Program-made: the position numbers and the translations under genes | Part shown: piece by piece, positions 1 to 64,000 of the stretch | How positions within the stretch are numbered: position 1 is the stretch's first letter | Layout of the letters: each line of letters opens with the position of its first letter | From: Pseudonocardiales bacterium | GTDB taxonomy: Bacteria > Actinomycetota > Actinomycetes > Mycobacteriales > Pseudonocardiaceae | Direction: 5' to 3' | Length of the DNA: 64,000 bases | Assembly (NCBI GenBank): GCA_023252195.1 | Contig: JAHEXI010000005.1 | Location: forward strand, 151,999-215,998 | Notes under the pieces: generated by a model | Seen by the model: the letters and a program-made list of their open reading frames with translations, nothing else | The model's database searches: none | What the model was told of the DNA's origin: nothing

Positions 1-366
1 GGTGTCAGCCTGGAGATTGAAGGCGGCGGCCGACCCGATCAGCCCGAGCGCCAGCAGCCGGATGACCCAGCTTCGGCCACCAACACTGAGCAGAATGACG
101 GCGATGGTGAGATTCAGGACGCTGAAGGCGTAGTCCAGTAGCGCCTGACCGGGAGGCTCGCTCCTGGGGCTTGCGGCCAAGATGCCACGCGCCCACGAGC
201 TGCCGTCCGACGCGGCGGCAGCGAGGGTCGCGGACATGCCGGACGAGTGCGTTGCGACCGCCACGATCCCGCCGATGGCCAGCGACCCGACCGCCACCAC
301 GCCGCAGGCTGCGAACAACGCCCAGTAGGCGACGGTGGGGATGCGTTCCGATAGCCGGCTGATCAT
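1..366 (-). CDS. Multi-pass membrane protein, N-terminal part (cut by window edge)
   Basis: An open frame of 122 codons starts at ATG 366 and runs off the window without a stop. It encodes three likely membrane segments: about residues 13-36, 74-93 and 96-117. Its ATG overlaps the TGA of the preceding histidine-kinase-like gene (ATGA), so the two are probably translationally coupled. Only the membrane part is visible. By context it may be another membrane sensor of this operon, but no catalytic domain can be seen and no function can be assigned. Confidence 0.6.
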   Translation of the reverse strand, partial: MISRLSERIPTVAYWALFAACGVVAVGSLAIGGIVAVATHSSGMSATLAAAASDGSSWARGILAASPRSEPPGQALLDYAFSVLNLTIAVILLSVGGRSWVIRLLALGLIGSAAAFNLQADT

Positions 367-1706
367 GGTGGAACCCGGTGGGATCGGACCAGGCTGGGCC
401 GTCGGGTCAGGTCGTCCACCGACGGCTCGAGTTGATCGGGCAACCAGGCTCGGAGTGCTATGCCGCCCGCGCCGTCCTCGGTGATCTCCACGTCACCGCC
501 CAGCGCCGCCAGCCGGTCCATATCGATGGTCAGCGCCGCGAGCAGGTCGTCGGTCGCCATGGCTGGGGTGGGATCCGTGATGCGGACGGCCAGTTGCCCT
601 TTGGTGTGCTCAAGGTGCACGTGCAGCGGCTGTTCGGCGGGCCGGTCGGCGAGTTGCTGCATCGCCGAGGCTGCCAGGTAGTAGATCCCCGATTCGACCT
701 CCCAGGTCAATCGCTGGGAGACGCTCCCGGACAGGAGCACCGGTCGCGGCCGATCGGTCGCCAGTTCGTCGAGAGCGCCGTAGGGACCTTGGGCCCGCAA
801 CACCGTCGGGTACACCCCCCGGGCGATCACGCGGAAGCGGTCGAGCAGCTCATCCAGACCGGTCCGGGCTCGTGCGACGGCGTGCTTCGCGCGCTGGGCC
901 GACGCCGCGTCATCGGAGAGGAGCTCTTTTGCGTCGGCGAGTTCGGTGCGTAGCGCGACGAGTCGATCGGTCGTCACGTGGGTGAGCTCGGTGATCAGCC
1001 GGCGGCGTTCGACATCCCGTGCGCGGGTCAGTCGCTGCCGGGAAGCCTGCAGATCGGTGGCGAGTTCGTCGGCCCGCCGCACCCGTTTCTCGAGTTCAGC
1101 GTTCAGCTGGGCACCACGCAGTAGCAGTCTCGCGCCGTTAGCGACGTCCTGCATGAGCCGTCGGTCGGCCGGCGTCACGGCAAGCCCCGGCTTGCTGATC
1201 GTGAGCGCCGCCCGGAGCATCGATTCGTCGAGAACAGGCACCACATGATCCACATCCGGCAGTGCCAGCAGCGCCGCCAGGCTGGCAGTGGTGCGAGCTT
1301 CGACACCCTCGATGACGGGATGGGATGCGGCGCTGACCAGTTTTTCCTCTACCGCCAACCAGATGACGGCGCATTGAGCTCGGGTGCCATCGGCCAGCAC
1401 TTCCGCCAGGCCGGGTAGGGCCTCTTCCACCGAACCCGCACGGATACGGGCGGCAGTTTTCGCGAGCGATGAATAAGGGGTGGTCATCGGGTGGCGCGTG
1501 ACGCCTTGGGCCAGCCGGTCGATCCAGGGCAACGCGACTGCAAGGACGGCCACGCTCACTGCCGCCGCCACGAACGGCAGCAGGAGCGCGGTCTGGGCGG
1601 ATTCGACGCCGAGTCCGACGCCACCGACGATGACGGCGAACACAGCCCCCACCAGGCCGGCGACCAGCAACCGGCACAACGGCCTCACCGCAATGATCCT
1701 GTTCAT
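363..1706 (-). CDS. Membrane histidine-kinase-like protein with degenerate catalytic motifs
   Basis: 447 residues. Two membrane helices (about 12-32 and 38-60) are followed by a GAF-like region (about 90-190), a coiled coil and a HisKA_3/HATPase-like end. In NarL-type kinases the dimerisation helix carries a DLHDG box. Here the matching stretch reads ELTHVTTDRL, so the phospho-acceptor position is shifted or lost. The ATPase half lacks the usual N-box Asn (AMQQLAD) and the DxGxG loop (TDPTPA). It may be a pseudokinase acting as a sensor or scaffold rather than an enzyme. It begins 10 bp after the response regulator and its stop overlaps the next start, so all are in one operon. Confidence 0.7.
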   Translation of the reverse strand: MNRIIAVRPLCRLLVAGLVGAVFAVIVGGVGLGVESAQTALLLPFVAAAVSVAVLAVALPWIDRLAQGVTRHPMTTPYSSLAKTAARIRAGSVEEALPGLAEVLADGTRAQCAVIWLAVEEKLVSAASHPVIEGVEARTTASLAALLALPDVDHVVPVLDESMLRAALTISKPGLAVTPADRRLMQDVANGARLLLRGAQLNAELEKRVRRADELATDLQASRQRLTRARDVERRRLITELTHVTTDRLVALRTELADAKELLSDDAASAQRAKHAVARARTGLDELLDRFRVIARGVYPTVLRAQGPYGALDELATDRPRPVLLSGSVSQRLTWEVESGIYYLAASAMQQLADRPAEQPLHVHLEHTKGQLAVRITDPTPAMATDDLLAALTIDMDRLAALGGDVEITEDGAGGIALRAWLPDQLEPSVDDLTRRPSLVRSHRVPP

Positions 1707-1716
1707 CGGGCACCGA

Positions 1717-2382
1717 TCATACTTCGGTCCGCTGGGACCGCAGGTAAGTCAGGACGGCAAGCACCCTGCGGTGATTCGCGGCCGTGTCGAGATGCAGTCC
1801 GAGCTTGGTAAAAATGTTCGCGATATGCTTTTCGACCGCCTTGGGTGTCACGTAGAGCTGTCCGGCGATCCCATTGTTCGAGCGCCCCTCGGCCATCAGC
1901 CCGAGCACCTCCAGCTCACGAGCCGAGAGTGCGGCGACGATATTTTTCTTGTCCCCTCTGGGTCGGTCGATCAGCCGTTTCGCCAGTACCGGCTCGATGA
2001 CGATCTCTCCGTTGTCTATTCTGGTTAAGGTGTCGGTGAGGACATCGACGCTGCCCACTTTCTCTTTGAGCCGGTAGCCGATACGTTCGGTACCGATCTC
2101 AAGGATCCGCATGAGATAATGTGACTCTGCGTAGTGGGACAGGAACAGCAGGCCCATTTCAGGATGCGCGGCCCGCAGCCGCTCAGCAGTAATCAGGCCA
2201 CCATCCGGTTCCGGTGGCATACGGATGTCCAGAATCGCGACATCTGCGGGCTGGGTCGACAGCAGGGTGACCAGCTCGTCACCATCGGACGCACTGCAGA
2301 CGACCTGATGGCCCGCCGCGCGCAGCAGCATGAGCAGCCCCTCACGAAACAGGACACCATCTTCGGCTAGGGCTACTCGCAT
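1717..2382 (-). CDS. NarL/LuxR-family response regulator
   Basis: 222 codons. The receiver domain begins with MRVALAEDG, the phosphorylated Asp lies in AILDIRMP, and the conserved Lys in YRLKEKVG. The C-terminal LuxR-type helix-turn-helix contains LSARELEVLGLMAEGRSN and ends with KAVEKHIANIFTKLGL. I chose ATG 2382 because it puts the receiver at the start of the protein. A longer frame to 2466 would add 28 residues unrelated to the family inside the kinase gene. It overlaps the end of the upstream kinase by 10 bp. The likely role is DNA-binding output of the surrounding sensor proteins; targets are unknown. Confidence 0.88.
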   Translation of the reverse strand: MRVALAEDGVLFREGLLMLLRAAGHQVVCSASDGDELVTLLSTQPADVAILDIRMPPEPDGGLITAERLRAAHPEMGLLFLSHYAESHYLMRILEIGTERIGYRLKEKVGSVDVLTDTLTRIDNGEIVIEPVLAKRLIDRPRGDKKNIVAALSARELEVLGLMAEGRSNNGIAGQLYVTPKAVEKHIANIFTKLGLHLDTAANHRRVLAVLTYLRSQRTEV

Positions 2383-3017
2383 GGGATCCTCACCGTGATC
2401 GTGCTGGCACCCGGCCGATCCCCGTTCATCACGTCGACTACCGCAACGGTCCCGCCCAGCGGCCATACCTGGTCGTCCATCTGCTCAGCTTGGCAAGCAT
2501 CGATACCGGAGACGGAAAGCATCAGCTCATCGTTGTCCCGCCGGACCACCACCGTCATCGACTGTGCACCGGCGGGCAGCGCTGCCAGGCACTGCGCCAC
2601 GGCGAAATAGGCGGCGCCCTCCGCCGCTGGTCCGAATCTCTCCCCGGACGCCACGACCGCGACCGGGGTTTCGAGCTGGTCGGCCACTTCGCGGAGCGCG
2701 GGAACCAGACCGGCCTCGTCCAGCAACGGCGGGTAGATCTTTGCAGCAATGTCACGCAACTCGTCCAGCACAGTGTGCAACTGGTTTTGAAGCTCGTCGA
2801 TGCAGTTCTGCACGACCTGCCCATCGGGTGGCCCTCGATGCCGGAGGAGCCCGAGATGCAGCGTCAACGCTGAGATCCGCAGCGCTGCCCCGTCATGCAG
2901 CTGCCGCTGCAGGAGCCTGCGGCGCAGCCACTGATCTTTTTCCTTGCGGCGACACGCCTCGCCCGGAGGATCGCGTGGGCGATCACCGGCACCGTTCGTG
3001 GACCGAGGAACCATCAC
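2373..3017 (-). CDS. Soluble histidine kinase with intact H-box and eroded ATPase domain
   Basis: 214 residues without membrane helices. The dimerisation helix contains QRQLHDGAALRISAL, matching the HisKA_3 box with its phospho-acceptor His. The following ATP-binding domain keeps the overall pattern of the family but lacks the N-box Asn (AVAQCLAALPA) and a recognisable DxGxG. It may therefore accept phosphate or regulate the neighbour rather than autophosphorylate. It is the first gene of the minus-strand signalling operon, divergent from the Hsp70-propeller gene at 3220. The first ATG is used; a later start cannot be excluded because the first 25 residues are low in conserved features. Confidence 0.75.
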   Translation of the reverse strand: MMVPRSTNGAGDRPRDPPGEACRRKEKDQWLRRRLLQRQLHDGAALRISALTLHLGLLRHRGPPDGQVVQNCIDELQNQLHTVLDELRDIAAKIYPPLLDEAGLVPALREVADQLETPVAVVASGERFGPAAEGAAYFAVAQCLAALPAGAQSMTVVVRRDNDELMLSVSGIDACQAEQMDDQVWPLGGTVAVVDVMNGDRPGASTITVRIPCE

Positions 3018-3219
3018 CGCATCTTCGACGGCGGTCGCGGGGAAGGGAAGGGGACGCTCCCTACCCCGAGGTGGGGTTTACCCCCTTATTGTACTCGCGC
3101 GGTAACTCACAGTTCCGAACCGGCCAATATGTATCAGACTCGGTGACACGCGACTCTGAAATATCGATTGTTTCGAATGGCCATAGTCACTATTTAGGCC
3201 TCGTTCAGGGGAGGTTGCT
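3018..3219. promoter_or_regulatory. Divergent intergenic region between signalling operon and Hsp70-propeller gene
   Basis: This 202 bp gap must hold promoters for both directions. It is less GC-rich than its surroundings (ATATCGATTGTTTCG near 3160, TATTTAGG near 3191). A clear ribosome binding site, GGGGAGG, sits at 3208-3214 before GTG 3220. I could not identify a convincing -35/-10 pair or operator. Confidence 0.45.
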
Positions 3220-5751
3220 GTGGGCTACAGCCTCGGGGTGGACCTCGGCACAACGTTCGTCGCGGCCGCGATCGCCTCTGCCACCAGGGTTGAGATGTTC
3301 ACGCTGGGTGATCGCTCGGTGGTGACCCCGGCGACCGTGTACCTGCGGGAGGACGGCTCGCTGGTCACTGGGGAGGCCGCCAGCCTGCGCGCGGTGAGTA
3401 GCCCGGATCGAGTCAGCCGTGAGTTCAAGCGTCGGCTGGGCAACCCGACGCCGGTGATGCTCGGCGGTCAGCCGCACACCGTCACCGCACTGCTTGGCAC
3501 CCTCCTGGGGGACGTCGTGCAGAAGGTCATCGAAACCGAAGGTGAGCCACCCGATCGCATCGTGCTGACCCACCCGGCCAATTGGGGCCCATTTCGCCGT
3601 GCGCTGTTTGAGGAGGTTCCCCAGCACGCGGGGCTGGAGAACCCGTCGATGGTGACCGAACCCGAAGCGGCCGCCGCACACTACGCTGCGTCTCGGCTGC
3701 TGGTCGATGGCCAGACAGTGGCGGTGTACGACTTGGGCGGCGGCACCTTCGATGCCACGGTCCTGCGCAAACTCCCCACCGGCGTCGAGATCCTGGGCAC
3801 CCCGGAGGGCGTCGAACGGCTCGGCGGCGTCGACTTCGATGAAGCGATCCTGTCCCATGTCGACTACGCGGCAGACGGGGCGCTCAGCGAGCTGGACATG
3901 CGCGACCCCCAGAACATCGTCGCGCTCGCCCGGCTGCGGCAGGACTGCATCCTGGCCAAGGAGGCTCTCTCGGTGGACACCGAGACGGTCCTCCCGGTCC
4001 TACTCCCCGGCCGGCACTTCGACGTGCGCATCACTCGGTCGGACTTCGAGGACATGGTGCGAGCCCCCATCGAGTCCACCATCGGAGCACTCTCGCGAAC
4101 CCTTCAGTCAGCTCAGGTGCAACCCACCGACCTCAGCGCGGTGCTGCTGGTAGGCGGTTCCTCGCGCATTCCGTTGGTCGCCCGGATGGTGTCGGCCGAG
4201 CTGGGACGCCCCACGGTAGTGGATACCCATCCCAAATACGCGGTCGCGCTCGGTGCCGCCACGCTGGCCGCCGAGGCGGCCCCGGCCCCGATGCGGACGG
4301 CGGACACAGTCTTCGGAACCCGGCATCAACAACGAGATGACCAGAAACAAGATGGCCAGACGCCGATGTCGTCGAATGGTCTGGTCATGGCGATCCCGGC
4401 GCAGCGCACACCACACCGCGAGGCGACGGCCATCCCCGCCCACAGCCCGCTCGAGGTCGGCGCAACGCGCCCAGATACGAGGCCCGTCAGGATCCCGGTT
4501 CCGGCGGCGCATCCGCGACTCGCGCAACCTTCTCCACCACTCAGCACCCCGCTATCGGACAACCGTGCGGCTGGATCGGGGGGCGGGCCGACCCAGCCCC
4601 GTACGGGAATCGCGCCGGAAACCACCGCCCTCACCTGGATCTCTCCCGTCATCCACTCCGGCCGCTCGCTGCTGGCCGCTGTCACCGGCGTTGGACGCCG
4701 GGGATGGGTCCTGATCGCTATCGTGGGGCTCGTGCTGGCCGGGACGATCGCGCTCGTCTTGGCCGTGGTCGCTAACCAATCATCGTCAGACTCAACCCTC
4801 CCCGAGCCCGCTCCCATCGCGGAGCCGAACGGCGGACCGGAAGTCCCGATACCCTCTGTCGGTGCCACCATCCAGGTGGGGAAGACTCCAGGCTTCGTCG
4901 CGGTCTCCCCGAACGGTCGGCACGCCTACATCGCCAATCGGGACATTCAGGTGATCACCGTTCTGGATACTGCGGTCGACAAGGTGACCGCGACGATCCC
5001 CATCCCAGCGGGCCCACCCCAGTTCCTCGCTTTCGCACCGAACGGTCGCACGCTTTACGTCACCATCTACAACGAGCAGCGGACAATACATGTAATCGAC
5101 GTGATCGACACCACGTCGAACACCGTGGTCGCAACGATCTCGCAACCCGCGCGCCCGTTCCTCCCAGCGGTTGCCCGGGACGGGAAGTTGCTCTACGTTC
5201 CGAACCACGACATTGCGTCCGTGTCGGTGGTCTCCACCGCCGACAATATGGTCGTCGCCCAGATCAAGGTCCCCCCCAACCCGCATTGGGTGGCGTTCTC
5301 CCGCGACGGCAGCCGCGCCTACACAGCCAACCATGAGTCCAACGTGGTCTCGGTGATCGACACTGCCACCCGCACAGTCGTTGCGACCATCCCAGTCGGG
5401 ACCAGCCCACATAGTATCGCCGTACACCCCAACCGGCCCCTGGTCGCTAACGTGAATTACGACGCCAGTTCCGTGTCGGTGATTGACACCAACACTCTCA
5501 AGGTCGTTGCGACCATCCCGGTCGGGAAGAACCCCCGGGACATCGTCTGGGCTCCGGATGGACGGTTCGCCTACGTGGTGAATGAGGGCAGCAATAGCGT
5601 CTCCGTGATTGACGCCGGCACCAACCATGTCACTGCGACCATTCCCACCGGGGCCAGCCCGAGCAGTATCGCGGTGCTGCCCAGCGGCATGGAGGCCTAT
5701 GTGGCCAACCTCGACACTGGAACAGTGACCGTCCTGGAGCTCGCTGACTGA
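3220..5751 (+). CDS. Hsp70-like ATPase fused through one membrane helix to a YVTN beta-propeller
   Basis: 843 residues. The N-terminal ~350 residues are an Hsp70/actin-type nucleotide-binding domain: phosphate-1 motif GVDLGTTFVA, phosphate-2 motif VYDLGGGTFDATV, adenosine motif LLVGGSSRIPLV. The Hsp70 substrate-binding domain is absent. A proline-rich linker (about 350-490) leads to a single transmembrane helix (about 492-517). The rest (about 547-843) consists of roughly seven YVTN/NHL-like repeats, each with a core like VSVIDTATRTVVATIPVG, enough for a complete seven-bladed propeller. Topology would place the ATPase inside and the propeller outside. Start GTG 3220 has the SD sequence GGGGAGG. 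Ligand and partner are unknown; the adjacent sensor operon is suggestive. Confidence 0.88.
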   Translation: MGYSLGVDLGTTFVAAAIASATRVEMFTLGDRSVVTPATVYLREDGSLVTGEAASLRAVSSPDRVSREFKRRLGNPTPVMLGGQPHTVTALLGTLLGDVVQKVIETEGEPPDRIVLTHPANWGPFRRALFEEVPQHAGLENPSMVTEPEAAAAHYAASRLLVDGQTVAVYDLGGGTFDATVLRKLPTGVEILGTPEGVERLGGVDFDEAILSHVDYAADGALSELDMRDPQNIVALARLRQDCILAKEALSVDTETVLPVLLPGRHFDVRITRSDFEDMVRAPIESTIGALSRTLQSAQVQPTDLSAVLLVGGSSRIPLVARMVSAELGRPTVVDTHPKYAVALGAATLAAEAAPAPMRTADTVFGTRHQQRDDQKQDGQTPMSSNGLVMAIPAQRTPHREATAIPAHSPLEVGATRPDTRPVRIPVPAAHPRLAQPSPPLSTPLSDNRAAGSGGGPTQPRTGIAPETTALTWISPVIHSGRSLLAAVTGVGRRGWVLIAIVGLVLAGTIALVLAVVANQSSSDSTLPEPAPIAEPNGGPEVPIPSVGATIQVGKTPGFVAVSPNGRHAYIANRDIQVITVLDTAVDKVTATIPIPAGPPQFLAFAPNGRTLYVTIYNEQRTIHVIDVIDTTSNTVVATISQPARPFLPAVARDGKLLYVPNHDIASVSVVSTADNMVVAQIKVPPNPHWVAFSRDGSRAYTANHESNVVSVIDTATRTVVATIPVGTSPHSIAVHPNRPLVANVNYDASSVSVIDTNTLKVVATIPVGKNPRDIVWAPDGRFAYVVNEGSNSVSVIDAGTNHVTATIPTGASPSSIAVLPSGMEAYVANLDTGTVTVLELAD

Positions 5752-5922
5752 TCATAGATCCGTTCGTGCGCCGGCCCTGCCGCCGAGGATGGTCGGGTTT
5801 ATCCCGGACTTCCATAGGGACAACCCGATGGCCCGAGACCGTCGCAGAGGCCATTCTTTAGGGGTTCAGATATCGCGTTGTGAGGAATCAATCCTGGCGC
5901 TGTGGCGGAAGGAGCGGCGATC

Positions 5923-6165
5923 ATGTCCACAACGACGGCGAGTGGGTTGAGCCATCGGGATCGTGCCGTTCTCCGGGCGGTCGCCGCGGGTCGCTGCGTA
6001 GTGTCCGGAGATGTCGGAATCTCCCTACTCATCGACGGTCTGTTTTACTCCGACCAGTTCGCGGGCTCCCGATTTGCGAGCGCAGGATTGATTGCCACTC
6101 CTGACTCTCGCCCGGGACCCGTGCAGCTCACTCCACGCGGTCACGCGCTACTCGAAGCGATCTGA
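5923..6165 (+). CDS. Small conserved-looking hypothetical protein, possibly winged-helix
   Basis: 80 residues from ATG 5923, preceded by GGAAGGAG at a good distance (8 nt), which favours it over an ATG-less upstream extension to 5902. The predicted protein starts with a helical stretch (SHRDRAVLRAVAAGRC) and ends LTPRGHALLEAI, a pattern reminiscent of small winged-helix proteins whose last helix follows a short beta wing. I do not recognise the family and assign no function. Its stop lies one base from the stop of the convergent membrane gene. Confidence 0.6.
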   Translation: MSTTTASGLSHRDRAVLRAVAAGRCVVSGDVGISLLIDGLFYSDQFAGSRFASAGLIATPDSRPGPVQLTPRGHALLEAI

Positions 6166-6166
6166 C

Positions 6167-7453
6167 TCAGCCCACCACCGCCGGTGATGGCCGGTCGCGA
6201 GACCCGCGGGCCATGACGGCTCGGCGTGCGCGACCCGCTGCGGCAGCGACCAGCCGCTCGAACGGACCCTGTCCCAGCCAGCGCTGCCAGAAGAACCCGA
6301 AGGCGAGCGCACCGACGACCAACAGGACGTACATCGTGCCGGGCGCGTGCTGAAGCACCCCGGTCGCCAGCACCAGTATGTGCCCGCTGTAGAGGGTCAG
6401 CGTCATCGCTCCTGCGGCGGCCACCGGCCGCAGGAGACGAGAGATGAGCGGCACCCGCGATAGCAGCAATGCGGCACCGAGTACCGCCATCGCCGAGCCA
6501 AGCGTATGGACCATGTCGACGGGTGTAATGGAGTGCGGCGCGGGCAGCGCGAGGTACCACCACGACCAGGTTTGTTCGGGATCCCACAGCAGGGCGTTGC
6601 GGGTCACCGGGCCAGCACTCGACGGATCCATGCCCTGCAGGTGCCGGAGCCCGCCCAGCGGGAAGAGCAGGACCGCGGACACGATACGCGCGGTGAGTGC
6701 GAGGCCGAGGCCGCCGCCGAGCAACCAGGTGGCGACCCGGCGCGAGGACAGATCCAACCTGCCCATGGCGAGACCGGCGCACAGGTAGGCGAGGTAGGCC
6801 AGCACGGGGTAGGGGCCGGTGACGAGCAGGCCGACGATGAGCCCGGACGGGTCGTCGACAAGGGTGTCGAAGGTCGCGTTGTCCGATCCTCGGAAGGAGG
6901 GACCGTCTGCGTCGACCACGGCCAGGATCACCACGGGAGCCACTGCGATCAAGGAGGCAGCGGCCAGGGCCAAGGTGCGCGGGCGCAGTCCGAGCAACGG
7001 GATTGCGATCAGGAAGAGCACAGCGTAGTAGGGGAGGATCACTTCGATCTCGCTGGCGTCGTTGGCGTAGCCGAGCAATAGGCCGATCGCCCCGATCAGC
7101 AACGCCCGCACCGCGATGCCGGCGGTGGCTGCGGTGCGGGCCCGGCCCTCGACCACGCGCTGCCCACCGCTGAGGAACGCCAGGCTTACCCCCGCGACCA
7201 GGACGAAAGTGGTCGCGGACCGTCCCTCCGCGAGCACTGTCGCGAGCGTGGGTGTGCCGTGGCGGTCGAAGGTGGCGAAGACGTGCACCGCCATCATGCC
7301 GATCAGCGCGATCCCTCGCGCTACGTCCACCCCGATCACCCGCCCGGGGCGAACGGACGGCGCCGCAGCGCCCCCGACGGTCCCCCCGACGCGGCCGGCC
7401 ACGGGCGTCCGGCCGGGAACTGCCGGTAACGAGCTGGCGCCCGTGTCCCACAT
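6167..7453 (-). CDS. Membrane protein of the DUF1624/DUF418 (HGSNAT-like acyltransferase) type
   Basis: 428 residues with about ten membrane helices. The first helix region carries RVIGVDVARGIALIGMMAVHV, typical of the heparan-alpha-glucosaminide N-acetyltransferase catalytic family, followed by a GRSATTFVLVAGVSLAF segment. Such proteins move acyl groups across membranes in characterised members, but many bacterial ones are uncharacterised. SD GGGAG lies 5 nt before ATG 7453. It follows the SbnB-type gene by 63 bp on the same strand, so it is probably the last gene of the Dap/peptide operon. It could acylate or help export the product, an inference from position only. Confidence 0.75.
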   Translation of the reverse strand: MWDTGASSLPAVPGRTPVAGRVGGTVGGAAAPSVRPGRVIGVDVARGIALIGMMAVHVFATFDRHGTPTLATVLAEGRSATTFVLVAGVSLAFLSGGQRVVEGRARTAATAGIAVRALLIGAIGLLLGYANDASEIEVILPYYAVLFLIAIPLLGLRPRTLALAAASLIAVAPVVILAVVDADGPSFRGSDNATFDTLVDDPSGLIVGLLVTGPYPVLAYLAYLCAGLAMGRLDLSSRRVATWLLGGGLGLALTARIVSAVLLFPLGGLRHLQGMDPSSAGPVTRNALLWDPEQTWSWWYLALPAPHSITPVDMVHTLGSAMAVLGAALLLSRVPLISRLLRPVAAAGAMTLTLYSGHILVLATGVLQHAPGTMYVLLVVGALAFGFFWQRWLGQGPFERLVAAAAGRARRAVMARGSRDRPSPAVVG

Positions 7454-7516
7454 ATTTACTCCCTAGCCTTTGTCACGCTGCTGTCACGCCGCGGAGTGGC
7501 GCTGGCACTCGGCCAC

Positions 7517-8587
7517 TCATCCGTACCGGCGCAGCTCGTGGAAGAAGTCATCGACGACGTGCAATTCGCCGGATCGGACGACCTCGTCGTAGACGTACTT
7601 GCCCACGGCGAGGTCGAGAACTCCGAGGCCGAAGGGCGAAAACACCAGCGGCCGGTCCGCCGGGACCGACACCCGCCCGGCCATCACGTCGTCCAAGGTG
7701 CCGAGCAGGAAATCCCGGTTGCCCGTGAGCTGTTCGGCCAGATGCGGCGAGGTGTTGGCCTTCATACAGTGCTCGATATCGTCGACGATGTTGGTCGAGG
7801 CCAGCACGATCTCCGGCGCGAGGTCGCGCAGCGACACGTGCAGCACCAACGGATTGTGTGCAAACCACGACAGGTCGCTGACATGCGGCGCAGCGGCGAC
7901 GGTGGCGAAGACCACCAGGTCGCTGGAGCGGATCAACTGCTCGGCGCTGTCGTGCACGGTGATCGCGCTGGTGGTGCCCGAGTGCTCCAGGTAATCGCGG
8001 AAGCCGGTCGCACTGTCGGTGGACAGATCATGCACGCCGATCTCGTCGAACGACCAGCCGGTGCCGGTCAGGAAAGTGTGGATATAACGGGCGATCAGGC
8101 CCACCCCGAAGAACCCGACGCGCGTCGGGCGCCGCCGGTCGCGACTGAGCCAGTCAGCCGCCAACGCCGCCGACGCGGCCGTTCTAGTGGCGCTGATGAT
8201 CGAGCATTCCAGGCAGGCGAACGGGTAGCCGGTGTCGTGGTCGTTGAGGATCAGCACGGCCGACGCCCTTGGGATGCCGGCTGCCACGTTCTCCGGGAAA
8301 CTGGAGATCCACTTCAGACCATCCACCCGCACCTGCCCGCCGATCGAGGCGGGCAGCGCGATGATCCGCGAGGACGGGCGGTCGGGGAAACGCAGGAAGT
8401 ACGATGGCGGGTTCACCGAATCACCGGCGCCGTGCAGCCGGTAGGTGCCCTCGACCAACTCCACGATGTGGTTCTCGCGGCCCTGCAGCGTGTGCTGGAC
8501 CTGAGCACCGGAGATCACCGCGAACGGTGGCACGGTGAGCGGCTCGGACATGGCGGACTCCGCGGTGGTGGAACGGACGGTGGTCAT
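7517..8587 (-). CDS. sbnB-like: SbnB-type dehydrogenase for 2,3-diaminopropionate synthesis
   Basis: 356 residues of the ornithine cyclodeaminase/mu-crystallin fold, with the NAD-binding motif GFFGVGLIARYI in the middle and the substrate region ALPASIGG upstream. In staphyloferrin B synthesis SbnB oxidatively splits N-(1-amino-1-carboxyl-2-ethyl)-glutamate into L-Dap and 2-oxoglutarate. The matching SbnA homologue is at 16036-17025 in the same operon, which makes this role much more likely than cyclodeaminase. Start ATG 8587 overlaps the TGA of the upstream hydroxylase (ATGA), indicating coupling; a longer frame to 8734 lies inside that gene and does not resemble the family. Confidence 0.87.
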   Translation of the reverse strand: MTTVRSTTAESAMSEPLTVPPFAVISGAQVQHTLQGRENHIVELVEGTYRLHGAGDSVNPPSYFLRFPDRPSSRIIALPASIGGQVRVDGLKWISSFPENVAAGIPRASAVLILNDHDTGYPFACLECSIISATRTAASAALAADWLSRDRRRPTRVGFFGVGLIARYIHTFLTGTGWSFDEIGVHDLSTDSATGFRDYLEHSGTTSAITVHDSAEQLIRSSDLVVFATVAAAPHVSDLSWFAHNPLVLHVSLRDLAPEIVLASTNIVDDIEHCMKANTSPHLAEQLTGNRDFLLGTLDDVMAGRVSVPADRPLVFSPFGLGVLDLAVGKYVYDEVVRSGELHVVDDFFHELRRYG

Positions 8588-9591
8588 CGGGAAGTCACCT
8601 CGACGGGCGGCGAACACTCGGCCAGGCGGACCGCGTCGGCCATCGCGACGAGCACTTCGCGCGGTCCCTCGAAGGGTTCCCTGCTGTGCGCGGTGCGGAC
8701 GTTGTCGACGAGCATCAGGTCGCCGGCCTGCCACGGCTCGCGTGCGGTGTTGGTCTCATAGACCCTGTTGAGCAGCGCCACGACGTCCTCGCCGATCGGG
8801 TCGCCGTTGCCGAAGTGGGTGTTGAACGGCAGCCCGTCGGCGCCGTATACGTCCACCAGGAACTCGCGCACCTCGGGATCGATCGTCCACTCGTTGAGGA
8901 ATGCGATCTGGTTGAACCAGCAGCGCTGGCCGGTGACCGGGTGACGCACCACGGCGCTGCGAAGTTGCCTGGTGCGCAGTCCACCGTCGGGTTGCCACTG
9001 GAACTCGATCGCGTTGGCGCGGCAATAGCTCTCGACGGTGGCACGGTCCTCGGTGCCGAACGCCTCGGCGAAGGAAGCCCCGATCTCGTCGTTGTAGTTG
9101 CGGGTGAGCAACCAGCCCTCCCGCTCGAACCGCTCGACCAACTCAGTGGGCAGCGCGTCGAGCACGGTCGGCGAGTCGGCGACCGCGGTGGCCCCGCCGT
9201 CGGTGGGTGCGCTCAGGCACGCGAACAGCATCAGGCCGGGAAACTCAAGTGTGTAGCTCAGCTCGTGGTGCATGCACATCGGCTGGTTCGACGGCCACTT
9301 CGATGAGGAGTACACGCCCGCGGAGTAGGTCTGCCGGGACGCGAAGGCCTCCGTCTCGGTCATCAGACCGGTGGCCAGCCGCGCAAAGACCGCACCGACC
9401 TCGGTCGAGTCGCACAGCCCGAGGCCGCGGACCAGGACCGAACCGTGCTCGGCGACGGCGGTGCGCAGCGCGTCCCGGTGCTCGGCCGCCCAGCTTGGCG
9501 CGTCGCCGGGGGCCTCGGCCCGCAGCATCGGGGGTTTGCCGGGTTGCAGCTCCACGTTGAGCAGTGACGCTGGGAATGAGAACGACATCAT
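8584..9591 (-). CDS. TauD/SyrP-family Fe(II)/2-oxoglutarate dioxygenase (amino-acid hydroxylase)
   Basis: 335 residues. The iron-binding HxE pair is H108 and E110 in MCMHHELSY, the distal His is H302 in RTAHSREPF, and the 2-oxoglutarate Arg is probably R311. The surrounding pattern (KWPSNQPMCMHHE, then LFACLSAPTDGGAT) matches SyrP-type enzymes, which beta-hydroxylate amino acids held on a carrier domain. Here the likely substrate is the amino acid carried by the adjacent A-T protein, perhaps Dap or Asp. SD-like GGAAACC precedes ATG 9591. The gene is 44 bp downstream of the NRPS and overlaps the SbnB gene, so it belongs to the pathway. Confidence 0.87.
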   Translation of the reverse strand: MMSFSFPASLLNVELQPGKPPMLRAEAPGDAPSWAAEHRDALRTAVAEHGSVLVRGLGLCDSTEVGAVFARLATGLMTETEAFASRQTYSAGVYSSSKWPSNQPMCMHHELSYTLEFPGLMLFACLSAPTDGGATAVADSPTVLDALPTELVERFEREGWLLTRNYNDEIGASFAEAFGTEDRATVESYCRANAIEFQWQPDGGLRTRQLRSAVVRHPVTGQRCWFNQIAFLNEWTIDPEVREFLVDVYGADGLPFNTHFGNGDPIGEDVVALLNRVYETNTAREPWQAGDLMLVDNVRTAHSREPFEGPREVLVAMADAVRLAECSPPVEVTSR

Positions 9592-9635
9592 GGTTTCCTT
9601 TCAGTGCCTACTTAATGCCGATTAAAGAAAGCCGA

Positions 9636-12188
9636 TTAAGCAGAAACCAACAATGCGGCGGGCCGCTTTGCCGCCGGCGCGGTGTCCACGGAGCGCCGCT
9701 CGGACCTGCCATCGACCAGTCCGGCCAGATCGACGAGGACCGGGTGACGGATGAGATCCTTGAGCGACACCGCACGGTCCAGGGTGATCGCCAGCTTCAC
9801 TGCCGACAGCGACGTGCCGCCCCGGTCGAAGAAGTGGTCCCACCGGCCGATCTGGTCCTGCGGGATGCCGAGCACCTTCGCCCAGGCAACCGCCAGCCGC
9901 TGCTCGGTCGGCGTACTCGGCGCGTCGTGTTGCTCAGCGACGTCACTGCCCGCGAGCTCTCCGGCGAGTGCCGTCAGCGTCTTCCTATCGATCTTGCTGT
10001 TGGCGGTCAGCGGCAGACTTTCCCGCCAATGGAAGGTCGGCGGGATCATGTACCCGGGCAGCGACTCACCCAGCCGGCCGCGCAGGACGTCGACCTCGAG
10101 TGGTCGCTGGCCGGAGTAGAAAGCCACCAGGTGTTTGCTCCGGTCGGCCCGCTCGGCGACCACTACCGCACCGTCGCGGACACCGGGCACCCGTAACAGG
10201 GTGTTTTCGATCTCGCCGATCTCGATTCGGAAGCCAGCGATCTTGACCTGGGTATCCCGGCGGCCGAGGAACTCCAGCTTGCCCTCGGGCTGCCAGCGGC
10301 CGTAGTCGCCGCCCCGGTAGAGCCGCTGGCCCGCGCGGTGCGGATCGGTCAGATAGGCCGACCGAGTGCGCTCGGGGTCGTTGACGTACCCGCGACCGAC
10401 ACAGACCCCGGAGAAGACGATCACACCGGGGGCACCGAGCGGTACCGGTGACAGGTTCTCATCGACGACGTAGACATGCACGTTGTTGACGGGCGGGCCG
10501 AGCGGGACCCGTTCGGAGTCCGGCACCCGGTCCATGACCTCGTGGTTGGTGTCGTCCGAGGTCTCGGTCAGCCCGTACGCGTTGACCAGCTTGATCTCGG
10601 GCTCAACCGCGAACCAGCGCTGTGTGAGCTCCTTCTTCAACGCCTCGCCGGTGGCCGACACGCACCGCAGGTCCGGCAGCTCGCGGGGGTGCTGCTCCAG
10701 GTAGGACAGGACGACCTCGAGATACGACGGCACGACCTGGAGCACGGCGACCCGGCCGTCGACGATCTTGTCGACGAACCGCTGGACGTCCAGGATCACC
10801 TCCTGCTCGACCAGCAGGGTCCGCCCACCGACCAGGAGCGCGGAAACCAGTTGCCACAGCGAGATGTCGAAGCACTGGGGTGCGGTCTGGGCGACCACCT
10901 GCGCTGCGCCGTTCTCCGGGCCGATCCCTAGGTCGTCGATCTTGGCGTAGAGGTGGTTGAGCATGCCTGCGTGCTCGCACATCGCGCCCTTGGGTGCACC
11001 GGTGGAGCCGGAGGTGAAGTAGATGTACGCGAGCTGGTCCGCCGCGACGCCTACGCCGAGATCACCGTCGGCGTAGTCCTCCTCGTAGGCCGTGTCGACG
11101 AAGAGCCGCTGGACTCCGGGCAGCGAGTCGAGGGCCTTGTCGAGGCTGGTGGTGCTGCCGGGTTCGGTCAGCACGAGCCCGCACTCGGCACGCGAGAGCG
11201 TGGTCGCGATGCGATCGGCCGGGAAATGCGGCTCGATGGGCAGGTACACGCCACCGGACTTGAAGATCGCGAGGACGGCGGCCATCCAGTCCAGGTTGCG
11301 CTCGGTCACCACCGCGACGACACCCTCGCGACGCAGCCCCCGCGCCAACAGGGCTCGTCCCAGCCGGTTGGCACGGACGTTGAGCTCCCGGTAGCTCCAC
11401 TGCCGGTCGCCGTGCACGGCCGCGACGGCGTCCGGGTGTGCCGCCACCCGCTGCTCGAACAGCTCGTGGAACCGGCGGTCTGGCAGCTCCCGGGGCGGCC
11501 CGGCGAGCCCTTCAAGCTGGAAATGACGTTCCTCGGCGGACAACAGACTCTGCCGCCCGTGCTCGGCATCCGGATCGGCGACGATCAGCGCGAGCGCGGT
11601 GAGGTGATAGCCGGCGATCCTGGCGGCACAGTCCGCGTCGAGCACGTCGCTCCGGTAGCGCAGCCGCAGCACGAGTTGGCCGCCGCGTTGCGAGATTCCC
11701 ACCCACAGCACGGTGTCCTCGGCGAGATCGCCGCCGTTGCCGGTCGGATCGAACACCGTCTCGAACGACGGTCCAGTCAGGCCCAGCTCGTGTCTGAGAT
11801 CATCGACCGGAAAGCCCTTGTGCGACAGCAGCTCTGACTCGACTCGATGGGTGTCCAGCAGCAACGTCCGCCACGAGTCGGGTTCGGTTGTCAGCCGGCA
11901 GGGCAACGACCGGCCGCCATCGGCGGTGACGTAGCCGGTCGCTACCTCGAGCTCGCCGGACAGCGCGGCGAGCACCTTGGCGTGCGCGGCCAGCAGCACC
12001 GAGCGCAGTGGCACCGCCAGCTCGTCGGCCAGCCGGCGCAACGCCGCCACGAGGTCATCGGGGATCGTCGCCTCATGCTTCACGACGCCCGTCACCGGAG
12101 CGCAGGTCCACCGCGGGATCGCGCTGAAGCCGCCAGCGATCAGCACACCGCGCCAAAACTCCCGCCCAGCATCCACTGGCATTTCCAT
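9636..12188 (-). CDS. NRPS protein with half condensation-like domain, adenylation and carrier domains
   Basis: 850 residues. Residues ~1-225 resemble only the C-terminal lobe of a condensation domain and contain no HHxxxDG. The adenylation domain has all motifs: A3 YFTSGSTGAPKG, A4 FDISLW, A5 NAYGLTETSDD, A7 YRGGDYGRW, A8 GRRDTQVKIAGFRIEIGEIE, A10 LTANSKIDRK. The carrier domain follows, with Ser793 in FDRGGTSL. There is no thioesterase. My reading of the specificity positions is D-I-W-S-S-T-A-D-D-K; two Asp at 330/331 could contact an amino side chain. Start ATG 12188 is set by SD GGAGGT 9-10 nt upstream. It probably supplies the activated amino acid to the Pls-like partner. Confidence 0.88.
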   Translation of the reverse strand: MEMPVDAGREFWRGVLIAGGFSAIPRWTCAPVTGVVKHEATIPDDLVAALRRLADELAVPLRSVLLAAHAKVLAALSGELEVATGYVTADGGRSLPCRLTTEPDSWRTLLLDTHRVESELLSHKGFPVDDLRHELGLTGPSFETVFDPTGNGGDLAEDTVLWVGISQRGGQLVLRLRYRSDVLDADCAARIAGYHLTALALIVADPDAEHGRQSLLSAEERHFQLEGLAGPPRELPDRRFHELFEQRVAAHPDAVAAVHGDRQWSYRELNVRANRLGRALLARGLRREGVVAVVTERNLDWMAAVLAIFKSGGVYLPIEPHFPADRIATTLSRAECGLVLTEPGSTTSLDKALDSLPGVQRLFVDTAYEEDYADGDLGVGVAADQLAYIYFTSGSTGAPKGAMCEHAGMLNHLYAKIDDLGIGPENGAAQVVAQTAPQCFDISLWQLVSALLVGGRTLLVEQEVILDVQRFVDKIVDGRVAVLQVVPSYLEVVLSYLEQHPRELPDLRCVSATGEALKKELTQRWFAVEPEIKLVNAYGLTETSDDTNHEVMDRVPDSERVPLGPPVNNVHVYVVDENLSPVPLGAPGVIVFSGVCVGRGYVNDPERTRSAYLTDPHRAGQRLYRGGDYGRWQPEGKLEFLGRRDTQVKIAGFRIEIGEIENTLLRVPGVRDGAVVVAERADRSKHLVAFYSGQRPLEVDVLRGRLGESLPGYMIPPTFHWRESLPLTANSKIDRKTLTALAGELAGSDVAEQHDAPSTPTEQRLAVAWAKVLGIPQDQIGRWDHFFDRGGTSLSAVKLAITLDRAVSLKDLIRHPVLVDLAGLVDGRSERRSVDTAPAAKRPAALLVSA

Positions 12189-12222
12189 CGGATCTTTACC
12201 TCCACTCACCGTTGCCACGGTG

Positions 12223-15200
12223 CTACTCCCCGCTGACCACGACGGCGCCACGGATGTCGCAGCTGTTTCGCCAAACCCCTGCAGGATCATTTCCAATCTC
12301 CCTGGCCGGATTTCCACCCCACCGCGCGCGCTGTGGGATCTCCTCGCCCTTCATGAGAAAAGAGTCGGGCGCAAGGACCGCGGCCTCGCCCATCGTCACG
12401 CCGTAGAGGACGAAGGCGCCGATTCCGAGGGTGCAGCCGGCACCGATCATGATGCGGTCGGACTTAAAGGTGTAGTCCTCCTGCGAGTGGCACTGGATGG
12501 TCGAGTTGGCGTTGAGGGTGACGTTGTCGCCGATCGTCACCAGCGTCTTCTCCGGCATCGTGCAGCCGTCGTCGAACAGCCGCCTCCCGCCCCGTACGCC
12601 CAGCAGCCGCCAGATCGCGTTCTTGAACGGGGTGCCGTTGAAGGCCTGGAGAAGGGATGCCATCGCAGGCACCTTCCAGTACCGCTCATGCCACCAGAAG
12701 TACGGCTCGTAGATCGAGCAGAACTGAGGGCTCAGGGCCTGAAATACGGTGACGGCACGTTCGACCAGCACGAAATAGACGACGCTGAATAGGAGAATAA
12801 GGAAGTAGCCCAGCGCGATCACCGACGCACCGAACGAGGCGTAGAGGTCCGCGGCGCCCAAGGCGAGCAGGGTGATCCCGAAGAGATAAATCCACCGCAC
12901 CAGCAGGTACAACCCCATGGTGACGGCATTGTGCCTGTTCTTGGCGGCGAGGCGGCGGCGCAGCTCGTCCCCGCTCCTCAGGTGGTCGAACCTGTTGTCA
13001 CGCTCGACCGATCGCGGAATCTCGAAGCTGGGCGAGCCCAGAAGTCCGACACCCTCCCTGACTTCCCCGTCGACCGGAACCATGACCTTCGTCGCGAGGA
13101 GGCAGTTGTCACCCGTCCTGCCCTGCGAGGGGTAGGCAATCTTGTTCCCGAGGAAGTTGTGTCGCCCTATCGACGCTCGGGACACCCGGAAGGATGTGCT
13201 CGAGAAATCGGCATTGATGATCGACAGCCCGTCAGCGACCACCGTTCCGCTGCCGACCGAGCTCAGGTACGGGGTCTCGTGCTTCAGATCCAAGCCGAAG
13301 TTCGACCCAGTCTGCTCCACCCGGAAAAGGCCGTACCCGAGGCAGCGCAAATAGTGGACGATGTAGGAGCTGTCACCGAAGAGATACGTGAAGAATTTCA
13401 TATTGGTCGTGCGCGCGATCACCCGGTGGACCCAGTAGTGGAAGCCATACAAGCAATAGACCTTGTCCGGCTTGATGGCGAGGTTAAGCATGCGAGGAAC
13501 AGTGACCACGACGAGCAAGCCCACGAGCACATAGCCGAAGAAGAGCACGAAAGAGGCGGCCAGGGCGTTGCGGTAGAACGTCCAGTTCGTGAAAGCCAGC
13601 GCCCCTGAGCCCAGGAGCGCAGTAAACTGCGGGACCTCAGCGAGCAGCATGCCAAGGCCGCCGACCGCCAGCGGCAGGCCCAGAACCAGCAGGGTCAGCA
13701 GCTGCACGATGGTGTAGACGGCCCTTCTCAGGGTTCCGCAGGCGGTGGGCTCGACGGCCCGATAGTCCACCTCGGTCCGCTGCGCTGGGGACCCGTGCCA
13801 GCGCTCGCCGTCGGGCACAGCCTGCCCGGCGTGCAGAGACGAGGTATGGCCGAGTTGGGCCCCGTCGCCCAGCGAGGTCCCGATGTCGAGCACGGTCGCC
13901 TCGCCGACGAACACGTCCTTCCCGAGGGTGACTGCGCCCGTCTCGATCAGGCCGGCGTGGGCTCGGTAGCAAGTGAAGGACGAGTCCTTACGGATGACCG
14001 TGCCGTCGCCGATGGTGAGCAGGTCGGTGCACACGGGCACGGTCCGGGAAAAGACCGCGACGCCCCGTCCGACTTTCGCGCCCAACGCCCTCAGATAGAG
14101 CACGTAGAGCGGTGAACCGCCGAACCGGACCAGCGGGTTCGACCGGACCAGCGTCTTGACGATCCAAAAACGGACGTACGCCAGACTCCAGATGCGGATC
14201 TGCTGTGGCTTCCACCGACCGATGAGCATCCACTTCGCCAGGATCGGAAGGGTGCATACGCCGAGGAAGCTTGCGGCGCCGAATAGCACTGTCCGCAGGT
14301 AGCTGCCGATCAAACCTGAGCCAGCGGAGATCCACTCGGAGCCCCGGGCGGTAAGGAGTGCGGCGAGGTAACAATACCCGAGGAAGATCAGGAGCTGCAG
14401 CGTTGCGCAGAGGACGTACCGCGGGCTGCCGGTCGGGCCCTGTCGGTGCCACCCACCGCACGCAGTGTGGGTCGCCACCTCGGTCGACGGCGGGACTGAA
14501 GGCTCGATAGGGGTGGGCGCGGGCTCCGCGAACGCTGCCGCCAGACCTCTGATCGTTGGGTGCTGGTAGATGTCTTTCATCGACACCGTGGGCAGGTCCG
14601 CCTGCTTTCTGACCCGGGCGCAGAATCGGGCCATCACCATTGAGTCAGCACCGAGGTCATCGAAGAAGTGGCTATCGACCGAGACCCGCTCGATGCCCAC
14701 GATGTCAGCCAGCACCTCGGCGAGTTTGTTCTCGATGGGGGTGGGCGCGGGCTCCGTGAGCGCCTGAGCCATCTCGGAAACCTGCAGCGGCACCGACTCG
14801 ATCTCGGTCAGGTCGATCAGCGCACGGTGGGGGTCCGTGACGGTGGCTTCGGTCGGCCCGTAGACGTTGAGGAATCGGCGGCCGGGTTTGTGCCAACGAG
14901 TGATCAGGTCCTGCGGGCAGGGCTTCCCGGAGACCAGCAGGAACCGCAGGTTGGGCAGATCGTCCTCGATGGTGGCCAGCAGAGCCGGAACGCAACACAT
15001 CGCCGTGACGCGGCGCTCGCTGAGGAACTCGTGCAGGTCCTGACCCAGCAGGCTCGCGCCGGACGGTTTCGGGACCAGTGTCGCGCCCGCTGCCCATGGC
15101 ACCCAGATCTCCTGGACGGAGCAGTCGAACGCGATCGTCAGACCCTGGTAGACCCGGTCGCTGGGACGGATGTCGTAGGTCTCGGCGGCGACCCGGACGA

Positions 15201-15855
15201 AGTCGCAGATGCTCGGGTGATCGATCGCCACGCCCTCGGGCCGGTCGGTCGAGCCGGAGGTGTAGCTGATGTAAGCCAGCTGATCTTTGTGGCTACCGCG
15301 CTCCACGGGCAGCAACCGGCACTCGTTCATCTCGGCGATCAGGGGGGCCGCATCGTCGATGAAGAGCAGCTCGATGTCTGAGGCGGTCAGCGGCTTGATG
15401 TCCTCGACCCGCTCGCGCAGGTCGGAACGGGTCAGCACCATCTTCACCTGGGCGTCCGCAACGACGTAGGCCAGCCGGTCGGCGGCAGAATCCACATCCA
15501 GTGGCACGTACGCCCCGCCGATCTTCAGCACCGCCAGCATGCCGAGGTAGGCATCGACGGGCCGGTCGAACAGCAGCGCGATCCGATCACCCGCGCTGGC
15601 GCCGCACAGACGCAGATAGCGGGCCAGTTGATTGGTACGCGCGTCGAGCTCGTCGTAGGTCAGCCGCAGGTCGTGGGAGTCGACCGCGAGCTGACCGGGC
15701 CGGCCGTATTCGCTGATCCAGTCGCAACGCTCCTCGAACACGAGATCCAGGCGCTCACCGCGGCGAGTCCGCCGACTCTGAGCCTGCTCCGCGACCAACA
15801 CAAGCTCCGGGAGCTCGGCGGCGGGTTGCTCGAAAGGAAGCAACGTGGCGGTCAT
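12223..15855 (-). CDS. pls-like: Pls/PosA-type membrane peptide polymerase with broken adenylation domain
   Basis: 1210 residues; S. albulus epsilon-polylysine synthetase has 1319. Order: partial adenylation domain (~40-366), carrier domain (~373-440, Ser405 in LGADSM), then six membrane helices in three pairs (~480-545, 712-790, 977-1034) separating three soluble domains with hexapeptide-like repeats. This tail is diagnostic of Pls, where it forms isopeptide bonds. The A domain is abnormal: A3 reads SGSTDRPEG instead of SGSTGxPKG. After A5 (NVYGPTEATVT) the sequence jumps to the A8 remnant (LIDLTEIES) and then to the carrier. A6, A7, A9 and A10, including the catalytic Lys, are missing. SD AAGGAG precedes ATG 15855. 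It probably depends on the separate A-T protein, or is decaying. Confidence 0.88.
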   Translation of the reverse strand: MTATLLPFEQPAAELPELVLVAEQAQSRRTRRGERLDLVFEERCDWISEYGRPGQLAVDSHDLRLTYDELDARTNQLARYLRLCGASAGDRIALLFDRPVDAYLGMLAVLKIGGAYVPLDVDSAADRLAYVVADAQVKMVLTRSDLRERVEDIKPLTASDIELLFIDDAAPLIAEMNECRLLPVERGSHKDQLAYISYTSGSTDRPEGVAIDHPSICDFVRVAAETYDIRPSDRVYQGLTIAFDCSVQEIWVPWAAGATLVPKPSGASLLGQDLHEFLSERRVTAMCCVPALLATIEDDLPNLRFLLVSGKPCPQDLITRWHKPGRRFLNVYGPTEATVTDPHRALIDLTEIESVPLQVSEMAQALTEPAPTPIENKLAEVLADIVGIERVSVDSHFFDDLGADSMVMARFCARVRKQADLPTVSMKDIYQHPTIRGLAAAFAEPAPTPIEPSVPPSTEVATHTACGGWHRQGPTGSPRYVLCATLQLLIFLGYCYLAALLTARGSEWISAGSGLIGSYLRTVLFGAASFLGVCTLPILAKWMLIGRWKPQQIRIWSLAYVRFWIVKTLVRSNPLVRFGGSPLYVLYLRALGAKVGRGVAVFSRTVPVCTDLLTIGDGTVIRKDSSFTCYRAHAGLIETGAVTLGKDVFVGEATVLDIGTSLGDGAQLGHTSSLHAGQAVPDGERWHGSPAQRTEVDYRAVEPTACGTLRRAVYTIVQLLTLLVLGLPLAVGGLGMLLAEVPQFTALLGSGALAFTNWTFYRNALAASFVLFFGYVLVGLLVVVTVPRMLNLAIKPDKVYCLYGFHYWVHRVIARTTNMKFFTYLFGDSSYIVHYLRCLGYGLFRVEQTGSNFGLDLKHETPYLSSVGSGTVVADGLSIINADFSSTSFRVSRASIGRHNFLGNKIAYPSQGRTGDNCLLATKVMVPVDGEVREGVGLLGSPSFEIPRSVERDNRFDHLRSGDELRRRLAAKNRHNAVTMGLYLLVRWIYLFGITLLALGAADLYASFGASVIALGYFLILLFSVVYFVLVERAVTVFQALSPQFCSIYEPYFWWHERYWKVPAMASLLQAFNGTPFKNAIWRLLGVRGGRRLFDDGCTMPEKTLVTIGDNVTLNANSTIQCHSQEDYTFKSDRIMIGAGCTLGIGAFVLYGVTMGEAAVLAPDSFLMKGEEIPQRARWGGNPAREIGNDPAGVWRNSCDIRGAVVVSGE
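14503..14756. repeat. 26-bp direct repeats flanking the carrier domain of the Pls-like gene
   Basis: The copies lie at 14503-14528 and 14731-14756 and differ at one of 26 positions. Both are in frame and encode EPAPTPIE. They bracket the 76-residue carrier domain exactly, 228 bp apart. Recombination between them would remove or duplicate the carrier domain in frame. Confidence 0.85.
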
Positions 15856-15981
15856 GATGTCTCCTTGGGCCCACCAAGGGTCGTTGTCCTTGGTCGTGTT
15901 CTGGTGGAAAGCATGTCGACGGAGTCCCCGACCGGCGATGGTGCGGGCCCCCGGGGCCGCAGAGCTGGCCCCCGAATCGAA

Positions 15982-15997
15982 GTAGGGCTAGCCCTAC
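15982..15997. promoter_or_regulatory. Perfect 16-bp palindrome between sbnA-like and pls-like genes
   Basis: GTAGGGCTAGCCCTAC is a perfect palindrome in the 180 bp gap upstream of the Pls-like gene. It could be a dimeric operator or, as RNA, a 6-bp stem with a CTAG loop. No T-run follows on the minus strand, so a terminator is unlikely. It shares TAGG-like ends with DtxR/IdeR boxes but has different symmetry, so I do not assign it to that family. Confidence 0.4.
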
Positions 15998-16035
15998 CGG
16001 TTCGTGGGGGGTAGGCGGCGGGTCGCTGGTCTGGG

Positions 16036-17025
16036 TCAGGCCGCCCGGGAACCGGAGGTCAGCTCGTCGGAGCGGAGCACGTCCTCGCCGTAAAGGTCCT
16101 GTAGCCAGTTGGTTTGGTAGATGGTGTCGAGGTAGCGCTCACCGAGGTCCGGGGCGATGGCCACCGCGGTGAGTTCCCGCGTGTCATGCTCGGCCAGCCA
16201 GTCCATCGCGCCGCTGATCACGGTGCCGGTGGAGCCGCCGAACAAAAATCCGCTTCGGGCCAGGCGATGGCAGGCCCGGATGGTGTCCGACTCCTCGACC
16301 CATACCACCTCGTCGACATAGGACTCGTCGAGGAGCTCGGGGCGGACGCTTGTGCCCAGGCCGGGAATCATCCGGCGCCCCGGTGCACCCCCGAAGGTCA
16401 CCGAGCCGACGCTGTCTACTGCGACGACCCGCACCGGCCGGTGCCACTCCCGGAAGTAGCGTGCGCAGCCCATCAGCGTCCCGGTGGTGCCGGCCCCGAC
16501 GAACAGCACGTCCAGCCGCGGGAACTCGCCAGCGATCGCCGGCGCTGTCGTGCGGTAGTGGGCCTTCCAACTGTTCGGGTTGGTGTACTGGTTAAGCCAC
16601 ACGTACCGATCGTCGGTGGCGCACAGCGCGCGGACGTAGTCGAGGCGTGCGCCGAGGAAGCCGCCGATGTCAGCCGGTTCGACGATGATGTGCACCTGGC
16701 TGCCCAACGCCTCCATCAGCCGCCTGGACGCCAGGTTGCAGCGGGAGTCGGTCACGCACACGAACCGGTAGCCCTTGCTCGCCGCGATCATGCTCAATGC
16801 CACGCCCAGGTTCCCGGACGAGGACTCGACCAGCACCGAAACTCCCGGCGTCAGGAGTCCGTCCCGCTCGGCGGCCTCGACCATCTCGGTTGCGGCCTTC
16901 AGCTTGATCGAGCCGGCGAAGTTGAAACCCTCGCACTTCAGGAACAGCGAGCGCCCGAAGATCGACCGAAGGTCGACGTAGAGCTTCTCCTCGTTGAAGT
17001 CCTGCGGAACCGATATCACCGACAC
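16036..17025 (-). CDS. sbnA-like: SbnA-type synthase for 2,3-diaminopropionate synthesis
   Basis: 329 residues of the cysteine-synthase/beta-substituted-alanine synthase fold, close to SbnA in length. The PLP Lys lies in FAGSIKLKAA, the substrate-carboxylate loop in VESSSGNLGVA, and the phosphate-binding loop in VGAGTTGTLMG. In the SbnA reaction O-phospho-L-serine and glutamate are joined to N-(1-amino-1-carboxyl-2-ethyl)-glutamate, which SbnB then cleaves to L-Dap. The SbnB homologue is five genes away in the same operon. GTG 17025 has GAGGT 5-6 nt upstream. It is the first gene of the operon. Plain cysteine synthase is the alternative, less likely given the partner. Confidence 0.87.
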   Translation of the reverse strand: MSVISVPQDFNEEKLYVDLRSIFGRSLFLKCEGFNFAGSIKLKAATEMVEAAERDGLLTPGVSVLVESSSGNLGVALSMIAASKGYRFVCVTDSRCNLASRRLMEALGSQVHIIVEPADIGGFLGARLDYVRALCATDDRYVWLNQYTNPNSWKAHYRTTAPAIAGEFPRLDVLFVGAGTTGTLMGCARYFREWHRPVRVVAVDSVGSVTFGGAPGRRMIPGLGTSVRPELLDESYVDEVVWVEESDTIRACHRLARSGFLFGGSTGTVISGAMDWLAEHDTRELTAVAIAPDLGERYLDTIYQTNWLQDLYGEDVLRSDELTSGSRAA

Positions 17026-17078
17026 GATGACCTCGCCTCATCCGCAGCAGTCACGCTGCCGCACCATATTTCTCATGT

Positions 17079-17098
17079 GGGGCTGATAAACCAGCCCC
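17079..17098. promoter_or_regulatory. Hairpin in the leader of the Dap/peptide operon
   Basis: GGGGCTG and CAGCCCC form a perfect 7-bp stem around the 6-nt loop ATAAAC, 54 nt upstream of the sbnA-like GTG. It may be an operator or an RNA leader hairpin. It could also end transcription of the gene remnants on either side, but no U-tract follows. Confidence 0.4.
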
Positions 17099-17219
17099 TC
17101 CGGGTGCTAACAATGCGGCAGGACGCGACACCGAACGATGGGGCGCGCACCCGGACTGCGAGGGGCCATCCCTCTGGAATTCCTGGGGTTAACCCCAATT
17201 TCCTGCCGACAGCGATGTT

Positions 17220-18618
17220 TCAGCCGAAAAGCCTGGCTTGCGCCTCAACCCGCAGACCGGGCGGCGCTTCGATCACCTTGGTGCCATCGCCGTCATGCGC
17301 GAGGGATAGCTGGCCGCCGGGGAACGGGATTCCGTGGACCTCGATGCGGTGCAACCCCCCTCGGTAGCACGGGATTCAGCGACACAGTCCCGGCCGGCAC
17401 GTCGGGTTGCAGACCCAGGCATAGCGCCACGATCGCCAGCGGCACCCCAGCCGCCCACGCCTGCGGCCAGCACGCGGTGGGATAGGGCACTGGGAAGTCG
17501 CTCGGCTCGCGATGATGCCCACCGAAGAGTTCGGGCAGTCGATCGTCGAAGATCGCCAACGCGTCGAGCAGGTCGCCTACCAGGCGCATCGCCACGTCGT
17601 CGAGCCCGTAGCGCCGCAGGCCCTCGCAAGCGATGACGGTGTCGTGCGGCCACACCGAACCCACGTGATAGGAGATCGGGTTGTAGCCGGCCATCTCCGC
17701 CGAGAGCGTGCGCAGCCCCCAACCGCTGGCCATGGCCGGGCTCCCCAGGTGGGCAGCGACCTGGTCGGCCTCCTGTTGTGAGGGCACGCCGCACCACAGC
17801 AAGTGAGCCATATCGGGGATGCTGAGCGCGTCAAGATCGGTCAGTGAGCGCAGGCAACCGCGGGCCAAACGCTCCGGCAGGCTGTGCACCACCACGTCCG
17901 GGCGGCCGGTGGTCTCGGTCCGCGGCTGGACCGCGAGCCGTTCCGCACTGCCGGCACCACGCAGTGCGCTCACCTCGATCCGCAGGATCCACGGCTGATC
18001 CCGGCTCAGCGGCACGGTCCAGTGCGCTTCGCTGCGCTCGACGACGTCGGGGGGCGGATCCAGCTGCACCGATGTCGCGCGCGGAGTTCCCGCGGCCTCG
18101 AAACGCAGCTGTCCGGGGGAATGATGCACCGGAATACCGGACGACTGCGCACTGGGATCACCCGCGAGACGGCGAAGCTGGAAGATGTCGGCGAAATCGG
18201 AATCCAGCTGGATCGACAGGCGCACCTGAACTGGATCAGGAGTCCAGCAGCGCAAGGTCAGCGTCTCCACCATGCCTGCGGGCGACAGCTCGCGCAGCCG
18301 CTCGCACTCCACCGGCGCATCCGGTAGCCGGTTGCTCAGCGTGGCGTAGCAGCGGAACCGGGCCACCGCCGGACTGATCAAACCGGATCCCAGATGCCGC
18401 AATGGTTCGGAGTCCAGCCGCACCTGCAGCCGGGACAGATGCCGGGTGTCGTCGGTGATCAAGCCGAAGGGACCCGGCCCGATGTCGCCGCGCTCGTCGG
18501 AGATCGCGAAGGTCAGACCGGCGATGACCGTGATGGTGCCTGGCCCGGCAAGTACTCCCTGCGGCGCGATACCGTCGAAGTCCGGGCCGTCCATGTCCGG
18601 CGCTGCACCGGCCATCAT
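17220..18618 (-). pseudogene. Decayed glycogen-debranching (amylo-alpha-1,6-glucosidase) gene
   Basis: The N-terminal ~200 residues match the glycogen-debranching N-terminal domain (GLITDDTRHLSRLQV). The frame then jumps from RSLTDLDAL to SIPDMAHLLWCGV, a point close to the C-terminus of the (alpha/alpha)6 barrel, so roughly 300 residues of the catalytic domain are missing. The remaining end (YNPISYHVGSVWPHD, LPELFGG, PYPTACWPQAWAA) is well kept. A second lesion is a one-base expansion in a six-C run at 17355-17360: reading across it restores the expected tail LHRIEVHGIPFPGG with a stop at 17220-17222. Without correction the frame ends at 17293. Almost certainly inactive. Confidence 0.8.
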
Positions 18619-19050
18619 CCGGCCGCTCGGCGTGCCGTGAACGCCGCCGGTATCCGCGGTAGGTCGTGCTGAGCCGGCAGCGGCCGGATCGCGGGCGTGG
18701 GTGCGCTGAAGACCATCGGCGCCGCCGGCGTCAGCACCCGCAAGCCATGCATCGGGGTGAGCAACTTAGCGTAACTGCGCACCATTGCCGCTGAGGAGAA
18801 ATGCTCGGCGACGTGGCCCGCCGAGCACGTGGCGCCACTCGTCGGTCGCCATCCCGATCTGGGCCGGTAGGGCGTCGAGCGGTGAGACCACCCGGACCCC
18901 GGGAATGGTCGAGCCAGGCGCGGCGACGAGCGTCACGTCGTGGCCGGCGGCGGCCAGACCGGCAGCCTGCAGTGCGACGACCCGCTCGATACCGCCGTAG
19001 GCGGGCGGCGGGACGGGAATCCACGGCGGGGCTAGAAGTCCAATGCGCAT
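18615..19050 (-). pseudogene. Remnant of a GT4 glycosyltransferase gene
   Basis: Translation from ATG 19050 gives a typical GT4 start (MRIGLLAPPWIPVPPPAYGG, then GIERVV and LAAAGHDVTLVA) for about 75 residues. After DEWRHVLGG the frame breaks. One base shifted, the sequence continues as HVAEHFSSAAMVRSYAKLL and other typical C-terminal residues to a TGA at 18615-18617, which overlaps the ATG of the debranching remnant. About 240 residues of the middle are gone. GT4 and debranching genes are commonly paired in actinobacteria, so a whole operon has been inactivated. Confidence 0.75.
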
Positions 19051-19300
19051 GCGATGACCTTCTTGGAGTGGCGACCGACCGCCCAGTAATGACGTCGACT
19101 GCTCAGGCAGCGTCGGGCGACATCGATCCAGGTGGAGGTCCATCGGGCTGTACATGTACGCAGACGTGGCCGGCGGCGGCGCCGTGGCCTCTCTGAGGTG
19201 GCGTCCGACTAGGCAGAAAGCCGTGACCGTCAAGGGCGCTGTTGTTAACTTACATCATTGTTGGTCGAGCGCTCCTCGACCGGTGTCGTCAGGCCGGCCG

Positions 19301-19312
19301 TAGGCTGCCCCC
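19301..19312 (+). promoter_or_regulatory. Leaderless -10 box for pafB
   Basis: TAGGCT at 19301-19306 is followed by 6 nt and GTG 19313, with no SD sequence. This spacing places the transcription start at or next to the start codon, as in actinobacterial leaderless genes. Confidence 0.55.
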
Positions 19313-20290
19313 GTGACAGCTGCCGCCCGCGCCGAGCGTCTGGTCAACCTGGTGCTGTGCCTGCTGTCCAGTCGCCAGTATCTGCCCGCTGAGCGGATCC
19401 GGCGGACTGTGCCCGGCTACGCCGACGCGCCTTCCGACGAAGCGTTCTTCCGGATGTTCGAGCGGGACAAGGCTGAGCTTCGGGAGCTGGGCGTCCCCCT
19501 GGAGACGGGCCGGATCCCCGGTTTCGAGGCCGGCGACGGTTACCGCATCGCCCGCCGGGACTATGAGCTGCCCGATATCGACCTCGAACCCGACGAGGCC
19601 GCTGCTGTCGCGCTGGCGGCTCGGCTGTGGGACTCTCCGCAGCTGTCCGGTGCCGCGAACGGCGCGTTGCTGAAGCTGCGTGCTGCCGGCGTGGAGGTGG
19701 ACACCGAGCCTTCAGTGCTCGTGCAACCTCGGGTGCGGGCCACCGAACCTGCACTGACCCCGTTGATCTCGGCGGTCCAGGCGGGGCAGGTTGTGACGTT
19801 CTCGCACCGCAGGCATCCGGCCGAGCAGCCCGCCGCGCGCATCCTCGAGCCGTGGGGCGTGGTGTCCTGGCGGGGCCGCTGGTACGTGGTGGGACACGAC
19901 CGCGACCGGGATGCGGTCCGCTGCTTCCGGGTCTCCCGGATCGTCGGGCCGGTGCGCGCCGTCGGTGCTTCGGGGGCGGTGCAACGCCCACTGGGAGTCG
20001 ACCTTCTGAAGATCGTGGCCGGTTCCGCGGAACCGCCGGCTGCGACGCACACCGCCCGGCTGTGGCTGGCTCACGGTCGCGCGTACGGCCTGCGCCGGCG
20101 GGCCACTGTGCTGGACACGATGACTGTGCAGGACGTGTCCGGCGACGTCGTCGCGGTGGAGCTGCCGGGCTATGACGTCGCCGCCCGATGGATAGCCGGG
20201 CTGGGACCGGATGCCGTAGTGCTGGAGCCCACCGAACTGGCTACTGCAGTGCGGGCCCGGCTGCTGGCAGCCGCCGGGAGCGCTGGCTGA
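19313..20290 (+). CDS. pafB: PafB, WYL-domain transcriptional activator
   Basis: 325 residues: N-terminal winged helix (about 5-75), central WYL domain with ILEPWGVVSWRGRWYVVGHD and CFRVSRI, and a C-terminal WCX extension. In mycobacteria PafB pairs with PafC as a heterodimer that senses DNA damage and activates the LexA-independent DNA-repair regulon with RNA polymerase. Its TGA overlaps the ATG of pafC (TGATG), so the subunits are coupled. The pup-proteasome genes usually found upstream are not here; upstream are the decayed sugar genes. Confidence 0.92.
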   Translation: MTAAARAERLVNLVLCLLSSRQYLPAERIRRTVPGYADAPSDEAFFRMFERDKAELRELGVPLETGRIPGFEAGDGYRIARRDYELPDIDLEPDEAAAVALAARLWDSPQLSGAANGALLKLRAAGVEVDTEPSVLVQPRVRATEPALTPLISAVQAGQVVTFSHRRHPAEQPAARILEPWGVVSWRGRWYVVGHDRDRDAVRCFRVSRIVGPVRAVGASGAVQRPLGVDLLKIVAGSAEPPAATHTARLWLAHGRAYGLRRRATVLDTMTVQDVSGDVVAVELPGYDVAARWIAGLGPDAVVLEPTELATAVRARLLAAAGSAG

Positions 20291-21252
20291 TGGAGGGCGT
20301 CGCGCACCGGTTGCCCCGACTGTTGGCCCTGGTGCCCTACCTGCTGGTTCGGCCCGGTGTGCTGATCGAGGAGGTGGCAGCCGACTTCTCGATCACGGTC
20401 CCGCAGCTGCGCCGTGACCTGGAGCTGCTGTGGATGTGCGGGCTGCCCGGCTACGGGCCGGGTGATCTCATCGACCTGTCCTTCGAGGGCGACACCGTCA
20501 CCGTCACTTTCGACGCCGGGATGCGACGCCCGCTGCGGCTGTCCGGTGCGGAGGCAACAGCACTGGTGGTGGCGCTGCGAGCGCTGGCCGAGACTCCCGG
20601 CGTACTCGACGCCGGGTCGGTGCGCCGGGCATTGGCCAAGATCGAGGCGGCGGCGGGGCAGGCTGACGGTGTGGTGGTCGGCCTGGCCACCAGGGAAGAG
20701 GCCGCGCTTGCTGCGGTGCGCGACGCGCTGGACCACCGCCGCGCGCTGCGCATCCGCTACTACACCCCGGCCCGGGACACGATCAGTGAGCGCACTGTCG
20801 ACCCGATGCGGCTGCTCCTGGTCGAAGGCCGCAGCTACCTCGAAGCCTGGTGCCGCGGGGTGGAGGACGTGCGGCTGTTCCGGCTGGACCGCATCGAGCA
20901 CGTCACTACCCTGGACGAGCCGGCGGTGCCACCGCCGCAGGCCCGACCCACCGACGTGTCAGGCGGCCTGTTTCGCGCCCAGCCAGACCAGCAGGTCGCC
21001 GTGCTCACGCTCGCCCCGGACGCTCGCTGGGTGGCGGAGTACTACCCGGTGGATGAGCTGATCGAGGGTGAAGGGGGAGCAGCGACTGTACGAATGCGCT
21101 ACGCCGAGACCGAGTGGATGGTGCGTCTGGTGCTGGGGCTAGGTGCCGATGTTGTGGTCCGGACCCCCCCAGAGTTGGCCGAGGCGGTGGCGCAGCGGGC
21201 TCGCACGGCGATCCGCAGATCCGATCATCTCGCGCGGTCCGAGGCGGGCTAA
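20290..21252 (+). CDS. pafC: PafC, WYL-domain partner of PafB
   Basis: 320 residues from ATG 20290. An N-terminal HTH (ADFSITVPQLRRDLELLWMCG) is followed by a WYL domain (RALRIRYYT, TVDPMRLLLVEGRSYLEAWC, RLFRLDRI) and a WCX-like end. With PafB it forms the DNA-damage-responsive activator. The start is fixed by the 1-base overlap with pafB; a longer frame to 20188 would add residues encoded inside pafB. The TAA stop is part of a TAACGT sequence that could be the -10 box of the next small gene. Confidence 0.92.
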   Translation: MEGVAHRLPRLLALVPYLLVRPGVLIEEVAADFSITVPQLRRDLELLWMCGLPGYGPGDLIDLSFEGDTVTVTFDAGMRRPLRLSGAEATALVVALRALAETPGVLDAGSVRRALAKIEAAAGQADGVVVGLATREEAALAAVRDALDHRRALRIRYYTPARDTISERTVDPMRLLLVEGRSYLEAWCRGVEDVRLFRLDRIEHVTTLDEPAVPPPQARPTDVSGGLFRAQPDQQVAVLTLAPDARWVAEYYPVDELIEGEGGAATVRMRYAETEWMVRLVLGLGADVVVRTPPELAEAVAQRARTAIRRSDHLARSEAG

Positions 21253-21262
21253 CGTCGTCGGC

Positions 21263-21481
21263 GTGGTTTACCTGATCAGCGGTGCGCTCGCCGCTGCTTG
21301 CGTCGCGGTGTTGGTCATGATGCTCCGGCGGCTTGCCGGTCCAGCGCGACAGTTGGCCACGACGGTGCAGCGCAGCCGCGCTCACCTCGCCGACCGCACT
21401 GGCCTGCTCGCTGCCCGGCTTGCGGCACTGCGGGTGGCGCTGGACCGGCGACGCCGAAGCCGACGCCGAAACGCCGGATAG
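21263..21481 (+). CDS. Small single-helix membrane protein between pafC and tatA
   Basis: 72 residues from GTG 21263. One N-terminal membrane helix (YLISGALAAACVAVLVMML) is followed by a basic amphipathic, probably coiled, cytoplasmic tail ending RRRRSRRRNAG. There is no SD sequence, but TAACGT lies 7 nt before the GTG and fits a leaderless start. It lies in the conserved pafBC-tatAC neighbourhood. I do not recognise a family; the topology resembles TatA/TatB but without the Pro-hinge motif, so I would not call it Tat. Confidence 0.65.
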   Translation: MVYLISGALAAACVAVLVMMLRRLAGPARQLATTVQRSRAHLADRTGLLAARLAALRVALDRRRRSRRRNAG

Positions 21482-21532
21482 CTGCACCGCGTAGCATCGG
21501 TCTCGCACCCGAGGCGAGAGAGGAGACCCACC

Positions 21533-21748
21533 ATGGGCATTCCGTCTGGCTGGGAGCTAGTCATCCTGCTGGTAGTCCTGGTCGTGCTGTTCGGTGCCAC
21601 CAAGCTCCCCACAGCCGCCCGGTCCATCGGGCAGTCCATCCGAATCTTTAAAGCCGAAACGAAGGGCGCACGGTCGGAGCAGGAGCCGAGCGCGCCGGCG
21701 CCGCAGCAGGTGAATCCGCCCCATCGCGACAACGATGCTCTTTCCTGA
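21533..21748 (+). CDS. tatA: TatA, twin-arginine translocase subunit
   Basis: 71 residues. A short membrane helix (ELVILLVVLVVLFGA) is followed by the hallmark FGATKLPTAARSIGQSIRIFK amphipathic region (FG motif) and a polar tail. TatA forms the pore for export of folded proteins with TatC. A good SD (GAGAGGAG) lies upstream, and TAGCAT near 21491 may be its -10 box. It lies 12 bp before tatC. No tatB is visible in the window; actinobacteria usually encode it elsewhere. Confidence 0.95.
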   Translation: MGIPSGWELVILLVVLVVLFGATKLPTAARSIGQSIRIFKAETKGARSEQEPSAPAPQQVNPPHRDNDALS

Positions 21749-21760
21749 CGACGTGGCTCG

Positions 21761-22693
21761 GTGAGCGACATGCGTTTCCCGGCTGGGCCGGGCGGTCGGC
21801 GCAAGACCAATCCAGATGGCTCCATGACCCTCATGGAGCATTTATATGAGCTGCGCAACCGGTTGTTCATCGCGCTGTGCGCGGTCGGGCTCGGTGGCGT
21901 CCTCGGATTCGTCTGGTGGGGGGTTTCGGCGTTTGGGGTGCCTAGCCTCGGCGATCTGATCACCCGGCCGTATTGTGCTCTGCCACCGACGTTGCGGCTG
22001 ACCCCGAACCCTGGCCGGTGTCAATTACTGCAGACCGCCCCGTTCGAGGTGTTCACCCTGCGGATGCAGGTCGGCTTGGCTGCGGGGGCGGTGCTGACCG
22101 CCCCGATCTGGGTCTATCAGATATGGGCGTTCATCACACCGGGGCTCTACGCGAAGGAGCGCAAGTTCGCTGTCACCTTCGTCGGTGCCGCCAGTGTGCT
22201 GTTCGCCGGGGGCGCTGTGCTGGCCTACTACGTGGTACCCACGGGCCTTTCCTTCCTGGCGAATCTCGGCGGCGGCGAGTTCATCACCGCACTGACCGGT
22301 GGGGCTTATATCGGTTTCCTTCTGACCATGCTCGCGGTCTTCGGCCTGACCTTCGAGTTGCCGCTGCTGGTGGTGATGCTCAACCGGGTCGGAGTGCTGC
22401 CTTATGCAAAGCTGAAACGCTGGCAGCGCGGCATCCTGTTCGGATTGTTCGTGCTGGCTGCCGTCGCCACCCCCGGCAACGACCCCATCTCGATGCTGGC
22501 GCTGGCCGGCGCGCTGGTCGTGCTGTTCGAGGCCGCAGTGCTGGTCGCTCGGCAGCACGACCGTGCCGTGGCACGCCGGCGAGCCGAGCAAGGCTGGGAC
22601 GATCTCGACCCCGACGAGGCGTCACCGCTGGATGATCGGGTGGAGCCGGTGCCCTCGGATGACGCGACGTCCCGCTACGACGACGCGACCTAG
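21761..22693 (+). CDS. tatC: TatC, twin-arginine translocase receptor subunit
   Basis: 310 residues, six membrane helices. The cytoplasmic N-terminal signature MTLMEHLYELRNRL is present with its conserved Glu, as is the PIWVYQIWAFITPGLYAKERK loop and the FGLTFELPLLVVML segment. TatC recognises the twin-arginine signal and recruits TatA. GTG 21761 is the likely start; ATG 21770 is possible. The acidic C-terminal tail (about 45 residues) is longer than in E. coli, which is common in actinobacteria. Confidence 0.95.
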   Translation: MSDMRFPAGPGGRRKTNPDGSMTLMEHLYELRNRLFIALCAVGLGGVLGFVWWGVSAFGVPSLGDLITRPYCALPPTLRLTPNPGRCQLLQTAPFEVFTLRMQVGLAAGAVLTAPIWVYQIWAFITPGLYAKERKFAVTFVGAASVLFAGGAVLAYYVVPTGLSFLANLGGGEFITALTGGAYIGFLLTMLAVFGLTFELPLLVVMLNRVGVLPYAKLKRWQRGILFGLFVLAAVATPGNDPISMLALAGALVVLFEAAVLVARQHDRAVARRRAEQGWDDLDPDEASPLDDRVEPVPSDDATSRYDDAT

Positions 22694-22774
22694 GGGACCC
22701 GCTGAATCGCGCGGACGCTTGATGTGCCGGTGGCCCCGGTCGCGCTTACTGTGCCAGTGGGAGAGAGTTCACTC

Positions 22775-23671
22775 ATGAAGGTGTTGGTGGCTGGCTCCTC
22801 TGGATTTGTCGGCAGGCGGTTGTGTCCCGCGTTGGAGCAAGCCGGCCACACGGTGCGGGCGATGACGCGCCGTCCCGAGAAATATCATGGTGCGGGTGAG
22901 GCTGTTCGCGGCGACGTGCATGACGTCGAATCGCTGAGCGCGGCCCTCGCCGGTTGCGATGCCGCCTACTACCTCGTGCACTCCCTCGACAACGCCGACT
23001 TCGAGCGGCGGGACGCCAAAGCGGCGCGCTCGTTCGCCCACGCCGCAGCCGAAGCGGGGCTGCGCCGGATCGTCTACCTCGGCGGCTTGGGCGACGAGGC
23101 TGACGACCTGTCCCCTCACCTGCGCAGCCGCCGCGAGGTGGAGGAACTGCTCGGGTCCGGCGGTGTGCCGGTCACCACGTTGCGGGCCGGGATCATCGTC
23201 GGTCACGGCGGCATCTCCTGGGAGATGACCCGTCAATTGGTGGAACACCTGCCGATCATGGTCACCCCGCTGTGGGTTCAGACCCGAACCCAGCCGATCG
23301 CGGTGGCCGATGTGGTGCGCTACCTGGTCGGCGTCCTCGAGGTTCCCGAAGCGGCCGGGCGCGCCTTCGACATCGGCGGGCCGGACGTTCTGGCCTATGT
23401 GGACATGATGCGCCGAGTCGCGGCGATCCAGGGCAGACCAATGCTGATCATTCCCGTGCCGCTGCTCTCGCCGCAGCTGTCGTCGCTGTGGTTATCGCTG
23501 GTCACCGACGTCGACGTGCAGACCGGCCGCTCGCTTATCGACTCGATGACCAATGAGGTGGTGATGCGAGAGCACAGCATCCGGCGGCTGATCCCTTTCG
23601 AGCCGCTGGACTACGACAGCGCCGTACTTCAGGCCCTCGGGGAGCGGGCTAAGGCCAAGCGGGCGTCGTGA
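22775..23671 (+). CDS. NAD(P)-binding epimerase/NmrA-like protein (atypical SDR)
   Basis: 298 residues from ATG 22775, which has a GGGAGAGAG site upstream. The Rossmann motif is VLVAGSSGFVGRRL, with AAYYLVHSL and RIVYLGGLGD further on, as in the SDR_a5/complex-I-NDUFA9-like group. The classical YxxxK pair is not obvious, so it may bind the nucleotide for a regulatory or lipid/quinone-related role rather than act as a standard reductase. Its TGA overlaps the GTG of the CPBP gene (GTGA), so the two are likely co-translated. Confidence 0.75.
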   Translation: MKVLVAGSSGFVGRRLCPALEQAGHTVRAMTRRPEKYHGAGEAVRGDVHDVESLSAALAGCDAAYYLVHSLDNADFERRDAKAARSFAHAAAEAGLRRIVYLGGLGDEADDLSPHLRSRREVEELLGSGGVPVTTLRAGIIVGHGGISWEMTRQLVEHLPIMVTPLWVQTRTQPIAVADVVRYLVGVLEVPEAAGRAFDIGGPDVLAYVDMMRRVAAIQGRPMLIIPVPLLSPQLSSLWLSLVTDVDVQTGRSLIDSMTNEVVMREHSIRRLIPFEPLDYDSAVLQALGERAKAKRAS

Positions 23672-24486
23672 CGAGCGTGCTGCGGAAATGGCGCCGACGC
23701 TGGGAACGGCTAGCGGCGGCGCTTCCCTCCTCAGTGGTGGACCAGGTCCCGTGGAGTCGCAGCGAATCCGACACCGCGCTGCACCGTCGTCGCCGGGTCG
23801 TCGCCGGGGCTTCCCTGGCCGGCGCGGGGCTGCTGGGTATGTCCCTGTCGACAAAACCCGGCTCCCCGCAGTTCTACGGCCTGACCCTCGGTGTGGCCGC
23901 GACCTGGATCGTCGGGGGGCTGGGTGCTGGCCCGCTACATCTCGGCTGGATACAGTGCCGCCACCACACCTTGCGTCGCCCGGTGATCACCCCGGTGCTC
24001 ACCGGGGTGGGGGCGTTCGCCGTGTTCTACGTATGCGCTTTCGCCGCCCGGCACGTCCCGGTGCTGAACACGGCGATCTCAGGAGTCCTGCAGTACGCCC
24101 ACCAGGGATCGAGCCCACTCGTGCTGCTCACCACCCTGGCAAACGGCGCCGGCGAGGAGGTCTTCTTCCGCGGCGCGCTCTACGCCGCCATCGGCGGCAG
24201 GCACCCCGTCGCCCTGTCCACCGCGGTGTATTCGCTGGCCACCACTGCGACGCGCAACCCGGCGCTAGTGCTCGCCTCGGCCGCGATGGGCACGCTGTTC
24301 GGCCTGCAGCGCCGGGCCACCGGTGGCGTCCAGGCGCCGATCCTGACCCACCTGACCTGGTCGTGGCTGATGGTGCGCTTCCTGCCCCCGCTGTTCGGTG
24401 CGTCCAGCGGGCCTCCCGCTAGGTCGCAGCGACCGCGCCCTGTTGGAGTACCTCAGCAGGCATCGGGCGGTGCAGTCGCCAGGTGA
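23668..24486 (+). CDS. CPBP-family intramembrane metalloprotease
   Basis: 272 residues with about eight hydrophobic segments. The active-site motif EEVFFRG lies at about residue 167, followed by TLFGLQRRATGGVQAPILTH with the second conserved His, as in the CAAX/Rce1-like CPBP family. Substrates of bacterial members are mostly unknown. The last 23 codons (24419-24486) overlap the end of the convergent helicase gene; that tail (polar, Pro/Arg-rich) lies beyond the conserved domain. Confidence 0.8.
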   Translation: MTSVLRKWRRRWERLAAALPSSVVDQVPWSRSESDTALHRRRRVVAGASLAGAGLLGMSLSTKPGSPQFYGLTLGVAATWIVGGLGAGPLHLGWIQCRHHTLRRPVITPVLTGVGAFAVFYVCAFAARHVPVLNTAISGVLQYAHQGSSPLVLLTTLANGAGEEVFFRGALYAAIGGRHPVALSTAVYSLATTATRNPALVLASAAMGTLFGLQRRATGGVQAPILTHLTWSWLMVRFLPPLFGASSGPPARSQRPRPVGVPQQASGGAVAR

Positions 24487-27472
24487 TCGCGATCGGCCGC
24501 TCGCCACGGTGTTCCACCAGCGTTGCTTCTCCCAGGCATAGGTATGGCGCCGAGCCCAAGTCGTCGTAGCGTGTTTCGCGCACGAGCAGGAGCACCCGAC
24601 TGCCTCCCGCGAGATAGCGGCGGCCGGTGGGCGAGTCGCGGGACGTGTTGTTTTGAGATTCCCAATGAAACAAGTCCGCCGCAAGTGGGTAGTCGCGGTA
24701 CCGGGTGGTGGGTGAGAAGTCGCGCTCCTCCTTGCGTAGTGTCACGAGCAGCGCGTCCACTCCTGTTTCGGGTGCCCAGGCCACGCCCGCGGCCCGACCG
24801 TGAGGTTTGCGCTCCCAGTTCGCCCACCTAATTCCAGCGAGTATTTCCTCTCGGCGATAGCTGGCGTGCGAGAGGAGACTAACGCCCGGAATGCCCAGTG
24901 GCTGTGGGATGTGCCGGGCCTGGTCGGTGGTGATAGCAAGAAGCTCCTCGATCTCGGCCGTGACGGCGGGATGCGCCCGTAGTTGCGCCAAACCGGCATC
25001 GTAGGACGAGAAGCCACCGCGGTTGGGCCACACCGTGAAAAACAGCATTCGGGCGAGTGCCTGATCGAGCGGCGAGAGTGAATCGTAGGACGGCCCATCC
25101 GCTGCAGCGAGGAGGCGGGTGTAGAGCGCCAACCGCTCCGGGTCATTGACATGGGACAGAGCGACTACTCGCCGCAGCAGCGCATCCTCGTTCGAGCCTG
25201 CGGGCAACGTCGGCAGTCCCGCCTCGCGGCGCAGCCCCGTCCAACTCTGATCCGGTCGCCCGTACACATCGGCCAGCTCCCGCTCAGACGCCGAGAGGAA
25301 CTCCGCGAGCGGGAGATCGCCGTGCGACCGGACGTCGGCGACCAGTTCACGCCGGGAGCGCGATAGCGCGCCACGGACATTGTCGAGCACTATGTCGCGG
25401 GCGACCCGGTCGAGCACCAGCTGCGATCCCGAGGGCAGGAAAGGGAATCCGTGCTCGATCTCTTGACGCAAACGGCTGCGCGACGTTCCGGTCAGCGCTC
25501 GATAACGCAGGTCGAACCGGTACTCGCGGCGGTGCTGGCCGATGAAGTCGAGAACTGTGAGAACAGCCTTGCCTGGTGTGCGCCGCAGCCCGCGTCCGAG
25601 CTGTTGCAGGAACACCGTCGCGCTCGACGTTGGCCGTAGCAGCAGCAGAGTGTCGACATCGGGCAGGTCGACGCCCTCATTGAACAGATCGACGGTAAAC
25701 AGACAACTAATCTCACGGTGGCGCAGCGCGGCCGCGGCCTGCGCCCGCTCAGCGAGCGGCGTCTGGCCGGACAGCGCCCGCGACGGAATCCCGGCCTGGG
25801 TGAATACCCGCGCCATGTACTCGGCATGCGTTACCGAGACGCAGAAACCGAGCGCCCGCATCCGGCTGGTGTCCGTCACCTGACGATCCAGCGCTTTGAG
25901 TACCAGGCGAGCCCGGCCGTCATTGCCCGTGTAGAGCTCTGAAAGTCCGGCGACGTCGTAGGCGCCGCGGCTCCATTCGATGGCAGTGAGGTCGGTATTG
26001 TCCGCAATACCGAAGTAGTGGAACGGGCAGAGCAGATCCTGGTCGAGGGCGTCGCCCAACGGTAGTTCATATGCGGTGCGCCCGTCGAAGAAGCTCCGCA
26101 CGTCGACGCCGTCACTGCGTTCCGGGGTGGCGGTGAGCCCGAGCAACTCGCCGGGGTGTAGCTGATCCAACAGCCGGCGGTAAGTCGCGGCCTCGGCATG
26201 GTGGAATTCGTCGATGACGACAAGATCGAACTGCGGCAGTTGCTCCATTGTGGATAACGACTGCACGGATGCGAACACCTGCCGCCACTGCTTCGGACGC
26301 TGACCGCCGACTAGCAGGTCGCCCAACGTTCCGTCGCCGAGCACCTCGCGGTAGGTGCGCATGGCCTGGTCGAGGATCTCCTTGCGATGCGCGACGAAAA
26401 GCAACGACTCGCCTTGGCCCTGGTGGCGCAGCCGCTGGTAGTCGAGCGCAGCGATGACCGTCTTACCGGTCCCGGTCGCAGCGACGACGAGGTTTCGGTG
26501 CCGGTCATGTACGGCGCGCTCGGCGTCGAGCGCCTCCAGGATTCGCTCCTGATGGGGGCGTGGGCGAACTTCCAAGCCGGACAGGGTGATCGCGCCGCCG
26601 GAGCCGCCCTCGCTCGCCAGCGCTCTGTCTAACAGTTCGGCATCGCGATCCGGGTCGTAGTGCCGAAAGTCGGGGTCGTTCCAGTAGGTGTCGAAGGTGG
26701 CTTCGAACTTGCGTACCAGCACTGGTGTGGCGATCGCGGAGATCCGTACGTTCCACTCCAGACCGTCGAGCAGCGCGGATTTCGACAGATTCGAGCTGCC
26801 GACGTATCCGGTATCGAAACCGCTGTTGCGACGAAACAGCCATGCCTTCGCGTGCAGCCGGGTGGACTGCGCGTCGTAGCGTATGCGCACCTCGGCGCCG
26901 AACTTGCGAACCAATTCGTCGAGTGCTCGACGTTCGGTGGCCCCTCGATAGGTCGTGGTGATCACTCGGAGCGGCACCCCTCGGTTGTGCAGCGTCTCCA
27001 GTTCATCGGCGAGTATCCGGATGCCGTGCCAGCGGATGAAGGCACAGAGCAGGTCAACTCGGTCGGCGCTGGCCAGCTCAGCGCGCAGTTCCGCGCCCAG
27101 CGACGGCTCACCGCGAGTGTTGGTGAGCAGGGCGACGTCCGACAACGGCGTCGCCGGCCGCACCACTAAGCGGTGGACACCAGGTGCTTCCGGGATGGCC
27201 AGCGCGAGCAGTTGCTCCAGCGCCACCACGACATCCGCATCGTCGGTGACCTGGGCGAGCAGGCTGTTGATCTTTTCCAGCCGCAAGTGATGCGGCTGAT
27301 CCTGCAGCGCACGGCGCACCGCGTCGGCGACATGTCGGGCCAGCACCTCCGGCGCCTCAGCCGCTTCGACCTCGCCGAAGTGCGGGGTGGCCTCGGGCAC
27401 AGCGCGCAACGCGCAGTCCACCGCACGGGTGTGCAGCGACTCGTAAGCTCCTTCGGAGAGCCGCTCATTCAC
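24419..27472 (-). CDS. PLD-nuclease-like, superfamily 2 helicase and DUF3427 fusion protein
   Basis: 1017 residues. An N-terminal helical region precedes a phospholipase-D-like domain with LHAKAWLF and GSSNLSKSAL (HxK...N/S signature, one HKD half). The helicase core has Walker A AATGTGKTVIAAL, box II VIDEFHHAEA, motif III LGLTATPERSDG and motif VI QQLGRGLRRTPGK. The last ~300 residues match DUF3427. Such fusions are found scattered in bacteria, often near defence genes, but this copy sits alone inside the conserved core, on the opposite strand, which suggests insertion. A role in nucleic-acid restriction or repair is inferred from domains only. Confidence 0.87.
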   Translation of the reverse strand: MNERLSEGAYESLHTRAVDCALRAVPEATPHFGEVEAAEAPEVLARHVADAVRRALQDQPHHLRLEKINSLLAQVTDDADVVVALEQLLALAIPEAPGVHRLVVRPATPLSDVALLTNTRGEPSLGAELRAELASADRVDLLCAFIRWHGIRILADELETLHNRGVPLRVITTTYRGATERRALDELVRKFGAEVRIRYDAQSTRLHAKAWLFRRNSGFDTGYVGSSNLSKSALLDGLEWNVRISAIATPVLVRKFEATFDTYWNDPDFRHYDPDRDAELLDRALASEGGSGGAITLSGLEVRPRPHQERILEALDAERAVHDRHRNLVVAATGTGKTVIAALDYQRLRHQGQGESLLFVAHRKEILDQAMRTYREVLGDGTLGDLLVGGQRPKQWRQVFASVQSLSTMEQLPQFDLVVIDEFHHAEAATYRRLLDQLHPGELLGLTATPERSDGVDVRSFFDGRTAYELPLGDALDQDLLCPFHYFGIADNTDLTAIEWSRGAYDVAGLSELYTGNDGRARLVLKALDRQVTDTSRMRALGFCVSVTHAEYMARVFTQAGIPSRALSGQTPLAERAQAAAALRHREISCLFTVDLFNEGVDLPDVDTLLLLRPTSSATVFLQQLGRGLRRTPGKAVLTVLDFIGQHRREYRFDLRYRALTGTSRSRLRQEIEHGFPFLPSGSQLVLDRVARDIVLDNVRGALSRSRRELVADVRSHGDLPLAEFLSASERELADVYGRPDQSWTGLRREAGLPTLPAGSNEDALLRRVVALSHVNDPERLALYTRLLAAADGPSYDSLSPLDQALARMLFFTVWPNRGGFSSYDAGLAQLRAHPAVTAEIEELLAITTDQARHIPQPLGIPGVSLLSHASYRREEILAGIRWANWERKPHGRAAGVAWAPETGVDALLVTLRKEERDFSPTTRYRDYPLAADLFHWESQNNTSRDSPTGRRYLAGGSRVLLLVRETRYDDLGSAPYLCLGEATLVEHRGERPIAITWRLHRPMPAEVLQQGAVAAT

Positions 27473-27569
27473 CGCCGCAGCGTCGCACGGACCAACGGCA
27501 CGTCAGTCACTGCGGGCTGCTCCAGCGATGGCGAGGAGGCGTGGCCGAGCCTGCTACAACTGCGAGAAC

Positions 27570-27634
27570 GGTCGTGAACTCGACTCCACCGACCTTCCCA
27601 TCGACGAAACGTGCGTGGCGTCGAGTTCACGACC
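27570..27634. repeat. 15-bp perfect inverted repeat
   Basis: GGTCGTGAACTCGAC (27570-27584) is repeated in reverse complement at 27620-27634, with 35 nt between. No gene lies inside. It could be a REP-like intergenic element, an operator pair or the ends of a small non-autonomous element. Confidence 0.7.
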
Positions 27635-27688
27635 AGAATCAACCCCCGGTCCCGCGCGGTGATGGCTTACGTGTCCGAACTGCTACTG

Positions 27689-27718
27689 CGGCCTGCGGCG
27701 TCTTCGCGCCGCAGGCCG
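27689..27718. terminator. Strong 12-bp hairpin
   Basis: CGGCCTGCGGCG and its exact complement flank the 6-nt loop TCTTCG. The stem is perfect and GC-only apart from one A-T pair. No U-tract follows on either strand; actinobacterial terminators often lack one. It may insulate the two divergent genes. Confidence 0.5.
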
Positions 27719-27750
27719 ATCGTTACCGCATACCCACGCCCGGCCGCGAA

Positions 27751-27812
27751 GATCGTCGAAAGTGAGTGCTGGCCGTGCAGGTTTGCACTGCTGGGGCTCA
27801 CTTTCGGCGATC
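27751..27812. repeat. 16-bp inverted repeat with one mismatch enclosing a small hairpin
   Basis: GATCGTCGAAAGTGAG (27751-27766) pairs with 27797-27812 with one mismatch. The interior contains GTGCA-GGTT-TGCAC, a second stem. The whole forms a nested structure about 60 nt long upstream of the dagK-like gene. Confidence 0.65.
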
Positions 27813-27924
27813 AAGGCGGTCCACCGTGACCTCGCAGACGCCCGAGGGCAGCGCACCGCTCAGCGCGTGCCGATCGCTCCGAGCACGCAAAGCCGACCAG
27901 CAGCCAACCGTATGATTCCGCGCT

Positions 27925-28806
27925 GTGCGCGCCACGCTGATCGTCAACCCGCATTCCGGTCATGGTGCGGCGACGCGGGTGGCCGGCACAGTGGCCGATA
28001 AGTTGCGCGCCGCAGTCCCGGAGCTGGTCGCCACCGTGACCGCCGATGCGGCCGCCACCAGCAGGGTCGCCGCACAAGCCGCACAGCGCGGGGACGATGT
28101 GCTCGCTGTACTCGGCGGGGACGGTACGGCGCACCTGGCCGCTCAGGCCCTCGCGGGTACCGCGACCGCGCTGGCGGTGCTGCCTAGCGGAAGCGGCAAC
28201 GATCTGGCGGCGGCGTTGGGGATCCCGGCCGATCCGGTGCAGGCCGCCCAGCGCATAGCCCGAGCACTGCAAACCGGGCAGCGGCGGCGGATCGACCTGG
28301 GCCGCATCGAAGGCGCAGCCGGCTTCGCGACGGTGTTGTGTACCGGCTTCGACGCAGCGGTGAACAAGCGGGCCAATGCGATGCGCTGGCCCGCCGGACC
28401 GCGCCGGTACGACCTGGCGGTGCTGGCCGAACTTGCCGCCTTAACGCCGAGGCCGGTGCGGGTGCGCACCGAAACCACCGAGGTGGAGCTGGAGGCGATC
28501 CTGGTCGCGGTCGGTAACGGATCCAGCTACGGCGGTGGGTTGCGAATCTGCCCGGACGCCACGCTGGCCGACGGGCTGCTCGACGTGATCGTCATCGCCG
28601 CGGTGAGCCGGCGCCGGCTGCTGCGGGTGTTCCCCGCGCTGCGCACCGGTGCCCATGTGCACGAGCCGGAGGTGACCGTCTTACGCACCGCAACCGTATG
28701 CATCGACGGCGACCCGAGCTGGCCCGTCTACGCCGACGGTGAACCACAGGGCACTCTGCCGGTGACTGTGCACTGCGAACCTGGGGCGCTCACCGTCGTC
28801 GCCTAG
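27925..28806 (+). CDS. Diacylglycerol/lipid kinase family protein
   Basis: 293 residues. The DAGK catalytic fold is shown by LIVNPHSGHG at the N-terminus, the nucleotide motif VLGGDGTAHL and LPSGSGNDLAAALG. The C-terminal half has VGNGSSYGGGLRICPDA and ends with the usual ADGEP element. It probably phosphorylates a membrane lipid (diacylglycerol or a related lipid). GTG 27925 has no SD and is preceded by TATGAT at 8 nt, a leaderless start. Its TAG stop is the first part of TAGCCT, the possible -10 box of helY. Confidence 0.87.
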   Translation: MRATLIVNPHSGHGAATRVAGTVADKLRAAVPELVATVTADAAATSRVAAQAAQRGDDVLAVLGGDGTAHLAAQALAGTATALAVLPSGSGNDLAAALGIPADPVQAAQRIARALQTGQRRRIDLGRIEGAAGFATVLCTGFDAAVNKRANAMRWPAGPRRYDLAVLAELAALTPRPVRVRTETTEVELEAILVAVGNGSSYGGGLRICPDATLADGLLDVIVIAAVSRRRLLRVFPALRTGAHVHEPEVTVLRTATVCIDGDPSWPVYADGEPQGTLPVTVHCEPGALTVVA

Positions 28807-28815
28807 CCTGGGACG

Positions 28816-31521
28816 GTGGCCGACTCTCCCGCCGAGGCGTATTCAGCGGCCCGCCGGCGGGTAGCTTTCCCACGCCTCGACGACTTCGCCGGCGCTCTGC
28901 CCTTCCAGCTTGACCCCTTCCAGCGCGACGCATGCGAAGCGCTCGAGGCAGGCCACGGGGTACTGGTCTGCGCCCCTACCGGCGCAGGCAAGACCGTGGT
29001 CGGTGAGTTCGCGGTGCACCTGGCCCTGGAGCAAGGGGGCAAATGCTTCTACACCACGCCGATCAAGGCGCTGTCCAACCAGAAGTACGCCGACCTGGCG
29101 GCCAGGCACGGCGCGGACAGCGTCGGCCTGCTCACCGGGGACACCTCGATCAACGGCGGCGCATCCGTGGTCGTGATGACCACCGAGGTGCTGCGCAACA
29201 TGATCTACGCCAGGTCGTCCACTCTGGACGGCCTGGCCTACGTCGTGATGGACGAAATCCACTATCTCGCAGACCGGTTCCGTGGCGCGGTGTGGGAAGA
29301 GGTGATCCTCAACCTGCCGGACAGCGTGCGGCTGGTCGGCCTGTCCGCCACGGTGAGCAACGCCGAGGAGTTCGGTGAGTGGCTGGTCGACGTACGGGGC
29401 GACACCGCGGTGGTGGTCGACGAGCACCGTCCGGTACCGCTGTGGCAGCACATGATGATCGGTTCGCGGATGTTCGACCTGTTCGCCGACAACATCACCG
29501 ACGGCCGCCTCGCTGTCGACCCGCGCCTGGTGCGGCGCGTCCAGGAGGTGGAACGGCGCAGCGGGTGGGATCGGCCGCGGCACGGCGGACCCCGATTCCG
29601 GCCACCGGCCCGGGTGGACGTGGTGGCGCGATTGGACCGTGACGGTTTGCTGCCGGCGATCACCTTCATCTTCAGCCGGGCCGGCTGCGAAGCAGCGGTG
29701 AACCAGTGCATCCGCAGCGGGCTGCGCTTGACCACCCCTGAGGAGTCTGAGCAGATCCGCCGGGTAGTGGACACCCGCACGACTGACCTGCCGGAGGGCG
29801 ACCTCGGGGTGCTCGGCTTCTGGGAATGGCGCGACGCGCTGGAGCGGGGCGTCGCCGCCCACCACGCGGGGATGCTGCCCGCGTTCAAGGAGACCGTGGA
29901 GGACCTGTTCGTCCGCGGGTTGGTCAGAGCGGTGTTCGCCACCGAAACCCTCGCGTTGGGGATCAACATGCCGGCCCGCACAGTCGTGCTGGAACGGTTG
30001 GTCAAGTACAACGGGGAAGCCCACGTCGATCTCACCCCCGGCGAGTACACCCAGCTCACCGGCCGAGCCGGGCGCCGCGGCATCGACGTCGAGGGCCATG
30101 CGGTGGTGCTGTGGCAACCTGGTGTGGACCCGACTCAGGTGGCTGGGCTGGCGTCAACCCGCACCTACCCGCTTCGCAGCTCGTTTCGACCTGGCTACAA
30201 CATGGCCGTCAATCTGGTCGATCGGGTCGGGGTGGCCGCTGGGAGGGCGCTGCTCGAACAGTCCTTCGCGCAGTTCCAGGCCGACCGCTCGGTGGTGGGC
30301 ATGGCCCGCCGGATCGACCGCAACGCCGAGGGCCTGGCTGGCTACGCCGAGGCGATGGTCTGCGATCAGGGTGATTTCGCCGAGTACGCCCGGTTGCGCC
30401 GGCAGATTTCGGAGCGGGAGCGCGCCCTGGCCCGTCTCGGTGGTGCAGCGCGGCGCGCCGAGGTGGCGGCGTCGCTGAGCCAACTCAAGCGTGGCGACGT
30501 GATCGTGGTGCCCGGCGGGCGCCGGTCGGGTCTGGCCGTGGTCATCGATCCCGGTGACGGCCCAGTCGACGATCCCCGCCCGCTGCTGCTCACCGAGGAC
30601 CGCTGGGCGGGCCGGCTGTCGATGGCCGACTTCCCGACTCCGGTGGAGGTACTGGGCCGGATGCGGCTACCCAAAAGGGTCGAGCACCGGGTTCCTCGGG
30701 TGCGCCGTGACCTTGCCTCGGCGCTGCGGGAGACCGGTATTTCGGCACCGTCCCGGGCTCGACGGCGCAGCGAGGCGGCTGACGACGCCGAGCTCGCCGC
30801 TCTGCGACGGGCGCTGCGGGTGCATCCGTGTCACGGGTGCGACGATCGGGAGGCGCATGCCCGGTGGGCCGAGCGGTACGACCGGTTGGACCGGGAGACC
30901 GACACGCTGCGCCAGCAGGTCGCCGCCACCACGCACTCACTGGCCCGCGCGTTCGACCGGATCCGCGCGCTGCTGGCCGAGCGTGGTTATCTCGACGGCG
31001 AGCAGCTCACCGAGGACGGCCGCCGGCTGGCCCGGTTGTGGTCGGAGACCGACCTGCTCACCGCGGAGTGCCTGCGGCACCGGATCTGGGATGGTCTGGA
31101 GCCCGCCGAGTTGGCCGCGGTGGTCTCGGTGCTGGTCTTCGAGGCCCGCGGCGACGCTGCCACGCCCCGGGTTCCTCCCGGCCCGGTGAGCGATGCGCTG
31201 GTCGCGACCGTGCGGCTGTGGGCGGAGCTGGACGCCGATGAGCGGCGGCACCGGGTGGAGCGCACCCGCGAACCCGATCTGGGTTTCGCCTGGCCGGTGT
31301 ACCGGTGGGCGCGCGGGGAGTCACTGTCGGCGGTGTTGGTCGCTGCTGAGACCAACGGTGCTGAGTTGTCCGCGGGGGATTTCGTTCGGTGGTGCCGCCA
31401 GGTGGTGGACGTGCTCGACCAGGTGCGCGGTGTCGAGGGGCCGGGCTCCGCGGTCGGGGCCGCGGCGGCTGCTGCGGTAGGCGCGTTGCGCCGCGGCGTC
31501 GTCGCTCTGGGCACTGTGTGA
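28816..31521 (+). CDS. helY: HelY-like Ski2-family DExH RNA/DNA helicase
   Basis: 901 residues. Helicase motifs: Walker A APTGAGKTVV, box II VVMDEIHYLAD (DEIH), motif III GLSATVSN, motif VI QLTGRAGRRGID. The C-terminal part includes an rRNA-processing-arm-like region and a DSHCT-like domain (about 720-900), as in Ski2/Mtr4 proteins. The mycobacterial homologue HelY lies in the same neighbourhood near tatAC. A role in RNA processing is likely but not established for this protein. GTG 28816 follows TAGCCT by 6 nt with no SD, so it is probably leaderless even though it lies 9 bp after the lipid kinase. Confidence 0.9.
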   Translation: MADSPAEAYSAARRRVAFPRLDDFAGALPFQLDPFQRDACEALEAGHGVLVCAPTGAGKTVVGEFAVHLALEQGGKCFYTTPIKALSNQKYADLAARHGADSVGLLTGDTSINGGASVVVMTTEVLRNMIYARSSTLDGLAYVVMDEIHYLADRFRGAVWEEVILNLPDSVRLVGLSATVSNAEEFGEWLVDVRGDTAVVVDEHRPVPLWQHMMIGSRMFDLFADNITDGRLAVDPRLVRRVQEVERRSGWDRPRHGGPRFRPPARVDVVARLDRDGLLPAITFIFSRAGCEAAVNQCIRSGLRLTTPEESEQIRRVVDTRTTDLPEGDLGVLGFWEWRDALERGVAAHHAGMLPAFKETVEDLFVRGLVRAVFATETLALGINMPARTVVLERLVKYNGEAHVDLTPGEYTQLTGRAGRRGIDVEGHAVVLWQPGVDPTQVAGLASTRTYPLRSSFRPGYNMAVNLVDRVGVAAGRALLEQSFAQFQADRSVVGMARRIDRNAEGLAGYAEAMVCDQGDFAEYARLRRQISERERALARLGGAARRAEVAASLSQLKRGDVIVVPGGRRSGLAVVIDPGDGPVDDPRPLLLTEDRWAGRLSMADFPTPVEVLGRMRLPKRVEHRVPRVRRDLASALRETGISAPSRARRRSEAADDAELAALRRALRVHPCHGCDDREAHARWAERYDRLDRETDTLRQQVAATTHSLARAFDRIRALLAERGYLDGEQLTEDGRRLARLWSETDLLTAECLRHRIWDGLEPAELAAVVSVLVFEARGDAATPRVPPGPVSDALVATVRLWAELDADERRHRVERTREPDLGFAWPVYRWARGESLSAVLVAAETNGAELSAGDFVRWCRQVVDVLDQVRGVEGPGSAVGAAAAAAVGALRRGVVALGTV

Positions 31522-31566
31522 CAGCTCCCAGGATTAGCGCGAAATCCGCTGGGGAATCCTCGTGTC

Positions 31567-32085
31567 GTGAAGACCGAATTGAGCCTTGACGTCGACGGGG
31601 AGCCCTACCACCTGGCGGTGGATACTCGGATGACGCTGCTGGATCTGCTGCGGGAGCGGCTGGGCAAGATGAGCCCGAAGAAGGGCTGCGACCACGGTCA
31701 ATGCGGTGCCTGCACGGTGCTGATCAATGGCCGTCGTGCGCTGGCCTGCCTGGCGCTGGCGGTGGCGCACGACGGCTCCGAGGTCGTCACCGCCGATGGC
31801 CTGGCCCACGACGGCGCATTGCACCCGGTGGCACAGGCATTTCTCGACCATGACGCGTTCCAGTGTGGCTATTGCACCCCAGGACAGATCTGCTCGGCGG
31901 TCGGGATGTTGGACGAGTTCGCTCAGGGTTGGCCGAGCGCGGCCACCATTTACCCGGCGTCCGAGCCGGAGCTCGACCACGATGAGGTGGCCGAACGGAT
32001 GAGCGGAAATCTGTGCCGCTGCGGGGCGTACGCGAATATCGTGCCGGCGGTGCAGGATGCGGCCGGGCAGATGGCGCCGCGGTGA
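31567..32085 (+). CDS. paoA-like: 2Fe-2S subunit of a PaoABC-type aldehyde oxidoreductase
   Basis: 172 residues. The plant-type ferredoxin cluster motif is GCDHGQCGACTVLING with a fourth Cys in ALACLALA. The second 2Fe-2S domain has FQCGYCTPGQICSA and GNLCRCGAYANIV. This is the small subunit of the xanthine-oxidase family. Unlike E. coli PaoA no twin-arginine signal is seen, so the enzyme is presumably cytoplasmic. GTG 31567 is used. Its TGA overlaps the GTG of the FAD subunit (GTGA). Confidence 0.93.
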   Translation: MKTELSLDVDGEPYHLAVDTRMTLLDLLRERLGKMSPKKGCDHGQCGACTVLINGRRALACLALAVAHDGSEVVTADGLAHDGALHPVAQAFLDHDAFQCGYCTPGQICSAVGMLDEFAQGWPSAATIYPASEPELDHDEVAERMSGNLCRCGAYANIVPAVQDAAGQMAPR

Positions 32086-33083
32086 AGCCGTTCGCCTACC
32101 AGGCCCCCGGTGACGCCGCCACCGCGGTGCGCAGCGTCGCCGCCGATCCGGCCGCGGTGTTCCTCGGCGGCGGAACGAATCTCGTGGACCACCTCAAGCT
32201 CGGTGTTGCCGCACCGGACCTCATCGTCGACGTCACCGCGGCCACCTCCAACGAGATCACCGACGACGGCGCAGGCGGCTTGCGCATCGGCGCGGCGGTT
32301 CCCAACAGCGAACTGGCCGCCGACCGCCGCGTCCGAGATCGCTATCCGGTCGTGGCGCAGGCGCTGCTCTCCGGAGCCTCGGGGCAGCTACGCAACATGG
32401 CCACGACAGGCGGCAACCCGCTGCAACGCACCCGCTGCGTCTACTTCCAGGACGTCACGACGCCGTGTAACAAACGCAAATCCGGGTCCGGGTGCTCGGC
32501 GATCGGTGGCTACACGCGGTACCACGCGATCCTCGGAGCGTCCGAGCAGTGCATCGCCACCCACCCATCGGATCTGGCGGTCGCGCTGGCCGCCCTGGAC
32601 GCCGAAGTCAGGGTGCTCGGAGCCGCTGGGGAACGCGGGATCCCGTTCGTGGACCTGCACCGGCTACCGGGGGAGCACCCCGAACTCGACACGGTCCTCG
32701 AGCACGGCGAGCTCATCCTGTCGATCGACCTGCCACCGCTGCCGATGGCGGCCCGCTCGGCCTACCGCAAGGTCCGCGACCGCGCGTCCTATGCGTTCGC
32801 GTTGGTGTCGGTCGCCGCGGCGGTCGACGTTGCCGACGGGATTGTCCGCGACGCCCGCATCGCGTTCGGCGGGGTGGCGCACAAGCCGTGGCGGGCGACC
32901 AAGGCCGAGGAGTCACTCCGCGGGGCACCGGCGTCTGATGACAGTTACCGCGCGGCGGCACAGACCGAGCTGGCGGGCGCCCAGGCGCAGGACGGCATCG
33001 ACGGCGGCAACGCCTTCAAGATCCTGCTTCTCACCCGCACGCTGGTGGCGACGCTGCGCGACCTTGCTCACGAGGAGACCTGA
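32082..33083 (+). CDS. paoB-like: FAD/4Fe-4S subunit of the PaoABC-type oxidoreductase
   Basis: 333 residues from GTG 32082. The FAD-binding motif is VFLGGGTNLVDHLKLG, and the second FAD contact lies in GASGQLRNMATTGGNPLQRTRC. The stretch that follows holds Cys residues in RTRCVYF, TTPCNKR, GSGCSAIGG and EQCIATHPSD. This is the extra 4Fe-4S site that distinguishes PaoB/YagS from xanthine dehydrogenase FAD subunits. It passes electrons from the 2Fe-2S subunit to FAD. A longer frame to 32013 lies in the upstream gene. Confidence 0.92.
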   Translation: MKPFAYQAPGDAATAVRSVAADPAAVFLGGGTNLVDHLKLGVAAPDLIVDVTAATSNEITDDGAGGLRIGAAVPNSELAADRRVRDRYPVVAQALLSGASGQLRNMATTGGNPLQRTRCVYFQDVTTPCNKRKSGSGCSAIGGYTRYHAILGASEQCIATHPSDLAVALAALDAEVRVLGAAGERGIPFVDLHRLPGEHPELDTVLEHGELILSIDLPPLPMAARSAYRKVRDRASYAFALVSVAAAVDVADGIVRDARIAFGGVAHKPWRATKAEESLRGAPASDDSYRAAAQTELAGAQAQDGIDGGNAFKILLLTRTLVATLRDLAHEET

Positions 33084-33084
33084 C

Positions 33085-35169
33085 GTGACTGCGCTGCACA
33101 GTCGGGCGATCGGCCGGGACCTGTTACGCCGTGACGGCCGACTCAAGGTCACCGGCACCGCGCCCTACGCTTATGAGGGCCCGCTCGGCAAACCCGCCTA
33201 CTGCCACCTGATCCAGGCCACTATCGCCCGCGGTCGGGTCACCGGGATGGACACCACCTCGGCGCAGGCCATTGACGGGGTGATCACCGTGCTCACCGCG
33301 GACAATGCCGAACGGCTTGCGTCCACCGAGGACAACGAGCTCGCCGTGCTGCAGAGTGACGAGGTCGCCTTCCGCGGGCAGATCATCGGTGCGGTCATCG
33401 CGGAGACGTCCGAGGTGGCCCGTCACGCCGCGGGGACCGTCCAGGTCACCTACGCGCAGGAGCCGCACGACGTCGAGCTGTCCGTCGACCGGGCCGATCT
33501 GTATAAGCCCTACAAGATCAACCCGGCCTATCCCACCGACACCGCGGACGGCGACGTGGCTGCGGCGATGGCGAGCGCGCCCGTCACGCTCGAGAACACG
33601 TACACCACCGCGATGTACCACAACAACCCGATGGAGCCGCACACGACGACTGCTCTCTGGGACGGGTCGCTGACGATGTGGGACTCGACCCAGGGCGTGC
33701 ACTCCGCCCGGAGCGTGATCGCGAGGGTGTTCGGGTTCGACCATGAGCAGGTGCGGGTGGTCTGCCCGTACGTCGGGGGCGGGTTCGGCTCGAAGGGTAC
33801 GCCGCACGCCCACGTCGTGGTGGCTGTGATGGCCGCCCGCGCTACGCCCGGCCGGGCGGTGAAACTCGCGCTCACTCGCCAACAGATGTTCTTCCTCACC
33901 GGTTATCGCACGCCGACCATCCAGAAGATGCAGCTCGCCGCCGACCGGGACGGGCACCTGGCCGCGATCGCGCTCGACGTCGTCGAGCAGACCTCGCGGA
34001 TCAAGGAGTTCGCCGAGCAGACTGGGATGCCGACCCGCTCCATGTACGCTGCGCCGAACCGTCGCACCACCCACCGGCTCGCCGCACTCGACGTGCCGGT
34101 GCCGACGTGGATGCGGGCACCGGGGGAGTGCCCCGGCATGTTCGGGCCTGAGGTCGCCTTGGACGAGCTCGCCGAGCAGTTGGGCCTTGACCCCATCGAG
34201 CTGCGGATCCGCAACGAGCCCTCGGTCGATCCCGACTCCGGTAGACCGTGGTCCAGCCGCAACCTGATCGCGTGCCTGCGTGAGGGCGCCGAGCGATTCG
34301 GCTGGGCCGAACGCGACCCGGCACCCGGGGTACGCCGGCAAGGCGACTGGCTGGTCGGCACCGGTGTCGCCGCCTCGGTGTACCCGACCTACCGGATGGC
34401 CGTCTCAACCGCGACACTGCGTTACGAGCGGAGCCGCTACGTCGTGGAAATCGGCGCCGCCGACCTCGGCACCGGCACCTGGACGACGCTGCCGCAGATC
34501 GCGGCTGACGCCCTCGGCGTCGACGTCGACGACGTCGATGCGCGTATCGGGGACACGGATTACCCCATCGCGTCGGTGGCCGGTGGATCCTCGGGCATGT
34601 CAACGTGGGGCTCGGCGATCGTCGAGGCCGCCCGAGCGTTCCGGGACAAGTTCGGCACCGATCCCGCCGACGGCGACGAGGCCGAGGGGTCGGTCAGCCC
34701 ACCCACCGGCAAGTACGCGATGCACGCGTTCGGGGCGCAGTTCGTCGAGGCGAGGGTGCACGCTGACACGGGCGAGATCCGGGTGCCGCGACTGCTCGGG
34801 GTGTTCGCCGCGGGCCGGATCATCAACCCGCGCACGGCGCGGTCGCAGTTCATCGGCGGCATGACGATGGGTCTGTCGATGGCCCTACATGAGCAAAGCG
34901 TGCTCGACCCGCGATTCGGCCACGTGGTCAACCACGATTTCGCCGACTACCACATCAGCGTCTGCGCGGACGTCGGCGACGTGCAGGCGCACTGGATCGA
35001 CGAGTACGACCCGCACGTTAACGCTATGGGTTCGAAGGGAATCGGCGAGATCGGGATCGTGGGCACCGCCGCGGCGGTGGTCAACGCGGTGCACCACGCC
35101 ACCGGAGTCCGGGTGCGCGACCTCCCGGTCACCCTGGACAAGGTGCTCGCCCAGCTAACACCCAACTGA
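33085..35169 (+). CDS. paoC-like: Molybdenum-cofactor subunit of the PaoABC-type oxidoreductase
   Basis: 694 residues from GTG 33085, one base after the FAD-subunit stop. Motifs of the Moco subunit: PYVGGGFGSKG, TWMRAPGECPGMFGPEVALDELA, GGSSGMSTWGSA and the catalytic-Glu loop GSKGIGEIGIVGTAAAV. PaoABC-type enzymes oxidise a broad range of aromatic and aliphatic aldehydes. The physiological substrate here is unknown. No PaoD/XdhC-type maturation chaperone is present next to it. The much longer open frame upstream to 32110 is antisense-like reading through paoB and is not real. Confidence 0.93.
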   Translation: MTALHSRAIGRDLLRRDGRLKVTGTAPYAYEGPLGKPAYCHLIQATIARGRVTGMDTTSAQAIDGVITVLTADNAERLASTEDNELAVLQSDEVAFRGQIIGAVIAETSEVARHAAGTVQVTYAQEPHDVELSVDRADLYKPYKINPAYPTDTADGDVAAAMASAPVTLENTYTTAMYHNNPMEPHTTTALWDGSLTMWDSTQGVHSARSVIARVFGFDHEQVRVVCPYVGGGFGSKGTPHAHVVVAVMAARATPGRAVKLALTRQQMFFLTGYRTPTIQKMQLAADRDGHLAAIALDVVEQTSRIKEFAEQTGMPTRSMYAAPNRRTTHRLAALDVPVPTWMRAPGECPGMFGPEVALDELAEQLGLDPIELRIRNEPSVDPDSGRPWSSRNLIACLREGAERFGWAERDPAPGVRRQGDWLVGTGVAASVYPTYRMAVSTATLRYERSRYVVEIGAADLGTGTWTTLPQIAADALGVDVDDVDARIGDTDYPIASVAGGSSGMSTWGSAIVEAARAFRDKFGTDPADGDEAEGSVSPPTGKYAMHAFGAQFVEARVHADTGEIRVPRLLGVFAAGRIINPRTARSQFIGGMTMGLSMALHEQSVLDPRFGHVVNHDFADYHISVCADVGDVQAHWIDEYDPHVNAMGSKGIGEIGIVGTAAAVVNAVHHATGVRVRDLPVTLDKVLAQLTPN

Positions 35170-35179
35170 GCGCGGATCG

Positions 35180-35986
35180 TCATTGCGCTTTGTCTACTAA
35201 TGCCAGGAAGCGGTGCAGCACTCGGTTGAATTCCGCGGCCCACTCCAGATTCGGCATGTGGGCCGCACCGTCGATGACCGCCAGGGTTGCCTGTGGGATG
35301 AGTCGCGCCATGAATTCCGCGACAGCGACCGGGGTGAACTCATCATCCCGGCCGACCACGACTAACGCGGGCACCGACGTTCGGGCTAAGAGATTTGTGT
35401 AGTCGGGGCGTTCAGCACGGCTCCGTAGCGCCGCCGCCGCACCTTCGGGAGATGTCCGGAGCATCATGGCTAGGACGTGTTCGGCCACGGCGGGCAGCGC
35501 GGTGATGTTGTCCGGCGCCACCATCTTGGCCAGCACCTCCTCCGCGTAGCCGCGCATGCCCGCACGAAGCAGCCGGTCGGCCTGATCGTGGCGGGCTCTC
35601 CGGCCCTCTTCGGTCTCGGCCTGGCAGAAGGTGTCGGCGAGTACAAGGGCGCGGACCCGATCGGGGAACAGCCGGTAGAACTCCATCACGATCTGACCGC
35701 CCATGGACAGGCCACCCAGAACGACGTCATCCAACTGAAGGTGGTCCAGTAGTGCGGCGATGTCGCTGGCAAAGATCTTCCAGGCCATGGTGCCCGGAGT
35801 CACGCCGCTCTCGCCGTAACCGCGCAGATCTGGAGCGATCACCCGCCAGCCCGAGACGGAGAAATCTATGATCTGCGGTGCCCACATGGAGCGGTCGAAC
35901 GGATGGCCATGAATCAACACCAACGGCGCGCCAGCACCCTCGTCGTCATATCCGACGGTGATCCCGTTCACCGAAGCGGTAGCCAC
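35180..35986 (-). CDS. Alpha/beta hydrolase
   Basis: 268 residues. The oxyanion segment is LVLIHGHPFDRSMW, the nucleophile Ser lies in LGGLSMGGQIV, the acid Asp in VVGRDDEFTP and the His in IDGAAHMPNLEW. The lid region (about 120-190) is of the size seen in esterases and 3-oxoadipate enol-lactonase-like hydrolases. Substrate unknown. It is the last gene of a minus-strand group with a GNAT and an HTH-cupin regulator, and ends 10 bp from the convergent paoC-like gene. Confidence 0.85.
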   Translation of the reverse strand: MATASVNGITVGYDDEGAGAPLVLIHGHPFDRSMWAPQIIDFSVSGWRVIAPDLRGYGESGVTPGTMAWKIFASDIAALLDHLQLDDVVLGGLSMGGQIVMEFYRLFPDRVRALVLADTFCQAETEEGRRARHDQADRLLRAGMRGYAEEVLAKMVAPDNITALPAVAEHVLAMMLRTSPEGAAAALRSRAERPDYTNLLARTSVPALVVVGRDDEFTPVAVAEFMARLIPQATLAVIDGAAHMPNLEWAAEFNRVLHRFLALVDKAQ

Positions 35987-36000
35987 TGAATTGTCACCTC

Positions 36001-36441
36001 TCAGCCGGCGGAACGGTCACCAGGGATTCGCTCGAGGTAGGTGTGATCAGGGCGGACGAACCCGAATTGTTCGTAGAGGCCGTGGGCATCGGCCGTATGC
36101 AAGGTCCATCGGAAGCTGACCCCAGGACCGCATTCGATCATGACACGAACAAGTTCCTTACCCAGTCCCTGGCGGCGGGCGGTTTTCACGATGTAGGTAT
36201 CGGCGAGGTAAGCGAACGCGATTCCGTCGGAAATGGCACGGGCGAAGCCGACCATCCGCCCACCGTCGGCCGGATCGTAGACACCCACCACCCGCCAGGC
36301 TGAATCGAGCTGCCGTTCCACGTCCTGCCGGGTTCGCCACCGCCCCCAGTACGCCTGCGAGGACAGGAACGACCACACCGCATCCCGATCGACGCGCGTC
36401 GGCTCGTCGTCGAGCTGGTAGTTCCCGAACTCAATGACCAT
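36001..36441 (-). CDS. GNAT-family N-acetyltransferase
   Basis: 146 residues. The acetyl-CoA motif is TARRQGLGKELVRVMIE, preceded by ADTYIVK as strand beta-4, and the C-terminal YEQFGFVRPDHTYLER is typical of GNATs. It lies between the HTH-cupin regulator and the hydrolase on the same strand, spaced 39 and 14 bp, so probably one transcript. The acceptor is unknown. Confidence 0.85.
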   Translation of the reverse strand: MVIEFGNYQLDDEPTRVDRDAVWSFLSSQAYWGRWRTRQDVERQLDSAWRVVGVYDPADGGRMVGFARAISDGIAFAYLADTYIVKTARRQGLGKELVRVMIECGPGVSFRWTLHTADAHGLYEQFGFVRPDHTYLERIPGDRSAG

Positions 36442-36480
36442 GGCACAGACGGTGTCAGATGCGCCCCGTGAGCGCGCCGG

Positions 36481-37044
36481 TCAGGAGTGGCGCTTGGTGA
36501 GCGCGACGAGGTAGCGGCAGGTCTCGCGGGTCGGGTTGATGAACGAGCATGGTGCCGGAGGGCCGAGCTGGAGGCAGTCGCCGGCGTCGAGCTCGTGCTC
36601 GGTGTCCCCCTCGCGGAAGCGCAGATGGCCCTCAAGCATCCAGATCTGCTGGTGGATAAAGGCGTAGGCGTCAGCGGAGTAGGAGATCTCAGTTCCGGCG
36701 GGCAGATCGACCTCGACGAGCTCGAGCGGCCGGCCGGTGGCCGGCGACACCGCACGGCGACGGTAGCCAGTGTCGGGATCGGTCCACGTCGGTTGGTCCG
36801 CGGCGCGCACGAGTCGCCGGTCGTCGCCTTCGGCGCGGGCCACTAGCTCGGATAGCGTCATGCCCAACGCCCCCGACAGGCGCCCCAGTAGCGCGGCGGT
36901 GGGTTGCGCCTCGCCCCGTTCAACCTTGCCGATCATCGCCCGCGAGACGCTGGAGCGCTCGGCAAGGGCACTGGCCGAGAGGCCGCAGGCGAGCCGAGCG
37001 GCGTGCAATGTCGCAGCGAGGGACGCGGAGAGCGGGTCCACCAT
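36481..37044 (-). CDS. XRE-type HTH regulator with C-terminal cupin
   Basis: 187 residues. The HTH is LRAARLACGLSASALAERS-like at the N-terminus (ALAERSSVSRAMIGKVERGEA). The C-terminal half is a cupin barrel: LELVEVDLPAGTEI, LEGHLRFREGDTEHELDAGDC. Regulators of this type repress neighbouring genes and respond to small ligands. ATG 37044 has no SD and is preceded by TATAGT at 8 nt, a leaderless start. The divergent promoter shared with the GNAT at 37086 suggests control of both sides. Confidence 0.88.
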   Translation of the reverse strand: MVDPLSASLAATLHAARLACGLSASALAERSSVSRAMIGKVERGEAQPTAALLGRLSGALGMTLSELVARAEGDDRRLVRAADQPTWTDPDTGYRRRAVSPATGRPLELVEVDLPAGTEISYSADAYAFIHQQIWMLEGHLRFREGDTEHELDAGDCLQLGPPAPCSFINPTRETCRYLVALTKRHS

Positions 37045-37085
37045 GGTTGTTCACTATAGCGGCGTACATGTCTACTATCGTTGCC
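37045..37085. promoter_or_regulatory. Compact divergent leaderless promoters
   Basis: Only 41 bp separate the start codons. Minus strand: TATAGT (37058 to 37053), 8 nt before ATG 37044. Plus strand: TACTAT (37073-37078), 7 nt before ATG 37086. Both fit TAnnnT at leaderless spacing. The two RNA polymerases would overlap, and the HTH-cupin protein is the obvious candidate regulator. Confidence 0.55.
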
Positions 37086-37619
37086 ATGAGTGGCGGCAGC
37101 CCGAATGTTCGAGACGCGTCGGAGTGTGACGGAGAGGCCTGCGGGGCGATCTACGCCTCGTATGTCACCGACACCGCGATCACGTTCGAGACCCATACGC
37201 CGCTGCCCGCGGAGATGGCCGTGCGCATCGCTACCGCCATGCGCACGCACGCATGGGTCGTGCTGGAGGATCAGGGCCGCGTCGTCGGTTACGCCTACGG
37301 CAGCGTGTTCAATTCGCGCGCAGCGTATCGCTGGTCATGCGAGGTCAGCGTCTACCTCGAGCGCGGAAGGCGGCGTACTGGCGGCGGTCGCGCACTCTAC
37401 AACGCGCTCTTCGACCGTCTTGCCGAGCGCGGCTTCCGTACCGCCGTCGCGGGCATGACGCTGCCGAACGACGCGAGCGTCGGCCTGCACCGCGCCATGG
37501 GGTTCGAGCCCGTCGGAACCTACCGGCGCATCGGATGGAAGCACGGCACCTGGCACGACGTCGCCTGGGTCCAGCGCACGATCGCCACTGGCCAAGGCCC
37601 GCCCACCGAGCCCCGGTAA
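37086..37619 (+). CDS. GNAT acetyltransferase of phosphinothricin/methionine-sulfoximine type
   Basis: 177 residues from ATG 37086. The pattern CGAIYASYVTDTAITFE, followed by a Val-Tyr-Leu strand and ERGRRRTGGGRALYNALFD, matches the PAT/Bar group; the end GFEPVGTYRRIGWKHGTWHDVAW is diagnostic. Such enzymes acetylate phosphinothricin, methionine sulfoximine and related amino acids. The Q/RxxGxG/A loop here reads RRRTGGGRA. Upstream ATG 37068 is possible, but the TACTAT box 7 nt before 37086 favours the shorter, leaderless start. Confidence 0.85.
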   Translation: MSGGSPNVRDASECDGEACGAIYASYVTDTAITFETHTPLPAEMAVRIATAMRTHAWVVLEDQGRVVGYAYGSVFNSRAAYRWSCEVSVYLERGRRRTGGGRALYNALFDRLAERGFRTAVAGMTLPNDASVGLHRAMGFEPVGTYRRIGWKHGTWHDVAWVQRTIATGQGPPTEPR

Positions 37620-37671
37620 TGTACTCGCGAACGTGGTGTCGCCGCTCGCGGAGCGCAGCGGTGAGCGCCGG

Positions 37672-38877
37672 TCAATCCAGAGCTACGGGTAGCGCGGTGA
37701 GCCCGTTGACGAGCAGGCCGGAACGCCACACGAGCTCGTCGGCCGGCACGGCGAGACGCAGGTGCGGGAACCGGGCGATGAGCGCCCCGATCGCGACCCG
37801 ACCCTCCAGCCGAGCCAGTGGTGCGCCGAGGCAGTGGTGGATGCCGTGACCGAAGGCGAGGTGCGGGGCGGGTGGCCGGGTGACGTCGAGCCGCGCCGGC
37901 TCCGGGAACTTCTTCGGATCGCGGTTGGCGGCGAGCAGCGCGGGCAGCACCACCTCGCCGGCAGGGATCGTCACGCCGCCGACTCGCACCGGTGCGGCGG
38001 TCAGGTACGGAGTCGCTACCTGCGCCGGCCCGTTGAAGCGGAGGAGTTCCTCGACGGCCGCGGGCAGCCGGTCGGGTTCGGCGCGCAGCAGCTGGAGCTG
38101 GTCGGGATGGGTGAGCAGCGCGTGCACGCCGCCGCAGATCAGGTGCACCGTGGTCTCGTGACCGGCGACGAGCAGCAGGAAGGTCAACGAGGTGAGCTCG
38201 TCCTCGGACAGCTGGTCACCCCCCTCGCGCACCGCATTGAGGGCTGACAGCAGGTCGTTGGAGGGGTCGGCCCGTTTCTCGGCGATCAGTTCACGGATGT
38301 AGGTGACCAACGCGGTCGCTGCATCCTGGAAGGTCTGGGCGGGGTACACCGAGCCGTTGATGGCCACGTTCGACCACGCCCGGAAGTCGTTCCGGCGGTG
38401 CTCGGGCACACCCAGCAGCTCGCTGATCACCGTGAGCGGAAGTGGGGAGCCCAAAGCCGTGACAAGATCCACGGATGCGCCGCCAGCCACGGTGATCGTC
38501 ATGTCGTCGAGCAATCCCTCGGTGATCCGACGGATTCGTGGCTCCAGCGTGTTGATCCGGTGCCGGGTGAACGCCGCCGACACCAGCCGTCGGAGCCGAG
38601 TGTGATCGGGTGGATCGGCACTCAGCAGGTGCTGGTCCATCGCGGCGGCGATAGCAGCCGGGATCGCATCGCGGTGCGGCCCTCCGCCTTTTCCGCCTTT
38701 GACGATGTCGGGATGCGCTAGCACCTCGCGGGTCTCCGCGTACCCGGTCACCAGCCAGACGGCGACACCGGTGAACAACACGACTCGCTGCACAGGCCCA
38801 GCTGCCGCCAATTCAGCGAACGCGGCGTGCCGTGCCCGCCCGTTGGTCTCGGTGAACGGCGAGGGCGAATCTGCCAA
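37672..38877 (-). CDS. Cytochrome P450
   Basis: 401 residues. The I-helix oxygen motif is LLLVAGHETT, the K-helix ExxR lies in AAVEELLRF, and the haem-binding loop is LAFGHGIHHCLGAPLAR with its Cys. The pattern fits soluble actinobacterial class I P450s that need a ferredoxin partner; none is adjacent. I chose TTG 38877, which lies 6 nt after GAGGAG and gives a normal length. A frame reaching 39048 would add 57 residues translated from the GGGACACCC tandem repeat (repeated PGC) and is unlikely. Substrate unknown. Confidence 0.9.
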   Translation of the reverse strand: MADSPSPFTETNGRARHAAFAELAAAGPVQRVVLFTGVAVWLVTGYAETREVLAHPDIVKGGKGGGPHRDAIPAAIAAAMDQHLLSADPPDHTRLRRLVSAAFTRHRINTLEPRIRRITEGLLDDMTITVAGGASVDLVTALGSPLPLTVISELLGVPEHRRNDFRAWSNVAINGSVYPAQTFQDAATALVTYIRELIAEKRADPSNDLLSALNAVREGGDQLSEDELTSLTFLLLVAGHETTVHLICGGVHALLTHPDQLQLLRAEPDRLPAAVEELLRFNGPAQVATPYLTAAPVRVGGVTIPAGEVVLPALLAANRDPKKFPEPARLDVTRPPAPHLAFGHGIHHCLGAPLARLEGRVAIGALIARFPHLRLAVPADELVWRSGLLVNGLTALPVALD

Positions 38878-38979
38878 CAGGGTCTCCTCGGATCGAAAAC
38901 GGCCGTCGGTCGGAAGCGGACCTTCTGCCGAGCACAGACACTTGCAGGGTCCCATAGTACGTGCGGCTGACGGGTCGAC

Positions 38980-39015
38980 GGGACACCCGGGACACCCGGG
39001 ACACCCGGGACACCG
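38980..39015. repeat. Four tandem 9-bp repeats upstream of the P450 gene
   Basis: GGGACACCC occurs four times head to tail (the last copy ends in G), about 100-140 bp before the TTG start of the P450 gene. The spacing of 9 bp and the CCCGGG junctions could give a multi-site regulator array, or it is simple slippage repeat DNA. Confidence 0.75.
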
Positions 39016-39096
39016 TCGGGAGGATACGGCGACACTTGCCCGTATCACGCCCTTCGCCTACCCTTTTTGACCGGCGATCGCATCGTTTAAAATCTC

Positions 39097-39570
39097 ATGT
39101 CAGCCGCTCTTGTGAGTCCCGAGATTGTCAGGGGTGGGTGCGACAATGGTGCCGTGATCGAGACGCAGCTGGATCCGAGACAGGGAATAGCCGCTTGCCT
39201 CGACCAATGGCGGCGCTCGATCGTCGACTGCGATGACGCGGGGTTTGCCGGAGCAGGTCCGCGATATTGAATCGGTGTCGCGGATGGTGTATTCGGTGAT
39301 GCTGGATACGGTCGCGGAACTGGAGTCGCGCAATATTGCGGTCACCGCCGGGTTCCGCAACACCAAAGAGCTGCTGGCCGGGATGCTGAATCTGTCACCG
39401 GCCGAGGCCGGCACCCGAGTCACCTACGCCACCCAGCTCGCTCCGCGCAGTGCGCTGACCGGTGAGGTCCTCGCCCCGTTGCTGCCGAATACCGCCGCGG
39501 CGTTGGTCGCTGGACAGATCGGTCCGGCGCAGGTGCGCGCCCTATCGCCTCGCCGCGATTGTCTGCCTCG
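39097..39570 (+). pseudogene. DUF222/13E12-type HNH-endonuclease gene fragment
   Basis: The frame from ATG 39097 encodes a normal family start (LDPRQGIAACLDQWRRSIVDCDDA) and then meets a stop. From about 39241 another frame carries on with the typical DUF222 sequence LPEQVRDIESVSRMVYSV and NTKELLAGMLNLSPAEAG. So there is a frameshift near 39235-39245. Homology ends near GQIGPAQVRAL at about 39540; the HNH C-terminal half is missing. These genes are numerous and mobile in actinobacteria. The break coincides with the start of a lower-GC accessory cassette. Confidence 0.7.
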
Positions 39571-39604
39571 CCGCAGCTCAGGGGTTGGGCAGTGCCTCCG
39601 TGAT

Positions 39605-39659
39605 GGGATGAGGCATGTGCCTTGGCAAGGTGCGAGTGCCTCGCCGTCTGCCTCATCCC
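39605..39659. repeat. 10-bp inverted repeat after the DUF222 remnant
   Basis: GGGATGAGGC (39605-39614) and GCCTCATCCC (39650-39659) can form a stem with a 35-nt loop. The 39571-39822 region contains no convincing gene. It lies at the junction between the DUF222 remnant and the XRE/DUF6879 cassette and might be a boundary or terminator. Confidence 0.4.
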
Positions 39660-39822
39660 CCGATCAGAAGGGGAACAGCCGATTCCGGGAGTTGGCGAGT
39701 GAGGCGATGATGCCAGCGCAGCTAGGCGAGGGGCGCAGGACGCGCGCCTACCAGTTGACCAACCGCGCGACGTGCGTCACGCTATGCCTAGAAATTTCTC
39801 CAACTTCAAGCAAGGAGGCTCC

Positions 39823-40050
39823 ATGGAGATCCGATTTCTAGGAAAGGACCCCGATTCGGCGGAAGGTGACTCGCCGACGTTGTGGGCGACGGACCGAATG
39901 GACCGCAGGACGTACATTGCACAGGGCTGGGTGGTGACAGACCCGCAGGTGCTTGCTTCGGTCGGTCCTATTCCCAACGGAGAAACGATTATCGAGATCC
40001 CCGAAGACGTGTTAAGATTTTACCAGCGAAACCAGGGGGCGGACCACTGA
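39823..40050 (+). CDS. Small acidic hypothetical protein of the XRE/DUF6879 cassette
   Basis: 75 residues from ATG 39823, which has a strong SD, AAGGAGG, 4-5 nt upstream. The protein has TLWATDRMDRRTYIAQGWVV and ends ETIIEIPEDVLRFYQRNQG. Small proteins of this sort accompany DUF6879 and XRE-DUF5753 genes in many actinobacteria. Function unknown. It overlaps the following gene by 4 bp. GC content here is visibly lower than in the surrounding genes. Confidence 0.75.
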   Translation: MEIRFLGKDPDSAEGDSPTLWATDRMDRRTYIAQGWVVTDPQVLASVGPIPNGETIIEIPEDVLRFYQRNQGADH

Positions 40051-40565
40051 GCCTGCTAGTCGGAGACGATTTCGGTCGACTGTTTCGCACTTTCGAGCAT
40101 ACAGCTTTTCGCTTGGAAGTGCGGGACCGCTACAACTCACCCCGCGAGACTGAATCGTTCAGAAAGTTCATGGTCGGTGAGCCTGACGATTTGGCATGGC
40201 ATCAAAACTGGTTGGCGATGATTCGCGAGGCTGCGGCAGAAGGGCGACAGTTCTGTCGTGTGCGCGTGGTGAGCTTCCCGTTGAGTGATTACAGCCGATT
40301 TGGTTTGTGGATTTCACAGTTCGTCAATAAGGCTGGTGACGATATCCGCTACCTCACGCAAGATCAGGCGGAGGAAACTGACCTCCCGAGGCATGACTAT
40401 TGGCTGTTCGACTCGCGTAAGCTGATAAAAATGCACTTCGGAGATGATGACCGTTTCCTTGGTGGGGAGGTAATTGCCGACCCAGCCACCATCGTGCAGC
40501 ACAATTACTGGCGTGACGCTGCTTGGCACCACGCCGTACGACGGAACGAATTCGCCAGCGAATAG
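40047..40565 (+). CDS. DUF6879-family protein
   Basis: About 172 residues, with LFRTFEHTAFRLEVRDRYN at the N-terminus, FRKFMVGEP, WLAMIREAAAEGRQFCRVRVV and a C-terminal LPRHDYWLFDSRKLIKM. These fit the DUF6879 family found next to XRE-DUF5753 regulators. No ATG, GTG or TTG lies near the start of the conserved part. The most plausible start is CTG 40047, which overlaps the TGA of the upstream gene as CTGA, like the ATGA and GTGA couplings elsewhere here. A start further upstream inside the small gene is possible. Confidence 0.72.
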   Translation: MSLLVGDDFGRLFRTFEHTAFRLEVRDRYNSPRETESFRKFMVGEPDDLAWHQNWLAMIREAAAEGRQFCRVRVVSFPLSDYSRFGLWISQFVNKAGDDIRYLTQDQAEETDLPRHDYWLFDSRKLIKMHFGDDDRFLGGEVIADPATIVQHNYWRDAAWHHAVRRNEFASE

Positions 40566-40574
40566 GGCACCTGC

Positions 40575-41432
40575 ATGACGAGCATTGACGAGGCGCGTAC
40601 TGCCCTCGGTAAACGACTCCGCGAGCTGCGCGAGCATGCCGGCCTTAACGGCAAGCAGCTTGCGGAGTTGCTGTCGTGGCCACCCTCGAAGGTGTCCAAG
40701 CTTGAATTGGGGCGACAGACGCCCACCGATGACGACCTTCGCGCCTGGACTCTCGCCACGAACTCCGAAGCGGAAACAGCGGGCCTGATCGCCTCACTGC
40801 ACACGCTGGAAATTCAGTACGCCGAGTGGAAACGTGTTCTTAAGGTTGGCCTCCGATCGCATCAAACGGAGCTAACCGAGCAAGACGAAAAAACTACGCA
40901 CTACCGCGTCTTTGAATCTACCTTCATTCCTGGACTGCTGCAAACGTCGGAGTACGCTCGGTCACGTTTCGCAAGAGCCGTCATGGTGCATAAGACACCT
41001 AATGACATTAACGAGGCCGTGCGTGCCCGGATGCAGCGTCAAGAGATTTTATACCGACCGAACAAACGCTTCCACTTCGTGCTCACTGAGGCCGCGTTAC
41101 GATACCGCCTATGCCCAATTGACACCATGGTCACGCAACTTGACCGCCTCGTGTCCCTGACAGCACTGAGGAACCTGAAGTTGGGCATCATCGGCTTTTC
41201 GACACCGTACGTGTCCGACCCGCGCCACGGCTTCTGGCTGCTCGACGACGAGAAAATACGGATTGAAACGTACTCTGCAGAGCTGAACCTACGACAAACC
41301 CCTGAGATCGAACTCTATGCCGGGATCTTCGAGCAACTCGCTGCCGTCGCCAGCTACGGCGGCGAAGCCCGAGCGATCCTCACCCGCGTCATGGACCAGC
41401 TGGTAGCAGAGGCCGACGCCGCTAGCTCCTGA
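40575..41432 (+). CDS. XRE-family HTH protein with DUF5753 (Scr1-like) domain
   Basis: 285 residues. The N-terminal HTH is LRELREHAGLNGKQLAELL followed by PPSKVSKLELGRQTP. The remainder is a DUF5753 domain with the signature FESTFIPGLLQTSEYAR and VLTEAALRY. In Streptomyces, XRE-DUF5753 proteins pair with small DUF397 or DUF6879 partners, and the Scr1/Scr2 pair behaves as a toxin-antitoxin-like system that affects antibiotic production. Here the partner is the DUF6879 gene 9 bp upstream. Lower GC suggests horizontal transfer. Confidence 0.85.
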   Translation: MTSIDEARTALGKRLRELREHAGLNGKQLAELLSWPPSKVSKLELGRQTPTDDDLRAWTLATNSEAETAGLIASLHTLEIQYAEWKRVLKVGLRSHQTELTEQDEKTTHYRVFESTFIPGLLQTSEYARSRFARAVMVHKTPNDINEAVRARMQRQEILYRPNKRFHFVLTEAALRYRLCPIDTMVTQLDRLVSLTALRNLKLGIIGFSTPYVSDPRHGFWLLDDEKIRIETYSAELNLRQTPEIELYAGIFEQLAAVASYGGEARAILTRVMDQLVAEADAASS

Positions 41433-41691
41433 TTTTCCCGTCTATAACAACCTGCGCGATGTCGCGAAATAACTAGAAATTTGCTCGCCAGGCTATGTCC
41501 GTGGTCTTACGCTCCCGTTGCGACCCGTATCAGGTCGGGACGTCATAAATCGTACGTGAGATCACTGTCTGCGGGCGGTAGCGTGACGGGATTCCGTAGA
41601 GACTCCTGAGGTCGTGCAAGTACCGGGCGGTGTTAGCCGTGTCCGGGCGACCTAACCAACTCAGCACAGATCCCGGAAGCTGCTCACCACC
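41433..41691. other. Intergenic region after the XRE cassette
   Basis: These 259 bp show no gene. The 10-mer CTAGAAATTT occurs at 41473-41482 and also at 39788-39797, just before the cassette, so the three genes are bracketed by it. It could be a regulator-binding or insertion-related sequence, but 10 bp may be chance. Confidence 0.4.
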
Positions 41692-42519
41692 GTGCCTGAA
41701 CCCCACGACCGCCAGCCCCGACCAGCGTTGTTGCCGCTACGCGGCCGGGTGGCACTGGTGACCGGTGCAAGCCGCCGCGCCGGAATCGGACACGCCATCG
41801 CCCGCCGGCTTGCTGCGCTGGGCGCCAGCCTGTTTCTGCACCACTACACCCAGCCAGACCACGATCAGCCAGGGGGAGCCGACCCCGAAGGCCGGCGCGC
41901 GGTCATCGACAGCGTCATCGACGTGCTGGCCGAGACCGCGGTCCTCCACCACGACGAGCTCGACCTCGCCGACTCCGACGCACCGCACCAGCTGATCACC
42001 ACCGCAGCCAGAGCGCTCGGACACCTCGATATCCTCGTGTGCAACCATGCCCGCAGCGGCGGCGACGGGCCGCTCGGCGCACTCGATGCGGACATGCTCG
42101 ACACGCACTGGGCCGTCAATACCCGCTCAACCATCTTGCTGGCCCAAGCCTTCGCAGCGCAGCACGATGGTCGACCCGGCGGCCGGATCATCTTCATGAC
42201 CTCCGGGCAAGACCTCGGTCCGATGCGCGGGGAAGTGGCCTACGCCGCGAGCAAAGGCGCGCTCGCCTCCATCGCCCGCACCCTGGCCGACCACCTCGCC
42301 GACCAGTCGATCACCCTCAACACGATCAACCCCGGTCCGGTGGACACCGGCTACGCACCACTCGAGGTCCGCGACGCCCTCCGCTACCGTTTCCCGCAGG
42401 CACGCTGGGGCGTCCCCGATGACCCCGCCCGGCTCATCGCCTGGCTGGCCACCGACGACGCAGCCTGGGTCACCGGACAAACCATCAACACCGAAGGCGG
42501 CTTTCGACGGTGGGACTGA
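41692..42519 (+). CDS. Short-chain dehydrogenase/reductase
   Basis: 275 residues. The nucleotide motif is ALVTGASRRAGIGHAIA, the NAG-type element LVCNHARS, the catalytic Ser lies in IIFMTSGQD and Tyr/Lys in VAYAASKGALAS; the end VTGQTINTEGGFRRW is typical of FabG-like SDRs. GTG 41692 is the only suitable start; no SD is seen. A 3-oxoacyl reductase or an alcohol dehydrogenase role is possible. It precedes the OFA-type transporter by 87 bp on the same strand. Confidence 0.88.
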   Translation: MPEPHDRQPRPALLPLRGRVALVTGASRRAGIGHAIARRLAALGASLFLHHYTQPDHDQPGGADPEGRRAVIDSVIDVLAETAVLHHDELDLADSDAPHQLITTAARALGHLDILVCNHARSGGDGPLGALDADMLDTHWAVNTRSTILLAQAFAAQHDGRPGGRIIFMTSGQDLGPMRGEVAYAASKGALASIARTLADHLADQSITLNTINPGPVDTGYAPLEVRDALRYRFPQARWGVPDDPARLIAWLATDDAAWVTGQTINTEGGFRRWD

Positions 42520-42606
42520 CCCCGCTGAGTGCTGCGGCCGCGCTGGCCACAGATCGATCGGATCATTACCGTTCAGGTTAACGATCTCGGCGCGGAGGTG
42601 GCAGTG

Positions 42607-44001
42607 ATGGCTGTCGGTTTCCTGGCCCGGTCTCGCATCGTCGCACCCGCTGGCTGGAGTCGCTGGCTGGTCCCCCCGGCGGCGCTGTCGGTGCATCTGG
42701 CGATCGGCCAGGCGTACTCGTGGAGCGTGTTCAAGCCGGCTCTAGAGAAGTCCCTGGGGATCAATGGGACGCTTTCGGCGATTCCCTTCGAGCTGGGCAT
42801 CGTCATGCTCGGGGTGTCCGCGGCGCTGTTCGGCACCCGAGTCGAGCGCAATGGGCCGCGGTGGGCGATGTTCGTTGCGACGTGCTGCTTTTCCTCTGGC
42901 TTCCTCGTCTCGGCGCTCGGGGTGGTCACCCGGCAGTACTGGCTGGTCATCCTCGGCTACGGCGTGATCGGTGGCATCGGGCTGGGCATCGGCTACATCT
43001 CCCCGGTCTCCACTCTGATCAAGTGGTTCCCCGATCGCCCCGGAATGGCCACCGGAATCGCCATCATGGGTTTCGGCGGCGGCGCGCTCATCGCCTCGCC
43101 GTGGTCCGCGCAGATGCTCAACGCTTTCGGGGTGACCGCCGCGGCGGCGGGCCAGGGCACCACCGGGATCGCCAAGGCCTTCCTCATCCACGGACTGGTC
43201 TACGCGGTGTTCATGTCGATGGGATGGCTGCTCGTGCGGGTGCCGGAGGAAGGCTGGAAACCGGCCGGGTGGGACCCCTCAACGGTTGCGTCCAGGGCGT
43301 TGGTCACCACTGCGAACGTCTCGGCCCGCAACGCGATCCGCACCCCGCAGTTCTGGTTCCTGTGGGTGGTGCTGTGTTTGAACGTCACCGCCGGGATCGG
43401 AATCCTGGAGAAAGCCGCACCGATCTACCAGGACTTCTTCCCGGCCGCAGCCTCCAAGGCGGCGCTCGCGTCGGCCGCGGCCGGCTTTGTCGCCATCCTC
43501 TCGCTGGCCAACATGGCCGGCCGATTTGTCTGGTCGTCGACATCGGATCGCATCGGTCGCAAGAACATCTACCGCTGCTACCTAGGCTTCGGGGCGCTGC
43601 TCTACTTGGTTATAGTGCTGACCACCAACGCCAACAAGGTTGTTTTCCTCGTCTGCACGCTGCTCATCATCTCCTTCTACGGGGCCGGCTTCGCCACCGT
43701 CCCGGCCTACCTCCGGGATCTCTTCGGCACCTTCGAAGTCGGCGCCATCCATGGTCGGTTGCTCACCGCCTGGTCGACCGCGGGTGTGCTCGGGCCGCTC
43801 ATCGTCAACGCGATCGCCGACGCCCAGACCCGCGCCGGGCATACCGGCCCCGCCAAGTACATCCTGTCGTTCTCGATCATGATCGGCCTGCTGGTGGTCG
43901 GGTTCGTGGCCAACGAGTTGATTCGACCGGTGAAATCGAAGTTCCATGAGCCCGCCGCGCTGAGGCAGGTCGCGGGCCTGGTGGACAGGGGTAGGTCGTG
44001 A
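42607..44001 (+). CDS. OFA-family MFS transporter (oxalate/formate-antiporter type)
   Basis: 464 residues, twelve membrane helices. The first loop carries AIGQAYSWSVFKPALEKSLG and the central part GIGLGIGYISPVSTLIKWFPDRPGMATG, both signatures of the OFA group. The true substrate may be another carboxylate. ATG 42607 has GGAGGTGG 6-8 nt upstream, better than the frame start at 42529. The TGA overlaps the GTG of a 48-residue small subunit. Confidence 0.88.
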   Translation: MAVGFLARSRIVAPAGWSRWLVPPAALSVHLAIGQAYSWSVFKPALEKSLGINGTLSAIPFELGIVMLGVSAALFGTRVERNGPRWAMFVATCCFSSGFLVSALGVVTRQYWLVILGYGVIGGIGLGIGYISPVSTLIKWFPDRPGMATGIAIMGFGGGALIASPWSAQMLNAFGVTAAAAGQGTTGIAKAFLIHGLVYAVFMSMGWLLVRVPEEGWKPAGWDPSTVASRALVTTANVSARNAIRTPQFWFLWVVLCLNVTAGIGILEKAAPIYQDFFPAAASKAALASAAAGFVAILSLANMAGRFVWSSTSDRIGRKNIYRCYLGFGALLYLVIVLTTNANKVVFLVCTLLIISFYGAGFATVPAYLRDLFGTFEVGAIHGRLLTAWSTAGVLGPLIVNAIADAQTRAGHTGPAKYILSFSIMIGLLVVGFVANELIRPVKSKFHEPAALRQVAGLVDRGRS

Positions 44002-44144
44002 CTGAGGTCCGCGAACGCATACCGGTGGATCAGCCGGGAAACCGAGCACCGCTGATGGTCCTGGCCTGGATCTGGGTGCTTGCGCCGTTCGGCTACGGGG
44101 TCTACGAGCTCGTGGCGAAAATCCCCGCGCTGTTCGGGAGCTGA
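43998..44144 (+). CDS. Small single-helix subunit of the OFA-type MFS transporter
   Basis: 48 residues from GTG 43998, overlapping the transporter stop (GTGA). The N-terminus is polar (VTEVRERIPVDQPGN), followed by one membrane helix (LMVLAWIWVLAPFGYGVYEL). Short proteins like this, named MFS transporter small subunit, regularly follow OFA transporters in actinobacteria and proteobacteria. Its role is not established. It is too short for routine gene callers and convergent with the histidine kinase gene 16 bp away. Confidence 0.72.
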   Translation: MTEVRERIPVDQPGNRAPLMVLAWIWVLAPFGYGVYELVAKIPALFGS

Positions 44145-44160
44145 ACAGTGGGACCACTTG

Positions 44161-45381
44161 TCAGCCGGGAAGCTGGATGCGCAGGGCCGCTCCAGGCTCG
44201 GACCGTTCGAGCAGCTCCACCCGGCCGCCGTGGGCCGCGGCGATCTCACTCACCAGCGCCAGACCGAGCCCGTACCGTCGCCTAGTCTGCGATGGCAAAG
44301 GCCTGCCGGAGACGAACCGCTCAAACAGCCGTGGCGCCAGTTCGGAATCGATCCCCGGGCCGTCGTCGCAGACATCGACAAGGACATGCCCATTGCGGGC
44401 GTGCACGGCCACGGTCACTTCGTGCTCGGCATGCCGCACGGCGTTGTCCACCAGCGCCGTGACCGCGCGCCGCAACGCCACCGGCGAGCCCGGCGCCCGG
44501 ACCGGTCCGGAATCGGGTTGCGGGCCGGTCAGCCGGATATCCCGCTCAGCCGCCTGCGGGGCCGCTGCGGCGAGCACTCCGGTGGCGAGCTCGGTGAGGT
44601 CGACCGGCTGACGGGATTGCGAGGCGACCGGGTCCGCGGCCACCAGCAGATCCTCGAGGATGTCGCCGAGCCGGGTGCTGTCGGCGACGATGCCGTCGAC
44701 GTCGGGCAGCAGTGCAGCGGGCCCGGCCTCTACACCGCTGCGCAGCCGCCGGCGGAGCAGCTGGGCACGGGTGCTGAGCAGGGTCACCGGGGTCCGCAAC
44801 TCGTGCCCAGCGTCGGCGACGAACCGGCGCTGCAACGCCAGCGCCGCGGACAACGGCCGCAGCGCGCGATACCCCAGCCAGGTTCCGGCCGCCGCGGCGA
44901 GCAGCAGCCCGACCCCGCTACAGACCAGCAAGGTGGCGATCAGCTGATCACGTTCGGAGTGGTTGGCGGTGAGGTCCAGCATGCCCTGCGCGACCGTGCC
45001 GTCAGGCTGGCGCAGGGTCTCGATCCGGTAGTCGACGTCACCGATCCGGACCTCGGTGGATTCCCTGGAACCAACCTTTGTGGCCCGGCCGATCGCCCCG
45101 GTGTCGGGCAATCCCGTGGGCATGCCTGGGGTGACCGCCTTCCCCTCGGGCCCCTGAAGTGCGAGCCAGATCCCGGCGGGCGGGTCAATCGCGTCGTCGG
45201 CGCGGGTCACGGCCGCATCGAGCAGGGTGGTGGCGGCGTGACGCTGGCTGCTGAGTACCACGGCCACGGCGGCGACGGACAGCAGGACGACGATCGCCGC
45301 GGCGAGCAACGCGGCCTGCAACCCGAGCCGTATCGCCGCACGGCGCAGCAGCACGGACTCGACGCGGGAGGCCCGGATCAT
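44161..45381 (-). CDS. Sensor histidine kinase of a two-component system
   Basis: 406 residues. Two membrane helices (about 21-45 and 147-171) enclose an extracellular sensor loop of ~100 residues. A short HAMP-like region precedes the H-box DAGHELRTPVTLLSTR. The ATPase domain has N-box LVDNAVRHAEHE and G-boxes VCDDGPGI and YGLGLALVSEI, all intact. Its ATG overlaps the TGA of the response regulator (ATGA), so they form one operon. The stimulus is unknown. Confidence 0.92.
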   Translation of the reverse strand: MIRASRVESVLLRRAAIRLGLQAALLAAAIVVLLSVAAVAVVLSSQRHAATTLLDAAVTRADDAIDPPAGIWLALQGPEGKAVTPGMPTGLPDTGAIGRATKVGSRESTEVRIGDVDYRIETLRQPDGTVAQGMLDLTANHSERDQLIATLLVCSGVGLLLAAAAGTWLGYRALRPLSAALALQRRFVADAGHELRTPVTLLSTRAQLLRRRLRSGVEAGPAALLPDVDGIVADSTRLGDILEDLLVAADPVASQSRQPVDLTELATGVLAAAAPQAAERDIRLTGPQPDSGPVRAPGSPVALRRAVTALVDNAVRHAEHEVTVAVHARNGHVLVDVCDDGPGIDSELAPRLFERFVSGRPLPSQTRRRYGLGLALVSEIAAAHGGRVELLERSEPGAALRIQLPG

Positions 45382-46091
45382 CGTCGCGGGTCCCGGCCGA
45401 GGCGGTAGCCGCGGCCGCGCACGGTGTCGACGATGCCGCGCCCGAGCTTGCGCCGCAGATAGTGCACGTAGGTGTCGACCACAATCGGGCTTTCAGCCTC
45501 GGTGAACACGCCGGTGAGCAGGTCGGCGCGGCTGAATACCTGTCCGGGCCGACCGGCCAGCGTGGCCAGCAACCCGCACTCCCGTTCGGAGAGCTGGACC
45601 GGCGCGGTGCCGGCGCCGGCGTGGTCCGGTGCGTCGGAGACCTCGCGGGTGTCGAGGTCGAGTCGGTATCCGCCGACCGGCAGCATCCGGGCGACGTCGA
45701 GGTGGCGCCGGCGCAGCGCCCGCAGCCGGGCAAGTAGTTCGTCGACATCGAAGGGCTTAGCCAAGTAGTCCTCGGCGCCAGCGTCGAGCCCGGCGACCCG
45801 GTCTGCGGCGGCGCCGCGCGCGGAGAGGACCAGCACCGGGGTGGTGACTCCGTGGCGGCGCCACCGTCTCATCAGGTCCAGGCCCTCGATGGCCGGTAAT
45901 CCGCGGTCCAACACGATCACGTCGTACCTGCGGGTGAGGCCCAGGTGCAAACCACGCTGCCCGTCGCCGGCGACATCGACGTGGTAGCCCTCGTCGGTGA
46001 ACAGCGCGGCGAGGATGGCGCGGAACTCAGGTTCGTCCTCGACGAGGAGCAGCCGAAAGCCGCCGGTGGCGGTCGGTGGGGTCGAGTCCAC
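45378..46091 (-). CDS. OmpR/PhoB-family response regulator
   Basis: 237 residues from GTG 46091. The receiver has LLLVEDEPEF, phospho-Asp in VIVLDRGLP, Thr/Ser in LVLSARG and Lys in YLAKPFDVDEL. The winged-helix DNA-binding domain ends VDTYVHYLRRKLG and VRGRGYRLG. A frame reaching 46217 would add 42 residues of no family similarity. No clear SD precedes GTG 46091. Partner of the downstream kinase. It is divergent from the membrane-protein gene at 46203, which may be a target. Confidence 0.92.
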   Translation of the reverse strand: MDSTPPTATGGFRLLLVEDEPEFRAILAALFTDEGYHVDVAGDGQRGLHLGLTRRYDVIVLDRGLPAIEGLDLMRRWRRHGVTTPVLVLSARGAAADRVAGLDAGAEDYLAKPFDVDELLARLRALRRRHLDVARMLPVGGYRLDLDTREVSDAPDHAGAGTAPVQLSERECGLLATLAGRPGQVFSRADLLTGVFTEAESPIVVDTYVHYLRRKLGRGIVDTVRGRGYRLGRDPRR

Positions 46092-46202
46092 AGCGGCTAT
46101 CTTCGTCCCCGCTGGGATCCGGGTACAGCGGACAGCGCGCATTGTCGGACTTCCCAGGATCCTCCAAGGCCGCTCTAAAGTTCCCGGTGCATGCTGAGGG
46201 CC

Positions 46203-46745
46203 ATGAACCGCTCCCAAACTAGTGCGGCCGGCCGCCCGCGAACGCGGTCCTCCACGGGTCGTCCAAGTGACCCGTCAGTAAGGAATCAACCCCAGAGGGG
46301 GATGCCGCAGTCAGCCGCCCGGCCTGGTCGTGCCGTGGGAAGCAGCCTGATTGCGCGGATGGTAGGCGTCGTGGGGTGTCTTGCGGTCGCGGCGATTCAC
46401 GTCATCGACCAAGGGGGCGTACCCGGTACCAAAGGCCCGGAATATGTCCAGATCTTGTACTACGCGCTGGAAGTCGCTGGCGTCTTGGCGGCGGCAGTGC
46501 TGCTGACCAACCGCGCACGGGTGGGGTGGTTGCTCTCGCTGGGGGTCGCAGCCGGCCCCATTGTGGGCTATGTGCTCTCCCGCGGACCAGGGCTGCCCGA
46601 CTACACCGATGACATCGGCAACTGGGCCGAACCCCTCGGGGTCGTCAGCCTCGTCGTCGAGGGAATCCTGCTGATCCTCGCCGCGGTATCGCTGCGTCGG
46701 TACGCGTCATCATCAGTGAACAGTCCGGCGCCCGGCGGGCGCTGA
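46203..46745 (+). CDS. Four-helix membrane protein, function unknown
   Basis: 180 residues from ATG 46203 (GAGGG before it). A basic, disordered N-terminus of ~45 residues leads to four likely membrane helices (about 52-68, 83-104, 108-124, 144-164). I recognise no family. Divergent orientation to the two-component system, with 111 bp between, makes it a possible target. Confidence 0.65.
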   Translation: MNRSQTSAAGRPRTRSSTGRPSDPSVRNQPQRGMPQSAARPGRAVGSSLIARMVGVVGCLAVAAIHVIDQGGVPGTKGPEYVQILYYALEVAGVLAAAVLLTNRARVGWLLSLGVAAGPIVGYVLSRGPGLPDYTDDIGNWAEPLGVVSLVVEGILLILAAVSLRRYASSSVNSPAPGGR

Positions 46746-46767
46746 AGCCGATCGACGACGGGACAGT

Positions 46768-47067
46768 TCAGACGAGACCCCCGTCGGCGCGGAGGTTCTG
46801 GCCGGTCAGCCATGCAGCATCTGGACTGAGTAGCGCGCTCACGACGTTGGCGATGTCGACCGGCTGTCCAACGCGCCCAAGCGCGGTCATATGCGCTACC
46901 TCGGCACGTGCTTCCGGCGTCAGGTCAGCACGGAGCAGGTCGGTGTCGGTCGGGCCTGGGGAGACGATGTGAACGGTGACCCCGCGGTGACCGAGCTCTC
47001 GGGACCCGACGCGCACGAACTGCTCGAGCGCGGCCTTGCTGGCGGCGTAGACGGCTTCACCGGGGCT
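46768..47067 (-). pseudogene. C-terminal remnant of an SDR oxidoreductase
   Basis: The remaining ~100 residues begin at GEAVYAASKAALEQFV (the YxxxK active site) and include HIVSPGPTDTDLL and WLTGQNLRADGGLV, the normal C-terminus of an FabG-like SDR. The Rossmann N-terminal half (GxxxGxG) is missing. The frame continues to 47145 but this extra part is antisense to a WYL-regulator remnant, so the gene is fused to foreign sequence. Confidence 0.75.
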
Positions 47068-47089
47068 GGGCCAGGCGGTGCCGGTGTCC

Positions 47090-47216
47090 ACCGGTCGCCG
47101 CTGGTATCTCGTGGCTTGGGACCTCGACCGCGAGGACTGGCGCACTTGATCCCCGACGGCGACATCATCGCCTATGTCACCAATGGCGTCGCCTCGGTGC
47201 TCGGTCCGTGCAAGCC
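47090..47216 (+). pseudogene. Remnant of a YafY-type WYL regulator
   Basis: Frame from about 47090: GRRWYLVAWDLDREDWRT then a stop at 47147-47149. This is the core WYL motif. In a shifted frame from 47155 follows DGDIIAYVTNGVASVLG, like the segment GGDVAAYV that comes shortly after it in such proteins. Both N-terminal HTH and C-terminal end are lost. WYL regulators often lie divergent to SDR genes, so this and the SDR remnant are probably two sides of one deletion. Confidence 0.6.
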
Positions 47217-47246
47217 TGCATCAGCGAGCCCAGCAAAGATCGAGGC

Positions 47247-48812
47247 ATGAACGGCTTCGAAGAGTACGACTACGTCATCGTCGGCGGTGGTTCGGCGGGG
47301 TGCGTGCTCGCGGCCCGGCTGTCGGAGGATCCGTCGGTCATGGTGTGCTTGCTCGAGGCCGGTCCATCCGACGTCGACGACCCGAAGATCCTGGCGCTCG
47401 AGCGGTGGCCGCAGCTGCTCGGTTCCGGCTATGACTGGGATTACCCGATCGAGCCGCAAGCTCACGGCAACAGCTTCGTGCGGCATTCTCGCGCCAGGGT
47501 GCTCGGGGGTTGCTCGTCGCACAATTCGTGCATCGCGTTCTGGACACCACGCGAGGACCTCGACGACTGGGCCGCGATGGGGTGCACCGGCTGGAGCGCC
47601 GACGAGTGTTGGCCGCTGATCGCGCGGTTGGAGACCAACGACGGTCCCGGCGATCATCATGGCCGCGCCGGCCCCGTGATGCTGCGGCAGATCCCGCCGC
47701 ACGACCCGTGCGGTGTCGCGGTGCTGACCGCCGCGGCCGCGGTCGGGTTGCCCACCGTGCGCTTCAACGAGGGCGCCACGGTCACCGAGGGAGCCGGCTT
47801 TTTCCAGATCAACGCCGACGAGCACAACATCCGCGTCTCATCCTCACGCGGCTACTTGCATCCGATCATCGGCCGGCGACGCAATCTGGTGGTGCGCACC
47901 GACGCCTGGGTCAAGCGGGTGCTTTTCGACGCCCACCAGCGGGCGACCGGCGTCGAGTATCTCGAATCGGGTCGGTACGCCCCCGTGCACGCCCGGCGGG
48001 AGGTGATCCTGTCCGCTGGAGCGATCGATACGCCCAAGTTGCTCATGCTGTCCGGTATCGGCCCGGCCGAACACCTGGGAGACGTCGGCATCGACGTGGT
48101 GGTCGACAGCCCTGGCGTCGGGTCCAACCTCGACGACCACGTCGAGGGCCTGGTGATGTGGGAGGCGTCGCGACCGATGGTCACCCGCTCCACCCAGTGG
48201 TGGGAGATCGGGCTGTTCACCCGCACAGAACCGGGCCTTGACCGTCCCGACCTGATGATGCACTACGGCTGCGTGCCCTTCGACATGAACACCCTGCGCC
48301 GGGGCTACCCGACTACGTCCAACGGCTTCTGCCTGACACCGAATGTCACCCGCGGCCGGTCCCGGGGGACCGTCCGGCTGCGGTCACGTGACTTTCGGGA
48401 CCGGGCGAAGGTGGACCCCCGCTATTTCACCGATCCGGAGGGTCACGACCTGGCTGTGATGCTTGTCGGGATCAGGTTGGCCCGCCGGATCGCCGCGCAG
48501 CCGGCGTTGCGGGGCTGGATCGAACGGGAACTGGCACCCGGCCCGGACGCGGCCACCGACGACGAGCTGATCGACTACATCGGCAAGACGCACAACACGG
48601 TCTACCATCCCGCGGGCACGGCCAGGATGGGTGCTGCCGACGATCCGGCGGCGGTACTCGATGCGCGGCTGCGGGTCAAAGGTGTGACCGGGCTGCGCGT
48701 CGCGGACGCGTCCGTCCTGCCGTTCCTGCCGGCGGTCAACCCGAACATCACCATCATGATGATCGGGGAGAAGGCCAGCGACTTGATCGCGCAGGACGCC
48801 GTTCAGCGTTGA
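47247..48812 (+). CDS. GMC-family FAD oxidoreductase (choline-dehydrogenase-like)
   Basis: 521 residues from ATG 47247 (GAGG upstream). The FAD motif is [20 protein letters not shown] signature 1 [16 protein letters not shown], signature 2 [17 protein letters not shown]. The catalytic His region is [12 protein letters not shown] and the C-terminus has [16 protein letters not shown]. It oxidises an alcohol; choline or polyethylene-glycol-like substrates are possible but not shown. Its stop overlaps the convergent exonuclease stop by 10 bp. Confidence 0.9.
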
Positions 48813-49753
48813 GCTGCAAGCGCTGCGATGAGGCGGTCCACCGCGGTGCCCAGACCCCATGTCTGTTGCAGCGCGGTGAGCGCGGCCGGTTCGGCGGGTT
48901 CCGTGGGCAGCGTGTCGTCGCGATCCTTGCGCACCGGGGCGTCGGTGGCCACCCGCACGACGCTGGGTGCCAGCTCCAGGTAGTCCCGGGACGCCCGGAG
49001 CTTGGCCCGGATCCCTGCGGCGAGTGCCGATTGCGGATCATCCAGCGCCGCGAGCAGCCCTTCCACCGAGCCGAACCGGCTGATCAGCGTGGCGGCGGTC
49101 TTCTCGCCGATTCCGGGTACCCCGGGCAGCCCATCGGACGGGTCACCGCGCAGCGCGGCCAGATCCGCGTAGCCGGGCCCGGCGCCGGCTTCCGGCAGCC
49201 CGTAGCGGCTTGCCAGCTCGGCGGGGCCGATCACTTCGGCTTTGGCCAGCCCCCGCCCGACGTAGACCACCCGCACCGGAGTCGGCTCGCTGCGCACCAC
49301 CTGAAACAGGTCCCGGTCGCCGCTGACAACCTCGACGGGGTCGCGGCGCTCGGCCGCGGCCAGTGCGCCGATGACGTCATCGGCCTCGTATCCGTCCGCG
49401 CCCGCAGTCGCCAGCCCCGCGACGGCGAGCAGCTGGAGGATCAGCGGGACCTGCGGGCTCAGCGTGTCCGGCACCTCCTCGCCGTCCGGCGCACCGGACC
49501 CGGTCTGCTCGGCAACCCGGTGCGCCTTGTAGGACGGGAGCGCGGCGACCCGAAATGCCGGTCGCCAGTCCAAGTCCAGGCAGGCGACCAGCCGGGACGG
49601 CCGGCGTTGCTCGATCAGCCGGGCGACCATGTCGGTGAACCCCCGCACCGCATTCACCGGGGTACCGTCCGGAGCCGTGATCGATTCCGGGACTCCGTAG
49701 TAGGCCCGGAAGTACAGGCTTGCGGCATCGATGAGCAGCAAGGGCGCGTCCAT
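48803..49753 (-). CDS. 5'-3' exonuclease (FEN-like, DNA polymerase I N-terminal type)
   Basis: 316 residues. Metal-binding acidic residues are seen in [31 protein letters not shown] and [12 protein letters not shown]. The helix-hairpin-helix is [24 protein letters not shown]. It removes RNA primers or flaps as a stand-alone protein, in addition to PolA. ATG 49753 is chosen over 49819; TAGGCT lies 8 nt upstream with no SD, a leaderless start. The neighbourhood of this gene and pepE matches mycobacteria. Confidence 0.92.
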
Positions 49754-49806
49754 GAGGGCAGAGCCTAACGAGAGCCACCGGGCCCGGCCGGTCCTAGGCT
49801 TGCGGT
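49754..49806. promoter_or_regulatory. Divergent leaderless promoters of exonuclease and pepE
   Basis: The two genes start 53 bp apart. Minus strand: TAGGCT (49767 to 49762), 8 nt before ATG 49753. Plus strand: TAGGCT (49795-49800), 6 nt before GTG 49807. Both starts lack SD sequences. The identical hexamer in both orientations supports the assignment. Confidence 0.6.
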
Positions 49807-50937
49807 GTGCCCGCCCCACTCGAGACTTTCACCGCCCGTCTGGCCCGTACGCGTGACGCCATCCGGGTCGCCGGCTTGGACGCCCTACTGATCACTCCCA
49901 GCCCGGATCTGCGCTATCTGTTGGGCGTCGCCGGTGCGTCTCACGAGCGCCTGACCTGCCTGGTCTTGCCCGCTGACGGTGACCCGGTGCTGGTGGTGCC
50001 GGCGCTGGAACGGCCGGGGCTCGACGGCACGCCAGCGCTCGAGCTCGGTGTGGAGATCGCCGAGTGGACCGACGAGCAGGACCCGTATGCCTTAGTCGCC
50101 GCTGCGCTGCGCAGGTCGGGGTCGCCGGTGGGCCGGGCCGGGGTGGGGGACGCGATGCCTGCGGCGCATGTGCTGGCGCTGCGCGACGCGCTGCCGGGCT
50201 GCCAGCAGAAGCTGGCGTCGCCGGTGCTGGCGCCGCTGCGGATGCGCAAGGACAGCGCCGAAATCGCCGCGCTGACCGTCGCGGGAGAGGCCATCGACCG
50301 AGTGCACGCCAGGATGGGGGAGTGGCTTCGGGTCGGGCGCACCGAGGCACAGGTCGGCGCCGATGTGGCTGCCGCCATCGTCGAGGAGGGTCACACCTCG
50401 GCGGCGTTCGTCATCGTCGGTTCCGGTCCGAATGGGGCAAGCCCGCACCATGACGTCTCGGCCCGGGTGCTGGCGCCCGGGGACGTGGTGGTGGTCGACA
50501 TCGGCGGCCCGACGCCGGAGGGCTACTTCTCCGACTGCACCCGCACCTACAGCTTGGGCCAACCGGCCGACCTCAACGCCGACGCGGACTACGCGGTGCT
50601 CCAGGCTGCGCAGGACGCTGCGGTGGCGGCTGTCGCGCCGGGCGTCACCGCGGAACAGGTCGACGCCGCCGCTCGGGTGCCGATCACCAATGCCGGTTTC
50701 GGTGAACGGTTCATCCACCGGACTGGGCACGGCATCGGTCTCGACGTGCACGAGCAGCCCTACATCGTCGCCGGTAACGATCTGGTGCTTACACCCGGAA
50801 TGGCGTTCAGCATCGAGCCCGGCATCTACTTCCGTGGCCGGTGGGGCGCCCGTATCGAAGACATCGTGGTGGTCACCGAGAGCGGCGTGACGCGGCTCAA
50901 CCACCGCCCGCGCGACCTCGCTGTATTGCCGGTATGA
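49807..50937 (+). CDS. pepE: Xaa-Pro dipeptidase/aminopeptidase (M24B)
   Basis: 376 residues. The N-terminal creatinase-like domain (about 1-140) is followed by the pita-bread catalytic domain. Metal ligands: D in [20 protein letters not shown] (two Asp), His in [13 protein letters not shown], Glu in FSIEPGIYF and Glu in ARIEDIVVV. It cleaves Xaa-Pro bonds in small peptides, with Mn or Co. GTG 49807 has TAGGCT 6 nt upstream. The name follows the mycobacterial neighbourhood. Confidence 0.9.
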
Positions 50938-51176
50938 CTGTCGGCGGGTGGCGGACAGCACACTTTTTCAGCTATTTGATGTTAGCCGAGCCACAGCTGC
51001 AAAAATAGGAAACCCGGGTTTAACACTGATTCACGATTGGTCACATGTATTCAACGCGGGCGTAACAAACTGCTAGGTAAGGTTAGGGCGTCAGCGAGGG
51101 GGCATCTGGCCAGAGAGCACTATCCAGATTCTAGCCCTCACGAGCGTTTGCGTCTCCGCCTAAGAGGGAAGTGGCC
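50938..51176. promoter_or_regulatory. AT-richer upstream region of the protoglobin gene
   Basis: This 239 bp region is clearly lower in GC than its surroundings. It contains the perfect 12-bp palindrome AAACCCGGGTTT at 51010-51021. Near 51072 is CTAGGTAAGGTTAGGG, of which only the left half resembles a DtxR/IdeR box. No gene is visible. A strong regulated promoter is likely; the site of the palindrome makes it a candidate operator. Confidence 0.45.
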
Positions 51177-52274
51177 ATGACCAGTCAAACCGAGGACGTC
51201 CGGGCGATCGAGCGGCCCGATCAGCTGATCACTCCCGAGTTCGCTCCGCTCGCCGAGTTCGCCGGGTTCGGTGAGTACGAAGCTGTGGCCGTCCACGAGA
51301 CCGGTAAAGATATGTCAGCTCTGATCGACGGTATGCCAGCGGCTATATCTGGATACCTTGCGGCTCGTCCGGAATTCATGCGACTGACTGGCGGGTCGGA
51401 CCCACCGGTCAGCGAGCCACTGCTAAAGGAGTGGCTGGATAGGACAATCGCTGGACCGTTTGACGGCGAGTTGGCTGATTTCGTGCGAGAGATCAGCCAT
51501 TTTGGGGATAAGGAAGTGACCTTTCCGGGAGTGCGGATACCACTTCCGCCTCAACTCGTGCTGGCTCTCACCGCCTGGGTGCAGGGAAAGATCCTCGAGG
51601 CGATGGGTAAGACCTGCGACGTCTTCACCGTCTCCGCTGCCGGGGCGGCCTGGATGAACCAGTTCATGCTGCAGCTGGGAATTATCCTCCAACCTTGTCT
51701 GGCGGCGCCGGACGCGCCGCTCGGCCATCATGAAACCGCCGAATTCCATCCCTACGCGGAGCTTGCGGGTTTCGGCGCCAGGGAGGCGTCCATACTGCGT
51801 AAGACCGGTCCGCTATTGCAGCCAGCGGCAGGCGGCGTGATCACACTTGCCTACGATTACCTGCTGTCCCGTCCGGAGTCGGCTGGATACTTCCAGGATG
51901 CGTCGCACCTGACGCAGCGAAAGATGACGCTCAAGAACTGGTGGTCTCGAAGCACCACGAAGCCGATGGACGGCGATTTCCACGCCTACATGTCCCGAGT
52001 GGCCGATGCTCACGTCAAGGGTGGCGGGACACATCCGCACGTGGTCATTCCGGCGGATCTGACCATCGCGCTCATGGGATGGGTCGAGATGAGAGTCATG
52101 ACGGCGTTGAACACCATCGCCCCGGGGGTCGACGGAGAGTATGTCTTCGGCAAGATTCCCGAGCCGGAAGCCGCCGCGGAGGTGGGCCGGGCATGGATGC
52201 GGATGCTGACCCTGCAGCTGGGAATCCTGCTCAAGCCCTACCTCGCCGCGCCCGTCGCCGCTGCGGTCGCCTAA
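51177..52274 (+). CDS. Protein with two tandem protoglobin domains
   Basis: 365 residues. Two globin-sensor/protoglobin-like domains follow one another, ~20-178 and ~188-356, each beginning with a similar block (FAPLAEFAGFGEYEA; FHPYAELAGFGAREA) and ending with similar blocks (MLQLGIILQPCLAAP; TLQLGILLKPYLAAP). Candidate proximal His residues are H108 (EISHFGD) and H279 (VADAHVKGG), each before an IPxxL element. No kinase, cyclase or chemotaxis output domain is attached. It could bind O2, NO or CO, with two haems. SD GAGGGAAG favours ATG 51177; GTG 51171 is possible. Confidence 0.82.
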   Translation: MTSQTEDVRAIERPDQLITPEFAPLAEFAGFGEYEAVAVHETGKDMSALIDGMPAAISGYLAARPEFMRLTGGSDPPVSEPLLKEWLDRTIAGPFDGELADFVREISHFGDKEVTFPGVRIPLPPQLVLALTAWVQGKILEAMGKTCDVFTVSAAGAAWMNQFMLQLGIILQPCLAAPDAPLGHHETAEFHPYAELAGFGAREASILRKTGPLLQPAAGGVITLAYDYLLSRPESAGYFQDASHLTQRKMTLKNWWSRSTTKPMDGDFHAYMSRVADAHVKGGGTHPHVVIPADLTIALMGWVEMRVMTALNTIAPGVDGEYVFGKIPEPEAAAEVGRAWMRMLTLQLGILLKPYLAAPVAAAVA

Positions 52275-52326
52275 CGACGTTCTGCCGGCCAGATCGGCGT
52301 CCAGGTCAAGCCGACCTGGACGCCGA

Positions 52327-53307
52327 TCACGATGGCAACAGGCCGATCGCCGCCTTCGCCTGCCGCACCTTCTCGCTGGCCTGCTCGCGGGCCCGCTTAG
52401 CACCGGCACGCAGCACTGCCCGGACATACTCCGGGTCGCGGGCGAGTTCGATGTAGCGTTCCCGGACCGGCGTCAGAGTGGCCACCACCGCGTCGGCGAC
52501 CGCCTCCTTCAGCTCGCCGTACCGGTCGAACAGCTGGGCCAGGCGGTCGGGCTCGACGCTGGTGCAGCTAGCCAGGATGGCCAGCAGGTTAGACGTCCCG
52601 GGCTTGCGTTGTGGGTCGTAGACCACCTCACTGCCGGTGTCGGTGACCGCCCGTATCACCTTGCGCCGCAGTACGTCCGGCTCGTCAAGCAGCCGCAGCG
52701 CGCCTGCTGGCGAGGAGGTCGACTTGCCCATCTTCTCCCCGGGCGCAGCCAGGTCCATGATCCGCGCGGCGACCGGCGGATTAGCCGCCTGCGGCACGGT
52801 GAAGGTGTGCCCGTAGCGGGTGTTGAACCGGCACGCCAGATCGCGGGCCAGCTCCACGTGCTGGCGCTGGTCCGCGCCGACCGGGACCTCATCGGTGTCA
52901 TAGAGCAGGATGTCGGCGGCCATCAGGATTGGGTAGGTCAGCAGCGACGTTCGGACCTGCTGCTGGCGGCGCGACTTCTCCTTGAACTGGATCATGCGCT
53001 GTGCCTCGCCGTAGCCAGTGGTGCACTCCAGCAGGTAATGCAGCTCGGTGTGCTCGGGGACGTGCGACTGAATCAGAAACAGGCATGCGTCGGGATCGGC
53101 GCCCGCGGCCAGCAGCAAGGTGGCAAACTCCAACGTTCGCCGTCGCACCTCGGACGGATCATGTTCCAGGGTCAGCGCGTGCAGGTCGGAGATGAACACC
53201 ACCGTGTCGCTACTGGCCTGCTCGGTGATGATCGGTCGCATCGCGCCGACGTAGTTGCCCAGATGCAGGTTGCCCGACGGGGTGAACCCAGTGAGTCGTC
53301 GTGACAT
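52327..53307 (-). CDS. trpS: Tryptophanyl-tRNA synthetase
   Basis: 326 residues from ATG 53307 (SD AGGGAG 7-8 nt upstream). Class I signatures: HIGH-type GFTPSGNLHLGNYVGA and KMSKS-type GEKMGKSTSS. The specificity region LLYDTDEVPVGADQRQH is intact. It charges tRNA-Trp. The gene is controlled by an attenuator with a Trp-Trp leader peptide (53370-53470), as reported for the auxiliary, indolmycin-resistant TrpRS1 of Streptomyces coelicolor. Whether this is the only trpS of the organism cannot be seen. Confidence 0.94.
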   Translation of the reverse strand: MSRRLTGFTPSGNLHLGNYVGAMRPIITEQASSDTVVFISDLHALTLEHDPSEVRRRTLEFATLLLAAGADPDACLFLIQSHVPEHTELHYLLECTTGYGEAQRMIQFKEKSRRQQQVRTSLLTYPILMAADILLYDTDEVPVGADQRQHVELARDLACRFNTRYGHTFTVPQAANPPVAARIMDLAAPGEKMGKSTSSPAGALRLLDEPDVLRRKVIRAVTDTGSEVVYDPQRKPGTSNLLAILASCTSVEPDRLAQLFDRYGELKEAVADAVVATLTPVRERYIELARDPEYVRAVLRAGAKRAREQASEKVRQAKAAIGLLPS

Positions 53308-53369
53308 CGGTTGGCTCCCTTGAATTGGGGACCTCCCAGGCCGGGTCACCGAGGCGCAGACACGCGAAA

Positions 53370-53427
53370 CGGCCGCCCAGCTCGGGCGGCCGCGGTGTCG
53401 AGATACGCGGATGAACAGTGCCGCCCC
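53370..53427 (-). terminator. Transcription attenuator in the trpS leader
   Basis: Read on the minus strand: terminator arms CGGCCGCCC (53392 to 53384) and GGGCGGCCG (53378 to 53370) form a 9-bp stem with a 5-nt loop, followed by TTTC. GGGGCGGC (53427 to 53420), directly after the leader peptide stop, can pair with the first arm to form an antiterminator. GCGCCTC at the Trp codons can pair with GGGGC. This is the four-segment layout of ribosome-mediated attenuation. Confidence 0.7.
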
Positions 53428-53428
53428 G

Positions 53429-53470
53429 TCAGAGGCGCCACCAACCGAGATGCTTGCTCATCATCCGCAT
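53429..53470 (-). CDS. Trp-Trp leader peptide of trpS
   Basis: A 13-residue peptide MRMMSKHLGWWRL ends with two Trp codons, CGC CTC and TGA, just before the antiterminator segment. TACATT (53482 to 53477) lies 6 nt before the ATG, so transcript and peptide probably start at the same base. Low charged tRNA-Trp would stall the ribosome on the Trp codons and expose the antiterminator. Confidence 0.72.
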   Translation of the reverse strand: MRMMSKHLGWWRL

Positions 53471-53635
53471 GCGCCGAATGTAGCACCGAATTCGCCATGC
53501 CGCGTTCGTGTGCTTGCCGGCGTAGCTGGGCATCAGTTCTCGGGGTGACCCTGACGTCAGATCCGGGTTCACACCCGACGCGGGGGCGGTCCATGCGCGG
53601 GGACAGCGGGAGGTGGCCACCAGGAGGAGGATCCG

Positions 53636-53740
53636 ATGAGCACGTCACTGACTCGTCCCCGAGAAGGAAAGGTCATCGCCGGGGTGTGCGCGCCCATCCT
53701 GTCGCATACCGCCTGGATCACGCTCTGGGTGATCGCCATT
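53636..53740 (+). pseudogene. Remnant of a small PspC-domain membrane protein
   Basis: A strong SD (AGGAGGAGG) precedes ATG 53636. The first 20 residues (MSTSLTRPREGKVIAGVCA) match the start of PspC-domain proteins, but the next block (PILSHTAWITLWVI) corresponds only to the end of the PspC helix; the usual middle is missing. The frame then runs into hypF upstream sequence. Probably an internal deletion. The annotation as PspC is moderately sure. Confidence 0.5.
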
Positions 53741-53813
53741 TCATGCAAGGAGCGCCCTCCTCGGCTCGGTGCCCAGTGCAGCCGCCTGCGGGGACCTTGT
53801 CAAGGGCGAGACA

Positions 53814-56111
53814 ATGCCTCCTGTGCAGCACTGTATCCGAGTCGAAGTGCGGGTCGAAGGCGTCGTCCAAGGTGTGGGGTTCCGGCCCTACGTTCACGGT
53901 CTGGCGCGCCGTCTCGGCCTATCCGGTCGGGTTGGTAACGACACCGCTGGGGTCTTCATGGAGATCGAAGGCACTCAGCAATTAGTCAGCGAGTTCCTCG
54001 CGACGCTACCGGCGCAGGCCCCACCGCTGGCCGTCATCGAGCAGGTGCGGACCAGCCCGCTGGTGCCCACCGGGGAACCGGGTTTCCACATCGTGTCCAG
54101 CAACGCCGCCGGACGACCGGACACTTTGGTCTCGGCGGACAGTGCGACCTGCGCAGACTGTCTGCGCGAGCTGGCCGATCCCACCGACCGCCGCTTCGAC
54201 TACCCCTTCATCAACTGCACCAACTGCGGTCCGAGGTTCACCATTGTGCGCGACGTGCCCTACGACCGGCCGTTCACCACGATGGCGCCGTTCGCGATGT
54301 GCCCCGCCTGCGCCAGCGAGTACCACGATCCCTGCGACCGGCGCTTCCATGCCCAGCCGGTGTGCTGCCCGGCCTGCGGACCCCGGCTACGGCTGCTCGA
54401 CGCCAACGGCGTCGACCTTCCCGGTGGGCCGCTGGCTACCGCCGCGGCCTTGCTCACCGGCGGGGCGGTGCTAGCGGTCAAGGGGCTCGGTGGCTTCCAC
54501 GTCGCGACGCTGGCCTCCCATACTGCCGCCACCGCTTTGTTGCGCGCGCGCAAGCACCGCGAGGACAAGCCGTTCGCGGTGATGGTGGCCGATCTGACGG
54601 CCGCACATGAGCTGTGCGTGATCGACCCGGTGGGGGAGCGGGTGCTGACGGGACGGCGACGCCCGGTAGTGCTGCTGCCGCGTCGTCCGGACACGCCACT
54701 CGCGCCGGCCGTCGCGCCCGGTAATCGCAACTTGGGCGTAATGTTGCCCTACACCCCGCTGCATCACCTGCTGCTCCGCGACACCGCCGGTCCCATCGTG
54801 CTGACCAGCGGGAACGTCTCTGATGAACCGATCTCTTACCAGGATGACGACGCCCGCCAGCGGCTGGCTGGTATCGCAGACGCTTTCCTGACCCACGACC
54901 GAGCGATTCACATGCGCACCGACGACTCGGTGGTGCGGGTTTTTCGCGGCGCTGAGCTGCCGGTGCGCCGGGCGCGTGGCTACGCACCCGAACCGCTGAC
55001 CCTAGCGCAACCGGCGCCCCGGCCGATCCTCGGCTGTGGCGCCGAACTCAAGAGCACCTTCTGCCTGGCCCGCGGCCGGCATGCGTTCATCTCCCACCAC
55101 ATCGGTGATCTGGAGAACTACGAGACCCTGCGCTCGTTCACCGAGGGCATCACGCACTTTCGGCGATTGTTCGACGTGCAGCCGGAGGTGGTCGTGCACG
55201 ATCTGCACCCGGAGTACCTGTCCACCAAGTACGCCCACGACCTCCCCGATGTTGAGCTCATCGGGGTGCAGCACCACCACGCGCACATCGCGTCCTGTCT
55301 GGCCGACAACGGCGCCGCGGGCCCGGTGATCGGGGTGGCCTTCGACGGGTTGGGCTACGGCAGCGACGGGACCTTGTGGGGCGGGGAGTTCCTGCTGGCA
55401 GACCTGGCGGGGTTCCAGCGGTTGGCGCACCTGGTTCCGGTCCCGATGCCGGGCGGCACCGCAGCGATCCGGCAACCCTGGCGGATGGCCGCTGCCTATC
55501 TAGGTTCCGACGCCCCGGAGGAGCTGGCGCAACGCCATGCCGGGCGCTGGGACGCGGTGCTGGCGATGGCGCACCGGCAGGTGAACGCCCCGCTGACCTC
55601 AAGCGCGGGGCGCTTGTTCGACGCTGTCGCGGCGGTCCTCGGGATCCGTGACACGATCAACTACGAGGGTCAGGCTGCGGTGGAGCTGGAACAGCGGGCC
55701 GATCTCACCGAGCAGGGAAGCTACCCGGCCGCCGTGACCAAGGGGCCCGCGCTGCAACTGCACGGCGCGGACCTGGTGCGCGCCGTGGTGGCCGACCTAC
55801 AAGCCGGGGTGGCCCCTGAGGTGATCTCCACCCGATTCCACCACGGCGTCGCTGATGCAATCATCCGGGTCTGCGTGATGCTGCGGGACTCCACCGGAGT
55901 GGGCGTCGCCGCCCTATCCGGCGGAGTATTCCAAAACGTGCTGTTGCTTGAACGCACCGTGGCCGGCCTTGAGCAATCCGGTTTCCGGGTGCTCACCCAC
56001 TCTCGGGTTCCGCCAAACGACGGCGGCATCAGCCTCGGACAGGTAGCTGTCGCCGGGGCTTTACTGCGGGCTGGATCCCGGGCCAGCCGAGGTACAGGTA
56101 ACCGGCAATGA
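53814..56111 (+). CDS. hypF: HypF, carbamoyltransferase for [NiFe]-hydrogenase maturation
   Basis: 765 residues. In order: acylphosphatase domain (GVVQGVGFRPYVHGLA), two zinc-finger pairs (CADC, CTNC, CPAC, CPAC motifs), YrdC-like domain (AVLAVKGLGGFHVA, RKHREDKPFAVMV) and a Kae1-like C-terminal domain (HHAHIASCLADNG, ALSGGVFQNVLLLERT). HypF uses carbamoyl phosphate and ATP to make the thiocarboxamide on HypE that becomes the CN ligands. ATG 53814 is chosen over 53769 because similarity starts right after it. HypE and HypD lie 6 kb downstream on the other strand. Confidence 0.94.
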   Translation: MPPVQHCIRVEVRVEGVVQGVGFRPYVHGLARRLGLSGRVGNDTAGVFMEIEGTQQLVSEFLATLPAQAPPLAVIEQVRTSPLVPTGEPGFHIVSSNAAGRPDTLVSADSATCADCLRELADPTDRRFDYPFINCTNCGPRFTIVRDVPYDRPFTTMAPFAMCPACASEYHDPCDRRFHAQPVCCPACGPRLRLLDANGVDLPGGPLATAAALLTGGAVLAVKGLGGFHVATLASHTAATALLRARKHREDKPFAVMVADLTAAHELCVIDPVGERVLTGRRRPVVLLPRRPDTPLAPAVAPGNRNLGVMLPYTPLHHLLLRDTAGPIVLTSGNVSDEPISYQDDDARQRLAGIADAFLTHDRAIHMRTDDSVVRVFRGAELPVRRARGYAPEPLTLAQPAPRPILGCGAELKSTFCLARGRHAFISHHIGDLENYETLRSFTEGITHFRRLFDVQPEVVVHDLHPEYLSTKYAHDLPDVELIGVQHHHAHIASCLADNGAAGPVIGVAFDGLGYGSDGTLWGGEFLLADLAGFQRLAHLVPVPMPGGTAAIRQPWRMAAAYLGSDAPEELAQRHAGRWDAVLAMAHRQVNAPLTSSAGRLFDAVAAVLGIRDTINYEGQAAVELEQRADLTEQGSYPAAVTKGPALQLHGADLVRAVVADLQAGVAPEVISTRFHHGVADAIIRVCVMLRDSTGVGVAALSGGVFQNVLLLERTVAGLEQSGFRVLTHSRVPPNDGGISLGQVAVAGALLRAGSRASRGTGNRQ

Positions 56112-56271
56112 GTCGGCAGCAGCCAGTGCCGGTAGTCTCGCACCACCCAGTCTCTTTGGCCCTCGTTTTGTGATCTTGGTCGTGATCTCGGAAGTTGGGC
56201 CATGTCCTGGGCGGATGCAGTCCGCGCGGCCAACCGGGAGCCGTTCACGCGCGCTCGAGCAAGGTCATGAC

Positions 56272-57336
56272 TCAACTCGACGACGGGTCAACCCGATAGG
56301 CCCCGGTTCGCTGTTCGTCCCTACGAACGCCAGGTGTTGTTACTTCTACTTCCCTGGAACCAGCTGCGGCCGCTCCAGGGCTCGGCTGCGTGAACCGGTT
56401 CACCTTCGAGTAGGGAACAGGCGACTGGTCGGCGTTGTCGAAACCGTTCGACGAGGTGGTCTGGTTGACGATCTGCCCGTTGGGCTGTTGCGGTTGTCCA
56501 GTAAGCCGAGACACCGGGAACGGAAGCGGCTCCAGCGGGTGGCGACGGACCTGGATGGTCTGATAGATGATCAAACCGATCAGCAGGGCCAGCAGCGCCA
56601 CCGAACCGCCCACGGTGCCCCAGCCCAGGCCGCCCTCGGTCACCGGTTTGGTCAGCGAGTCACCTCCGGCCGCCCCTAACGGGCGGGTCAGGATGAACGC
56701 CAGCCAGAACAACACCATGCCGTTGATGTTGGTCAGGTAGTGCGCGGCGACGATCAAAACCATGATCCCGGCAATGACGAAAAAGGCGTTGCGGAAACCC
56801 AGGCCGGTGTCGTCGGCCAGCCAGTCCCCGCTGGAGGTGCCCAGAGTGTTGGACACCAGAATCGCGGCCCAGTACAGGATCTCGCCCTTGCGGGCGACGA
56901 TGTTCTCCACGTCCAGCGTCTGCCCGGTGCGCCACCACACCACAAAGATGATCGCCAGGATGGTGGTGAGGATGACCGCGCCCCACGCGTAACCGATCCC
57001 GTGCTGGGCGCTGCCGTGACCGAACCCGCGGTTGAGGAAGTCCGAGATCTCGGTACCGACCATGCTGGTAGCCAGCACCACCGCCCAGAACAGGGCCGAA
57101 TGGAACCGCTTGGCGCTGACCTGGGCCACCACGACGACCAGAAAGAACGCGAGAAAGATCAACGCGGTGATGACGTAGCCGATCTTGAGGGTGATGCCTA
57201 ACAAGTCTCCGGCGGTTTCCCCGAGAGTAACAGCGACGATCTTCAAAACCCAGAACAGCAGCGTGACGTGCGGAAGCTTCCGCATCACATAGCCGAGGTC
57301 TGACCCCGCTGGTTTAGCCACTACTGCCGATGACAT
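56272..57336 (-). CDS. Multi-pass membrane protein, COG4705-like
   Basis: 354 residues with about nine hydrophobic segments in the first 270 and a polar, Pro/Asn-rich C-terminal tail. The membrane part has four copies of a short acidic motif after a helix: GETAGDLLG, GTEISDFLNRG, GTSSGDWLADD, GAAGGDSLTKP. This internal symmetry resembles the COG4705 membrane-anchored protein family as I recall it. The repeated acidic residues could bind a cation, so transport of a metal is possible. The function is not known. It lies convergent to hypF. Confidence 0.72.
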   Translation of the reverse strand: MSSAVVAKPAGSDLGYVMRKLPHVTLLFWVLKIVAVTLGETAGDLLGITLKIGYVITALIFLAFFLVVVVAQVSAKRFHSALFWAVVLATSMVGTEISDFLNRGFGHGSAQHGIGYAWGAVILTTILAIIFVVWWRTGQTLDVENIVARKGEILYWAAILVSNTLGTSSGDWLADDTGLGFRNAFFVIAGIMVLIVAAHYLTNINGMVLFWLAFILTRPLGAAGGDSLTKPVTEGGLGWGTVGGSVALLALLIGLIIYQTIQVRRHPLEPLPFPVSRLTGQPQQPNGQIVNQTTSSNGFDNADQSPVPYSKVNRFTQPSPGAAAAGSREVEVTTPGVRRDEQRTGAYRVDPSSS

Positions 57337-59079
57337 GCCTCTCCGATCTGTCCACCTGTACGGTCTTCATCCCGGTCCACCGGGGCCGGCCACAATGCTG
57401 GTGACCCGACAAACCGGACTCATCACAACCTCCGCGCCACCAGAGGAGATGGCCGACGCTCAGCCACCGACAGTCGTGGCGGGCGATCCCAGCGCGCGGA
57501 CACCTGCTCAGCACAACCGAGAACCCATCTGTGCTGAGGCCGCAACGCTCACGCCTCACCACTGATACGTTGCACGTCGAAGTGATAGTTAGCCATGCCC
57601 CCAGCTTTACGTTGGCTGATGCGAATTCGATGAGGCGATCAATGATTGTGATCCACACCACTGTTTTTCGTCGTGGTGTCGGACTGAGTCGATGCGAAAG
57701 CAGCGGACTCATCGGGAATCGTACCAACGCTGGCGCGAGCACGGGCGCGGATTGAGTAGTCCCAGGTGAATTATTACGTACTCTTCTCATCGAATTCTCA
57801 TCGTTCTCGGCGAACTCTCCACTGTTGCGATGCCGCTCGGCTTCGGTGAACGGCGGATCAAACCTCTCCAGAGCGCGTACCACAACGGGATTCACCTCAT
57901 CGTGGGGTTTAATCACACTAATGGTCACGGAGGTATATGGAGTTTCTCGGACGGGGTTACCGGGTGCCCCGTGATCGCACCCTATGGAGAGCGGTCGATA
58001 TCTCGTCCGGATCTGAGAGCTCCGAGCGCGCCACGGCGCTCAACGGTGTGCCGGAAGCGACGACAGATCGGAGGCTCATCCACTTGCCACCCCGTCTGCG
58101 GCATTCGGGCGCCCGCGTTCTCAGGTGCACCGGCGCCGCTGACGTGATGGTTGGTCAGCCGGCCGGGTCGCCTGCTGTGGGAGCAGATCCGCCGCGTCGA
58201 GCTATTGTGGGGACTCGCGTCGCCGGGCTGGCCGGTTATCGTCACGGCCAGCGCGGGCGTTCCGGCGGCCCACGAGACCGCCGATCGAGCGCCGGCGATT
58301 GTTGCCGGTCTGCTCGCGTTCGGTGCGGCGGCGGTGTGTGTTGTGGTCGCCCGCGTCACACCCCCTGGGCCATTGCCACCGAAGCCGGTGCCCTCGTGCT
58401 GTTCACTGCGGCGGCGTTCGCGTTGACCCGCCACCAAGCCGCCGCTGCCGAACCACCGCTGCCCGATTCCCCACGTGCGACCGAGCTCTCAGAGTTCGCG
58501 CAGGATGCTGATCGGTGACCGGTGGGCTTGCCGGATGGCTGCGGCTGCGGCGAGGCCGAGGGTGGCGAGGACCGTGACCGCGGCCAGGTAGGGCCAGTGG
58601 ATGATGAGCGCATCTGGTGGGGGGTCGAACACGCCGTGGCAGACGTGCCCACCAGGGTTTGGATCTGGTGGGCGATGGCGGTGGTGTGCTGGCCTGCGGT
58701 GTTGACTACGAATGCTCCGAGCCGAGTTCGACACCAGATCTGTTCGGGCGGCTGCGGATAGCCCTACTCGGCGACAGGAGGGAGTAGTCCTGGACGTCTC
58801 ATGAACCGTCTACTGAAACCGTTGCGTATCCCATTCGGATTTCTCCGCCGCCTCGGCGTTGGGGGGGTCAGAACAGAGAGCAGTCGAAGATGTGATTTTA
58901 TGCTGCCGAAATCTAAAGAGGCGCAGTCCTGTGGTCTGATCTGACGGGATCATGCATGCGGCGGGCAGGACTGGAAGGAAGGAAGACACCACCATGCTTC
59001 GTCTCGTCGATTTTTCGACCTCACCGTGGCCACCCCAGCGGGGGAGGAGCGAGGTCGGGCCGGCGAGCGTAAACGGGGG
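57337..59079. other. 1.7 kb gene-poor stretch with degraded coding remnants
   Basis: No intact gene is convincing. Frames on both strands lack SD sequences and typical composition. Around 58150-58440 on the plus strand a hydrophobic stretch (WPVIVTASAGVPAAHE, then ALVLFTAAAFALT in another frame) suggests a frameshifted membrane-protein remnant. On the minus strand there is the tail of an FtsX-like permease (58489-58635). 57337-57930 has lower GC and nothing recognisable. 58640-59079 shows nothing I can name. Confidence 0.55.
58489..58635 (-). pseudogene. C-terminal remnant of an FtsX-like ABC permease
   Basis: About 48 residues in frame: GVFDPPPDALIIHWPYLAA, a hydrophobic helix, and QAHRSPISILREL followed by a stop. 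This is the typical last-helix and end of large FtsX/MacB-type permeases in actinobacteria (FDPPP, ... VLREL). No upstream part can be found in any frame, so it is a remnant. Confidence 0.55.
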
Positions 59080-59132
59080 ACCGGCGGAGGTGGCACTTCA
59101 GAAAACCACCTCCGCCGGTTGGTACTCCTCCC
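59042..59132 (+). promoter_or_regulatory. Large nested hairpin immediately before the gene at 59140
   Basis: Inner stem: ACCGGCGGAGGTGG (59080-59093) and its exact complement (59106-59119), 14 bp, loop 12 nt. Outer stem: GGGAGGAG (59042-59049) pairs with CTCCTCCC (59125-59132). The structure ends 7 nt before ATG 59140, which has no SD. It may be a terminator for upstream transcripts or a leader that controls translation. Confidence 0.6.
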
Positions 59133-59139
59133 ATAGATC

Positions 59140-59667
59140 ATGATCGTGTGGACGGACTTGGGAGCTGGTCGCGTGGAAGAGCTGTGGTCTGATGATTTCG
59201 AGGTGCTGCATTGGGTGGTCGAACGGTTCGAGCGCAACGGGCACAGTGTCGAGGTGGGTGAGGCGCTGCGTGTTTTTCCCGAGGAGCACTACGACAATGT
59301 GCGGGAGTCGTTGCGCCGCTTGAGCTCTTACAACTACCCGGTGGCGGTCAACTGCAGCGGCCCCGGACGAGGTGGCGAGCCAGCGGTGCCCGTGATCACG
59401 GATGCCACCGGGCGCTCGCTGTGCGGTGTCGGTGGGTGGCCCGACAGCGCTGAGCTACTGGCCGATCGGATGCTGGCGGTACTCGTCGAGGGTGCCGTGA
59501 ACGAACCGGATCCGGAGAAACGCCTTAAGCTCAAGGCCGGGCTCGAGGGCGTCGGCGGAATGACCCGAGACCTGCTAGTGAGCGTTGTCGCCGGTGCTAT
59601 CGCCAGGTCAACCGGCACCTGGACCTGGCCGCGCTCCCGCGACACCATCGCCCAGGACTATCCTTAG
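59140..59667 (+). CDS. Hypothetical protein, no family recognised
   Basis: 175 residues, soluble, acidic N-terminal half. Features: VEELWSDDFEVLHWVVERFERNG near the start, LRVFPEEHYDNVRESLRRL, and a C-terminal GGMTRDLLVSVVAGAIARSTG. Composition and codon use look normal for the genome, so I believe it is a gene. There is no SD; the start lies directly behind a strong hairpin. I cannot assign a function. Confidence 0.6.
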   Translation: MIVWTDLGAGRVEELWSDDFEVLHWVVERFERNGHSVEVGEALRVFPEEHYDNVRESLRRLSSYNYPVAVNCSGPGRGGEPAVPVITDATGRSLCGVGGWPDSAELLADRMLAVLVEGAVNEPDPEKRLKLKAGLEGVGGMTRDLLVSVVAGAIARSTGTWTWPRSRDTIAQDYP

Positions 59668-59728
59668 CCGCGATTGCATGTGTTTTCCGCCTGCGCCGTT
59701 CGACCAAGCGAGCAAGTGCCGATTCGGA

Positions 59729-60460
59729 TTACGAAGGGGCTAGATCTCGGAGGTCGATCACGCTTCCATTGTCCAGGCCTCGGTCGAGCAGTGCCCAGAT
59801 CTGACCCGCCACCTGCTGAGGATCGCTGAGCTTGCCTTGTTCATGAAGGCCCAGGAACTTCTGACGGCTCGGAAAGTCCGCCTCTGGGGTGTTGCGGAGT
59901 TTCGCCTGCATAGCAGTGTCGACTGTGCCCGGAGCGACCGCCAGCACCTGCACACCGCCACGCTCATCCTGCTCAGCGCCCACGTTGCGCACCCATTGGT
60001 CGAGGGCGCCCTTGCTCGCTCCATACGACGCCCATCCCGGATAGACGCTCCGGGCGGCGCCTGACGTAAGCATGACGAGGTGGCGATGAGCATCGAGCGA
60101 GTGGGCGGCAGCCAGGAAAAGCTGACCGAGTACCTGGGGGGCGGCGCTGTTCAGGAGCACGTTGCGCAGGTACGCGTCGCTATCGACTTCCGCGGCGAAG
60201 CCCGTGGGGTCGATGGTGCCGGCGGCGTGGACGAACACGACGTGATCGCCGTCGAACCCTTCCATTTCGCGATGGAATGAATCCCCGACCACAGGCCACA
60301 TCGATGGATCAGCGAGGTCTGCCTTGAGGTGATCGATGGTGCCCCCCGGGCGGTGCCGGCTTATCCCGATCACCCGGGCGCCCTCCCAAGGTACGGTCTT
60401 GGCCAGCGCCTGCCCGATGCCGCCTGACGCACCCGAGATCCACACAAGGGAAGCACTCAT
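59729..60460 (-). CDS. SDR oxidoreductase (sepiapterin-reductase/benzil-reductase-like)
   Basis: 243 residues from ATG 60460. The nucleotide motif is VWISGASGGIGQALA, the dinucleotide Asp lies in KADLADPS, catalytic Ser in VMLTSGAARS and Tyr/Lys in WASYGASKGALDQWV; PGTVDTAMQ follows as in classical SDRs. Because GAGG directly abuts the ATG at 60472, that start is improbable and 60460 is chosen. Substrate unknown. Confidence 0.87.
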   Translation of the reverse strand: MSASLVWISGASGGIGQALAKTVPWEGARVIGISRHRPGGTIDHLKADLADPSMWPVVGDSFHREMEGFDGDHVVFVHAAGTIDPTGFAAEVDSDAYLRNVLLNSAAPQVLGQLFLAAAHSLDAHRHLVMLTSGAARSVYPGWASYGASKGALDQWVRNVGAEQDERGGVQVLAVAPGTVDTAMQAKLRNTPEADFPSRQKFLGLHEQGKLSDPQQVAGQIWALLDRGLDNGSVIDLRDLAPS

Positions 60461-60623
60461 GGGTCTGCTCATCCTCGCCTGAAGTTAACCTTCTTCGTGA
60501 ATTCCCTTGCCTTCCTGAAGCCTGGAAGGCTGATGGAAGTCAAGGGAGTCCGTGTTCCACGGGTACAGCTTCGCTTGCCCTCGATAAGCACCGCATACTT
60601 GGCTGTAGCGTCTAGGGGCATCT

Positions 60624-60643
60624 CTTCAGCCCTCCTGCTGAAG
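60624..60643. terminator. 7-bp hairpin downstream of the PD-(D/E)XK gene
   Basis: CTTCAGC, 6-nt loop, GCTGAAG, 18 nt after the stop of the minus-strand gene at 60661. No U-tract follows. The remaining 60473-60660 gap shows no gene. Confidence 0.4.
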
Positions 60644-60660
60644 TCACAAACGGATGTTAT

Positions 60661-61737
60661 TTAAATCGGCCACCGGGGCGGCGCCGCGCCGCGGTTCATT
60701 GACCAGGTCACACCGCCGAGCCGCCCCTCCTGCACGGATTCAGGAGGACGGTGCCGGTAGGACTTCGATAGCTCGCCGGTGGCGTCGTCACCCTGGTTGA
60801 GTATCAGACACGGGGTGCGATAGGAACACTGTGCGCATACGTCCGGTTCCGGGCTCGGGTAAACCACGAGGTCGGTACTGGTGGCGGCGCTGACCTCCGC
60901 GGCGAGGTCAGCGCCGGCCGCTGCCAGCTCCGCCGCACCGCGCCGGATCATCGTGCGGCGGAACGCGTCAGTGCCTTCGGCTTGCAACCGCTCTCCTGAG
61001 ACGGTCCCGCTGCGGGCATACATTCGGCGATGATGCACCTGCTGATGCCGAACCGGGTGAGTGGCGCTCGCGCCCACATCGCTGGCGTCGGCTCGGATCT
61101 CGTTGTACATGGTGCCTGTGATCTGCATCCCCAAATAGAACTGCGGCCACGCCCAGCTCCACGCGATCGACCGCTCATCTAGCTGCAGTGCGTCGTGATC
61201 GGCCCAGTCATCGGTGACCAGCCGGTGCTGAACAACCCAGTAAGCGTCGTCAGAGTCGATCGCAAGCAGGTCAACACGGTCGCAATACCGGATCTCCGCA
61301 CCGGCAGGGGTCACGAGAGTGGCCCCGGGCGTCGCTGGGTCGGGGATATTCGCCTCGAAGTCGGTGTCGACGCGAATTGGGGTGAAGTGATCGACTGTCG
61401 GGGCCCATGCGGCGTAGGCATCGAGCAGCGCGCGGCCGCAATTCAGCGTCTCCTGCAGGGCTTGGTCGTCGACCCCAACGCCGCCTACAGCCTTCGCCTG
61501 GGTGCGCACCGAACGCTCCAGAGCCTGATGCACCAGAGGCGCCACGATGGACCTGTCCCATTCCCACATTCCGGGGAAGTAGTACACCGCGAGTGCATCA
61601 TGCACAGCCTGAGCAAGGTCAATCAGACCGGAACCGGCGATCGGTTCGAGGTTCTGCCGGTTGCGCGAACTCAGATCCCATTGCCGACGGCAGCGCTTGA
61701 ACGCGGTCCGATCGGACGCGTGAATGCGGTAGGCCAT
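60661..61737 (-). CDS. PD-(D/E)XK nuclease-like protein with Fe-S cysteine pattern
   Basis: 358 residues. The pattern of Cys residues is that of Cas4 and AddB: one near the N-terminus (C16 in FKRCRRQW) and three at the C-terminus (C301, C304, C310; CAQCSYRTPC). The core has RYCDRVDLLAID and YWVVQHRLV, the places where the family has D...(D/E)xK. Here the catalytic Lys position is Arg and the preceding acid is Gln, so nuclease activity is doubtful. The protein could be an Fe-S DNA-binding protein. It precedes a small gene and the hyp genes on the same strand. Confidence 0.72.
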   Translation of the reverse strand: MAYRIHASDRTAFKRCRRQWDLSSRNRQNLEPIAGSGLIDLAQAVHDALAVYYFPGMWEWDRSIVAPLVHQALERSVRTQAKAVGGVGVDDQALQETLNCGRALLDAYAAWAPTVDHFTPIRVDTDFEANIPDPATPGATLVTPAGAEIRYCDRVDLLAIDSDDAYWVVQHRLVTDDWADHDALQLDERSIAWSWAWPQFYLGMQITGTMYNEIRADASDVGASATHPVRHQQVHHRRMYARSGTVSGERLQAEGTDAFRRTMIRRGAAELAAAGADLAAEVSAATSTDLVVYPSPEPDVCAQCSYRTPCLILNQGDDATGELSKSYRHRPPESVQEGRLGGVTWSMNRGAAPPRWPI

Positions 61738-61776
61738 CCCACCTCGACTCCGTGCCCGTAACGTGGTGAGCGTGAC

Positions 61777-62082
61777 TTAGTGCGCGTGCGGCCAAGGATC
61801 ATCCACCGACCAACGGCAACGATCGTGACCCCCGGCCGCCGCCTCCATCTCCGCGAACAGGTCATCGAAGAACGCCGACTGTGGGTGCTTATCACGCGCT
61901 GGCCATCCGCCGTAGTAGATCCAGGCATCAGGCAGTGCCTCGTCCGGCGTCGGCAGCGGCATAGCACCATCGGCGCCTACGCGCCGTATCGTGTAACTGT
62001 CACCCCGGCGCTCAAGGTAGACAACCTCACCGGGCTCGGGCCAATCGGCCACGAGCTCGGTGATCAACTCGCTGCGATTCAG
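61777..62082 (-). CDS. Small hypothetical protein
   Basis: About 101 residues: VADWPEPGEVVYLERRGDSY, then TPDEALPDAWIYYGG and a His/Trp-rich end. No family recognised. AGGAGGT lies 4 nt before an in-frame CTG at 62082, which is the best-placed start; the next candidate, TTG 62067, is 18 nt from it. The gene lies 20 bp downstream of hypE and 39 bp upstream of the PD-(D/E)XK gene, suggesting one transcript. Confidence 0.6.
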   Translation of the reverse strand: MNRSELITELVADWPEPGEVVYLERRGDSYTIRRVGADGAMPLPTPDEALPDAWIYYGGWPARDKHPQSAFFDDLFAEMEAAAGGHDRCRWSVDDPWPHAH

Positions 62083-62102
62083 CGGACCTCCTAGCGATGT
62101 CC

Positions 62103-63296
62103 TCAGCAGATCCGCGGAAGCGGGTCGCCGACCAGCAGATCGATGATGCGGGTGCCGCCGAACCCGGTCTTGAGCAAGACCAGTCCAGGAGGATCCACGG
62201 CAACGCGACCGACAACGGTGGCTCCGGCACCGAGTGGATGGGCCTGCAATGCTGCGACCGCAGCATCGGCCGCGGCAGGATCGACGATCACCACGATGCG
62301 CCCTTCACAGGCGACGTAGAGCGGGTCGATGCCCAGTAGCTCGCAGGCACCGCGCACCTCCGGGCGTACCGGAACGGCTTCCTCCTCAACCACCACGGCC
62401 ACGCCAGCAGCCGTGGCCACCTCGTTGAGGATCGTCGCGACACCACCACGGGTGGCATCGCGCATCGCTCGGACATCCGGGCCCACCGCATCGAGCAGTC
62501 CCTGGACCAGCTCGTACACCGATGCGGTATCGGAGACCAGATCGGCCTCGAGGTCGAGTTCACCACGTTCCAGCATGATGGTGATGCCGTGGTCGCCCAC
62601 CGGCCCTGAGACGATCACAACGTCGCCTGGACGGGCAGTGGCCACGCCCAGGTTCAGGCCGCTGGTGATCAATCCCACTCCGGCTGTGTTGATGTAGCAG
62701 CCGTCACCTTTGCCGCGCTGCACAACCTTGGTGTCGCCGGTGACGATCGAAACCCCGGCTGCGGTAGCGGCCGCAGCCATCGAGGCCACGATCCGCCGCA
62801 GGTCCTCGACCGGGAATCCTTCCTCCAGGATGAACCCGGCGGACAGATGCGCCGGCCGCGCACCGGAGACAGCCAGGTCGTTGACCGTGCCGTTGACTGC
62901 GAGGTCACCGATGTTCCCACCCGGGAAGAACAGCGGCGACACCACATAGGAGTCCGTGGTGAACGCGAGCTGAACATTGCCGGCCGTCACCGTCGCGGCG
63001 TCCTCGAGCGGCTCCAGCAGGGGATTGCGGAAGGCGTCAAGAAATATCGCCTCGATCAGCGACTGGGTGGCCTTGCCACCGGCGCCGTGCGCGAGGGTGA
63101 TGAGTTTCTCCCGCACCCGGGGACGGGCCCGCCTCGCTCGATCGATGCGTTCGAGCACCAGCTGCTCCCGGCTGGCGGGAGCAGCCCCGACTGTGGCATG
63201 CGCGAGGTGTCCTGTGTCATTTTCCTCGGCGTGCTCGGCGACGGCCGCCTCCGCCCAGTCAGCTTGGTGCTGCTGGGTGGTGTCCTGATGCGTCAT
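62103..63296 (-). CDS. hypE: HypE, hydrogenase maturation factor
   Basis: 397 residues. PurM-like ATP-binding signature: ITLAHGAGGKATQSLIE, FTTDSYVVSPLFFPGGNIG, IVTGDTKVV, MRDATRGGVA. The C-terminus is PRIC: the terminal Cys is the residue that HypF carbamoylates and HypE dehydrates to thiocyanate. An extra ~60-residue N-terminal extension (Gln/Glu/His-rich) precedes the usual start. ATG 63296 overlaps the hypD stop (ATGA), so the two are coupled. Confidence 0.95.
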   Translation of the reverse strand: MTHQDTTQQHQADWAEAAVAEHAEENDTGHLAHATVGAAPASREQLVLERIDRARRARPRVREKLITLAHGAGGKATQSLIEAIFLDAFRNPLLEPLEDAATVTAGNVQLAFTTDSYVVSPLFFPGGNIGDLAVNGTVNDLAVSGARPAHLSAGFILEEGFPVEDLRRIVASMAAAATAAGVSIVTGDTKVVQRGKGDGCYINTAGVGLITSGLNLGVATARPGDVVIVSGPVGDHGITIMLERGELDLEADLVSDTASVYELVQGLLDAVGPDVRAMRDATRGGVATILNEVATAAGVAVVVEEEAVPVRPEVRGACELLGIDPLYVACEGRIVVIVDPAAADAAVAALQAHPLGAGATVVGRVAVDPPGLVLLKTGFGGTRIIDLLVGDPLPRIC

Positions 63297-64000
63297 GCCC
63301 TGCTCGTCTCGATGCTGACTTCACGGATCCGCTCACGGCTGAACCGGCCGAAGTTGTAGTACGCCGCGCAGGCTCCCTCCGAGGAGACCATGCAGGTGCC
63401 GATCGGCATCTCAGGCGTGCACGCGGTGCCGAACACCTTGCATTCCCACGGCTTAAGCACACCCTTGAGCACCTCGCCGCATTGGCAGGCCTTCGGGTCG
63501 GCGACCCGGACGCCGGGAAGCGTGAAGTGCCGCTCCGCGTCGAAGGCCGCGTATTTTTCCCGGACCTGCAGTGCGGAGTGCGAGATGAACCCGAGGCCAC
63601 GCCACTCAAAGTAGGGACGCAGCTCCATCACCTCGCCCATCGCCCGCAGCGCCACCGTGTTGCCGTCCCACGGCACCACCCGGGAGTACTGGTTTTCCAC
63701 CTCGCAGCGCCCGTCGGCCAGCTGCTGCAGCAGCATATACACCGACTGCAGGATATCCAGCGGCTCGAACCCCGCCGTCACGATCGGCTTGCCGTACTCC
63801 GCTGGGATGTACTCATACGGCCGGCAGCCGATGACGGTGGAGACGTGGCCAGGGCCGATAAACCCGTCCAATCGCAGGTCGGGGGAGTCCAGGATGGCCT
63901 TGATCGCCGGGACGATCATGACGTGGTTGCAGAAGATCGAAAAGTTCTCGATGCCCTCAGCCGCCGCCCTCAGCACGGTCATCGCAGTAGACGGCGCGGT
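63293..64000 (-). CDS. hypD: HypD, hydrogenase maturation factor (N-terminus beyond window)
   Basis: The frame is open to the window end; 235 residues of about 370 are present. Recognisable: GIENFSIFCNHVMIVPA, PGHVSTVIGCRPYEYI, and the C-terminal 4Fe-4S/Cys region ACQCGEVLKGVLKPWECKVFG and CTPEMPIGTCMVSSEGACAAYY. HypD with HypC builds the Fe(CN)2CO unit. hypC is expected upstream, outside the window. Confidence 0.95.
   Translation of the reverse strand, partial: TAPSTAMTVLRAAAEGIENFSIFCNHVMIVPAIKAILDSPDLRLDGFIGPGHVSTVIGCRPYEYIPAEYGKPIVTAGFEPLDILQSVYMLLQQLADGRCEVENQYSRVVPWDGNTVALRAMGEVMELRPYFEWRGLGFISHSALQVREKYAAFDAERHFTLPGVRVADPKACQCGEVLKGVLKPWECKVFGTACTPEMPIGTCMVSSEGACAAYYNFGRFSRERIREVSIETSRA

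Follow-up and report, generated by a model that had tools for sequence, protein, structure and literature searches.

The dapdiamide pathway makes 2,3-diaminopropionate (Dap) and processes it on DdaD, a C*-A-T-TE protein in which a truncated condensation domain precedes the adenylation (A) and carrier (T) domains, and with DdaC, a TauD-type epoxidase acting on a carrier-bound Dap derivative. By description it resembles the locus presented here in these three features and differs from it in having no known Pls-type polymerase. Described polyamino-acid synthetases are self-contained, with one protein selecting, activating and polymerising the building block. The poly-Dap synthetase (PDAPs) of Streptomyces albulus PD-1 combines adenylation and polymerisation in this way, has a carrier domain followed by transmembrane (TM) segments around three tandem domains, and is supplied with Dap by cysteine-synthase-like and ornithine-cyclodeaminase-like enzymes; an oxygenase is unmentioned in the consulted sections of that report (PMC4668381). 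Pls and PosA, the synthetases of epsilon-polylysine and delta-polyornithine, likewise carry an active A domain in cis, and residue E221 of PosA is essential (PMC10522769). Charging in trans is described for other assembly lines. In capreomycin biosynthesis, CmnA-A1, which sits in another NRPS module, loads Dap onto the A-less CmnI, a T-C module with a canonical condensation (C) domain fold (PMC12400406). Separate A-T modules are reported to complement missing or inactive A domains, as in ramoplanin and enduracidin, where the partner is a multimodular NRPS and the A-T protein has an N-terminal extension of approximately 300 residues, which is said to lack known homology and is reported as required in the trans-loading A-T of ramoplanin; in the classical route represented by SyrB1/SyrB2, an A-T protein and a tailoring enzyme generate the modified residue on a carrier set aside for it (PMC8949500). 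No report of a Pls-type synthetase devoid of an A domain was found in searches of the open-access literature.

The window analysed here, a stretch of 64,000 nucleotides from a Pseudonocardiales bacterium, contains a minus-strand operon of five genes, all with open frames, encoding in order SbnA, a Pls/PosA-type membrane polymerase, a C*-A-T protein, a TauD/SyrP-type oxygenase and SbnB:

16036-17025, minus strand: SbnA homologue, step 1 of Dap synthesis (P0005; TIGR03945)
12223-15855, minus strand: Pls/PosA-type membrane polymerase with remnant A domain (P0004; TIGR02353, 797 bits)
14836-15702, minus strand: A core remnant over residues 52-340 (A7, A8 and A10 missing, A3 changed)
14740-14835, minus strand: linker with deletion scar DLTEIESV
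14533-14727, minus strand: carrier (T) domain of the polymerase, DDLGADSM (PF00550, 43.5 bits)
12304-14409, minus strand: polymerase region comprising three pairs of TM segments plus three left-handed beta-helix domains (TIGR02353, residues 483-1184)
9636-12188, minus strand: C*-A-T protein (P0003; probable start codon ATG 12188 in a frame open from 12317)
11463-12182, minus strand: C*, C-terminal lobe of a condensation domain (AlphaFold2 mean pLDDT 86.7)
9972-11459, minus strand: intact A domain, code DIWQSTADDK (sequence motifs and code)
9714-9902, minus strand: carrier (T) domain of the A-T protein, GGTS (PF00550, 31.8 bits)
8584-9591, minus strand: TauD/SyrP-type Fe/2-oxoglutarate oxygenase (P0002; PF02668, 152 bits)
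7517-8587, minus strand: SbnB homologue, step 2 of Dap synthesis (P0001; TIGR03944)

An earlier note made from the DNA letters had assigned these five genes to the same families at the same places, and profile matches bear out each assignment. SbnA and SbnB score above the equivalog cut-offs of their NCBIfam models (389.6 bits against 349.95 for TIGR03945 and 423.8 bits against 326.9 for TIGR03944), and a regular expression for the PLP-lysine motif of SbnA matched 56 of 58 relatives. SbnB likely starts at ATG 8587, overlapping the stop codon of the oxygenase gene. A downstream membrane protein (6167-7453) and an upstream glycogen-debranching-like gene were considered as further members and rejected, both lying outside the five recurrent families.

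The polymerase matches the terminal-region family TIGR02353 with 797.3 bits (cut-off 423.1) and contains six hydrophobic helices and three beta-helix domains, thereby sharing family and architecture with Pls and PosA (PMC10522769) and the arrangement of a carrier domain followed by tandem domains amid TM segments with PDAPs (PMC4668381). Its polymerase region was modelled with a mean AlphaFold2 pLDDT of 85 and retrieved mostly hexapeptide acyltransferases in Foldseek. Unlike these synthetases, it appears from its motifs to carry no working A domain of its own: A7, A8 and the A10 lysine are absent, A3 reads TSGSTDRPEG, the pocket residues are FDCSVQE, and Gln occupies the position of the essential E221 of PosA (PMC10522769). 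The short scar in the linker corresponds to the segment that follows A8 in intact relatives. The claim that this protein lacks a working A domain stood for the missing motifs, although most of the A core is kept, spanning positions 8-327 of 384 in PF00501.

The neighbouring protein, previously described as a free-standing A-T synthetase, does have intact A and T domains (PF00501, 252 bits; PF13193, 28 bits; PF00550, 31.8 bits) but is preceded by an additional half condensation domain, for which the 50 Foldseek matches listed were all C-family domains or proteins containing one. Its core motifs and code are near-constant among 58 sequences. With its intact A domain, long N-terminal extension and a partner whose own A domain is inactive or missing, it has the features of a putative trans-complementing module. 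In these respects it resembles the ramoplanin and enduracidin proteins, whereas its partner is a membrane polymerase and its extension, compared by description, is half a C domain (PMC8949500). The proposed role of the polymerase, an A-less protein receiving Dap from the A domain of another, parallels CmnI; the latter has a canonical C-domain fold, is not a membrane polymerase, and is charged from another NRPS module (PMC12400406).

A search with the C-terminal 708 residues of the polymerase yielded a first set of 89 related Pls loci, of which 56 have at least two of the SbnB, TauD and A-T genes nearby and 51 have all five genes. The arrangement, whose rarity the earlier note had implied and whose search in other genomes it had proposed, is common. 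A second set comprised 80 named loci, 16 of them repeating the first set, and half of these named relatives are Streptomyces; the five-gene arrangement is widespread in actinobacteria and not peculiar to the source genome. In the 56 clusters the A core of the polymerase is undetected in 36, degenerate in 20 and intact in none, and for 13 Pls whose A motifs are intact, the fetched region holds none of the partner genes. The proposed split, with one protein adenylating and another polymerising, is strengthened by this pattern, since an intact Pls A domain beside the same neighbours was sought and found in none of the 56 clusters. The A10 lysine is missing in all 19 aligned cluster Pls that have an A core and present in all 13 intact ones, and 17 of the same 19 retain A7 (RTGD), some of which may, judging by this motif, be less dead than the Pls of the window. 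An A core was detected in three of 70 Pls of the second set, four of whose frames end at a contig edge. The window copy stands out mainly by retaining half an A domain.

On this basis we consider it likely that the operon encodes a non-ribosomal assembly line that is split between proteins and yields a Dap oligomer or polymer, in which the A-T protein charges the Pls carrier in trans and the TauD enzyme oxidises Dap; the probable product of the cluster is an oxidised Dap chain. SbnA and SbnB would produce L-Dap, which the C*-A-T protein would adenylate and keep on its own carrier. Perhaps docking via its half condensation domain, this protein would then charge the carrier of the polymerase, replacing the presumably dead A domain of the latter. 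The oxygenase would act on Dap on a carrier or already in the chain, and the three beta-helix domains would link the units via side-chain amines, as in Pls and the poly-Dap synthetase. Across 50 clusters, Pls distances track those of A-T with a correlation of 0.82, the highest of ten gene pairs (permutation maximum 0.18). Among 16 genomes with a non-intact Pls and no A-T gene in the fetched region, 15 have a C* match elsewhere (10/10 and 5/6), and eight of nine intact-Pls genomes have no C* match. Counting against the split assembly line are G306, whose two contigs contain a degenerate Pls next to TauD (L120) but no C* match; G036, which has an intact Pls and a weak C* match (39 percent); a sub-variant that lacks SbnA and SbnB and uses a carrier and an A protein that are discrete; and the lack of a recognised SyrC-like shuttle among the listed shared gene families. 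Three loci (L101, L104 and L106) were considered as orphan Pls using a distant A-T and rejected, as a discrete A protein and a carrier are encoded at all three.

The nature of the oxidation concerns a single step. The iron site and 2-oxoglutarate arginine of the window oxygenase (H108, E110, H302 and R311) are invariant in 18 aligned sequences, an alignment that left out L098 (in-frame stop), L107, L119 and L122, and a strict motif expression was satisfied by 56 of 63 sequences, all seven misses retaining HxE and four showing AHSR. This HxE...H and arginine pattern is that of SyrP-type enzymes, and SyrP itself is a hydroxylase, which speaks against an alternative in which the oxygenase desaturates its substrate, or acts once the chain has grown, and gives dehydro-Dap units. 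That alternative is possible, if on the doubtful side, and is compatible with a split assembly line; the active-site triad is generic for the TauD family, and on chemical grounds free beta-hydroxy-Dap would be an unstable hemiaminal. The hydroxylated cationic isopeptide put forward in the earlier note would be one possible product. Because of the instability of free beta-hydroxy-Dap, an N-acyl hemiaminal or dehydro-Dap would be an equally likely outcome, and oxidation of N-acylated Dap, or desaturation, appears as likely as beta-hydroxylation of Dap.

The A-T protein owns a carrier, so Dap could stay there, and its carrier site was detected by regular expression in 56 of 58 relatives. The A-T and TauD proteins might modify a residue on that carrier only, as SyrB1/SyrB2 do (PMC8949500), with the Pls serving as acceptor or cap, its own carrier being charged by another A domain or never, and a short peptide as product. 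The sub-variant in which A protein and carrier are discrete would fit this arrangement. We regard it as rather unlikely, since the carrier serine of the Pls is conserved in 56 of 56 clusters and the families common to most clusters include no other A gene.

Equally improbable, in our estimate, is activation by the A-T protein of a different amino acid, such as Dab or a beta-hydroxylated diamine, with Dap entering elsewhere. Its code matches that of the PvdL Dab domain at eight of ten positions, with two pocket positions differing, in a comparison made with a Dab code and containing no Dap domain of known code; the code strings themselves were sought in papers and none was found. The beta-OH-Dab signature DVWQMIGDDK shares Gln at the fourth position, but two Dap signatures are stated to be 80 percent identical to Dab ones (PMC12283262). 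Furthermore, SbnA and SbnB each adjoin 53 of the 56 clusters, and by eye no Dab-synthesis gene was recognised among the listed shared families of the first set. Together with the code, this genomic context points indirectly to the Dap-type substrate proposed at the outset.

That the A domain of the window Pls is simply decaying within an operon becoming a pseudogene, as its truncation and drifted A3 and pocket might suggest and as the earlier note had named as its possible undoing, is very improbable given the five open frames, the same truncated form in the congener G008, dN/dS below 0.5 in all four genes compared between the two (A-T 0.26, TauD 0.28, SbnB 0.16, Pls 0.46), and the absence of a detectable A core in 36 of the 56 clusters. 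In a FastTree phylogeny the non-intact Pls forms are one clade with 0.999 support, which shows, at the level of sequence, a single origin for the loss. Since a dN/dS of 0.46 indicates constraint on the remnant A core, it may still have a role; the linker, at 1.24, seems unconstrained.

More broadly, and tentatively, a widespread class of membrane polymerases may have lost adenylation once and come to be charged by C*-A-T proteins, yielding a poly- or oligo-Dap in oxidised form, either N-acyl-hemiaminal or dehydro, as a new type of polycationic isopeptide; in G200, G313, G318 and G326, one A-T protein may serve two polymerases. With selection seemingly shifted to a partner, building block and chain-builder could evolve or be swapped separately, and the loss of the A domain can be traced stepwise across living genomes. 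Many Streptomyces and relatives that carry the cluster are in culture, which makes its product, the oxidation state of that product and the external charging of the polymerase directly testable. Beyond the five genes, any gene family recurs in at most 14 of the 89 first-set loci. One extra family is present in 22 of the 80 second-set loci and, going by its coordinates, looks like an antisense frame inside SbnB; the next commonest in that set is a PLP-enzyme gene found at 10 loci.

All five cluster genes follow one another in the same orientation on the minus strand; they are listed here with two further ORFs of the window:

3220-5751 (+): Hsp70/DnaK-like ATPase domain fused to a C-terminal YVTN-type beta-propeller
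17025 to 7517 (-): SbnA, Pls/PosA-type protein, A-T protein, TauD-family oxygenase and SbnB
17293-18618 (-): glycogen-debranching-like ORF with GDE_N_bis and part of an MGH1-like domain, apparently internally shortened

The likely start of the A-T gene lies approximately 35 bases behind the Pls stop codon, and the TauD and SbnB genes share an overlap of a few bases. In the congener G008, the last four genes are found in unchanged order and SbnA is interrupted by the contig end. Adjoining the cluster, the G008 contig begins with an ORF (L022:1-1653) resembling, by eye, the Hsp70/DnaK-propeller fusion.

The Pls/PosA-type protein (P0004) passed TIGR02353 at 797 bits and contains six membrane helices arranged as three pairs in a hydropathy scan; the third beta-helix also shows two overlapping peaks of lower strength. 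AlphaFold2 modelled residues 366-1210 (mean pLDDT 85) as a carrier domain followed by three repeats, each consisting of paired helices and one left-handed beta-helix, and the Foldseek matches shown for this model were mainly hexapeptide acyltransferases. This architecture is shared with Pls and poly-Dap synthetase as described in PMC4668381, and the whole system probably works like Pls. At the N-terminus, P0004 retains most of an adenylation (A) core (residues 52-340), from which the chain continues straight into the carrier. This remnant lacks A7, A8 and the A10 lysine, has an altered A3, and its pocket reads FDCSVQE versus mostly FDFSVEE in intact relatives. Changing the residue equivalent to the E that is replaced by Q in P0004 abolished PosA activity, and a Phe was reported beside the first Asp of poly-Dap synthetase (PMC10522769). 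A short scar, DLTEIESV, matches the residues directly following A8 in intact relatives; the missing part of the P0004 A domain is therefore most simply explained by an internal deletion. By the test of an in-cis A domain, the system is, judged from its sequence, a split variant and not a complete Pls synthetase.

Between the window and G008, dN/dS values were 0.26 for A-T, 0.28 for TauD, 0.16 for SbnB and 0.46 for Pls, including 0.46 for its A remnant; Pls was not constrained over residues 1-39 (1.86) or in its linker (1.24). The dead A core (14836-15702 (-)) is 87 percent identical to that of G008 with low dS, compared with 80 percent for the polymerase region, and might contribute to structure or docking.

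A polymerase-region search of 390 family genomes identified a relative at E <= 1e-100 in 136. The first annotated set comprised 89 loci (80 of the search matches, eight earlier regions and the window), which were chosen mostly by similarity to the window and form an uneven sample. In 56/89 loci the region contained two or more of SbnB, TauD and A-T, and in 51 it contained all five genes. The A core of these 56 partnered polymerases was undetected in 36, degenerate in 20 and never intact. The core idea of the earlier note, that adenylation is split from polymerisation, was right and holds more strongly than claimed there, its proposed product being putative. Among the 36, the L081 sequence runs off its contig, and the 638 residues ahead of the L125 carrier probably represent an A domain that has decayed. 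Among 19 of the 20 degenerate cores that were aligned (L069 was left out), A3 and A8 differed from the intact form and the A10 lysine was missing in all 19, while A7 was kept in 17. Of the remaining 33 loci, 13 were intact in A3, A5, A7, A8 and A10, and the four partner genes were all absent from their regions. The A core was undetected in 14 others and degenerate in 6, and 18 of these 20 non-intact Pls had no A-T in the region, although three of these (L071, L126 and L129) are truncated where the contig stops.

A FastTree phylogeny built from 137 polymerase regions placed the 124 non-intact and 13 intact ones on opposite sides (support 0.999), with ~9 changes of A state versus a mean of 37 (minimum 33) over 200 shuffles. 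Based on this clustering, the A-T/Pls partnership probably arose once, followed by repeated loss of the A domain, and the window and G008 would probably represent an intermediate in this loss. The open-access literature searches listed no description of the split arrangement.

The A motifs were intact in the 58 A-T proteins examined, with the exception of the partial genes L089 and L109; in L070, the carrier site was out of alignment. The A-T code was DIWQSTADDK in 41, DIWQSTTDDK in 14, DIWQCTTDDK in 2 and incomplete in 1. The aligned Dab-activating A domain of PvdL reads DIWELTADD plus the usual K and is identical to the A-T code at 8/10 positions. In a survey, two Dap signatures were 80 percent identical to Dab signatures, and a beta-OH-Dab signature was DVWQMIGDDK (PMC12283262). 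As SbnA and SbnB adjoin, Dap is the best guess for the substrate activated by A-T.

The N-terminal 240 residues of A-T were modelled as the C-terminal lobe of a condensation domain (C*; AlphaFold2, Foldseek). PMC8949500 describes missing or inactive A domains complemented by separate A-T modules and an N-terminal A-T extension needed in ramoplanin; the A-less CmnI is charged with Dap in trans by CmnA-A1 (PMC12400406). Pls and A-T distances correlated at 0.82, the highest of ten gene pairs across 50 clusters.

The 18 loci whose region combines a non-intact Pls with the lack of an A-T gene represent 16 genomes, all of which were searched for C*, G310 and G332 being added to the first ten. A C* match was found elsewhere in 15/16 genomes, with two fragmentary matches in G302, and G306 had none at 1e-20. 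As a control, 8/9 genomes with intact Pls had no C* match (G002, G013, G024, G025, G135, G154, G256 and G307), and G036 had a weak one (39 percent). C* was likewise not matched in the genomes of G009, G148 and G190, in which Pls was not typed by motif. Four genomes (G200, G313, G318 and G326) had exactly one C* match each and also hold a Pls without an A core and without adjoining A-T or discrete A; here, one A-T may serve two polymerases. Six loci (L057, L060, L063, L086, L116 and L118) encode a Pls without an A core or nearby partner gene, with C* elsewhere in the genome.

A TauD-alignment scan of 84,980 species yielded at least 547 relatives, and the best 80 formed a named set; 16 of these 80 duplicate first-set loci. 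By record title, these best 80 of at least 547 include 40 Streptomyces, 9 Pseudonocardia and 5 Kibdelosporangium, as well as Kutzneria, Amycolatopsis, Lentzea, Actinomadura, Actinoplanes and Geodermatophilus. Within the named set, Pls was present in the fetched stretch of 70 and all five genes in 55; the A core was found in 3/70 Pls, and 4/70 frames were truncated where their contig stops. Cluster pieces also occur on MAG contigs whose labels point to other phyla (Rokubacteria, Eisenbacteria, Proteobacteria, Verrucomicrobia, Acidobacteria and Ktedonobacteraceae; L166, L184, L186, L196, L197, L199, L203 and L210), which may reflect transfer or misbinning. In an even draw of 394 class genomes, the C* profile matched 27 at 1e-20, 15 of them, counting the window, at >150 bits.

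The iron and 2-oxoglutarate residues of TauD were invariant in 18 aligned sequences, and the HxE motif was present in 63/63 checked; the distal His was not detected by the motif script in L051, L087 and L101. Free Dap hydroxylated at the beta position is a hemiaminal, and for this reason TauD may well hydroxylate a unit that is already N-acylated or act as a desaturase instead. In L098, TauD (4521-5522 (-)) contains one in-frame TGA stop in an otherwise complete cluster.

Several loci contain additional genes. In L084, L101, L104, L106, L173, L178, L180 and L205, Pls and TauD have genes for a discrete AMP-binding protein and a small carrier protein nearby; L084 is a full cluster, and A-T, SbnA and SbnB were not found in the stretch of the other seven. 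L205 also contains a short ORF with weak likeness to a PLP decarboxylase C-terminus. A sixth gene, which codes for another PLP-dependent enzyme (L094:2023-3186 (-); PF00291, 219 bits), belongs to a family adjoining the cluster in 14/89 first-set loci, and apparently the same family occurs in 10 of the best 80 of at least 547 relatives. A 4'-phosphopantetheinyl transferase gene (PF01648, 50.7 bits) lies close to the cluster in L150:4509-5270 (+), its family also occurring in L161 and L206 (3/80 named loci, best 80 of at least 547). Furthermore, an aspartokinase-like amino-acid kinase gene (PF00696, weak ACT match; L121:13029-14345 (-)), of a family found at 7 loci, lies near a stand-alone Pls and suggests that the monomer derives from aspartate, as Dab and Lys do.
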